From a virus: DNA of 35,256 bases. The notes under the pieces are model-generated. The model made no database searches. It worked only from the letters and a program-made list of their open reading frames with translations, and was not told the origin of the DNA. Location: IMG/VR virus record IMGVR_UViG_3300040807_002059, positions 1 through 35,256 of that record; one strand, written 5' to 3'. The stretch's first letter is position 1, and every line of letters begins with the position of its first letter. The position numbers and the translations under genes were made by a program. Shown here piece after piece: positions 1 to 35,256 of this stretch.

Positions 1-248
1 ATCGGCTTCATTGGTAGCGCCTATTTTCAATTTTACCGACTTTGAAGCGCATAGTGGGGGCGCGACTGATACGGTGGCGGTGACAGGCGGGAACACTATA
101 GATCCTTCAGTGTCCAGAACCTTGCCAGGTGGCGCGGTTGTCGGTTCAACCGTACTTATCACAGCGTCGGATGATGCCGCAGACATAGGGCTTTACAAAG
201 TCACCGCTATTGATGCCGATGCGGTAACAGTTGACGGCACTTTAGTTA
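1..248. repeat. Terminal redundancy, left copy (circular contig overlap)
   Basis: These 248 bases recur at 35009-35256. I see one mismatch: G at 128 against A at 35136, which changes codon Gly to Ser in the tail tube gene. The repeat lies wholly inside a coding gene that reads continuously when the ends are joined. It is therefore read as the overlap of a circular or circularly permuted genome of 35,008 bp, not as a physical terminal repeat. Confidence 0.95.
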
Positions 249-793
249 ATAGCGCTGGAAAATCTATGACGATTTACTACGCAGGGGCCACACAACAAAC
301 AACCACGGCTAACGCAGCAAGCACCAACGAGCCTTTTATCGCTGGTAACAGTGTTAGCGTCGAGCTTTCTTTTGATGGCGGGTCCACATGGATTGATTCG
401 TTTCTCCGTGGATTTAGATTCCCTAGCGCTGGTTTTACTGTATCGGTAGACGTGGCAGAGCTTAGAGAGGTTACATTGACAGAAGCCTACGCAACAAGCC
501 CGACAGCTAGAACAATCGACATCAACCTGAACTATCATTTAGTTGATATTGCGCCTATTCGTTATCTTAACGATGATACCGAGGTTGGAGTTCGTATCAC
601 TGTAATTGATAGCGAAGGCACAAGCGCTGCAACTGGTAATAAGTATGTATTTACTTTCCCGCGCTGTAAGACTGTATCGGCTAACGCTGGCGACGCCTCC
701 AAAGGCTCAGAAATGACCGGAACGTGGACGTTGAAAGCGCTATTAAATTCTAGCGATATTGATATGCAAGTGGATCGCACAGTGGCGAGCTAA
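1..793 (+). CDS. Major tail tube protein, 3' part (gene continues from 34554)
   Basis: This is the 3' part of a gene that begins at ATG 34554 and crosses the contig junction; when joined it encodes 415 residues. It forms the stacked ring of the tail tube. The evidence is the start of the gene, which resembles phage tail tube proteins (Phage_tube_2-like), and its position between the tail terminator and the frameshifted tail chaperone. This part begins with a Thr/Val/Gly-rich beta module of about 75 residues that looks like an inserted Ig-like domain, then returns to the tube core (a segment starting FIAGNSVSVELSFDGG). A TTG at 11 is not a start, because the frame is open through the junction. 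It ends 27 bases before the next gene. Confidence 0.8.
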   Translation, partial: SASLVAPIFNFTDFEAHSGGATDTVAVTGGNTIDPSVSRTLPGGAVVGSTVLITASDDAADIGLYKVTAIDADAVTVDGTLVNSAGKSMTIYYAGATQQTTTANAASTNEPFIAGNSVSVELSFDGGSTWIDSFLRGFRFPSAGFTVSVDVAELREVTLTEAYATSPTARTIDINLNYHLVDIAPIRYLNDDTEVGVRITVIDSEGTSAATGNKYVFTFPRCKTVSANAGDASKGSEMTGTWTLKALLNSSDIDMQVDRTVAS

Positions 794-820
794 TTTTTAA
801 ATAACTTTACGGGGTAAACT

Positions 821-1198
821 ATGGCAAAAGTTAAACCACAATTAAGCGCTTTCAGAACACCGAAAGAGGCTTTGAAAGGTAAAAAAGTAATACTTGAGGC
901 GGTTGGGGGTTCAATCCCAGCCGTTTTAAGATGCGTACCAAATCCAGATTACAATAAGGCATTGGTCGAGCTTTCATCTATTGCAGGGGAAGCCACAGAC
1001 GAGATAGTAAACCAATGCCTTGCCAATCATGTTGTAGTTAGTCTTTGCGAAGGCAAAGAGAAAATATCTGATAAGGAAGAAATTAAAGATATTTTAAATA
1101 GTCCTGAGTATTGGGCGCTAAGACAGCAAATTATCATTAAATCGACCCAACTATCGGCAGCTAAAGCGGAGGCAAAGACAAAGGCAAAAAAGCCTTAA
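821..1198 (+). CDS. Tail assembly chaperone, short (unshifted) form
   Basis: 125 residues, starting at ATG 821 behind a GGGG-type ribosome site. By position (after the tail tube gene, before the tape measure) and by its frameshift signal it is the equivalent of lambda gpG, which binds the tape measure protein and recruits tail tube subunits during assembly. It is lysine-rich at the C-terminus, where the frameshift site lies. The primary sequence alone is not diagnostic; the call rests on synteny and the overlapping -1 frame. Confidence 0.8.
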   Translation: MAKVKPQLSAFRTPKEALKGKKVILEAVGGSIPAVLRCVPNPDYNKALVELSSIAGEATDEIVNQCLANHVVVSLCEGKEKISDKEEIKDILNSPEYWALRQQIIIKSTQLSAAKAEAKTKAKKP

Positions 1199-1536
1199 TT
1201 GATTTTGTCGTTGGGTACGAGCAATGGCGCAAAAAGTGGGGCATTAAAGGCAAGAAAGAACTAGATTGGCTTTTTAAGGAACAAAAAGAAATCAGTTTAG
1301 ATAGACCTGGTTTTGTTATGCCAGCCATTAAAGAAAGGCCATTGCTCGATAGCTTTCTGGAACCATTAGCGGAGGCGTTTTATACTTTAAGTGGCGCAGG
1401 TGATTTCTCCATACCTGCCCTATCAAAAGTTTATGAACTAACCGGCTTTTTTGACGAGTTAGCCTTTTATGAAATTATGCTTGATACCCATCACGCGCTA
1501 GAACAGGAACAGGCAAAAGAATGGCAGAAGAAATAG
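821..1536 (+). CDS. Tail assembly chaperone, long form made by -1 ribosomal frameshift (gpGT-like)
   Basis: Reading 821-1192 and then slipping back one base at 1192 gives an uninterrupted product of about 238 residues ending at 1536. The -1 frame is open from the slip site through 1536, starting with Ala-Leu-Ile-Asp-Phe. This extension has no good start of its own near 1199, although an internal ATG exists at 1318. The layout matches lambda gpG/gpGT: the short form is abundant and the fused form is minor, with the T part contacting tube subunits. The tail measure gene starts at 1521 and overlaps the end by 16 bases, which suggests translational coupling. Confidence 0.85.
1168..1192 (+). promoter_or_regulatory. 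Programmed -1 frameshift site with upstream Shine-Dalgarno-like stimulator
   Basis: The heptamer A AAA AAG occupies 1186-1192, phased exactly with the zero frame (codons AAA 1187-1189 and AAG 1190-1192). This is the most slippery heptamer known in bacteria. A GGAGG at 1168-1172 lies 13 bases upstream, much like the stimulator of E. coli dnaX. The zero-frame stop TAA follows at 1196-1198. Confidence 0.88.
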
Positions 1537-3242
1537 GCATCAAAATATTTGCTGACACGTCCAAAGCGGTTGGTGATGTAGATAAACTTGACAAGGAAGT
1601 TGACGAGCTAGGCAAAACCACCGACAAAACCACCTCTAAACTATCTGACGGATTTAAAACAGCAGCCGGACGCATTGCCGGAGCAGTAGCGGCAATTACA
1701 GCCGCAGCGGTAGCCGCCGCTAAATCCGAGCGAGAGATCGCAAAATTTGCACGACAAGCCAGAATAAGCGCCGACGCATTTAAGGCGCTTGACTTTGCGG
1801 CGAAACAATACGGATTAACTGGCGAGCAAGTCGCAGACATTAGCAAAGACATTGCAGATAAGGCCGGAGAATTTGCAACCGCCGGAACCGGAGCTTTTCA
1901 AGATTTTGCCGATGTAATGGGCTACACCAAAGATCAGGCAATGGCAGCGGCTAAGTCAATACAAGCCATGTCAGGCCCTGAAGCTATCCAATACATGGTG
2001 AGCCAGATGCAAAACGCTGGCGCAACAACAGCACAAATGACATTCGCCCTAGAATCAATGGGCAACGATTTATCTGTATTAACTCCACTATTTTTAAACA
2101 ACGGTCAGGCTTTGGATGAGCTGTCCAAAAAGTACGCCGAAGCAAATAAGGAGTTAATGCTTACCACTGAGAATACGGAAGATTTAAAAGAGCTTTCCGA
2201 AGCATGGGACTTATTAAAAGATACTATCGTAAATCTAACTAAAAAGGTTACGGCAGCAGTAGCGCCAGTATTAACCGCAGCTTTTGACGCTATTACAAAC
2301 GCGATAGCAACAGCCGCCGGTTGGTGGCGCAAGTTTATGGAGTTTTTAGGCTTAGACGGTGGCGGGGAACTAGATGTTGCCGTCTCTAAAATAAAGACCC
2401 TAAAGGACGAGCTTGGCACTATTACAGAAGGTGGGAGCATAAAAGGCATTGTCGAACTAACTGGGATCGCCAACAACCAAGCCGCATTAGATGCAAGGGC
2501 TAGGGAGTTTGAAGCAGAGCAAGCGCACCAGGAGAGACTTTTAGAACTTCAAAACCAAAAAGGCCAACAAGCGCTAGATCAAAGGGCTAGAAGATACGAG
2601 CAAGAGCAGAAGTTAAAAGAAAACACCAACGCAACTATTTTGCAAAACGAACAGGCGACACAAGATAATTTACTCGCTATGGGTCAGGCTTTTGCTAAAA
2701 AAGGTTCGATGTTATCTAAAGCGCTATTTGCTTTTGAAAAAGGGCTTGCTATAGCTCGAATCATTGCCAATACGACAGCAGAGGCGACGAAGTTTGCAGC
2801 AAATCCGCCACTAGCGGCGTCTATTGAAGCGACCGGCTACACAAGGGCCGCGCTGGTTGGTGCGTTATCGGTTGCTGAGCTTTCAGGCGGTAGAGCAGGT
2901 GGCGGGCAAGTATCTGGCGGCAACACATACCGAGTCGGTGAAATTGGGCCTGAAATATTCGAGGATAGAGCCGGTCGAGCCATGTTAATACCTGGCCCAG
3001 ATGGTGGAAAGGTTACGCCAGTAAAGCCAGCGGTTCAAAACAATAATAGCGTTAATGTTACAGTGCAGAACAACGCGCCAGGCGTGACAGTTGAGCCACG
3101 TCAAAACGGGAATAATCTAGAAATCATTATCAAAAGAGCGGTAGATGCTGTTAAAAATGACTTTGTTGATTCAATCAGAACAGGATATGGCGACTTTTCC
3201 GACGCGCTGAACGGTAGTTATGCAATGGAGCGACGGTTCTAA
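1521..3242 (+). CDS. Tail tape measure protein
   Basis: 573 residues. It fixes tail length during assembly and is probably ejected with DNA. The N-terminus (about 1-45) is charged and coiled-coil-like, followed by a hydrophobic Ala-rich stretch at about 50-70. A hydrophobic Ala/Ile region near 240-265 could be membrane-active, and a Gln/Glu/Arg-rich coiled coil spans about 310-370. The C-terminal segment carries the Gly-rich pattern ending in VGEIGPEIF that is common in tape measure proteins. It follows the frameshifted chaperone, the standard position. Using the usual 0.15 nm per residue it would predict a short siphovirus tail of roughly 85 nm. The stop overlaps the next start (TAATG). Confidence 0.9.
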   Translation: MAEEIGIKIFADTSKAVGDVDKLDKEVDELGKTTDKTTSKLSDGFKTAAGRIAGAVAAITAAAVAAAKSEREIAKFARQARISADAFKALDFAAKQYGLTGEQVADISKDIADKAGEFATAGTGAFQDFADVMGYTKDQAMAAAKSIQAMSGPEAIQYMVSQMQNAGATTAQMTFALESMGNDLSVLTPLFLNNGQALDELSKKYAEANKELMLTTENTEDLKELSEAWDLLKDTIVNLTKKVTAAVAPVLTAAFDAITNAIATAAGWWRKFMEFLGLDGGGELDVAVSKIKTLKDELGTITEGGSIKGIVELTGIANNQAALDARAREFEAEQAHQERLLELQNQKGQQALDQRARRYEQEQKLKENTNATILQNEQATQDNLLAMGQAFAKKGSMLSKALFAFEKGLAIARIIANTTAEATKFAANPPLAASIEATGYTRAALVGALSVAELSGGRAGGGQVSGGNTYRVGEIGPEIFEDRAGRAMLIPGPDGGKVTPVKPAVQNNNSVNVTVQNNAPGVTVEPRQNGNNLEIIIKRAVDAVKNDFVDSIRTGYGDFSDALNGSYAMERRF

Positions 3243-3619
3243 TGGCAGCTTATTCAATACCAACGCCAACGGCATGGCCTAGCGATTTTCCAAAGCCGCA
3301 GGTATTGAGCCAGTCGGTTAAGAAAAGCCCAAGGGTTTTAGAGTCAGAAGCGGGAACGCCTACCAATTCAAAGCTAATTAACCCGCTAGCCGTGTCGCAT
3401 GTAAATCTAGTGTTTTTTTGCACCATGTGTGAAATGCAGCAAATTATTGCGTTTTATACAAACGAATTAGCGGGCGGTTTAAAGCCTTTTACCATTGGAT
3501 TAAGGGCAGAAGGTGGGCACGAAACTAAGACGGTTAGGGCGACACTTTCCGGCATAACAATGGTATCAGAGCAAAACGCCGAGGTGTCTTTTATTGGAGA
3601 GATAGACAGTGGCAGCTAG
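3242..3619 (+). CDS. Minor tail protein (distal tail, possibly gpM-like)
   Basis: 125 residues, directly coupled to the tape measure gene through TAATG. It sits where lambda has gpM, between tape measure and the gpL/gpK-like genes. The C-terminal half, from about residue 55, shows the alternating aromatic and hydrophobic beta pattern of small distal-tail proteins. It also resembles in outline the protein encoded next door, which suggests a divergent duplicate. No catalytic or metal motif is visible. The function comes from position, not from sequence recognition. Confidence 0.55.
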   Translation: MAAYSIPTPTAWPSDFPKPQVLSQSVKKSPRVLESEAGTPTNSKLINPLAVSHVNLVFFCTMCEMQQIIAFYTNELAGGLKPFTIGLRAEGGHETKTVRATLSGITMVSEQNAEVSFIGEIDSGS

Positions 3620-4088
3620 TTATCCATCTATACCAAACCCGCAAAGAGGCGGGCCGCTTCAGATTCAACCTATTATTGATGAACTGCCGGTAATGGGTGG
3701 CCGAAGTTTACGCAAGCGTATATCCAAAAAATACCAAGTTAGACAGAACCTAGAATGGATATTTAGTGCCGCAGATTTTACAACATGGGCGAATTTCGTT
3801 GATTCTACCATTGCCTATACTGGCTCTTTTAACATGCTGACTTTCGGGCCTGAAGGCATACAAGAGCGCGAAGTTTATCTAGTGGGCGGTAAATATGATT
3901 ATATACCGTTAGATAATGGGCCGGTAAAAGTGACCGCTACAGTCAGATGGGATCAAAGCGCGTTTGTTGCGACATGTGGCATCAATGTTATTGACGGCGG
4001 CGACACTTCTAGTGCTCATGCTGACGCTTACGACGGCGGCGACACTGCCAGCACGCATCCTGACGATATAGACGGGGGCACAAGTTAA
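3609..4088 (+). CDS. Minor tail protein, gpM-like, with C-terminal tandem repeat
   Basis: 159 residues from a GTG start, preceded by GGAGAG and overlapping the upstream gene by 11 bases. Residues about 30-125 have the strand pattern of small lambda gpM-type minor tail proteins (an N-L-x-W-x-F-S segment, then a W/F-rich strand and a closing VxATVRWDQ strand). The last 35 residues are a separate acidic tail made from a 13-residue unit starting DGGDT, present about 2.4 times. The tail tip location is inferred from the neighbours (DUF1833-like, NlpC/P60, TipJ). Confidence 0.55.
   Translation: MAASYPSIPNPQRGGPLQIQPIIDELPVMGGRSLRKRISKKYQVRQNLEWIFSAADFTTWANFVDSTIAYTGSFNMLTFGPEGIQEREVYLVGGKYDYIPLDNGPVKVTATVRWDQSAFVATCGINVIDGGDTSSAHADAYDGGDTASTHPDDIDGGTS
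3993..4085 (+). repeat. 39-bp tandem repeat inside the tail gene
   Basis: Three units begin at 3993, 4032 and 4071, exactly 39 bases apart. The first two share GACGGCGGCGACACT and the third is partial and diverged. They encode the DGGDT units and keep the reading frame, as expected for replication slippage. Confidence 0.85.
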
Positions 4089-4603
4089 TGGCTACACCTT
4101 CGATAAGGGAAGAGTATAAAAAATGGCTGGCCTCTAATGAGGGTAATTTTATATCGGTTAATACGATAGAGATCACCCAAGGCGATCCGGCCAATTTTAC
4201 GTTTTACCTATGCGACTACGGCCAGGACTTTAGCGCCAAAGATGAAGATGGTAACAGCTTAACTTTTACGGCTGTACCTATGAAATTTGGGGTAGAGTCA
4301 CGCAAGAACACCACAGAACAACGCTTAGTTGTCACTTTAGACGCTTTAGAGGGGCAGGTTTACGCACAGCTTAAAGCTATTACAGATTCGGAACGGTCAG
4401 ACCCGATCAATGTCACCTATAGACAGTATCAAGATAATGATCTTAGTGGTCCCGCCATAGATCCGCCTAGTGAGTTCATCTTGGTTCGCGCTTCGTGTGA
4501 TGTTGGTCGGGTCACTCTCGAATTGACCACAACGACAGCACCGCAAAGACGTTGCGGACAATACGCGACGGTTAGACTATTCCCGGCACTAAAATACCTA
4601 TGA
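4088..4603 (+). CDS. DUF1833-like minor tail protein (gpL position)
   Basis: 171 residues. The N-terminus (REEYKKWLASNEG) followed by a beta-rich body with strands such as NFTFYLCDYGQDF matches the small tail-tip family DUF1833. That family sits between gpM-like and NlpC/P60 genes in many siphoviruses and corresponds to gpL, a tail hub component. Cysteines occur at about 38, 137 and 155, but I see no clear iron-sulphur ligand set such as in lambda gpL. The start codon follows the preceding stop directly, and the gene ends in an ATGA overlap with the next. Confidence 0.6.
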   Translation: MATPSIREEYKKWLASNEGNFISVNTIEITQGDPANFTFYLCDYGQDFSAKDEDGNSLTFTAVPMKFGVESRKNTTEQRLVVTLDALEGQVYAQLKAITDSERSDPINVTYRQYQDNDLSGPAIDPPSEFILVRASCDVGRVTLELTTTTAPQRRCGQYATVRLFPALKYL

Positions 4604-4992
4604 TCGCCACGCTGGGGGAATATATACATATCCCTTTCCATGATGGAGACAATGGCGGCATGGATTGTTTCACGTTTGCCGAGCACTTCAGAAAAAACGA
4701 ATACAACAAAGATACGCCATTATCGGTCCCAAGTTTTTGCGACGCTAAAAACGATTTGGAAGCCGTTTTTGTGTCGGCAATTAATCAGCAAAAATATATC
4801 ACTACCCAAACCCCTAAAAATGGCGATCTTTGCGTGATGTCGAAAAAGCGTTTCGGCAAATGGCATCATGTCGGTATATACTTAGATAATGGCGTTATTC
4901 ATTGCACGAAACCAGGCGGGGTCCAGTATCACCCGCTAGACCGTTTAAAAATCCTTTTTCCGTTTTACGAGTTCTATACTGAAAATGGCTAA
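4600..4992 (+). CDS. NlpC/P60-like cysteine peptidase of the tail tip (gpK-like)
   Basis: 130 residues. It has the NlpC/P60 layout: nucleophile Cys23 in GGMDCFTFAEHF, a GD pair at 75-76, and His90 in HHVGIYLDNG, with His101 further on. Such proteins cleave peptide crosslinks in peptidoglycan and in tails probably help DNA pass the cell wall. Lambda gpK has the same domain; here the extra N-terminal metalloprotease (Mov34/JAB) domain of gpK is absent, so the protein is the peptidase alone. It overlaps the neighbours on both sides (ATGA at 4600 and 8 bases at the end), which suggests coupled translation in the tip operon. Confidence 0.85.
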   Translation: MIATLGEYIHIPFHDGDNGGMDCFTFAEHFRKNEYNKDTPLSVPSFCDAKNDLEAVFVSAINQQKYITTQTPKNGDLCVMSKKRFGKWHHVGIYLDNGVIHCTKPGGVQYHPLDRLKILFPFYEFYTENG

Positions 4993-7894
4993 GCTATATA
5001 AATTTGAAAATGTATTCTCCACTGAAAACGATCAATTTGATTTGATCGTCGGCATGAACTTGGCCCAGTGGATGATGGATAAATGGCCGGAGGGTTTCGG
5101 GCAAGATTGCGCCGTATATAGCCGCGCCGTTCGTGACGAGTGTTTGATTGACCCGCTAGAATGGGAAATTAAAGAGGATGATTTGATTTTGGTCGTCCTT
5201 AAAATGGGCGACCCTGTAACGGTTGGCGTGACCGTTGGTCTTTTCGCCGTTTCCTACCTAGCAGCTAAAAACCTAGAGCCAGACGTTAAAGAAATAAAAC
5301 CAGAAAGCCCCAACAACTACGCAAGCGGGCAAAAAAACGCAATAAGAACAAATCAGCGCATACCTGATATTGTCGGCAAGGTGCGAAGCTATCCCGATGT
5401 TATTTATCCTACGGTTGAGGAATACACGACAACAGGCAAACAGAAGATAACCGAGTTTTTCGCTATCGGCGTCGGCTCGTATGATAAGGCTAATGCGAGA
5501 AATGGCGATTCTTTGTTGTATAGCGACCCTGCTACTACCATTGAATATTTCGATCCATCTTCAGAGGTAACAACGCTGACCGGCGTTGTGGAGTTTTACG
5601 ACATACAGAACGCCAAAGATACAAGGCTTGCACTAGATTATGAGTTGCCTTCTATTAATACTGACAATGTAACCTATGTTGGGGCTTTGTCCTTAACAGG
5701 CATAATTCGCATAAATGTGGGCGCTGGCAATACCTCTGATTTATATCAATCCGTAGCGGTTGACGATGTGATCCAGCTATTAAGCACGTCTACAACTACA
5801 ACAAACACAGGTCAATTTTTTTATATCACAGGAAAGACGCCAGAAACCGGAGGCAATGAGGATATAGGCGCTAGAACAAACTCGGCGTTCTCCACAGTTT
5901 CAGAAACAGATAAACAAAACTTTGCGATAGTCCCTAAAATGCACAGAATAGAGGACGTGACCATAAAATTTAGGCCGACAAGTAGCGGCGGCGGCGGCTC
6001 AGTTAGCTTGTTTGATGTTTATGCGGTGTCTGGCTCAGACAATGAAACAACATTGCAAAATCATTATCAATACAACTCTGTGACCGGCAGGAAGTACATA
6101 GTTGTTAAAGACCCATCAAATGGCCAGACAGGTTGCTACACATTAAATAATTCTTATACTTCGTTGGGTAGTGGTGTTTATAGATTTTCTATAGGTGAGG
6201 GGTTTAGCACGCTAACCACTTCGATAGATGAAACTGTTGCCAATTGTGATGTTTACATGCTTTTCGATGGCGATATGAACGGTCCTTATGTAACACCAAT
6301 AAGCGACACTGAAGAGGTTTGGTTAAATATAGAGTTTCCGCAAGGGTTGATAGGCGCAAGCGACGCAGCGGCCACCGTAAAGTTGGAAGTCCACCTGGAA
6401 AACACCAGCAACAACAGATACAAGATAATCGACGGTGATGATTCCGTTTTACCGCTATCAATCACAGCGAATACGCGCAGCGCCTACAGAGTCACCAAAA
6501 AGATAGTTTTAACAGATCACACCGACAACCTAGGTAATCCGTTGGCGTCGGGCGAATATCGTATTTATGTCAGAAAATACTACGACGACAGCGAAAACAA
6601 CGCAGCCGAAACCGTACTGATAAACCTAGCGGCAGTTAAGCAAACGGCCAGCTATGCTATAGGAAACATTACAGCGGCAAGGGTAACGACAGAATTTAAT
6701 AAGATGTTGGAGCGACCAGATACGCGCCGTTTTAATGTAGAAGTAATCCGCAAGTTACCAGATTACATGTTTTATTATGACGACCCAGATTCTATTTGGT
6801 ACGGTGGTTGGCAACCCGGCGGTAGCAGTAGGGGCAGCGGTGCAGACGTAGCAGATCAGCAATGGATAAACGCCTTTATGTATCGGGCTACTGATACTTT
6901 TGGCCTAAATGCAGCCGCTTTAGAGGTAGATGTCGCAGGCTTGCAAGCCATACAAACCACGCTAAACGCTTTAGACAGTGGCGAGGGCGGAGAGTTTAAT
7001 TATACGTTTGATAAAGCCATAAGCGCCGAGGATGAGCTAAGGCTAATAGCCAAGGCCGCAAGGTGTGATGTTTACCGAATAGGTAAAAAAATCTATTGCG
7101 CCCGTGATGAAACCAAAGCGGCTATTACTTCGATATTTAATCGCCGGAACAAATCGCCAAAAGGTGAAACCCGCAGTTTTAACTTTGACCAAAGCAACCG
7201 CCGCGACCATGTAGAGATCACATTCAAGGACGCTGAAGAAGGTTATAAAACACAGACTTTTATATACCCTGTTAGTGGCGATATTGACTACGACGCATCT
7301 ACCACAACCTATTTCAATCCAATCAAAGCGACATTAGACGGCATTACCAATTTTAGCCAAGCGTACAGAATGGCAATATATTTGTATCGTTCGGATAAAC
7401 TACAAAAAGACAGTATTGTTATTGAATCTACAGACGACGCCAGGGTTTTAGGCATTAATGACAAAATTTTAAATGTAGACGCGCTAGAATATAAAGATTT
7501 AGACGGCGAGCTTTTGGCGTATGACGACACAACGCCAAGTGCTACTATACTTACACTAGATAGGCCGGTGTTCACGGGTTTAAGTGGCACTAGATCCATC
7601 AAATGCAGAACAGCGAACGGTCAAAGCGTTCAAAGTTTTTCGTGTACCAAAGGGGCAAACAACTATAAGGTTGTTGTAAATAACACTGGCGGGACCCCTT
7701 TTGTATTTAGTCTATCTGACGGAGTATCTAAGGGCACGTTATACCAGTTTAGAACAGCGAGCGACACAACCTTGGATGAATGGACTGTTAAAACAATAGA
7801 GGCAAGCGACACATATACTAAAGTCACAGCAAGCAAATACAACGCTAACGTTTTTGCTTGCGATACCGAATCAATACCAACTAAACCATATTAG
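4985..7894 (+). CDS. Central tail tip / host specificity protein (TipJ, gpJ-like)
   Basis: 969 residues. The first about 75 residues resemble the gpI-like beta-grasp module often fused to TipJ proteins, followed by a hydrophobic helix near 76-95. The segment about 108-140, with SGQKNAIRTNQRIP and then a GKVRSYPD motif, is the family signature of TipJ proteins. The rest is beta-rich hub and fibronectin-like sequence and ends in Ser/Thr-rich strands that would project from the tip. The protein closes the tail tube and usually carries or anchors the receptor-binding part. It begins 8 bases before the NlpC/P60 gene ends. The separate fibre gene follows after 13 bases. Confidence 0.85.
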   Translation: MAKLYKFENVFSTENDQFDLIVGMNLAQWMMDKWPEGFGQDCAVYSRAVRDECLIDPLEWEIKEDDLILVVLKMGDPVTVGVTVGLFAVSYLAAKNLEPDVKEIKPESPNNYASGQKNAIRTNQRIPDIVGKVRSYPDVIYPTVEEYTTTGKQKITEFFAIGVGSYDKANARNGDSLLYSDPATTIEYFDPSSEVTTLTGVVEFYDIQNAKDTRLALDYELPSINTDNVTYVGALSLTGIIRINVGAGNTSDLYQSVAVDDVIQLLSTSTTTTNTGQFFYITGKTPETGGNEDIGARTNSAFSTVSETDKQNFAIVPKMHRIEDVTIKFRPTSSGGGGSVSLFDVYAVSGSDNETTLQNHYQYNSVTGRKYIVVKDPSNGQTGCYTLNNSYTSLGSGVYRFSIGEGFSTLTTSIDETVANCDVYMLFDGDMNGPYVTPISDTEEVWLNIEFPQGLIGASDAAATVKLEVHLENTSNNRYKIIDGDDSVLPLSITANTRSAYRVTKKIVLTDHTDNLGNPLASGEYRIYVRKYYDDSENNAAETVLINLAAVKQTASYAIGNITAARVTTEFNKMLERPDTRRFNVEVIRKLPDYMFYYDDPDSIWYGGWQPGGSSRGSGADVADQQWINAFMYRATDTFGLNAAALEVDVAGLQAIQTTLNALDSGEGGEFNYTFDKAISAEDELRLIAKAARCDVYRIGKKIYCARDETKAAITSIFNRRNKSPKGETRSFNFDQSNRRDHVEITFKDAEEGYKTQTFIYPVSGDIDYDASTTTYFNPIKATLDGITNFSQAYRMAIYLYRSDKLQKDSIVIESTDDARVLGINDKILNVDALEYKDLDGELLAYDDTTPSATILTLDRPVFTGLSGTRSIKCRTANGQSVQSFSCTKGANNYKVVVNNTGGTPFVFSLSDGVSKGTLYQFRTASDTTLDEWTVKTIEASDTYTKVTASKYNANVFACDTESIPTKPY

Positions 7895-7907
7895 ATAGGG
7901 TTAAACA

Positions 7908-10900
7908 ATGGCAACCACTAACGCAAGAATGTTCCAACGCGCAGACACGAGCGCCAATGCTACCACTAACAATCCTACGTTTGCGGAGTCGGAATTTTTC
8001 CACGAAACAGACACCAATAAATTTTTGATTGGTGATGGCGTGACCGCTTATACAGGGTTTGCCGATAAGGACAAATTTCAGACTCCTAATATGATTTTTA
8101 GCGCGGCGGTTGTTACTAGCACGCCATCAGCGGGCCATGTACTTGTTTACAACTCTACCAGTTCACGTTATGAAAATAGGTCGCTTACGGTTTCGGATTT
8201 GTCGGGAGGTTCGGCATACTTTGTATTAGCGGGCACGTCAGGCGGTCAAACCGCAAATGGCGGTACTAACGCAAGCGACGATCTAAAATTGGTTAGTACA
8301 GCACACGCAACCAAGGGCGAAATACTTTTCGGCGCATCTGGAAATTCAAGGTATGATGAAGTAAACAATGATTGGGTTTTAGGTGGAACTAGCACCGATG
8401 GTCGAAGGCTTCGTGTTACAAAAGACAGCGCCGATACAGTCGTAAAGATCGATAGTACCACAAGCGGAAAAGCCTCTTTATTTTTAGACGGTTTTGAAAC
8501 TAATACAAATATGACTACAGCCAGCGGCGGATCAAATGTTCAACTAACGAACGCCAGCGCGACCGATGGTAATTACAGCGCGATCAAAGGGATTGACAGC
8601 GGCGGCGCGACATTGGCTGCCATAAACTTTGTTAATGTCAGCCACACGAACAACGAAGGCGACATAGCATTTTTAGCAAGGCCGAGCGGTGGCATTTTAA
8701 CCGAATATATGCGCCTTGATTCAACGGGCAGCTTGGGCGTTGGTACGGTTTCCCCAACTTCACAGTTGCACGTATTAAAAGACCAGAACGCGCTAACAAA
8801 GTTTACGATTGACAACAACACAAGCGGCACAGGCGCAGGTACACAGGTCGAGCTATTGGCAAACGCTGGCGCAGGGTCTATTTATGCTTTAAGTAGTGCA
8901 TATACTACTTCGGGGGCGCTCGTAGCAGATAGTTTTGTAGTTCAGTCTAATTCTACCTCTTCAGGTGGTTTGATACTTTCCGCTGGCGGCTCTAATAATA
9001 TGAGCTTCTATACCAACGGCAGCGAACACATGGAGATCAACGCAATCGGCCAGATTGTGAAGGTTACAAGTGCCATCACCAATCGGTCGTCAGTTGCGGG
9101 TATTGCAGGAACCGCAGCCGATGAAAACGCTTTTGAGATTGGCGAAGGTTACTTGAATTTAAGTCGCAATAATTCATCAGAAGCCCAACAAATCCGATTT
9201 AATAAAAACGGTTCTTTACACTCTGGTATTAAAACGAATGCGGCTGGTTTCAATATTTTTGGTTCAGATGGTGATTCGGACGTAACAGTAGACACCTCTG
9301 GAAATGTAGGTATTGGAACAACAAGTCCCAGTGCTGGGGCGATAGGCGGCAAGGCTTTACATCTTCAGAACTCAGGCGCTACAGCAAGTATCAGAGTCGA
9401 TAGATCAGACGCAGCGGTCGCGGGCACAATATCTATATCTTCAGGAAACTCGAATAACTCCATATTTTCAACAGGTACAAAAGATCTGGCGTTTTATACG
9501 AACAGCACAGAGAATGCGCGGCTCGACAGTTCTGGAAACTTTGTTGTAGGTAGTTCTAGCGCCGACGGAAGGCGTTTTAGAGTGACAAAAGACAGTGCTG
9601 ATGTTGATGTAAAATTCGACACTACTACAAGCGGCAAAGCTGCTTTAATAATTAGTGGTTATGAAGGAAATACAAATCTCGCCACAACTTCAGGCGGCGC
9701 TAAGTTAACACTTCAAAATAGCAATGGAACAGCAGGTAACTACTCCTCTATTATCGGCGTTGATTCTGGCGGCGCTACAATGTCACAGATTGCTTTCGTT
9801 AATGTGGATCATACAAACAACGAAGGTGAAATTTCGTTCTTTACGCGCCCCAGCGGTGGAAGTATTACTGAGCGCATGAGGATAGATAGTTCTGGCAATT
9901 TAAGTATTAAGGCACTTAATAAGATAATCACAAACTCAGGATCAGGTGGCAACAATTATATTGTTGCATCTACAAGCGGCGCAAATCCTAACATGGACAT
10001 ATACACCGCAGGATTAAGAAGGGCTTCATTTACGTATGGCGGCCAGTTTTTAGCACCTTCAGGTTCCGCAGGTTCCCCAGCAGTTGCAGGGGTGGCCGAC
10101 ACAGATACAGGCATGTATTTTTTAACTGGAAACGAGTTAGGATTTTCCACTGGGGGAACGACAGCGTTAACAATTGATTCAAATCAGCAGTTGAGCTTGG
10201 CTGGCCACTTTAGAAGAAGTGCAAACGCAAGCATTACAGCATCTACTACGCAAACCCAAGGAAACGGGGCTTTGGCTTCAGATGTCAACCGAGTTTCAAC
10301 GGTTGCAAATGATAATGACGTCGTCACTTTGCCAGCCGCTTCCGCTGGGAGAAAGGTCATAGTGTACAACGAGGGAGCTAACACACTGCAAATATTTCCG
10401 GCGAGCGGTGACGATTTGGGCACTGGATTAAATTCATCTATAAAACTAGTGCCAGGTGGCAAAGCGGTGTTTACAGCCTACAATTCAACAAACTGGATGG
10501 ATTTATTGCGCGGGCCTGTACATATAAGGACTGGAAGTTCCGGCGTTGACCCGACAGCAGACGCAAGCGATTTATTTATTGAGGATAGCGGAAATGCAGG
10601 ACTCACAATTGGCACAGGCACAACCAGTACCGGTAGTATATTTTTTGGCGACTCAGCCAATGCGACAATGGCGGGCATAACATACGATCATAACGATGAT
10701 TTAATGACGTTTAAAACCGATAACGTCAATTTAATGTACATGGACGGTGCAGCGGTCGGAATTGGCGAATCTGCCCCGCTTGCAAGGCTTCATGTAAAAG
10801 CCAGCGGTGATTCAGGTATAACCGGCGTGGCAAGCCCAGGAATATTGATTGAGACGGGCAGTAGTTCAGGGCTAACGCTTGCAAGCTCGACCACAGGTTC

Positions 10901-11816
10901 TGGTTTTATTTATTTTGGTGATTCAGGCAGTAATCAAATTGGTAAGATCCAATACGAGCATAATAGTAACTATCTATCATTTACGGCTAACAATTCAGAA
11001 GTTGCCCGCATGGACTCAAGCGGCCACCTTTTGGTTGGTACGACAGATAACACGCCATACAACAACAGCACGAGCGCTGGCACTGGCACGTCAATTGGCC
11101 CGAATGGGCAGATCTGGAACCATGCCGACAATGGCGACCTTGGAACGTGGAACCGTTCAGGCTCGGACGGCTCTATTTTTCTGATTAACCGCGATGGCTC
11201 GACAGTCGCAACCGTTTCAGTATCTAGCGGCACTGTTACATGGGGTACATTTTGCGGTGGCCACAACTCGCAGTTTGCTGATAAGTCACAACCTGAAATA
11301 GAGCGCGGCACTGTGATGGATTCCATAGACGAGTTAGTTGAATGGAAAACCGTAAAATGGGATCAAGAAGTCACGGAAACTAGGCAGCTAGAGGACGGCA
11401 CGACCGAAGAAGTGATAGTGACAGTGCCTAAACAGGCTGATTATTACGGCCCTGAAGTAGTCGGCGCGGTATTTACTGACGACGACGGAAACAAAAAAAC
11501 CGTACACCAAAAACAGGCCGATCAGTTGCCTAAGTGCGAGCAGTCCGGCACATACGGAAGTAAAATGGTGTATGGTACTTTTAGCCACTACGACGAGAAC
11601 GGAACTCCAATCATACACGGTCTAGGTCAAACCGTTGTCAGGGTTACAGGTCCGATTGAAGCAGGCGATCTGTTAATGTCAAACGGCGACGGCACAGCAT
11701 GTAAATGGGTAGAGGCATACGGTTACGCCGCTATACTCGGCAAATGCCGACAGGGATCGCCTAGCGCAGCAAAAAGCGACGTAAATCTACTAGCTTACAG
11801 CTCATTTTCGAGCTAA
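7908..11816 (+). CDS. Long tail fibre / receptor-binding protein with Mtd-type N-terminus
   Basis: 1302 residues, the largest protein here. The first about 50 residues carry the short phage fibre attachment module also found at the N-terminus of the major tropism determinant (a segment like ESEFFHETDTNKFLIGDG). The middle is a set of repeated beta modules with the recurring RLDSSGNVGIGTTSP-type motif. One roughly 110-residue module is present twice (from residues about 164 and 553), and another type is present twice near 888-980 and 978-1055. The last about 180 residues are different: charged, with an acidic LEDGTTEEV stretch and a compact Gly-rich end, and they probably form the receptor-binding tip. 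I see no peptidase S74 motif. Confidence 0.85.
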   Translation: MATTNARMFQRADTSANATTNNPTFAESEFFHETDTNKFLIGDGVTAYTGFADKDKFQTPNMIFSAAVVTSTPSAGHVLVYNSTSSRYENRSLTVSDLSGGSAYFVLAGTSGGQTANGGTNASDDLKLVSTAHATKGEILFGASGNSRYDEVNNDWVLGGTSTDGRRLRVTKDSADTVVKIDSTTSGKASLFLDGFETNTNMTTASGGSNVQLTNASATDGNYSAIKGIDSGGATLAAINFVNVSHTNNEGDIAFLARPSGGILTEYMRLDSTGSLGVGTVSPTSQLHVLKDQNALTKFTIDNNTSGTGAGTQVELLANAGAGSIYALSSAYTTSGALVADSFVVQSNSTSSGGLILSAGGSNNMSFYTNGSEHMEINAIGQIVKVTSAITNRSSVAGIAGTAADENAFEIGEGYLNLSRNNSSEAQQIRFNKNGSLHSGIKTNAAGFNIFGSDGDSDVTVDTSGNVGIGTTSPSAGAIGGKALHLQNSGATASIRVDRSDAAVAGTISISSGNSNNSIFSTGTKDLAFYTNSTENARLDSSGNFVVGSSSADGRRFRVTKDSADVDVKFDTTTSGKAALIISGYEGNTNLATTSGGAKLTLQNSNGTAGNYSSIIGVDSGGATMSQIAFVNVDHTNNEGEISFFTRPSGGSITERMRIDSSGNLSIKALNKIITNSGSGGNNYIVASTSGANPNMDIYTAGLRRASFTYGGQFLAPSGSAGSPAVAGVADTDTGMYFLTGNELGFSTGGTTALTIDSNQQLSLAGHFRRSANASITASTTQTQGNGALASDVNRVSTVANDNDVVTLPAASAGRKVIVYNEGANTLQIFPASGDDLGTGLNSSIKLVPGGKAVFTAYNSTNWMDLLRGPVHIRTGSSGVDPTADASDLFIEDSGNAGLTIGTGTTSTGSIFFGDSANATMAGITYDHNDDLMTFKTDNVNLMYMDGAAVGIGESAPLARLHVKASGDSGITGVASPGILIETGSSSGLTLASSTTGSGFIYFGDSGSNQIGKIQYEHNSNYLSFTANNSEVARMDSSGHLLVGTTDNTPYNNSTSAGTGTSIGPNGQIWNHADNGDLGTWNRSGSDGSIFLINRDGSTVATVSVSSGTVTWGTFCGGHNSQFADKSQPEIERGTVMDSIDELVEWKTVKWDQEVTETRQLEDGTTEEVIVTVPKQADYYGPEVVGAVFTDDDGNKKTVHQKQADQLPKCEQSGTYGSKMVYGTFSHYDENGTPIIHGLGQTVVRVTGPIEAGDLLMSNGDGTACKWVEAYGYAAILGKCRQGSPSAAKSDVNLLAYSSFSS

Positions 11817-11825
11817 GGGTATTTT

Positions 11826-12206
11826 ATGAACTTATTAGAGTTAATCGGATCAGAACCGAGCAACGCGAAAAAAACTGATTATGAAGTCTATTTGTGGCTG
11901 AACGAGAGAACAGAGGAATTTTTGGCTCCTGCAACGATAGATCGCCTTGTTTCGGCTCTTGGGGATAAAAAGGCGCTAGACTTAGTTAGCAAGCTAAAAT
12001 CTATAGAGGGATTAAGAGCAATAGCTACGCGCGAAGGTATCCCATCGGATGGGCTTGAAGCTGTTTTAGATTCAGCGGTGGCTTCTGGCGATATATCGCA
12101 AGATGAAGCGGACGATATATTAAGTGCAACAGTTGCAAAAATATCTAGGTTGGCCGCTAACGGACTGACAGCAACGCCAGTAGATGTTGTGCTGGCCCGT
12201 AGTTAA
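11826..12206 (+). CDS. Hypothetical protein downstream of the fibre gene
   Basis: 126 residues, mostly helical and acidic, with no family I recognise. It has no membrane segment or cysteine. It is 9 bases downstream of the fibre gene in the same operon. A structural or fibre-assembly role is possible from position only. The C-terminus is a run of helical segments rich in Ala, Asp and Ser. Confidence 0.7.
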   Translation: MNLLELIGSEPSNAKKTDYEVYLWLNERTEEFLAPATIDRLVSALGDKKALDLVSKLKSIEGLRAIATREGIPSDGLEAVLDSAVASGDISQDEADDILSATVAKISRLAANGLTATPVDVVLARS

Positions 12207-12227
12207 TTGAATTGGAGTGATCCAAAA

Positions 12228-12386
12228 ATGACCGAGATAGACGAGGAAAATATTTTGATCATGTTTACGGGTGATCAAAAAATCGCGACCGCTTCAAACC
12301 ATGCGTTTAAAGTAGATTTTACCGATGCAGGTTTATTTGCCGACATATCGGAATTTGATTTTAATATAACTTTCACAGGTGATTAA
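12228..12386 (+). CDS. Small hypothetical protein between the fibre and BppU-like genes
   Basis: 52 residues, ATG at 12228, preceded by TTGGAG about 9 bases upstream. The stop is followed immediately by the ATG of the next gene (TAAATG), so translation is likely coupled. The composition is acidic with alternating Phe and Thr, suggesting a small beta structure. It may be a partner of the next protein. Confidence 0.65.
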   Translation: MTEIDEENILIMFTGDQKIATASNHAFKVDFTDAGLFADISEFDFNITFTGD

Positions 12387-12722
12387 ATGGCTGATACACA
12401 AATCCAAACTATCAACTATAAATACGGTGATACTTACGCCAAGGAAATCACTATAAAAAATAAAACTACAGGCGCGGCGGTAGATATTACAGGTAATACC
12501 TTTACTTTGAATATCTATTCAACACAGGCCGGAGAGACAGCGACTTACACAATCGCCGGAACCATTACCGACGCAGCTAATGGGGTTGTAAGATTTCCGA
12601 TAACTACTACCGAATCGAACAATGAAGGCGTGTTCTACTACGATATAAAAATGAACGACGGCAGCATAAAAACCATTATACAGGGCCAATGGAACTTTGT
12701 CAGAGATATTACGACCCGCTAA
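12387..12722 (+). CDS. BppU-like baseplate or fibre accessory protein
   Basis: 111 residues. The pattern (a charged GDTYAKEITIKN start, an AAVDITGNTFTLNIYS strand, and a NEGVFYYDIKMNDG hairpin near the end) matches the N-terminal Ig-like fold of phage baseplate upper proteins, which hold receptor-binding proteins. It is the last gene of the late operon and ends in a 4-base convergent overlap with a minus-strand gene. The family assignment is by pattern, so a general Ig-like structural role is the safer statement. Confidence 0.6.
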   Translation: MADTQIQTINYKYGDTYAKEITIKNKTTGAAVDITGNTFTLNIYSTQAGETATYTIAGTITDAANGVVRFPITTTESNNEGVFYYDIKMNDGSIKTIIQGQWNFVRDITTR

Positions 12723-12743
12723 TACATTGCGGATATATAGCGG
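12715..12743. terminator. Weak hairpin at the convergent gene ends
   Basis: CCGCTA (12715-12720 in the register used here, starting within ACCCGCTA) can pair with TAGCGG (12738-12743) around a 16-base loop, followed on the plus strand by TTAATTTT. It sits exactly where the plus late operon and the minus early operon meet. The stem is only six pairs, so it is a weak candidate. Confidence 0.3.
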
Positions 12744-12997
12744 TTAATTTTGTTTAGCACTTCATCTGCTAAATAGTTCATTTTGCCAGTGTCTTTAATT
12801 ACGATATTAGAGCGCCCAGCGATTTTAAAAATATATTCGCATGGTTCGTCGTATGACATGCCAGGCTTAAATGATATGTTCCCCAGTTGGTGAGCCTTTA
12901 CAATATCAGACCCGCCGCCAGGTGTATTAAAAAAAATCGTTTTATCCTCAAAATTAAACCGAATTATTGATCGGCCTATAGGTATCACCTTTTGCAT
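12719..12997 (-). CDS. Hypothetical protein, last gene of the leftward operon
   Basis: 92 residues from ATG 12997, with TAAGG eight bases upstream. It is a beta-rich protein with a central FNTPGGGSDIV segment and a C-terminal helix. It has no recognised family. It overlaps the plus-strand BppU-like gene by 4 bases at its end, and its start lies inside the small gene upstream. A function is not assignable. Confidence 0.7.
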   Translation of the reverse strand: MQKVIPIGRSIIRFNFEDKTIFFNTPGGGSDIVKAHQLGNISFKPGMSYDEPCEYIFKIAGRSNIVIKDTGKMNYLADEVLNKINRYISAMY

Positions 12998-13118
12998 TTA
13001 AAAACCTTAATTCTTTGTGCTCGCAAGTTGCCTTGCGTCCATTTATCACCACAGAACAAAGCGGCTTTTTTACTTCTAAAACCTCTACTAAAATTTTATT
13101 TCTAAAAACCGCTTTCAA
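12954..13118 (-). CDS. Small hypothetical protein with TTG start
   Basis: 54 residues if started at TTG 13118, behind GAGGT about ten bases upstream. The sequence is basic (beginning MKAVFRNKILVEVLEV) and has two cysteines about 11 residues apart. It fills an otherwise empty 137-base gap in the operon and overlaps the next gene by 44 bases. The start codon and its reality are uncertain. Confidence 0.45.
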   Translation of the reverse strand: MKAVFRNKILVEVLEVKKPLCSVVINGRKATCEHKELRFLNAKGDTYRPINNSV

Positions 13119-13134
13119 TGTAGTATTTACCTCT

Positions 13135-13431
13135 TTAGCCTTGTTCTTCTTCTAAATACTCTTCGGGTATAGGGTCAAGTTTTAGTGTTCTATCGTCGTC
13201 CATAAAATCAATTATTTCGACAATTTGATCTTTCTCAAAATCCACGCGAACAGGCGCGACAACGCCGGCGGCTAAGGTGGAAAAGAAAGGAACACCAAAG
13301 AAGCCTAGGACAGCTTTAATGTTTTTTGCTGTTAATTCGCCTATGTATTCAGCTTGTCCGCCGCGCATCTCCACTAATATGCCAACGGTATTAGGGGCGA
13401 TGTCAACTTTAATGATTTTAGCGTTTTCCAT
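13135..13431 (-). CDS. Hypothetical protein
   Basis: 98 residues, ATG 13431, with a TAAGGA ribosome site formed partly by the upstream stop codon. The C-terminus is strongly acidic (ends EEYLEEEQG). A beta segment is followed by a hydrophobic AVLGFFGVPFFSTLAAGV stretch near 40-58, which is too interrupted to be a clear membrane helix. I recognise no family. Position suggests an early, non-structural accessory protein. Confidence 0.7.
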   Translation of the reverse strand: MENAKIIKVDIAPNTVGILVEMRGGQAEYIGELTAKNIKAVLGFFGVPFFSTLAAGVVAPVRVDFEKDQIVEIIDFMDDDRTLKLDPIPEEYLEEEQG

Positions 13432-13440
13432 TTTGATTCC

Positions 13441-13680
13441 TTAGAATGATATTTGTATTGAATTTGAATGTAATTCTATTGGGTTTTTGTCTACTGTATT
13501 CCCGCAGATGTCGATAACTTCTAATTCTTTGCAGTAATCGACAAGGGCAAAACTGTTTTTTGTATCAACTTCTGTATAAACCCTTATAAGCGTTTTTTCA
13601 ACTGGGGTGATAACATTTTCAAAAAGCTGATAGATACCGCTAGAAACTTTTTCTATTTTGTACATTTTAATTTTTCCCAT
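13441..13680 (-). CDS. Hypothetical protein
   Basis: 79 residues from ATG 13680; a second in-frame ATG at 13665 (MYKIEKVSS) is also possible because neither start has a strong ribosome site. Two cysteines sit nine residues apart near 50-59. It overlaps the previous gene by 28 bases. No family recognised. Confidence 0.65.
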   Translation of the reverse strand: MGKIKMYKIEKVSSGIYQLFENVITPVEKTLIRVYTEVDTKNSFALVDYCKELEVIDICGNTVDKNPIELHSNSIQISF

Positions 13681-13817
13681 TGTTGCTTAATGTCACACCA
13701 AACCACGGGGATCATGTATCCAATTTGTCTGGCTTCTTCTTTTGGCATATATAAAACACGGCCATACAAGCGATCTAAAAAGTGACCGTGGGTTTTGTCA
13801 GTGTCTAATATATTCAT
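13653..13817 (-). CDS. Small hypothetical protein
   Basis: 54 residues. Its ATG at 13817 directly follows the TAA of the upstream gene (TAAATG), a typical coupled arrangement. The sequence is compact and charged with Trp at 40 and 47 and a LDRLYGRVLYMP segment. It overlaps the next gene by 28 bases in another frame. The coupling and codon pattern favour a real gene. Confidence 0.6.
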   Translation of the reverse strand: MNILDTDKTHGHFLDRLYGRVLYMPKEEARQIGYMIPVVWCDIKQQWEKLKCTK

Positions 13818-14141
13818 TTAATAATATCTACCCGATAGCGGACCAGTTGGACGCCAAAAGCTATTTATCCACTTATCCAAGGGGGAAAACTCAATCGGTT
13901 TTTCCGCTTCCTTTTTTGCTCTAACGGTTCTAGGTTCGATACCTTCAAAAGCCCACTTATACGCCTCATCAGCATTGATCCAGGTTTGGCCACCCTTTGA
14001 ATCAATCAATATATATTTTTGTTGGCCTCTGCCTTTTTGGATAGATAGTGGTTTACGTGTCTTTGAGTTATAAACGACGCCTGACTCATCGACCAAGTAT
14101 CTATTGTCGAAATCGGGTATAAAAAGCGCGGGCTTTCTCAT
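13818..14141 (-). CDS. NUMOD4-like small protein without a nuclease domain
   Basis: 107 residues. The segment about 13-65 (YLVDESGVVYNSKTRKPLS, then ...QKYILIDSKGG...) resembles the NUMOD4-type domain that lies in front of HNH homing nucleases. No HNH Cys/His motif follows, so a nuclease is unlikely here. It could be a DNA-binding accessory protein or a relic. The start overlaps the stop of the upstream gene (ATGA). Confidence 0.5.
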   Translation of the reverse strand: MRKPALFIPDFDNRYLVDESGVVYNSKTRKPLSIQKGRGQQKYILIDSKGGQTWINADEAYKWAFEGIEPRTVRAKKEAEKPIEFSPLDKWINSFWRPTGPLSGRYY

Positions 14142-14353
14142 TGATCCGACCCACCATGTAAAACGAACCCACAGCTATAGCAAGTGCCAACATCAAGCCC
14201 ACTATAATCATCCCCGACATTACTAGCAGGGCCACCACAGTTGACGTACTGACCGCACTTCGGACAATTGAATAGATCCTCATTGGTCTGCCTTATGACA
14301 TAAAACAGTATTGCTATCGCCACAGAAAGAGCGCCAAGCGCTAAATAAAGCAT
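14138..14353 (-). CDS. Membrane-anchored zinc-ribbon protein
   Basis: 71 residues, ATG 14353 behind GAGAGG. Residues 2-20 are a hydrophobic segment able to span the membrane, followed by a soluble part with CPKC (about 30-33), a cysteine at about 39, and CYSC (about 58-61). That spacing suggests a two-CxxC zinc ribbon. The soluble face is probably cytoplasmic, though the topology is not certain. Function unknown; it might tether a phage or host factor at the membrane. Confidence 0.65.
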   Translation of the reverse strand: MLYLALGALSVAIAILFYVIRQTNEDLFNCPKCGQYVNCGGPASNVGDDYSGLDVGTCYSCGFVLHGGSDQ

Positions 14354-14358
14354 AGTTG

Positions 14359-14586
14359 TTACCTCTCGTTTTGTTGTAAGTGTAGTTTAATTTTTTCAAC
14401 ATATTTTCTTAATCTTGTATTTGCTTCACATCTAGCAAATCCAACTTTTTTATAGCTCACAGGTTCGGCCTCTAATGCCTTTTCGTAAACCTCTTTATAA
14501 TTTCGAACCGCTTTTAGCTTCAGCTTTGGCGGCAGTTGTGAAAGTTGATCCTTTACCCATTTTTTATCGTGCGGATGCAAAGCCAA
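14359..14586 (-). CDS. Small basic helical protein
   Basis: 75 residues, rich in Lys, Arg and Glu, mostly helical. Its start lies 34 bases inside the VRR-NUC gene. No family recognised. The basic character and position directly after the nuclease suggest a nucleic-acid-associated accessory role, which is an inference only. Confidence 0.6.
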   Translation of the reverse strand: MALHPHDKKWVKDQLSQLPPKLKLKAVRNYKEVYEKALEAEPVSYKKVGFARCEANTRLRKYVEKIKLHLQQNER

Positions 14587-14969
14587 TCCTCCAATGCTTC
14601 AATGGCCGCTTTATACCCAAGAGCAACGCAAACAAAAGCGCCGTTTTGTTGTGCCTGTAATAAATATTCGATTTGCCCATCTTGCCAACGGCTCTTTGTA
14701 TGGTCCTGCCTTTTAAGCTCGCACACGAACGCAGGGCAGCCAGGTATAACAATATCCGAAGCGCCAGGGGTTAAGCCTTCAGCTTTTTGTCTTATTGCCT
14801 GGTTGTGAGTTCTAACGCCTTCATTTCTGATATGCGTCGCAATCTTTCCGATAAATGGATAGTCACGCCTAACCACATTAAAAAAGGTGATTTGTTCGGC
14901 GGTTTCGGTGGCGCATTTACCACGGAAAGATTGATCGCCATAAACTCTAATCTCTTTCTGAAATTTCAT
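14553..14969 (-). CDS. VRR-NUC family nuclease
   Basis: 138 residues, a stand-alone VRR-NUC domain of the PD-(D/E)XK fold. Motifs in order: Glu25-Gln26 in an N-terminal helix, RNEG at 48-51, the GLTPGASD loop with Asp72, then CELK with Glu84 and Lys86, and Gln99 in the following helix. All expected active-site residues are present. Stand-alone phage VRR-NUC proteins can act on branched DNA, including Holliday junctions. It overlaps the RadD-like helicase gene by 23 bases, suggesting that the two work together in processing recombination or replication intermediates. Confidence 0.9.
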   Translation of the reverse strand: MKFQKEIRVYGDQSFRGKCATETAEQITFFNVVRRDYPFIGKIATHIRNEGVRTHNQAIRQKAEGLTPGASDIVIPGCPAFVCELKRQDHTKSRWQDGQIEYLLQAQQNGAFVCVALGYKAAIEALEDWLCIRTIKNG

Positions 14970-16740
14970 CTGGCACCTTGTTATAAGCTACAACTTTAAA
15001 AAACCCGTTTTCTTTTTTGGCTGATATTGTTTTTATCAATTGTTTATTAACGCCAAATAGAGCCGACAAACCTTCTATAGTGCTACTCGACGAGACGCCT
15101 AAACTATGGCAAAAAAGCTGCCAAGGCTTTCTCCACTTTGGCGAGTACCAGACTGGGAAAGTCCTATATTCAGTGGTGAAGTCTACTTTTAAAGACTTTT
15201 CGCCTTTGTTGGTTGTCCATGGGGTCGCGCTAACCGCCAGCACCTTATCGGTCGTTAATGCTGACGGGTCTTTTTTAAGCCTCATAAATTCTTCACGCAG
15301 CTTTTCGTTAGGGTCCACAAGTTCAAAGCGGCACTTCTCGCAATACCTGGCGGCTATATCGTTTTCGTGGGCGCAGTCTGGGCATTCTTTAATAGTCCAC
15401 CTATAAGAGCATTGCACATATGAACCTTTTATTTTTTCGCGAGCTTGGCAACGCCTGCCAAAGTGGGATGGCATTTCAAGTTCGTTGCCTTCTAAATCCA
15501 TAAAATAGCCGTTTTCTGAAATACCTAAACCGTCGGGGTTTGGCCTATTGCTAAAAATGTTTTCATAGCTACATTGTGGGCATTTATACTCAGTACCACC
15601 GGTCGTTTTCTTGCTTTTGCTCGCTTCAATTCTTGGGTCAAAAATATCACCGTCGGGGCAATGCCTTTGTATATTTTCGGCATAATCTAAAACTAAACAG
15701 TCTTTTTTACCGTCATCTATACGCAAGCCACGGCCAATAATTTGCTGAAGTAATGATACCGATTCAGTGGCCCGTAAAATCGCTATACAATCAACGTGCG
15801 GCGCATCAAACCCAGTAGTTAGTACTGCAACATTAACAAGGTATTTGATCCGCTTGGCTTTGAAGTCGGCAAGGATTTTTTCACGCTCTTTTTGTGGTGT
15901 TTTGCCGGTGACTAACCTGGTTAATTCATTGGGTAGGCTGGCCGCGCACTCTTCAGCGTGTTTTATTGATGCAGCAAATATCATCACGCCTTTCCTGTTT
16001 TGGCAGACTTCGACAATCTCAGCAATAATTTTAGAGGTTCTGCGACCGTGGCCAACGAAAGCCCTGTCTATCTCTTTAGCGTCAAATTGGCCGCGACTAT
16101 TTAGCTCTAAATGCGCGGTTTGATAACCGTCGTGTACTTCAGTTGTCGGCCTTGTTAAAAATCCAGCCTCTATAAGTTCGTGTGCTGTTATCCTGTAAAC
16201 CAGCTTTTGAAAATATGGGCTAGTTGTTTCTTCTTCTGGCACTGTTCGGCCTTCTTCGTCTATCCCGTAGATGTAACCACTGCCAAGCCTATAAGGTGTG
16301 GCAGTCAAACCTACGACCCTAGTATTGGGGTTTGTTCCGCGTAGCTCTTCGATAATATCTTTAATAGTTGGCGTGATGCCGTGGGCTTCATCGACAACAA
16401 CAGCGGCAAAGTCTTTGAACCTGGCTATCGAGTTTTTAACCGTTTGAGGTGTGCCAAAGATCACATTGTGGCGCATACTCTTGGCGATAGATGCACTATA
16501 AAAACTAGCCTTATCACCAGTTAATAAAAACTTTTCGTGGTTTTGTTCTGTTAGCTCTTTAGATGGCGCAAGACAAAGCACTTTTTTGTTACTCATATCA
16601 TGCACCCATTTAGCAATGGCTGACACGATAAACGATTTACCTGCACCCGTGGCCGCTTCAATAAGACAAGGATCCACAGTGGTCCTTATCTCATTAATAG
16701 CGGCTTCAAATGCGGCTCGCTGGTATGGGCGCAGCTTCAA
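14947..16740 (-). CDS. radD: RadD-like superfamily 2 DNA helicase
   Basis: 597 residues, close to the 586 of E. coli RadD and similar along its length. Walker A is ATGAGKS (30-36), motif II is DEAH (117-120), motif III includes GLTATPYR (about 144-151), and the second RecA lobe has the RadD-like GVMIFAAS and a QQIIGRGLR motif VI. The C-terminal part contains zinc-binding CxxC pairs (about 373-376, plus 426-450 with CPDC and CEKC) as in RadD. RadD aids RecA-dependent recombination and crosslink repair. Here it lies between a YqaJ-like protein and a VRR-NUC nuclease in the recombination operon. A phage copy suggests a dedicated branch-migration or fork-repair role. Confidence 0.9.
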   Translation of the reverse strand: MKLRPYQRAAFEAAINEIRTTVDPCLIEAATGAGKSFIVSAIAKWVHDMSNKKVLCLAPSKELTEQNHEKFLLTGDKASFYSASIAKSMRHNVIFGTPQTVKNSIARFKDFAAVVVDEAHGITPTIKDIIEELRGTNPNTRVVGLTATPYRLGSGYIYGIDEEGRTVPEEETTSPYFQKLVYRITAHELIEAGFLTRPTTEVHDGYQTAHLELNSRGQFDAKEIDRAFVGHGRRTSKIIAEIVEVCQNRKGVMIFAASIKHAEECAASLPNELTRLVTGKTPQKEREKILADFKAKRIKYLVNVAVLTTGFDAPHVDCIAILRATESVSLLQQIIGRGLRIDDGKKDCLVLDYAENIQRHCPDGDIFDPRIEASKSKKTTGGTEYKCPQCSYENIFSNRPNPDGLGISENGYFMDLEGNELEMPSHFGRRCQAREKIKGSYVQCSYRWTIKECPDCAHENDIAARYCEKCRFELVDPNEKLREEFMRLKKDPSALTTDKVLAVSATPWTTNKGEKSLKVDFTTEYRTFPVWYSPKWRKPWQLFCHSLGVSSSSTIEGLSALFGVNKQLIKTISAKKENGFFKVVAYNKVPDEISERD

Positions 16741-17501
16741 AATGAGATCCTCCAGCTGTGCGAATCTCTACCGCGATATTCATCTAATTCGCTTTCTGTC
16801 ATTTGGGCAATAACAGGGATCTTTTTGTATTGCACAGATCCTTTTCGCGTTACCTTGCTAACAGTTAAAGATCCAACCTTATCCTTATCGCCTTGCACCT
16901 GGCTTATTACGCGCTTCTTAACTTCTTCTAGCGCTTCTTTTGCTTCTTCAAAAGCTGTATGCACTTTTTTATATTCTTCTGCCAGTTCTTCATTGTATAT
17001 ACCAGCGGTTTCGGCTCTTTCTTTATACTGAGTGTAAAAAGCCTCTATTTTTTCAAAGTTTTCGTTTATCCAATCGGGATCATAAAAAACGTGATCTATC
17101 TCGCATTTTTTTGGCGTCCACTTAAAAAAATCGCACTCTTGGCGCTCGCTGATAAGCATTGCAAATTGACACTTGGTATACCAGTCGTCGCGGTTGTCCA
17201 TTGTGTCAAACGTGTCGCGCATGTAGGGAATGTGGATTAATACGCAAGAGTTAACGACATTGATATAAACAGATCCTTTAAATAATTCCGTTTCGACTTC
17301 TTTTTTATCTATTAAAAAGCCTGTTTTTTCTTCATATGCTTCAATCGCGTCGGGCGTGTTAAACTCGATATATTCATGGGCAATAGATGGCGCGAACGGT
17401 CTATCATAGACCATATCCAACAGCACATCGTTTGCCTTTTTGGTTTTGTGGTGGCCGCAAATAGTAGCCACGTCGGATAATCTTATTTTTTTGTACTTCA
17501 T
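16737..17501 (-). CDS. YqaJ/lambda-exonuclease-like protein, apparently without catalytic residues
   Basis: 254 residues. The C-terminal part (about 145-230: a long helical region, then the strand pair around VTRKGSVQYKKIP) and the N-terminal segment EYIEFNTPDAIEAYEEKTG match phage YqaJ exonucleases. The WYTKCQFAMLISERQECDFFKW segment (107-128) also fits. Where the family has SPDG and EIK, this protein has about GSVYINVV and VLIHIP (76-91): no acidic residue and no lysine. It is therefore likely a non-catalytic DNA-binding scaffold or regulator, possibly paired with the VRR-NUC nuclease. Just upstream lies an intrinsic terminator. It overlaps the helicase gene by 4 bases. Confidence 0.8.
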   Translation of the reverse strand: MKYKKIRLSDVATICGHHKTKKANDVLLDMVYDRPFAPSIAHEYIEFNTPDAIEAYEEKTGFLIDKKEVETELFKGSVYINVVNSCVLIHIPYMRDTFDTMDNRDDWYTKCQFAMLISERQECDFFKWTPKKCEIDHVFYDPDWINENFEKIEAFYTQYKERAETAGIYNEELAEEYKKVHTAFEEAKEALEEVKKRVISQVQGDKDKVGSLTVSKVTRKGSVQYKKIPVIAQMTESELDEYRGRDSHSWRISF

Positions 17502-17515
17502 TGTTGTTTTACCTT

Positions 17516-17540
17516 AAAAAAAATGGCGCATCCATGCGCC
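17516..17540 (-). terminator. Intrinsic terminator inside the recombination operon
   Basis: On the minus strand GGCGCA-TGGA-TGCGCC (17540-17525) forms a six-pair GC-rich stem with a four-base loop, followed by an A and eight T residues (17523-17516). It lies between the DUF669 gene and the YqaJ-like gene. It should reduce transcription of the nuclease/helicase part relative to the ATPase and ssDNA-binding part. Confidence 0.85.
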
Positions 17541-17553
17541 GAGAGAGAATTAA

Positions 17554-18042
17554 TTAAAAGCCTATATCGTCTAAGTCGTCTTTTTCTTCAACGGCTGGCG
17601 CTTGATGATTCTTGCCAGATGAAACGGCGCGAACCCAGTTGCCTTTTTTGCCGTCGTCAGATTCCCAAATATCGACCTTAATAAGCATAATTTTGTTTGT
17701 TAGTGCGGTTGCCAGGTCCATATCATCAAAAACAGCCTTTTTAGATTTCGCCAAAGCGCCACCGGCATTAGCGTCAATAGCTGCAAGCATTAACAAGGCT
17801 TTTTGTCGCTTCTTATCATCGTGGGATTTTGCGCGGATTTTCTGAAAAATCTTTCTGTTTTTGTACTCATCAGGCGCGAGCACTTGCCAAGTGATTGATA
17901 TATATTCGTCGCCGTCATATTCAGCCCATTCAGCGCCTTCAATGGTGACTTTTAAAGTTGTGTTCGACGGGATCGGCTCAATCGCCGGATTGCTGTCAAA
18001 TTCGCCGTTTTTTACTTGATTTAAATCTAATTCACTAAACAT
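17554..18042 (-). CDS. DUF669-family ssDNA-binding-like protein
   Basis: 162 residues. Matches the DUF669 pattern: an N-terminal beta barrel start around IEPIPSNTTLKVTIEGAEWAEYDGDEYISITWQV, a central KIFQKIR strand, and an acidic tail ending EEKDDLDDIGF. That tail resembles the C-terminal tip of bacterial SSB, which recruits partner proteins. The role is protection of ssDNA and loading of partners during recombination or replication. It follows the Sak4-like ATPase by three bases, and the two lie upstream of the terminator, so they should be expressed most strongly. Confidence 0.8.
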   Translation of the reverse strand: MFSELDLNQVKNGEFDSNPAIEPIPSNTTLKVTIEGAEWAEYDGDEYISITWQVLAPDEYKNRKIFQKIRAKSHDDKKRQKALLMLAAIDANAGGALAKSKKAVFDDMDLATALTNKIMLIKVDIWESDDGKKGNWVRAVSSGKNHQAPAVEEKDDLDDIGF

Positions 18043-18045
18043 GCT

Positions 18046-18792
18046 TTATTTTCCTAGGATGGTTTTTAATGGGTTGATACCTTTTTCGACCGGTAAATCT
18101 TCTTCTATACCAAATCGGTTTTTTGATACGTTTGACGCGCTCGCATAAGTCACTAAGACGCGCGAGCCGTCACTAATGGCCTTTTTTCTTTCGCCGTCGC
18201 CTTTGGTGTAAGTTTGCAACTTTAAAAACCCCACCAGGTCGGATTCATCGACATAGGGGGCCATAGACTTTTTACCCAAGCGCAAGCAGTAGCGCGTATA
18301 GGGATCCTGGTCCGGTAATTCAATGGTTTCGGTGTCAGCATGTGCTAAAAATACAACGTGCATACCTTTGGCAACTAATCGACCGCACATAATACGAACC
18401 TTTTGGTGCATTGCAGACACAGCAGAAAGGCCCGCGCCATACCCGCCTAAAGCCTGATTTATAGAGCGCGGTTTTTTAACGTCGCTATCTATTACATGCT
18501 GTATAAAAAGTCGCTCTAACGCCGTTACAGAATCAATAACAACCGTTTTATAGTTGTGTTGCTCATCTGTTAGCGCCTTTAGTTGTTGGCGTATATCGTC
18601 GGCCTTTTCAATCACTGGAAAAGCGTCCGGCATTAGCTCTTTCGGTATGCCCTGCAAGCCATCCTCTACACGAATGAAAATAGGTTTAGGGAATGTTGCG
18701 GCCAAGGTTGTTTTGCCCATTCCAGAGTCACCACAAATGGTGCTTATAACAGGCCTGGCAGTTGGTTTGCTTACTTGTGCGAGTATAGACAT
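18046..18792 (-). CDS. Sak4-like RecA-fold ATPase (AAA_24)
   Basis: 248 residues from ATG 18792, chosen because AAGGAGG lies just upstream; a longer frame begins at 18858 but without that support. Walker A is GDSGMGKTT (21-29), and TVVIDS with Asp87 is the Walker B. A later HVVFLAHADTE strand fits the single-strand annealing and strand-exchange ATPases of the Sak4/AAA_24 group, which are short RecA-like proteins of phages. It is the first gene of the leftward early operon. With DUF669, a YqaJ-like protein, a helicase and a VRR-NUC nuclease it forms a complete recombination set. It does not contain a full RecA length. Confidence 0.85.
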   Translation of the reverse strand: MSILAQVSKPTARPVISTICGDSGMGKTTLAATFPKPIFIRVEDGLQGIPKELMPDAFPVIEKADDIRQQLKALTDEQHNYKTVVIDSVTALERLFIQHVIDSDVKKPRSINQALGGYGAGLSAVSAMHQKVRIMCGRLVAKGMHVVFLAHADTETIELPDQDPYTRYCLRLGKKSMAPYVDESDLVGFLKLQTYTKGDGERKKAISDGSRVLVTYASASNVSKNRFGIEEDLPVEKGINPLKTILGK

Positions 18793-18820
18793 AGTTTTGC
18801 CTCCTTCTTTTCTCTTCACG

Positions 18821-18849
18821 TTGATTAATTTAGACGACCGAATTATACT
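18821..18849 (+). promoter_or_regulatory. Rightward early promoter
   Basis: TTGATT (18821-18826), a 17-base spacer and TATACT (18844-18849). Four and five of six bases match the sigma70 consensus. Transcription would start near 18856, upstream of the Cro-like gene. It overlaps the leftward promoter on the other strand. Confidence 0.65.
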
Positions 18850-18855
18850 TGTCAA
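18827..18855 (-). promoter_or_regulatory. Leftward early promoter
   Basis: On the minus strand TTGACA (18855-18850), a 17-base spacer, then TAAATT (18832-18827). The -35 box is a perfect consensus. It would transcribe the Sak4-like ATPase and the recombination operon. The shared bases with the opposing promoter imply mutual exclusion or coordinated repression. Confidence 0.7.
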
Positions 18856-18864
18856 CATTGAATT

Positions 18865-18877
18865 GTTAAATTTTAAC
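18865..18877. promoter_or_regulatory. Candidate operator palindrome at the early switch
   Basis: GTTAAA-T-TTTAAC, a perfect inverted repeat around one base. It lies just upstream of the Cro-like gene and downstream of the presumed rightward start site, so a bound repressor could block it. It is also near the -35 of the leftward promoter. Binding of the Cro-like protein is inferred. Confidence 0.45.
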
Positions 18878-18895
18878 TATTAGGAGGTTTAACCA

Positions 18896-19072
18896 GTGCT
18901 AACACTAGACCAGATAAGGAAAAGAGCGGAAAGTATGAATTTGTATAAGTTGGCAGAAAAAGCGGGCGTGCATCCCAACGCGCTATATAGTTTAATTAAC
19001 GGGAAATCCGATCCGAAATATTCGACAGTTAAGAAGGTTAGCGACTACTTAGAGAACTTAAATAATAAATAA
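18896..19072 (+). CDS. Cro-like helix-turn-helix regulator
   Basis: 58 residues from GTG 18896, with AGGAGG at 18882-18887, an ideal ribosome site. The sequence has the XRE/Cro fold pattern: a first helix (LDQIRKRAESM), then the helix-turn-helix KLAEKAGVHPNALYSLINGKS and a third helix (YSTVKKVSDYLENL). It is the first gene of the rightward operon at the divergent switch and probably binds the palindrome or promoters beside it. No large CI-type repressor with a cleavage domain is present, so it may be an early timing switch rather than a lysogeny repressor. Confidence 0.85.
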   Translation: MLTLDQIRKRAESMNLYKLAEKAGVHPNALYSLINGKSDPKYSTVKKVSDYLENLNNK

Positions 19073-19174
19073 ATTAACAAAAAAATATTTATTATTTTTA
19101 TATTGACCGCCTCAAATTTGCTGATTAGTCTTTTATGCGACGACATAAACACCAACAACAAAACGAGGCAATCA

Positions 19175-21400
19175 ATGCTTGATTATAAACAATATTTAGT
19201 TGCAGGTTTTAGGTTTTTTGGCATACATGGAGTAACAAACGGCGTTTGCGACTGTATGCGAGAAGATTGCGAAGCCCAATACAAACATCCGCGCATGAAC
19301 TCCTGGCAATACACGCCCTATAGATGGAGCGATGAACAGCTAGAAGTAATGGAAATGACCGGTCAATTTGATACTGGTATCGGTGTCCTAGTAGACGACC
19401 ATTTGATCATAGACATAGACCCAAGAAACGGAGGTTTAATGGGCTATGATGAGCTTTGTCACGATACGGGGCTAGATTTTGAGGAATTATCCGGCTTTGT
19501 GGTCAGAACCGGCGGCGACGGTTTACATATCTATTTTAAGCGCGAAAAAGGCCAAGCGCTTGTTTCACATCTAAAGCAATACCAGGGCATTGATTTTAAA
19601 TCTAGCGGCTTTGTAGTTGGCGCAGGTTCAAAGCATAAAAGCGGCAACAAATACGAAGTTATAAAAGGCACTCCATCCGATATTGGCGACCCGCCACAAG
19701 AGTTGATAGACCTGCTTAAAAAGCCTGAAATGGTACGCGCAGAGTATAAAGGGCAGCATATTGATCTAGATAGTCAGGCTATTATTGAGATGCTTAACCA
19801 TGTAGATCCCAATTGCGGGTATGACGAGTGGATCAAAGTTGGAATGGCTATCCACCATGGGACCAACGGCACAGGTTTTGAGCTTTGGGACGAGTGGAGC
19901 GCAAAAGGCGAAACATACCCAGGTTCAAAAAAATTAGATTTTCATTGGCACAGCTTTGGCAAGTCTGCAAATCCTGTGACTATTGGAACGCTTATCCACA
20001 TGGCAACAGAGGCCGGTTATATTGAGTCCGTTACTTTTGAAAGTGATATTAATATTGAACCATTAAAAGTAAACGAGTCTAGCGAGGTTGATTTATTGCG
20101 CCCACCTGGTTTCGTTGGCGATGTTGCCGCATGGATACGGGATCAATGCAGATTTCCACGGGAACACCTAGCAGTTGCGGCGGCTTTGTCTGCGATCGGT
20201 AATATTGCCGCGCTTGGTTATGTTGATAAAACCTATGGAGCCACCACCAACCAATTTATATTTTGTGTGGCTGGCTCTGCAACAGGAAAGGAAGCTATAC
20301 AGCAAGCACAAGGCGCAATCCATAGAGCCGTAGATATGGCCAAGTGTACACATGGTGACATTAAATCTGATGTAGAGATAGGGCGAAACCTAATCGAGCA
20401 TCAAGCGGCCTTTTATACTATTGACGAGCTGGGGTTGATCCTGGGCAAGATAGCAAACGCAGGGAAAAGCGGAGCAACATATTTAGAAGGCGTTATTGCC
20501 TCCTTAATGTCGATATATTCAAAAGCCAACGGCGTGTTACAGGTTAAAGGTGACGTAAAAAGGGAGCTTAGAAGGGAGATAGAAGCAAAAATAAATAGCC
20601 TGTTAGACAGCGGCGAAAATGACGACAAGTTAGGCGAGCTTGAAAAAAGGTTAAACGATGCTGAGATGGGTATTGTTAAGCCGTTTTTATCTCTCATTGG
20701 TTACACCACGCCCATTACCTTTGACGCCTTAGTAACTAGGGAGATGGCAACCAATGGTTTTTTTGGGCGCTCTTTGATAATCCACGAAAAAGAAACCAAC
20801 CCAAAACCAAACGAGAATTTTAACGAGCATGATATACCTTTCGGTATGGCTGCAACGCTTAACGCGATAGCCTGGCGCGGCAATGCAGACCAACACCGCG
20901 ACCGCATAGAGGAATATGCAGAAAGAACAGAAATAAAGACCACCGACGAGGCCAAGTCAATGCTCGCTGATATAGCACAGTATTACTGGAAGGAAGCAGA
21001 GAAAGCCAAGTTGGACACATTAGAGGCAATACCTAGACGATGCTTTGAGATGGTTTTAAAAGTATCCATGATATTAGCCATCCCAACAGGGATAAGGACA
21101 GAAGAACACGTAAACTGGGCCAATGCTTTTGTCAAAAGAGACATGGAGAATAAATTGAACCTGGTTGCGGGCAACATTGCCGAAGAACTAAAAAGGCACG
21201 ATGAAGCTATCGCCAGGAAAGTTTTGGGTATGCTTGATAAAGAAATACCATTAACTACCGGCGTTATTTGCAATAGATGCTCTAAATACAAAAAAGACGA
21301 CGTTGTATCAATATTGGAAGCACTAAAAACAAAAAACCTTATCCGTTCAAAAGAAAACACTAGCGGCAGAAAAAAAACAACCAACTGGTACTTGTCTTAA
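19175..21400 (+). CDS. Primase-helicase (Prim-Pol domain plus DUF3987-like helicase)
   Basis: 741 residues from ATG 19175, preceded by GAGG six bases upstream; the frame extends to 19103 but lacks a ribosome site. N-terminal part: a Cys-rich start (CDCMREDC), then the archaeo-eukaryotic primase-polymerase domain with Asp80-x-Asp82 in IIDIDP and a TGGDGLHIYF motif (112-121, with His118). Next a PriCT-type linker (about 210-290), then an ATPase with AGSATGKE (about 364-373), where the usual Ser/Thr after GK is Glu, as in DUF3987 proteins, and FYTIDELG as Walker B. The C-terminal 75 residues look like a winged helix. It would prime and unwind DNA at the adjoining origin-like repeat. Confidence 0.88.
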   Translation: MLDYKQYLVAGFRFFGIHGVTNGVCDCMREDCEAQYKHPRMNSWQYTPYRWSDEQLEVMEMTGQFDTGIGVLVDDHLIIDIDPRNGGLMGYDELCHDTGLDFEELSGFVVRTGGDGLHIYFKREKGQALVSHLKQYQGIDFKSSGFVVGAGSKHKSGNKYEVIKGTPSDIGDPPQELIDLLKKPEMVRAEYKGQHIDLDSQAIIEMLNHVDPNCGYDEWIKVGMAIHHGTNGTGFELWDEWSAKGETYPGSKKLDFHWHSFGKSANPVTIGTLIHMATEAGYIESVTFESDINIEPLKVNESSEVDLLRPPGFVGDVAAWIRDQCRFPREHLAVAAALSAIGNIAALGYVDKTYGATTNQFIFCVAGSATGKEAIQQAQGAIHRAVDMAKCTHGDIKSDVEIGRNLIEHQAAFYTIDELGLILGKIANAGKSGATYLEGVIASLMSIYSKANGVLQVKGDVKRELRREIEAKINSLLDSGENDDKLGELEKRLNDAEMGIVKPFLSLIGYTTPITFDALVTREMATNGFFGRSLIIHEKETNPKPNENFNEHDIPFGMAATLNAIAWRGNADQHRDRIEEYAERTEIKTTDEAKSMLADIAQYYWKEAEKAKLDTLEAIPRRCFEMVLKVSMILAIPTGIRTEEHVNWANAFVKRDMENKLNLVAGNIAEELKRHDEAIARKVLGMLDKEIPLTTGVICNRCSKYKKDDVVSILEALKTKNLIRSKENTSGRKKTTNWYLS

Positions 21401-21409
21401 TCAATATAT

Positions 21410-21440
21410 AGCGCTATCGTTATCTATGCGGTAGCGCTTT
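21410..21440 (+). terminator. Candidate terminator after the primase-helicase gene
   Basis: AGCGCTA (21410-21416) pairs with TAGCGCT (21432-21438), with a further C-G pair possible after one mismatch, and is followed by TTT. The T run is short, so termination may be partial. It separates the primase gene from the origin-like region. Confidence 0.5.
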
Positions 21441-21454
21441 CCTTTGACCTCCCT

Positions 21455-21785
21455 GGTCATAAATATTAAAAATATTTAAAAATATTTTTAAAAATAATCG
21501 CTACAGGCCGCATAAAACCTGATAAATACATAAATATCATAAATATTGACCCTTTTACTCTCAGAGACAAAAAAGCAATATTTTGGTATCTATTGTCCGA
21601 CCTCTCATCTATAAAGATAGGGAGAGGTGAGGTCGTATCTAAAGATAGTAGATCCCCACTATTTAAAGATTTCCCCCAAGCTAAAAAGACGCAATATTTA
21701 TGATATTTTTGTATTTATCAGTATTCATGCGGGTTACAGCGATTATTTTTAATATTATTTTTAAATATTTTTAATATTTATGATC
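21455..21785. repeat. Large inverted repeat, candidate replication origin
   Basis: The arms are 21455-21548 and 21692-21785, each 94 bp, 83 of 94 bases identical when one is reverse-complemented (11 mismatches, no gaps), around a 143-bp centre. The arms are AT-rich with repeated ATAAATATT and AAATATTTAAAAATA motifs that suit strand opening. The centre contains a long hairpin (21600-21628) and several AAAGAT motifs. The region has no gene, sits between the primase-helicase and the next operon, and has the makings of an origin. A mobile element or a regulatory cruciform is an alternative. Confidence 0.75.
21600..21628. other. Central hairpin of the origin-like region
   Basis: ACCTCTC at 21600-21606 pairs with GAGAGGT at 21622-21628; within it CTAT (21609-21612) pairs with ATAG (21617-21620) around AAAG, leaving a small internal bulge. 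CTATAAAGATAG is followed by related copies (TCTAAAGATAG and TTTAAAGAT) over the next 45 bases. A priming or protein-binding hairpin is plausible. Confidence 0.6.
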
Positions 21786-21844
21786 TATTTATAATAGCGG
21801 CCAGACCTCCTACCTTTATTGCATCGGCAACCGTCAACCAATAG

Positions 21845-21900
21845 TTTACATTTGAATACACAAATAATGTGTAAAAATGCTTTACATCATACAAATAATG
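21845..21900 (+). promoter_or_regulatory. Direct repeats overlapping the downstream promoter
   Basis: TTTACAT occurs at 21845-21851 and 21881-21887, and ACAAATAATG at 21860-21869 and 21891-21900. The second copies overlap the -35 element and spacer of the promoter at 21881-21908. They may be operator or iteron-like sites for a phage regulator. Confidence 0.45.
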
Positions 21901-21908
21901 CATATAAT
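21881..21908 (+). promoter_or_regulatory. Sigma70-type promoter for the second rightward operon
   Basis: TTTACA (21881-21886), a 16-base spacer and TATAAT (21903-21908). Five of six and six of six bases match consensus, and the predicted start falls about 28 bases upstream of the ATG at 21945. It would drive the small-gene operon 21945-25432. Confidence 0.7.
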
Positions 21909-21944
21909 TATATTTAACAGCAACAAACAATAGGACGACATAAC

Positions 21945-22106
21945 ATGAAAGACTTCACTGCACAGCAACTAAAAGACGCAATAATCAACCTATACCCAAA
22001 GAAAGACGCTGCAAGCTGCGCCGCGTATAGATTAGCGTTTGATTTACTAGAGCAAAAGATTGGTGGCGACAAGTTGGATCAATTCTGCGACGCATACGGC
22101 ATTTAG
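21945..22106 (+). CDS. Small hypothetical early protein
   Basis: 53 residues, ATG 21945 with TAGGA about nine bases upstream. A helical, Ala/Lys/Asp-rich protein with two cysteines; no family recognised. It is the first gene after a strong promoter, a place where phages often encode small host-takeover proteins. That role is inferred from position only. Confidence 0.65.
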   Translation: MKDFTAQQLKDAIINLYPKKDAASCAAYRLAFDLLEQKIGGDKLDQFCDAYGI

Positions 22107-22122
22107 ACGGAGGCTTAAACTA

Positions 22123-22299
22123 ATGAAATTCAAACTAAAAGAAATAGCCGAAAATTACGGCATACACATCAATACAGTTAGAAACTGGAAATTAAATAGA
22201 CCGGCGGTTTATGAGGCTTTAGTGCTTGGCATGAAGCGCAAAAGGTTTTGCGTGGATTGTGGGGTGCTGACAGTGGAGGATCATAAAAATGCCGGGTAA
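22123..22299 (+). CDS. Small helix-turn-helix DNA-binding protein
   Basis: 58 residues from ATG 22123, preceded by GGAGG nine bases upstream; an upstream GTG in the same frame is not needed. Residues 4-24 (LKEIAENYGIHINTVRNW) form a clear homeodomain-like helix-turn-helix, and a CVDC pair lies at about 44-47. A regulator of the small-gene operon is likely. It overlaps the next gene by 11 bases. Confidence 0.7.
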   Translation: MKFKLKEIAENYGIHINTVRNWKLNRPAVYEALVLGMKRKRFCVDCGVLTVEDHKNAG

Positions 22300-22549
22300 A
22301 TGCTGGGGTTGCGGCGGTTTCACGCCGTACAAAGACGTTAATTTTTGCAATGCCTGTATGGGGCAGCGGGTCGAACTGTCCAAAGAGGACAAAAACACAT
22401 TGGCGGCGGTTAGGCTCTCAAATGCTAGGGCTTTGATTGATATGACTTTAAATACGGTGGGTGACGCAGTGGACTTTGAAACAGTCAACGAAATAGTTGA
22501 TTTGGCAAACCAGGCACTTAACTTTGTGGAGGTTCCGAAAGATGAATAA
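22289..22549 (+). CDS. Small zinc-finger protein
   Basis: 86 residues. The N-terminus has CWGC (5-8) and CNAC (20-23), a compact two-CxxC zinc knuckle, followed by a predicted helical, acidic region. No known family. It overlaps the genes on both sides, so it belongs to the same polycistronic unit. It may bind nucleic acid or a host protein. Confidence 0.65.
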   Translation: MPGKCWGCGGFTPYKDVNFCNACMGQRVELSKEDKNTLAAVRLSNARALIDMTLNTVGDAVDFETVNEIVDLANQALNFVEVPKDE

Positions 22550-22661
22550 GCACGATTGGTTAGGCGTGGCGGCTTTTGTGGTCATTATCGTTTTAGGTGG
22601 AGCTGTTCTTGATGATGACATCGAGCAACAGTGCAAAGTTGGTTTGGCGAGGTGTGAATAA
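22542..22661 (+). CDS. Small single-span membrane peptide
   Basis: 39 residues, ATG 22542 overlapping the upstream gene's end; the stop overlaps the methyltransferase start (TAATG). Residues 7-23 are hydrophobic (VAAFVVIIVLGGAVL), followed by an acidic and cysteine-containing tail. It might be an inner membrane peptide. Function unknown. Confidence 0.6.
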   Translation: MNKHDWLGVAAFVVIIVLGGAVLDDDIEQQCKVGLARCE

Positions 22662-23551
22662 TGAATGTATTAAGTCTTTTTGACGGTATGTCATGCGGTC
22701 AGATTGCACTGGATCGTGCAGGTATTAAGGTTGGCAAATACTATGCTAGTGAGTTGGATAAATACGCTATTACTGTTACTCAGGCGAATTACCCGGATAC
22801 TGTTCAGCTTGGCGATGTTACAGGTTGGCGCGAATGGGATATAGATTGGTCTAGTATTGACTTATTAATCGGTGGAAGCCCTTGCCAGGGTTTTAGCTTT
22901 GCTGGTAAACAGTTGGCTTTTGATGATCCACGTTCAAGGTTGTTTTTTACTTATGTGGATATTTTAAACCACATTAAATCGGTTAATCCTGACGTTAAGT
23001 TTTTGCTCGAAAACGTAAAAATGAAAAAGGAATACTTACAGGTCATTAGCAGCCAATTAGGTGTTGAGCCTGTTTGCATTAATAGTGCATTGGTTAGCGC
23101 ACAAAACCGAGTTAGGTATTACTGGGCTAATTGGGGCTTTGAACAGCCGGAGGATAAAGGTGTTTTACTCGCTGACATCATTGAAAATGGCGTGGCTGAT
23201 AGAGACAAATCTTTTTGTATAGATGCGAACTATTACAAAGGCGGCAATTTAAAAAGCTATTTTGAGAAAAATCGACGCCAGCTTGTATTTGACAAGTTAT
23301 GCGAAAATTTAAGGCATAAGTCCAAGACGGTAAGAAGTGGCGGCCGGGGCAGCTATGAGCGCCACGAATGGGACAGTGTCTGTACTTGCCATTGCAGAAA
23401 GCTAACCCCCATAGAGTGCGAACGCCTACAAACAGTTCCAGACGACTACACGGCAGCGGTTAGCAACACACAACGATATAAAATGCTTGGCAACGGTTGG
23501 ACGGTTGACGTTATAGCGCATATTTTTAGAAGTGTAACGGGTGATTTATGA
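22661..23551 (+). CDS. DNA cytosine-5 methyltransferase
   Basis: 296 residues. Motif I is SLFDGMSCG (5-13), motif IV GGSPCQGFS (71-79) with nucleophile Cys75, motif VI LENV (116-119), motif VIII QNRVR (148-152), then a target recognition region of about 100 residues and motif X LGNGWTVDVIAHI near the end. All are intact. It methylates carbon 5 of cytosine in a sequence I cannot predict. No restriction endonuclease is next to it, so it is an orphan enzyme that probably protects phage DNA from host restriction. It is coupled to a membrane peptide gene upstream and overlaps the next start. Confidence 0.93.
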   Translation: MNVLSLFDGMSCGQIALDRAGIKVGKYYASELDKYAITVTQANYPDTVQLGDVTGWREWDIDWSSIDLLIGGSPCQGFSFAGKQLAFDDPRSRLFFTYVDILNHIKSVNPDVKFLLENVKMKKEYLQVISSQLGVEPVCINSALVSAQNRVRYYWANWGFEQPEDKGVLLADIIENGVADRDKSFCIDANYYKGGNLKSYFEKNRRQLVFDKLCENLRHKSKTVRSGGRGSYERHEWDSVCTCHCRKLTPIECERLQTVPDDYTAAVSNTQRYKMLGNGWTVDVIAHIFRSVTGDL

Positions 23552-23742
23552 AAGACCAAATAAGACATGCTTTATCTGATAAGGCGACTAAAGAAGAGGT
23601 GCAGAAGGCATTATTAGACCTTCTTAAGTATCACGATATTGATGCAAATGGTTGCGGTTGGCTTAGTAATTCATCTGAACTATGCGGGCAATGTGTATTT
23701 TGCATAGCAGAGCAACTACAAAAAGAAGTGGTGATTAAATGA
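23548..23742 (+). CDS. Small cysteine-containing protein
   Basis: 64 residues, overlapping the methyltransferase by four bases. Four cysteines lie in the second half, with a CGQCVFC group (about 46-52) that could bind a metal. The first 30 residues are helical and charged. No family recognised. It continues a row of short coupled genes. Confidence 0.6.
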   Translation: MKDQIRHALSDKATKEEVQKALLDLLKYHDIDANGCGWLSNSSELCGQCVFCIAEQLQKEVVIK

Positions 23743-23975
23743 AATCAGAAATCGAAGGTACTTACCCCAGCGGAGAACTTCAAGGCGACCTGATTAATGA
23801 GCTTGAAGAAGAGTTACGCGAAGCAAAACAAAAACTAGGAAGCCTTATCACAGAGCTTGAGCGGTTGGATGAGCGCAGGTTTAACGCTGGCACTATAGTG
23901 AATGTTGACTTGCAGTACTTTATCAGCTCAGGCGACATAAAAGCTTTAATAGATAAATACAAAGGCGGTGAATGA
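23739..23975 (+). CDS. Small coiled-coil protein
   Basis: 78 residues. Residues 17-50 form a charged heptad pattern (ELEEELREAKQKLGSLITEL) typical of a coiled coil, followed by a beta-like segment. It overlaps both neighbours by four bases. No family recognised. Confidence 0.6.
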   Translation: MKSEIEGTYPSGELQGDLINELEEELREAKQKLGSLITELERLDERRFNAGTIVNVDLQYFISSGDIKALIDKYKGGE

Positions 23976-24334
23976 TGAGCGATAGACCGGATTGTATCTT
24001 AAGTAAGACTGTTAAAGCTAGAAAACAGCATGAGTGCTGTGAGTGTATGGGGTCAATTAAGAGAGGTGAGCACTACCATTACACGTCTGGTGTTTGGGAC
24101 GGTACACCCTATTCTTTTAAGCAATGCTTGAACTGTGGTGACATATTTAACGCAGCTTCAGAGATAGCATTTTCTGAGGGTATAGAGGGTCCTTCATTTA
24201 GAGACTTAAAATACTGGTTTATGGAAAATGAGTATGATGGATTTGCAGGGAAGGTGTTTCTAGAGTCAATGTCAAAGTGGGTTGGGGTTGATGTGAATGA
24301 CCTAAATAAACTTTTGAAAATAGGCGGTGAGTGA
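23972..24334 (+). CDS. Zinc-ribbon protein
   Basis: 120 residues; ATG at 23972 or 23975, both within the upstream stop overlap. The N-terminal 60 residues have four cysteines in the pattern CCECMG... CLNC, with histidines in HYHYTSG, resembling a small zinc-binding phage domain that often accompanies anti-restriction or DNA-modifying genes. The C-terminal half is helical with no recognised motif. Function unknown. Confidence 0.65.
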   Translation: MMSDRPDCILSKTVKARKQHECCECMGSIKRGEHYHYTSGVWDGTPYSFKQCLNCGDIFNAASEIAFSEGIEGPSFRDLKYWFMENEYDGFAGKVFLESMSKWVGVDVNDLNKLLKIGGE

Positions 24335-24492
24335 TGAATAAAAGAAAGCCAATATCTGTTAGCACGTACAATTATCAAGATAGGATCGCTATTGTCGTTG
24401 TATGTGATGATGGTTCCATCTGGGAACTATGGAATGGTGAGTGGGAAAGGGTCAAAGATATACCACAAGATGAAGGTGTGATTGATGACTGA
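24334..24492 (+). CDS. Small hypothetical protein
   Basis: 52 residues, ATG 24334 overlapping the upstream stop. Beta-rich with Trp30, Trp33 and Trp37 in the middle (WELWNGEWERV) and an acidic end. This resembles small phage proteins of unknown role. It is part of the coupled gene run. Confidence 0.55.
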   Translation: MNKRKPISVSTYNYQDRIAIVVVCDDGSIWELWNGEWERVKDIPQDEGVIDD

Positions 24493-24532
24493 TTTAAAAC
24501 CATGTCCAAATCCAAAGTGTAGAAGCTGTTAA
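24485..24532 (+). pseudogene. Truncated Lar-like N-terminus (remnant or tiny peptide)
   Basis: 15 residues starting MTDLKPCPNPKCRSC. This is the opening typical of Lar-type restriction alleviation proteins, which continue for about 50 residues, but here a stop follows at once. A complete Lar-like domain is found at 24703. It may be a broken duplicate or a chance short frame; the start codon overlaps the upstream gene. Confidence 0.4.
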
Positions 24533-24547
24533 GAAGGAATTAAGCGA

Positions 24548-24706
24548 ATGAAGATATTAGCATTTTTGGGTGTATCGATCTTGGCTTTTGGAGGTTGGTA
24601 TCTATCGAGAACTATCAACTACTCGCTTAGTTATGAGTCAATGGTCGAAAGTACTGTGAAAGATGTGGTCAAGCAAAGCTGTATCAAAGAGGGGTTAAGC
24701 GAATGA
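24548..24706 (+). CDS. Small membrane or secreted peptide
   Basis: 52 residues. Residues 3-19 form a hydrophobic segment (ILAFLGVSILAFGGWYL), perhaps a signal anchor. The rest is soluble with one cysteine. It ends in an ATGA overlap with the next gene. An inner membrane protein of unknown use; a spanin-like role is possible but not supported by a lipobox. Confidence 0.6.
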   Translation: MKILAFLGVSILAFGGWYLSRTINYSLSYESMVESTVKDVVKQSCIKEGLSE

Positions 24707-25224
24707 GTTTAACAATAGCAGATTGTAGGCTATGCACAGGTGGAACCCAAAAGGTCGAGCATGGCGAGTATGGTTATTCTGTAAGGTGTTCATGCGGTGT
24801 TTTTTCTGGGCACTGCAAGTACGAACGTGATGCTGTGAACGCTTGGAATAAGGACATGTTAAGAGGGGAACCAGTAGAAACAATATCGCTAACCAACGAA
24901 AAAAATGACTCTATCACGCCAGTAGGGTATTTATCTGGAACAAAGGTTGATTGGCCAAGAAAGGTTGACGACACACTAAAAGAACGTGGCAACCGCTACG
25001 GAGAATTTTCGGAGCATGCACTAATAGCGCAAGGTCTGAAATCATTGATGTATGACAATTCAGGATGGCAAAAACTCAATGATTATCAACGTGAGGCGCT
25101 CGAAATGATACAACACAAAGTTGCAAGAATACTAAACGGCGATCCGAATTATATTGATAACTGGCACGATATAGCGGGCTATTCGAGCTTGGTTGAGAAA
25201 GAACTAGCAAAAATAAATTCATAA
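24703..25224 (+). CDS. Lar-like zinc domain fused to a DUF6378-like domain
   Basis: 173 residues. Residues 6-52 have the Lar restriction alleviation pattern: CRLC, then SVRCSCGVFSGH and a terminal AVNAWNK. Lar proteins in Rac prophage modulate type I restriction. Residues about 85-170 match DUF6378, with LKERGNRYGEF, an EALEMIQHKVARILNGDP helix and DNWHDIAGY near the end. The two are normally separate proteins, so this looks like a fusion. A role against host restriction fits the nearby methyltransferase. The gene overlaps the upstream peptide gene. The next 70 bases have no gene. Confidence 0.75.
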   Translation: MSLTIADCRLCTGGTQKVEHGEYGYSVRCSCGVFSGHCKYERDAVNAWNKDMLRGEPVETISLTNEKNDSITPVGYLSGTKVDWPRKVDDTLKERGNRYGEFSEHALIAQGLKSLMYDNSGWQKLNDYQREALEMIQHKVARILNGDPNYIDNWHDIAGYSSLVEKELAKINS

Positions 25225-25294
25225 TGGGTTGCGGACCCGTGGCCGCGAATCGACTAGCCGCCGTAAGCGGTTTAACAGTTTAACGAGGTGAATA

Positions 25295-25432
25295 ATGAGG
25301 CCTAATAAGTGGCTGGCAGTGGATAGAAAGACGGGGAAGCGTGGCGGTGTCTTGTGGGATGCGGCAGAATTAAAGGAGTTTGCCAAGCTGTACCCAAAAA
25401 ATAATTTTAAATTTCGGTGTGTATGGCTTTGA
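25295..25432 (+). CDS. Small basic hypothetical protein, last gene of the rightward operon
   Basis: 45 residues, ATG 25295 behind ACGAGGTG. Basic with Trp7, Trp21 and Trp44; ends at TGA 25432. No family recognised. A hairpin (25443-25468) follows within 11 bases. Confidence 0.6.
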   Translation: MRPNKWLAVDRKTGKRGGVLWDAAELKEFAKLYPKNNFKFRCVWL

Positions 25433-25442
25433 AATTAAACCA

Positions 25443-25468
25443 AAAAATGTGAAACCCATCACATTTTT
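25443..25468. terminator. Ten-pair palindrome between converging operons; terminator or CRP-type site
   Basis: AAAAATGTGA-AACCCA-TCACATTTTT is a perfect ten-pair inverted repeat with a six-base spacer. The A run before and T run after suit a terminator in both directions, and it sits between the last rightward gene and the converging holin gene. It also matches the CRP consensus exactly (TGTGA-N6-TCACA with flanking A/T), so it could instead be a binding site. Confidence 0.65.
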
Positions 25469-25559
25469 AAACTATACTAAAAGTGATGGCGTGCCAAGGA
25501 TGGCGAATTTAATCACAGGATGGGTGATATAATGGAAAGATTTTTTGATGCTTTGCCGT

Positions 25560-25802
25560 TTATTGGTCTGGCGTTTGCGTTTTTTGATTTGTTTCGGGCT
25601 TTGATAGCACTTCAATACGTCGTAGTTTTATAATGTTGATGAAATACCACACGGTGGCTACGCATGTGATCATGGGTATGATCGTTAAAATGAGCGTATT
25701 GTTCTCAACAATAGTTTGGGCCAACCACGACATAAACGTGGTTAGCATTGAGAAGGCAGCAGCGGCAGAGCCTTTTGATGCTGCAATTTCGTGTGAATCC
25801 AT
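25560..25802 (-). CDS. Holin-like membrane protein (second of pair)
   Basis: 80 residues, ATG 25802 overlapping the upstream stop (TAATG). A hydrophobic segment at about 36-58 (LILTIIPMITCVATVWYF) is followed by a basic stretch (IKLRRIE) and a polar tail; residues 13-32 form a weaker hydrophobic helix. This size and shape suit a small phage holin or antiholin. The location beside an endolysin supports a lysis role, but its strand is opposite to the endolysin. Confidence 0.65.
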   Translation of the reverse strand: MDSHEIAASKGSAAAAFSMLTTFMSWLAQTIVENNTLILTIIPMITCVATVWYFINIIKLRRIEVLSKPETNQKTQTPDQ

Positions 25803-25981
25803 TAACTTTTTTCGTCCGGGATAAATGCTTCAATTGTTCCAATTATACCAACAACAACCGGCGCTACAATCGCTATTTGGTCAGGCGTTATAACCCAGCC
25901 GAAAGAGCCAGCAATCGCCGCAAGAGCCACACGGGTTGAACGCTCTTTTAATCTATTTTTTACCCAATTTTTAACTGACAT
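25802..25981 (-). CDS. Holin-like membrane protein (first of pair)
   Basis: 59 residues, ATG 25981, with GGAG about eight bases upstream. Two hydrophobic segments (about 17-31 and 37-53) separated by a Pro-containing turn, a basic N-terminus (KNWVKNRLKERSTR) and a short acidic end. This is a typical two-span small holin topology. It diverges from the amidase gene by only 52 bases. The two adjacent membrane genes may be a holin and its partner. Confidence 0.65.
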   Translation of the reverse strand: MSVKNWVKNRLKERSTRVALAAIAGSFGWVITPDQIAIVAPVVVGIIGTIEAFIPDEKS

Positions 25982-26033
25982 AAACTAGACTCCAATTAAA
26001 GTATGTTTTTATTTTAGTACAAAAGGGTAAAAA

Positions 26034-26429
26034 ATGCGCGATATTAATAGTTTAATAGTCCATTGTTCAGCCACGCCGCCAAGTATGGACATAGGGGCGA
26101 AGGAGATCAAAAAGTGGCACGTCGATGGTAATAAATGGTCTGATATAGGGTATCACTACGTTATCAGGCGAAGTGGAATGATTGAACCAGGCAGGCCGAT
26201 AAGTAAGCCAGGAGCGCACGCGAAGGGCTATAATGGCGATAGTATCGGCGTTTGCTTAGTTGGCGGCGTGGATAGTCTAGGGCAATCTGAGTTCAACTAT
26301 ACGTTTAATCAAATGGCGGCATTGCGGACAGTAATAGAAGCGTGGAAAGGTAAACAAGTTTTTGGCCATAGGGATTTGGATTCAAGCAAAGATTGCCCGT
26401 GTTTTGACGTTTCGGCGTTATTTGGGTAA
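26034..26429 (+). CDS. Endolysin, N-acetylmuramoyl-L-alanine amidase (T7 lysozyme-like)
   Basis: 131 residues, ATG 26034 with AAAAGGG upstream. It follows T7 lysozyme closely: VHCSAT with zinc ligand His10, GYHYVI with Tyr40, SIGVCLVGG, GHRDL with zinc ligand His112, then Lys119 and Cys121 (the third zinc ligand). It cleaves the bond between muramic acid and the first alanine of peptidoglycan. No signal peptide or SAR segment is present, so release should depend on a holin, probably those on the minus strand. A strong terminator follows at once. Confidence 0.93.
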   Translation: MRDINSLIVHCSATPPSMDIGAKEIKKWHVDGNKWSDIGYHYVIRRSGMIEPGRPISKPGAHAKGYNGDSIGVCLVGGVDSLGQSEFNYTFNQMAALRTVIEAWKGKQVFGHRDLDSSKDCPCFDVSALFG

Positions 26430-26433
26430 AAAA

Positions 26434-26457
26434 AAAGCCCGCGGATGGACGGGCTTT
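26434..26457. terminator. Intrinsic terminator after the endolysin gene
   Basis: AAAGCCCG (26434-26441) pairs with CGGGCTTT (26450-26457) around an eight-base loop. An A run of nine bases precedes it, so it would also end minus-strand transcription with a long T run. It separates lysis from the late operon. Confidence 0.85.
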
Positions 26458-26503
26458 AACGTGTACTCACAACAACAAAGAGATGAATTAACTATAAACA
26501 ATG

Positions 26504-26522
26504 TAGTATATGATACTATAAT
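26504..26522 (+). promoter_or_regulatory. Candidate late promoter with overlapping palindrome
   Basis: TATAAT at 26517-26522 is a perfect -10 box. A perfect palindrome TAGTAT-ATG-ATACTA (26504-26518) overlaps it. The -35 region at 26494-26499 is poor, so activation by a phage or host factor is likely. It lies about 48 bases upstream of the terminase start. Confidence 0.5.
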
Positions 26523-26569
26523 TAGCAATAGTGGGCAGGAGTCCACAAACACTACGACTAGGGGTTGAA

Positions 26570-27019
26570 GTGGCAAAACGAGAGCTAAACGACAAACAAA
26601 TGGCATTTTGCCAAGAGTATATTGTTGATCTAAACGCAACACAGGCCGCTATTCGCGCCGGCTATTCAAAAAAGACGGCTAGAGCAATAGCAAACAAACT
26701 ACTTACAAAAGTAGACATTCAAGCCGTTATCGAGAAGTTAAAAGCAAAACGTGAAAAAAGAACGCAAATAAGCGCAGATTACGTGCTTTTAGAGCTAAAT
26801 CGAGTCAAAGAGTTAGCCATTAACGGCGACGAACAATACGGCAATGAGGGGCAATTGCTTGGCATTAAACGCCAATTGTCGGCGGCAGTATCGGCATTAG
26901 CTAAAATGGGCGAGCATGTAAACGTCAGGGCTTTTGACAGAGAAAAAGACACCCAACAAGACGCACAGCCTATAGGCCGGATTGAAATAGAGGTTGTAGG
27001 TGCGAACCTTAAAGATTAA
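26570..27019 (+). CDS. Terminase small subunit
   Basis: 149 residues from GTG 26570, preceded by AGGGG; a longer frame from 26531 is not supported. The N-terminus (ELNDKQMAFCQEYIVDLNATQAAIRAGYSKKTARAIA) is the typical Terminase_2 helix-turn-helix that recognises the packaging site. The C-terminus is helical and charged, ending in a beta strand. It forms a ring and activates the large subunit. The overlap of 20 bases with the large subunit gene suggests coupled synthesis. No classic cos region was identified. Confidence 0.9.
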   Translation: MAKRELNDKQMAFCQEYIVDLNATQAAIRAGYSKKTARAIANKLLTKVDIQAVIEKLKAKREKRTQISADYVLLELNRVKELAINGDEQYGNEGQLLGIKRQLSAAVSALAKMGEHVNVRAFDREKDTQQDAQPIGRIEIEVVGANLKD

Positions 27020-28265
27020 GGCAACCGAGCCGCAAGCGGCTTTTCATTCGTTAGCCTGCAAGCATCCCGCTTTTGTGGGTGGATTTGGGACCGGCAAATC
27101 TGAAACAATGGCAAACCAAGCCATACTAGACGCAAGCCATTCGTCGGATGCGTTAATAGGTCTTTACGAACCAACCTACGATCTGGTTAGGCTTATTATG
27201 GCCCCAAGGATGGAAAAAAAGCTATCTGAGTACGGTATTAGCTACAAATACAACAAAGCCGAAAATATCATATATACATCTAACGGCGGTTTTGGTGACT
27301 TCATTTTGCGAACGCTAGACAATCCGGCGCGGTTGATTGGTTACGAAACTTACCGTGGTCATATCGACGAAATAGACACGCTAAAAGATGAACATGCAAC
27401 AGACGTTTGGAATATGTTGGTTGCAAGAAACCGACAAAAACCCGAAGGCGTAGAAAAGCCCTTCAACCGGTTGAGTATTTACACAACGCCTGAAGGGTTC
27501 AAGTTCACTTATCGCACATGGAAGGAAAGCCCGAAAAAAGGTTATGAGCTAGTTCAGGCCAGTACCTTATCAAATCCTTTTCTGCCAGATGATTACGTCG
27601 AGACATTAAAGCAGGCTTACCCGTCCCAATTAATCGACGCTTATATTAATGGCGACTTTGTAAACCTAACAAGCGGGCGCGTGTATGCCCAGTTTGATAG
27701 AAAGCTAAACGCTTCTACCGAAGTGGTAGAGAAAGCCGATCATTTACACATTGGAATGGATTTTAACGTGGCTAAAATGTCGGCGGTTGTTCATGTGTTG
27801 AGGCAGGGCATACCCCATGCAGTGGATGAAATAACAGGCGCGTTTGATACGCCTGCAATGATTGAGATCATAAAAAACCGATACCCTATGCACTCGATAA
27901 GTATTTACCCAGACGCAAGCGGGCAGAATAGAAAAAGCGTGTCGGCCAGTGAAACTGATATTAGCCTATTAAAACGTGCAGGCTTTCGAGTTTATCACGA
28001 AACTAAAAACCCGCGGGTGCGTGATCGCGTTGTGACGGTCAATAGTAATTTTTGCAACGCAAAGGGCGAACGACGATATTTTGTAAATGTTGACAAGTGC
28101 CCGACATATACTAAAGATTTAGAACAACAAGTTTATGATAAGAATGGCGAGCCGGACAAAAAGCACGACACAGACCACACGACAGACGCAGCCGGATATT
28201 TTATATACTCGATGTTCCCAGTAATTAAACCGACCACACAGGCGAAAGCAAAATGGCGTATGTAG
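27000..28265 (+). CDS. Terminase large subunit
   Basis: 421 residues from GTG 27000. ATPase part: Walker A GGFGTGKS (27-34) and Walker B HIDEID (121-126). Nuclease part: a metal-binding acidic residue in GMDFN near 252, DASG near 304, and DHTTDAA near 395, the usual RNase H-like triad spacing. It cuts concatemeric DNA and pumps it into the head through the portal. It has no separate C-terminal extension, so it belongs to the short terminase forms. It is followed with a 13-base overlap by the portal gene. Confidence 0.9.
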   Translation: MRTLKIKATEPQAAFHSLACKHPAFVGGFGTGKSETMANQAILDASHSSDALIGLYEPTYDLVRLIMAPRMEKKLSEYGISYKYNKAENIIYTSNGGFGDFILRTLDNPARLIGYETYRGHIDEIDTLKDEHATDVWNMLVARNRQKPEGVEKPFNRLSIYTTPEGFKFTYRTWKESPKKGYELVQASTLSNPFLPDDYVETLKQAYPSQLIDAYINGDFVNLTSGRVYAQFDRKLNASTEVVEKADHLHIGMDFNVAKMSAVVHVLRQGIPHAVDEITGAFDTPAMIEIIKNRYPMHSISIYPDASGQNRKSVSASETDISLLKRAGFRVYHETKNPRVRDRVVTVNSNFCNAKGERRYFVNVDKCPTYTKDLEQQVYDKNGEPDKKHDTDHTTDAAGYFIYSMFPVIKPTTQAKAKWRM

Positions 28266-29725
28266 ACAATCATCCTGATTTTGATAAATTCCAACCGATT
28301 TGGAAAAAGTGCAAAGACGTTATCGAAGGAGAGGACGCATTAAAACAAGCGGACCGCAATAAACAAGGAACATATTTGCGCCCGCTAAACCCATCGGATA
28401 AAAGCGCGTACAACGTAGCAAGAAATAAAAGCTATATCAATATGGCTCGATTCCAGAACTACACAGCTAAGACGGAAGCTGGTTGGTTAGGTATGGCTTT
28501 TAGATTGCCGCCAACCATTGAAAATATACCAAGTGAAATCGAGTACCTGGCGCAAGATGCTGATGGATCTTGGTTGTCACTAGAACAGCAAAGCAGGAAC
28601 ACGCTAAAACACATTATTGATTTTGGCCGATGCGGTTTACTAACTGACATGCCAGCTTTTGAAGGCCAAGCGACCCGTGCAGATGTCGAAAACGGCTACA
28701 GGGCGAATATAAAACTATATTCAGCCGACAGCATACGCGATTGGTCGCCAGAAAACCCCAACAGGTTTGATCCGCTCTCGTTCGTGAAGTTACGCGAAAC
28801 TTTTGTTTATTGGGGCAAAGATGGCGACCCAACTAAAAAAGGCAACGGCGAAAGATTCCTGATTTTAAAGCTCGTCGATGGCGTCTATGTTCAAGAGGTT
28901 TGGGAAAAGCGCGAAGAGGACGAGGAGCACATATTAATTAAAGAAATCTACCCGCGCAGGTCTAACGGTTCAACCTTTGATTATATCCCTTTTGATTTTG
29001 TCGGTTCTTTAAATAATACGCCCAAAGTCGATAAACCAATGGTTTTAGATTTGGCCAATGCAAACCTTGGCATGTACCAAGAAGATGCAAACCTTCGGAT
29101 TAGTTCTTTTGGGTTCAGCGCAGTCACGCCACACATTGCTGACGACCAATATTTTCAACGCCACAACATGGTCGGCGAAGATGGAGAGGAGCAAACCGTT
29201 GAATTTGGCGAAGATTCGTTGATAATTACAGGTTCGGGAGGAGCTTTTAATTTGGTAGCACCACCTGAAAACCCATTAGCCCAAAGAATTAAAGAGTCAG
29301 ACCGTCAAGACCTGATTGGATTAGGGGCGCAAGTAATTGTTCCAGGTGGCGGGGCTGAAACAGCCGAAGCGGTACGAATTAAAAAAGGTGATAGTGCTTC
29401 TCTTTTATCTATCGCGGTTCAAAATGTGTCAAACGCATATATGTCACAGCTTGAAAATGTTGCCGAATTTATGGGCGCAACGATTGCGAATGATACGGTA
29501 ATTGCGTTAAACGAGGATTTTTTCTATGAAGATCTAACGCCAGAAATGGCCCGTGAGTTAGTGGCAACTTGGCAAAACGGGGTTATTTCTAAAGACGTAC
29601 TAGATCAAAAGCTGGTCAAAGGCGGCATCATACCATCTGGCACAGATTTGGAGATAATGAACGGCGCACTCGAAACCGAGCTAGATACTATCCCAACAGA
29701 TTCGGATCTAAACAATGTCGGCTAG
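28253..29725 (+). CDS. Portal protein (DUF4055 family)
   Basis: 490 residues. The DUF4055 portal family is recognisable in the N-terminal ARFQNYTAKTEAGWLGMAFRL segment and the central part with long helical stem and clip residues. It forms the twelve-fold ring at one head vertex through which DNA enters and leaves, and it is the base for head assembly. It lies between terminase and a MuF-like gene, in the usual order. Its start overlaps the terminase end. Confidence 0.85.
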   Translation: MAYVDNHPDFDKFQPIWKKCKDVIEGEDALKQADRNKQGTYLRPLNPSDKSAYNVARNKSYINMARFQNYTAKTEAGWLGMAFRLPPTIENIPSEIEYLAQDADGSWLSLEQQSRNTLKHIIDFGRCGLLTDMPAFEGQATRADVENGYRANIKLYSADSIRDWSPENPNRFDPLSFVKLRETFVYWGKDGDPTKKGNGERFLILKLVDGVYVQEVWEKREEDEEHILIKEIYPRRSNGSTFDYIPFDFVGSLNNTPKVDKPMVLDLANANLGMYQEDANLRISSFGFSAVTPHIADDQYFQRHNMVGEDGEEQTVEFGEDSLIITGSGGAFNLVAPPENPLAQRIKESDRQDLIGLGAQVIVPGGGAETAEAVRIKKGDSASLLSIAVQNVSNAYMSQLENVAEFMGATIANDTVIALNEDFFYEDLTPEMARELVATWQNGVISKDVLDQKLVKGGIIPSGTDLEIMNGALETELDTIPTDSDLNNVG

Positions 29726-30764
29726 CGGGCAGCTAAAAGAAATATCTATCCGCAATCAAGTATTGCTGGAAATGTTGAAAGAAGGGGCGCACCGTGATTT
29801 TTTGCCCTTTCTTAACAGCATGGAAAGAGCCACAAGGCGGGCAATCTATGAATTTGGCGACATAGGCACAAAACAGCGTTTAAATGAGATAGTGCGAGAT
29901 ATTGCGGCTATTCAGATAGACATAATGGCAGAATGGCGCGAGGACTTTACCGGCACGTTTGAGGAGTTGGCAACACATCAGGCCAGTATCGAGGCAGAGG
30001 CTTATAATTCTATTGTTAAGGATTATGACGCGCCAATACCCGCGCCCAACAAGATAGTTGCAGCCTACAAGGTTAACCCAATGACTGTGCAGGACTACAG
30101 CGGCAACCAGCTACTAGAGCCATTTTTAAAAGACTTTTCAAACCAGGCTATCCAACGCATTAGAAACGAAGTGACCGCCGGATATTATCGCGGGGCAACA
30201 ATTCAGGAAATAGTTGACGCCATAGGCGGCGCAACCGACAAGATAAGACGGCAGAATAAAACCATTATTCGCACAGCTTACCAGCACGTCGCACAGTCGG
30301 CCCGTCAGGAGGTCCAGTTGGCTAATAGGGATATAGCTTCAAAATACGAATGGGTTTCAACGCTTGATAGTAAAACATCCCCCCAATGCAGGGGGTTAGA
30401 CGGGCAAAGGTTTGACATAGGCGACGGACCAAAGCCGCCGATACACCCAAATTGCAGAAGCACCACGGTTGCCGTTTTGGATATTGACGACGGACAGGTG
30501 TTTGAGGACGAGCTAGGTGTTCGGGCTACAGAAACGGGGCAGGTTTCAGAGAGTACGAGCTATTACGGATGGCTAAAAAGACAACCGGCAAGTTTTCAGG
30601 ACAAGGTGATAGGTCCAAAAAGGGGTAAGATATTACGAAATGGCGGTATAAATGCGGAAGAGTTCGCAAAGCTATCTTTAGACAAAAACTTCAAACCTAT
30701 TTCGTTGGAAGATATGAAAAAAGCAAGACCAGACATTTTTGAGAAAGCTAACGTAAATTTGTAA
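29715..30764 (+). CDS. MuF-like minor head protein
   Basis: 349 residues. The C-terminal half (about 180-265) has the phage Mu gpF head morphogenesis signature: a helix TIIRTAYQHVAQSARQ, then a strand YEWVSTLDSKTSPQC with Cys225, and HPNC at 244-247. It is internal to the capsid and likely needed for head assembly, possibly ejected with DNA. A further 85 residues follow the domain, with no toxin motif seen. It overlaps the portal gene by 11 bases. A hairpin covers its end. Confidence 0.85.
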   Translation: MSASGQLKEISIRNQVLLEMLKEGAHRDFLPFLNSMERATRRAIYEFGDIGTKQRLNEIVRDIAAIQIDIMAEWREDFTGTFEELATHQASIEAEAYNSIVKDYDAPIPAPNKIVAAYKVNPMTVQDYSGNQLLEPFLKDFSNQAIQRIRNEVTAGYYRGATIQEIVDAIGGATDKIRRQNKTIIRTAYQHVAQSARQEVQLANRDIASKYEWVSTLDSKTSPQCRGLDGQRFDIGDGPKPPIHPNCRSTTVAVLDIDDGQVFEDELGVRATETGQVSESTSYYGWLKRQPASFQDKVIGPKRGKILRNGGINAEEFAKLSLDKNFKPISLEDMKKARPDIFEKANVNL

Positions 30765-30778
30765 TATTGCGTTAGCTT
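30745..30778. terminator. Nine-pair hairpin between MuF-like and scaffold genes
   Basis: AAGCTAACG (30745-30753) pairs with CGTTAGCTT (30770-30778) around 16 bases, covering the stop codon. There is no long T tract, so it may be an attenuator or RNA-processing site that sets head protein ratios. Confidence 0.4.
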
Positions 30779-30812
30779 ATTTAATAAACTAAACTTTAAA
30801 AAGGCGGGATAT

Positions 30813-31484
30813 ATGAGTATTAAAGACGATCTAACGAAAGTCGAAGGGCTATCGGAAAGCCAAGTTGAGGCACTAGCGGGAATTTTCCAACCGCTAAAAG
30901 ATAATCACGATAATTTGCTATCAGAGAAAAAGACCCTGAAAGCAGCTTTAGAAAATAAGGTTACAGAGTTTGACGACTTCAAAAACGCACAGACAGAAGC
31001 CGAAGAGCAAGCTAAAATAGACAAAGCAAAAGCCGAAAAAGACATTGAGGCGCTACAAATAGCACTACAAGAGCGCGACGACAGAATAAAGAAACAGCAA
31101 CAGGAAGTTGCAAAGCGCGAGGCCGACAGCGCTATAGAAAAGGCCAGAAACGAATTTTTAATAAAGGTGAGCGACGACCCAGCAGCACGGCATTATATGT
31201 CGGACTTATTCAACAAGGGCGTTGATTATCGAGACGGAAAGCTAGTGGTTGTAAATGGTGAACAACCAACTGGGCAATCCTTAGAAGATTTTACAACTAC
31301 ATTAGCCAGTGATAAGGCAAACGCAAGCTATATCAAAGCAAATGTAGGGACCGGCGGTGGGGCCAATGGTTCAGATTCGTCTAGCGGTAGGGCCGCAACG
31401 ACGTGGACGAGGGATCAATTTAATGATGCCTCACAAGCGCAGCGTGCCCAATTTTTCAAAGATGGCGGCAAGCTGGAAAGTTAA
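30813..31484 (+). CDS. Capsid scaffold protein
   Basis: 223 residues. The middle (about 40-120) is a long, highly charged coiled coil rich in Glu, Lys and Gln. It precedes the coat protein gene by 24 bases. The end is Gly/Ser-rich and then a short basic tail that may bind the coat. This composition and place are typical of scaffolds; no protease domain or Asp/Ser protease motif was seen. The scaffold is presumed to exit intact or be degraded. Confidence 0.8.
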   Translation: MSIKDDLTKVEGLSESQVEALAGIFQPLKDNHDNLLSEKKTLKAALENKVTEFDDFKNAQTEAEEQAKIDKAKAEKDIEALQIALQERDDRIKKQQQEVAKREADSAIEKARNEFLIKVSDDPAARHYMSDLFNKGVDYRDGKLVVVNGEQPTGQSLEDFTTTLASDKANASYIKANVGTGGGANGSDSSSGRAATTWTRDQFNDASQAQRAQFFKDGGKLES

Positions 31485-31508
31485 TTAGCTAAACGAGGAA
31501 CTTAACAA

Positions 31509-32648
31509 ATGGCTAATGTTTTAACTGATCTGGCGGCAGATGCTTACAAAGCCGCCGATATTGTAGCCCGTGAACTTACGGGTTTTATTCCATCTGTAAC
31601 CGTGAACACTTCAGACGTGCCAGCGGATGGTCAGACCGTACGCTCTCACGTCACAGGGTCGGCAACTGCAACTGACATTACCCCAAGTATGACCACGCCT
31701 GAAGGTACGGATCAAACCGTCACCAACAAAACGCTGTCTATTAGCAAACAACGCGCGGTTCAAATCCCGTGGACTGGTGAGGACGTTAGGTTCGTTAACG
31801 CTGGTTCTGGTTTTGAAACCATTTACGGCGATCAAATCGCGCAGGCTATGCGTACTCTTGTGAATGAAATTGAGGCAGATATTGGTACAGACATTTACAA
31901 AAGTGGTTCTCGTGCAGTTGGTACGGCAGGCACTACTCCTTTCGCGTCAAATCACAATATTGTGAACGAAGCGCGTCAAATTATCGCTGATAACGGTATG
32001 CCATTATCTGACGGTCAATTGTCTTTAGTAATGAGCACCGGCGCTGGCGTTAATTTCCGCAACCTTTCTAACTTGTACAAAGTTAATGAGGCTGGAACTG
32101 ATCGTTTGTTACGTCAAGGCGTTTTGCAAGACATTAGCGGTATTATGATGCGAGAGTCCGCACAGGTTCAATCGCACACTAAAGGCACTGGCTCTGGGTA
32201 CTTGTTAAACGATGCGTCTAGCGCCATTGGTGATACCACTATAGCCGCCGACACCGGTTCAGGCACTATATTAGCTGGTGACATCGTGACCTTTGCGGGT
32301 ACTGCCGATAAATACGTGGTAAACAGCGCATTGGCCGGTGGTGAATTTGTAATAGGCGACCCTGGTTTACGTGCAGCAGAAACCGACAACGACGCGATCA
32401 CAGTTGGCAACAGCTATACAGCTAACGTTCTTTTGCATCGTGATTGCTACGAGTTGGCTATTCGCCCACCTGCAAGCCCATTAGGTGGCGATTCTGCCGA
32501 GGACGTTATGATTATCCAAGATCCAAGAACTGGCATTCCTTTTGAAATCTCTATTTATAAAGGTTTCAAGAAAGCCATGATCATGGTATCAGCGGTATGG
32601 GGTTACAAAGCCTGGAAGTCTGACGGCATCGTTAACGTACTAGGCTAG
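31509..32648 (+). CDS. Major capsid protein (P22 gp5-like)
   Basis: 379 residues, ATG 31509 with GAGGAA upstream. The sequence fits the P22 coat family (HK97 fold): an N-terminal ANVLTDLAADAYKAADIVARELTGF segment, a QTVRSHVTG motif in the first 60 residues, and a beta-rich insertion at about 225-310 that resembles the extra domain of P22 gp5. The closing segment is GIPFEISIYKGFKKAMIMVSAVWGYKAWKSDGI. It forms the icosahedral shell. A stem-loop follows the gene. Long-tailed phages with a P22-type coat do exist, but it is still a mixed structural module. Confidence 0.9.
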   Translation: MANVLTDLAADAYKAADIVARELTGFIPSVTVNTSDVPADGQTVRSHVTGSATATDITPSMTTPEGTDQTVTNKTLSISKQRAVQIPWTGEDVRFVNAGSGFETIYGDQIAQAMRTLVNEIEADIGTDIYKSGSRAVGTAGTTPFASNHNIVNEARQIIADNGMPLSDGQLSLVMSTGAGVNFRNLSNLYKVNEAGTDRLLRQGVLQDISGIMMRESAQVQSHTKGTGSGYLLNDASSAIGDTTIAADTGSGTILAGDIVTFAGTADKYVVNSALAGGEFVIGDPGLRAAETDNDAITVGNSYTANVLLHRDCYELAIRPPASPLGGDSAEDVMIIQDPRTGIPFEISIYKGFKKAMIMVSAVWGYKAWKSDGIVNVLG

Positions 32649-32656
32649 TGATTCGC

Positions 32657-32684
32657 GGCGGGCCTCTGCAAAAGTACGCCCGCC
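32657..32684 (+). terminator. Hairpin after the coat gene
   Basis: GGCGGGC (32657-32663) pairs with GCCCGCC (32678-32684) with a 14-base loop, followed by CTTTCTAACTTTTT. The strong GC stem may be a partial terminator that keeps coat transcripts above downstream connector transcripts. Confidence 0.75.
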
Positions 32685-32713
32685 CTTTCTAACTTTTTAA
32701 AAGGTTTGATCCT

Positions 32714-32842
32714 ATGGCTGAAAAGAAAGAAAAAGCACCTAAATTGGTGAAAATGGAACACGTTGACACCGGCAAAAAAGCCGATGTGCACCCTGAAGAA
32801 GTGGAAAACTTCAAAAAAGGCGGCTTTGTAGAGGCTAAATAA
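32714..32842 (+). CDS. Small capsid-associated protein
   Basis: 42 residues, highly charged (MAEKKEKAPKLVKMEHVD...). Short charged proteins with an ADVHPEEVENFKKGGF-type motif commonly follow coat genes in phages of this group. Its exact role is unknown. The stop overlaps the next start (TAATG). Confidence 0.7.
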   Translation: MAEKKEKAPKLVKMEHVDTGKKADVHPEEVENFKKGGFVEAK

Positions 32843-33366
32843 TGGCAATCGACAACAATTATACAAGCGCGACCTATGACGGCTATATAACCGTTACAGA
32901 GTGCGACACTCTAACCAGTGGGTTAGATGGCTTTAGGGATCTGACCGCTTATGGTACGTTGTCGAGCACCCAAAAAGAAAACTTGATCAAGTACGCCACG
33001 CGCGAGGCAAACCGGCTTAATTTTGTTGGCAGCGTGGTTGCTGACGTTATAGCCCAGGATATGCAGTGGCCACGTAATGCGGTTTATTACTTAAACGACG
33101 AACTTGTATCAATTACTGCAATACCTGATTTTGTAAAACGGTTTACAGCTTTTAGAGTTTTAGAACTTATCGAAAATCAATTGACAGCAACCAACGACCC
33201 AGCCAAAGCCATTAAAAAGGTAAAAATCGGCGAGCTTGAAACCGAATATCAAGACAATAAAGGTATTGTCCCATCTAACAGCCTTCGTGATTTGCCGGCT
33301 TTTAAAGAGATCGCCCCATGGGTAGTTGGTGGCGGTTCTAGCAGAGTTAGGGCGGTTCGTGGATGA
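32842..33366 (+). CDS. Head-tail connector (adaptor), DnaT-like fold
   Basis: 174 residues. It resembles proteins labelled DnaT-like ssDNA-binding in phage annotations, which correspond to head-tail adaptors (gp6-like). The QKENLIKYATREANRLNF helix followed by MQWPRNAVYYL and a helix with AFRVLELIENQLT are the family pattern. It would attach to the portal. It has a 4-base overlap with the next gene. Confidence 0.75.
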   Translation: MAIDNNYTSATYDGYITVTECDTLTSGLDGFRDLTAYGTLSSTQKENLIKYATREANRLNFVGSVVADVIAQDMQWPRNAVYYLNDELVSITAIPDFVKRFTAFRVLELIENQLTATNDPAKAIKKVKIGELETEYQDNKGIVPSNSLRDLPAFKEIAPWVVGGGSSRVRAVRG

Positions 33367-33737
33367 GCCTTAATCAGTCGCTAAAATCTGAGTTTAAGAA
33401 AAGCGCATTAATCGCCTTTAACGAAATGGTATCAGCAAGCGATTTTTTGTTGTTCACTACCGAAAGTGCGTTTGATCCGGCTAGTTACTCAGAAACCCCA
33501 AGCGTGGAATTTAAAGCGCGGGGTATTATTGCGACTATCCCACTAAACAAAGTGAACGGCGACAACATCCAGGTTGGCGACTGTATCGGACATGTATTAT
33601 CCGACGAAATGGATCGAGCGCCAGAAATAGGTATGGTCGTATCTGAGCTAGACGGTAATGGACCAGAATATACAATCTATGCAATTGAAGCAGACGCAGC
33701 GGACGCAGTTTACAAGCTGTATCTAAGGCGGCGCTAA
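33363..33737 (+). CDS. Head closure (stopper) protein
   Basis: 124 residues, a beta-rich small protein. Its position between connector and tail completion genes and its length match head closure proteins that plug the portal after packaging. The core strands are around FKARGIIATIPLNKVNGDNIQVGDCIGHVL. Sequence identity to known families is not obvious, so synteny is the main evidence. Confidence 0.65.
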   Translation: MSLNQSLKSEFKKSALIAFNEMVSASDFLLFTTESAFDPASYSETPSVEFKARGIIATIPLNKVNGDNIQVGDCIGHVLSDEMDRAPEIGMVVSELDGNGPEYTIYAIEADAADAVYKLYLRRR

Positions 33738-34117
33738 TGCTAACCGGAAAAGACCAGGCTTTTAAAAATCTCAGGAAAAAAACCAGAGATGTAGGCCGCG
33801 CCTTTATTATAGAAGTCGATAGAAAGCTGGCAAAGGCCACGCCTGTTTTGTTTGGTGTCGCCCGTGCAAACTGGTTGCCTAGTGTCGATAGTCCAGACGC
33901 TAGAAAGATTGGTTATCCGAATAAGCAAAAGAGAACGTACGGCACACAAGCAAGAGCAAGCAGCCACGCCTTTGAAGATGGTGCGAGATTCTACCTGTCA
34001 AACAACTTACCTTATATTCGTAAACTAAACGAAGGCGGCACAAAAAAGGTCGAACCTGGATTTGTAGAAAATTCAATCAGGGCGGCAAGTAACAAGATTA
34101 AGAGGTTGTACAAATAA
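33737..34117 (+). CDS. Tail completion protein (HK97 gp10-like)
   Basis: 126 residues, basic. The segment NNLPYIRKLNEGGTKKVEPGFVENSIRAA (103-131 of the frame) is the signature of the HK97 gp10-like neck proteins that occur just before the tail terminator. It overlaps both neighbours by one base or so. It likely joins head and tail. Confidence 0.8.
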   Translation: MLTGKDQAFKNLRKKTRDVGRAFIIEVDRKLAKATPVLFGVARANWLPSVDSPDARKIGYPNKQKRTYGTQARASSHAFEDGARFYLSNNLPYIRKLNEGGTKKVEPGFVENSIRAASNKIKRLYK

Positions 34118-34539
34118 TGGCATATATCAGCTTAATCGAGTTTGAAAAAAAGATTGTTTCGCAGGTAGATACAAACAGGCCGACCGGCCTAAATTATGAT
34201 CACATTCAATACCCAAACAGAAACATAGACCAGCCTAAAAGCGACGATTGGGTGCAAGTGGTTATCGACCACCAAGATCGAGAACGCCAGGCCATCGGTA
34301 CTGGCGAGTTCGTGTTTATTGGAGAGGTTCGATTAATTGTTTATTCGCCCGTCGGAAAATTGCAGACAGGGCACTATACTATTATTGATACTTATCGACA
34401 GATTTTTGACAGTCTCGACATGAGCTTTACCGGCGGCAATGCCAGGTTTAGAGAGAGTTTTATTCAAACGAACGGCGAAGCAAACGGCTATTTTAGCACG
34501 ACCATTGTTTGTCCGTTTACTATTAGAGAAATCAACTAG
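34117..34539 (+). CDS. Tail terminator protein (gpU-like)
   Basis: 140 residues. Order and length match the tail terminator, which caps the tail tube at the head side. Strands around FVFIGEVRLIVYSPVG and FSTTIVCPFTIREI and a QIFDSLD helix fit the DUF4128/gpU type. The gene precedes the major tail protein by 14 bases. Confidence 0.7.
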   Translation: MAYISLIEFEKKIVSQVDTNRPTGLNYDHIQYPNRNIDQPKSDDWVQVVIDHQDRERQAIGTGEFVFIGEVRLIVYSPVGKLQTGHYTIIDTYRQIFDSLDMSFTGGNARFRESFIQTNGEANGYFSTTIVCPFTIREIN

Positions 34540-34553
34540 AAGGGGCGTATGAT

Positions 34554-35256
34554 ATGGCCGCAAATGTAATTTTACCGCAATCAGGCGATCTACGCGCCAC
34601 AGCGATCCAAAAAGAAACCGCAGTAGGCACACCGGCAGCGGGCGCGTGGGAAACCCTAAGAAATACCGGCGGCGCTGGCGTCGTGGGTGACTTCTCGACC
34701 ACTGAAAGCGGAGAGCTTACCGGTAGCAACACCCTAGGCTTGCGTGACTTGTTCAGAGTTGGCGAGAAAGGGCAAGCAGACTATAACTTTGAATTGAGTT
34801 ACGCGACCGCTGGGAGTGCTCCGTTTGAGTACTTTATGGAGTCAATTCTTCAAAATACCTTTTCAAGTAACACGCTTACCCCAGGTACAACAGAGTTAAC
34901 CCTATCTATTGAGGACACTTTTAGCGATTTAGGGCACTCGCTATCAGCTCAAGGGGCGCAGGTTACTAGCTTTAGTGTAAATATCCAAAGTGGCGAAGTG
35001 ATCACCGGATCGGCTTCATTGGTAGCGCCTATTTTCAATTTTACCGACTTTGAAGCGCATAGTGGGGGCGCGACTGATACGGTGGCGGTGACAGGCGGGA
35101 ACACTATAGATCCTTCAGTGTCCAGAACCTTGCCAAGTGGCGCGGTTGTCGGTTCAACCGTACTTATCACAGCGTCGGATGATGCCGCAGACATAGGGCT
35201 TTACAAAGTCACCGCTATTGATGCCGATGCGGTAACAGTTGACGGCACTTTAGTTA
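34554..35256 (+). CDS. Major tail tube protein, 5' part (continues at position 249 after circularisation)
   Basis: ATG 34554 with GGGGCG about 10 bases upstream. 234 complete codons are seen before the window ends; joined to 249-793 the protein has 415 residues. The first 100 residues carry the tube protein pattern: QSGDLRATAIQKETAVGTPA, then ESGELTGSNTLGLRDLFRVG, then a helix with FEYFMESIL. This matches the phage tail tube family. The A at 35136 codes for Ser where the other copy has Gly. Confidence 0.85.
   Translation, partial: MAANVILPQSGDLRATAIQKETAVGTPAAGAWETLRNTGGAGVVGDFSTTESGELTGSNTLGLRDLFRVGEKGQADYNFELSYATAGSAPFEYFMESILQNTFSSNTLTPGTTELTLSIEDTFSDLGHSLSAQGAQVTSFSVNIQSGEVITGSASLVAPIFNFTDFEAHSGGATDTVAVTGGNTIDPSVSRTLPSGAVVGSTVLITASDDAADIGLYKVTAIDADAVTVDGTLV
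35009..35256. repeat. Terminal redundancy, right copy
   Basis: Copy of bases 1-248 with A instead of G at 35136. Read as the closing overlap of a circular genome; see the left copy. Confidence 0.95.

Follow-up and report, generated by a model that had tools for sequence, protein, structure and literature searches.

A large inverted repeat of opposed iterons beside a PrimPol primase-helicase gene is a probable phage replication origin

For most uncultured phages, to our knowledge, the site where replication begins is not known. The alpha protein of satellite phage P4 is a primase-helicase with a winged-helix origin-binding domain, and the P4 regions ori and crr are separated repeat regions, the crr repeats being direct and lying far from ori. 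The crenarchaeal plasmid pRN1 carries a 100-bp stem-loop 54 bp after its PrimPol gene orf904, behind a terminator, and this stem-loop is necessary and, together with the replication operon, sufficient; the origin requires an intact stem-loop, and recognition of its shape by the initiator has been proposed (PMC4234260). Among pRN1-type plasmids the stem is kept and its sequence is variable, and a similar stem-loop has been proposed for the PriCT_2-carrying Bordetella phages BIP-1 and BPP-1 (PMC4234260). The origins of PICI/SaPI elements consist of two sets of iterons around an AT-rich region, directly 3' of the rep/initiator gene, a layout said to be shared by no other known bacterial replicon (PMC6092414). 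The PrimPol-helicase of phage NrS-1 is believed to initiate copying of the genome at defined sites, TTTGGTTA (PMC8718748), and primases of the PrimQH type join an MCM-like ATPase to a winged helix that has been proposed to act in origin recognition; MCM-like helicases are known in phages (PMC5862659).

The inverted repeat and its genetic surroundings

We analyzed a stretch of viral DNA of 35,256 bp (hereafter the window), in which a long inverted repeat follows the gene of a PrimPol/PriCT-2 primase-helicase. The features of the locus are as follows.

18896-19072, + strand: ORF for an HTH regulator of 58 aa, 5' of the primase gene and in the same operon orientation (HTH_3, phrog_18104)
19175-21400, + strand: PrimPol, PriCT-2, predicted MCM-like AAA+ and winged-helix protein, the proposed initiator/replicase (phrog_3022)
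21191-21397, + strand: part coding for the predicted C-terminal winged helix, the proposed iteron reader (AlphaFold model residues 52-119)
21410-21438, + strand: intrinsic-terminator-like hairpin 3' of the primase gene
21446-21451, + strand: GACCTC at the left edge
21457-21556, + strand: left arm, with outer iteron block (21457-21501), connector (21502-21522) and inner iteron block (21523-21547)
21557-21683, no strand: centre between the arms, 61% AT
21599-21634, + strand: central hairpin with the edges GACCTC and GAGGTC
21684-21783, - strand: right arm, with inner iteron block (21693-21717), connector (21718-21738) and outer iteron block (21739-21783)
21804-21809, + strand: GACCTC at the right edge
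21881-21908, + strand: sigma-70-like promoter TTTACA-16-TATAAT of the rightward operon

The inverted repeat itself is genuine. Its arms are reverse complements at 87 of 100 positions in an ungapped alignment with 127 bp between them, and the left arm begins 57 bp past the primase stop codon; the frame of an earlier note on this DNA (94-bp arms at 21455-21548 and 21692-21785, 83/94 identical and 143 bp apart) is likewise correct. With an ungapped score of 1 per match and -2 per mismatch the pair reaches 62, and the runner-up pair in the whole 35,256-bp genome reaches 13. When the 450 bp 3' of the primase were shuffled by dinucleotides, the score was matched in 0 of 100 cases (z = 43), and single-strand DNA folding gave -79 kcal/mol (z = -14). 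The arms are 80-81% AT, as compared to 56% for the genome. A megablast search of the phage collection returned no near-identical phage, and distant DNA matches to Campylobacter phages were dismissed as AT-rich noise.

Short iterons (ATAAATAT) make up each arm: a connector joins an outer block to an inner one, in which they stand in tandem at intervals of 8-9 bp. The inner tandems lie 122, 130, and 139 bp from the primase stop on one side and 293, 302, and 310 bp on the other, in opposed orientation. Quantification of arm-to-arm mismatches revealed 3 in 70 iteron positions vs. 7 in 21 connector positions (p = 0.001), which suggests that it is the sites, and not an unbroken stem, that have been kept. 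The hexamer GACCTC has 4 of its only 5 genomic copies at the edges of the putative origin and in the central hairpin (21446, 21599, 21629 in reverse, and 21804; binomial about 7e-8 for a site chosen post hoc).

Most of what the earlier note had described from the letters held up: the nested hairpin is present, the AT-rich repeats are there (ATAAATA, with 8 of its 24 genomic copies in the stretch), the stretch is free of genes except for an unconvincing 50-aa reverse ORF, and it does lie between the primase-helicase and an operon promoter, with the terminator-like hairpin before it and the sigma-70-like promoter after it. The AAAGAT motifs that it had listed do occur in three copies (21613, 21641, and 21665); since AAAGAT is found 31 times on the + strand genome-wide, they are weak evidence.

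For the primase gene, the ORF list gives a TTG start at 19103, and the ATG at 19175 agrees better with relatives. A lone, possibly autoregulatory, iteron-like site occupies the short gap 5' of this gene (19082-19092). The opposite strand encodes SSB-like, Sak4-like, RecE-like exonuclease and helicase genes; the rightward operon beyond the putative origin includes a C5-cytosine DNA methyltransferase (22661-23551). A terminase match (27000-28262) is accompanied by a long run of late-type ORFs, virion genes other than terminase being judged from gene order only. GC skew gave no clean origin signal in the genome and is uninformative here because it tracks gene direction.

To characterize the protein we used AlphaFold models of the window primase aligned with its relatives (pLDDT 87). 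The gene encodes a Walker A-like GSATGKE and a Walker B-like IDELG, and the AAA+ domain is predicted to be MCM-like: its model aligned with the MCM structure 6mii (VIA Z 17.8, rmsd 3.5 over 270 residues) and, among the matches listed, 50 of 50 rows were MCM or replisome MCM subunits. The C-terminus is predicted to form a winged helix (pLDDT 93.8), with Z about 10-11 to many winged helices and archaeal Orc1 on DNA as the best Foldseek match (E 1.1e-3). The winged helix is a common fold and by itself no proof of function. A PDB sequence search with the family profile gave no meaningful match and no related solved chain.

Recurrence of the layout beside related primases

Relatives of the primase were collected from viral contigs and phage records, and 64 non-redundant loci were tested. 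A significant spaced inverted repeat was present within 450 bp after the primase stop in 27% of these loci. The corresponding shares were 1.2% for 773 control windows, 0.3% for windows placed within primase genes and 0% for the 64 upstream windows. Similarly, iterons (repeated 9-mers, counted on both strands) were significant 3' of the primase in 34%, against 3.1% of controls and 1.6% of upstream windows, and direct repeats were less enriched there (14% vs. 7%). The inverted score exceeded the direct-repeat score in 17 of the 19 loci with an inverted-repeat score of at least 14. In the 21 loci with a strong pair, the repeat began at a median of 82 bp past the stop and had a median gap of 107 bp. 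In many relatives, including L004, L119, L118, L096, Pseudoalteromonas phage H103, L139, L114, and L003, no inverted repeat anywhere in the locus is stronger than the one just 3' of the primase. Of the cultured relatives with this layout, H103 is the nearest that we found. Iteron sequence changes between phages (GATAGTGA-like, CTTAGTGAA, GCGAAC, GACATGT, GTTTCCAA, and GTGTGTGC); the place and the opposed layout thus recur while the sequence is wholly different. In BPP-1, which served as our positive control scan, a 40/48 dyad after the primase, beyond an annotated ORF, consists of tandem TTGCCTCGT iterons.

About two thirds of the 64 loci were individually non-significant directly downstream, and some relatives had such repeats neither downstream nor upstream of the primase. 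A long continuous stem is usually lacking: most relatives have short or interrupted stems, yet clear iterons. Several loci (e.g., L101, L103, L123, and L004) have an outer group of 2-3 iterons with one reversed copy 11-16 bp inward, an inner tandem at 8-10 bp spacing, a centre, and then a rough mirror image. Left-right segregation of iteron strands was not significant in a simple test (p = 0.08) and a test of mirror spacing was marginal (p = 0.03), and we therefore treat the two-block pattern as a working model that rests mainly on the inverted-repeat and iteron statistics. The earlier note had called such a repeat unusual for siphovirus origins, which is right as regards arm length; opposed iterons after the primase, on the other hand, are common in this primase family.

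Some Vibrio-type relatives have iteron arrays 5' of the primase (L065, 3346-3675; L071, 360-817; L078, 3358-3658), which suggests that the origin may lie on either side of the gene. We also observed that the metagenomic contigs L003 (at its 3' end), L087, L104, and L138 stop within or just before the post-primase repeat region, as if assembly broke at the inverted repeat. In L082, L083, L089, and L117, an insertion of several hundred bases separates the primase from the putative origin, whose sequence is kept further downstream; in L082 and L117 this sequence is found 450-600 bp further on with 86-88% identity.

A comparison within the protein bears on which part could read the iterons. Between the window and L003, PrimPol/PriCT is 93-97% identical, the helicase 62% and the last 62 residues 48%, and the iterons are unrelated. 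In L093/L094 vs. L105, PrimPol is 88-90% identical and the helicase and C-terminal parts only about 32%, indicating that the primase gene is mosaic. This split fits recognition of the iterons by the C-terminal half; the same link could alternatively reflect recombination breakpoints within the primase gene. Correlation of downstream k-mers with domain identity over 4005 pairs, a measure partly spoiled by inserted genes, was weak (partial r 0.11 for the C-terminus and 0.22 for PrimPol).

Proposed function and competing explanations

A mirrored pair that is often kept in place with a different sequence in distant relatives is most likely a replication start, and we consider it likely that 21446-21809 is a replication origin at which the primase-helicase binds the opposed iterons and loads two helicase rings, the arms melt and PrimPol primes. 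This reading draws on recurrence in diverged relatives and on the experimental precedents of pRN1 and the PICIs, and the putative origin is probably functional. We infer that the winged-helix tail of the PrimPol-MCM-like protein would bind the opposed iteron arrays, that the arm-bound protein would assemble two MCM-like helicase rings face to face, that the arms, at 80% AT, would melt, and that the PrimPol domain would prime both strands; the direction of replication belongs to the same proposal. The origin beside the primase-helicase suggested by the earlier note has thus gained support from position, opposed iterons and precedents, which falls short of proof; its idea of initiators on both arms agrees with how the iterons are laid out and with the winged helix predicted at the C-terminus.

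The arms could instead extrude as a large cruciform or hairpin whose shape, not iteron sequence, is recognized by the initiator, as proposed for pRN1. The very stable predicted fold (z = -14) speaks for such a structure, as does the need for an intact stem-loop in pRN1 (PMC4234260). However, most relatives have short or interrupted stems with clear iterons, mismatches between the arms of the window hit the non-iteron connector and spare the iterons, and in BPP-1 the stem, too, is made up of iterons. Together, the short stems and the connector mismatches imply that recognition of sites, not pairing, appears conserved, and we regard shape recognition as unlikely. The extrusion raised in the earlier note is possible, and for an origin it would be optional and unnecessary. 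We find it more improbable still that the stretch is a regulatory operator or silencer, with arrays that bind the HTH regulator or the primase to control both flanking units while replication starts elsewhere. Its place between a terminator and a promoter, the iteron-like site 5' of the primase gene and the repressor genes adjacent to the primase would suit control of this kind, but the repeat comes after the primase gene and not at the promoter of the regulator, its size and opposed layout resemble the proven origins of pRN1 and the PICIs, and where DNA has been inserted the origin moves with the primase.

Two further explanations seem scarcely credible to us. One is an insertion of the transposon or MITE type bounded by terminal inverted repeats, the earlier note having mentioned a transposon-like insert; long inverted arms that enclose a short non-coding centre and a GACCTCC direct repeat on both flanks could be cited for it. 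The element is single, no second copy being found within the 35,256-bp genome; GACCTCC is not flush with the arms, as a target duplication would be, and two further GACCTC lie inside; unrelated repeats occupy the same place in relatives; and two patterns made from the arm sequences had no match in viral contigs. The other, to which we give as little credence, is a structured non-coding RNA or attenuator transcribed from the stretch. A stable fold and the terminator-like hairpin upstream are in its favor; an Rfam search of the stretch gave no match, no promoter stronger than chance precedes the arms, and iterons running in both orientations within AT-rich arms would fit binding to double-stranded DNA.

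If the stretch is an origin, a wider reading can be entertained, although we hold it to be rather doubtful at present: a large phage family may carry a one-protein counterpart of archaeal and eukaryotic origin licensing, with two MCM-like rings placed head to head on opposed two-block iterons by a PrimPol-MCM-winged-helix protein, iterons and winged helix changing together, in a layout previously reported only for phage satellites.

Comparison with described systems

Earlier accounts of the design concern mainly satellites of phages and an archaeal plasmid, and our literature search, mostly of open-access papers, found no description of it as a general feature of such phages. The window family departs from these in the unusual length of the arms, in having the AT-rich sequence within the arms and in extending over phages that have virion genes of their own; what is unusual is how widely the design is distributed among such phages. 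As a search rule, the design points to the first few hundred bases 3' of a PrimPol-MCM-like primase as the place to inspect, and to opposed iterons with an 8-10 bp period, whose sequence is free to vary, as the feature to expect. With such a rule, origins of uncultured phages would be predictable from sequence and testable.

The window primase resembles the PrimQH type by domain order (AEP-PriCT-ATPase-WH in both); origins were not mapped for that type in PMC5862659, whereas the window has a candidate. With P4 the window phage shares a primase-helicase with a winged helix (predicted in the window) and two separated repeat regions. In NrS-1 the primase reads its site as a template, whereas the window iterons look like sites for binding to double-stranded DNA.

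The PICI origin and the window repeat both lie directly 3' of the primase or initiator gene, with two iteron sets flanking a centre. The central region is AT-rich in PICIs, while in the window the AT content is higher in the arms (80%) than between them (61%); the window repeat would thus be a variant of the PICI-type origin and not a member. PICIs are satellites, whereas the window phage and relatives with their own virion genes show the layout. We also considered the window as a PICI element and rejected this in view of its terminase match and run of late-type ORFs.

The resemblance to pRN1 extends to the operon, which in both cases encodes a small repressor together with a PrimPol-helicase-winged-helix protein, the HTH regulator of the window being the positional counterpart of the pRN1 repressor. 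In both, a terminator hairpin is followed by a large dyad about 55 bp past the stop, and both in pRN1-type plasmids and in the window family (here in a subset of relatives) the dyad is kept while its sequence varies. The pRN1 dyad is a single 21-nt stem with a 58-nt loop, whereas the window has iteron-built arms of 100 nt that lie 127 bp apart, and the pRN1 helicase is described as superfamily 3 while that of the window is predicted to be MCM-like. Origin function has been demonstrated for pRN1; the window repeat, known from its sequence, is its probable phage counterpart.
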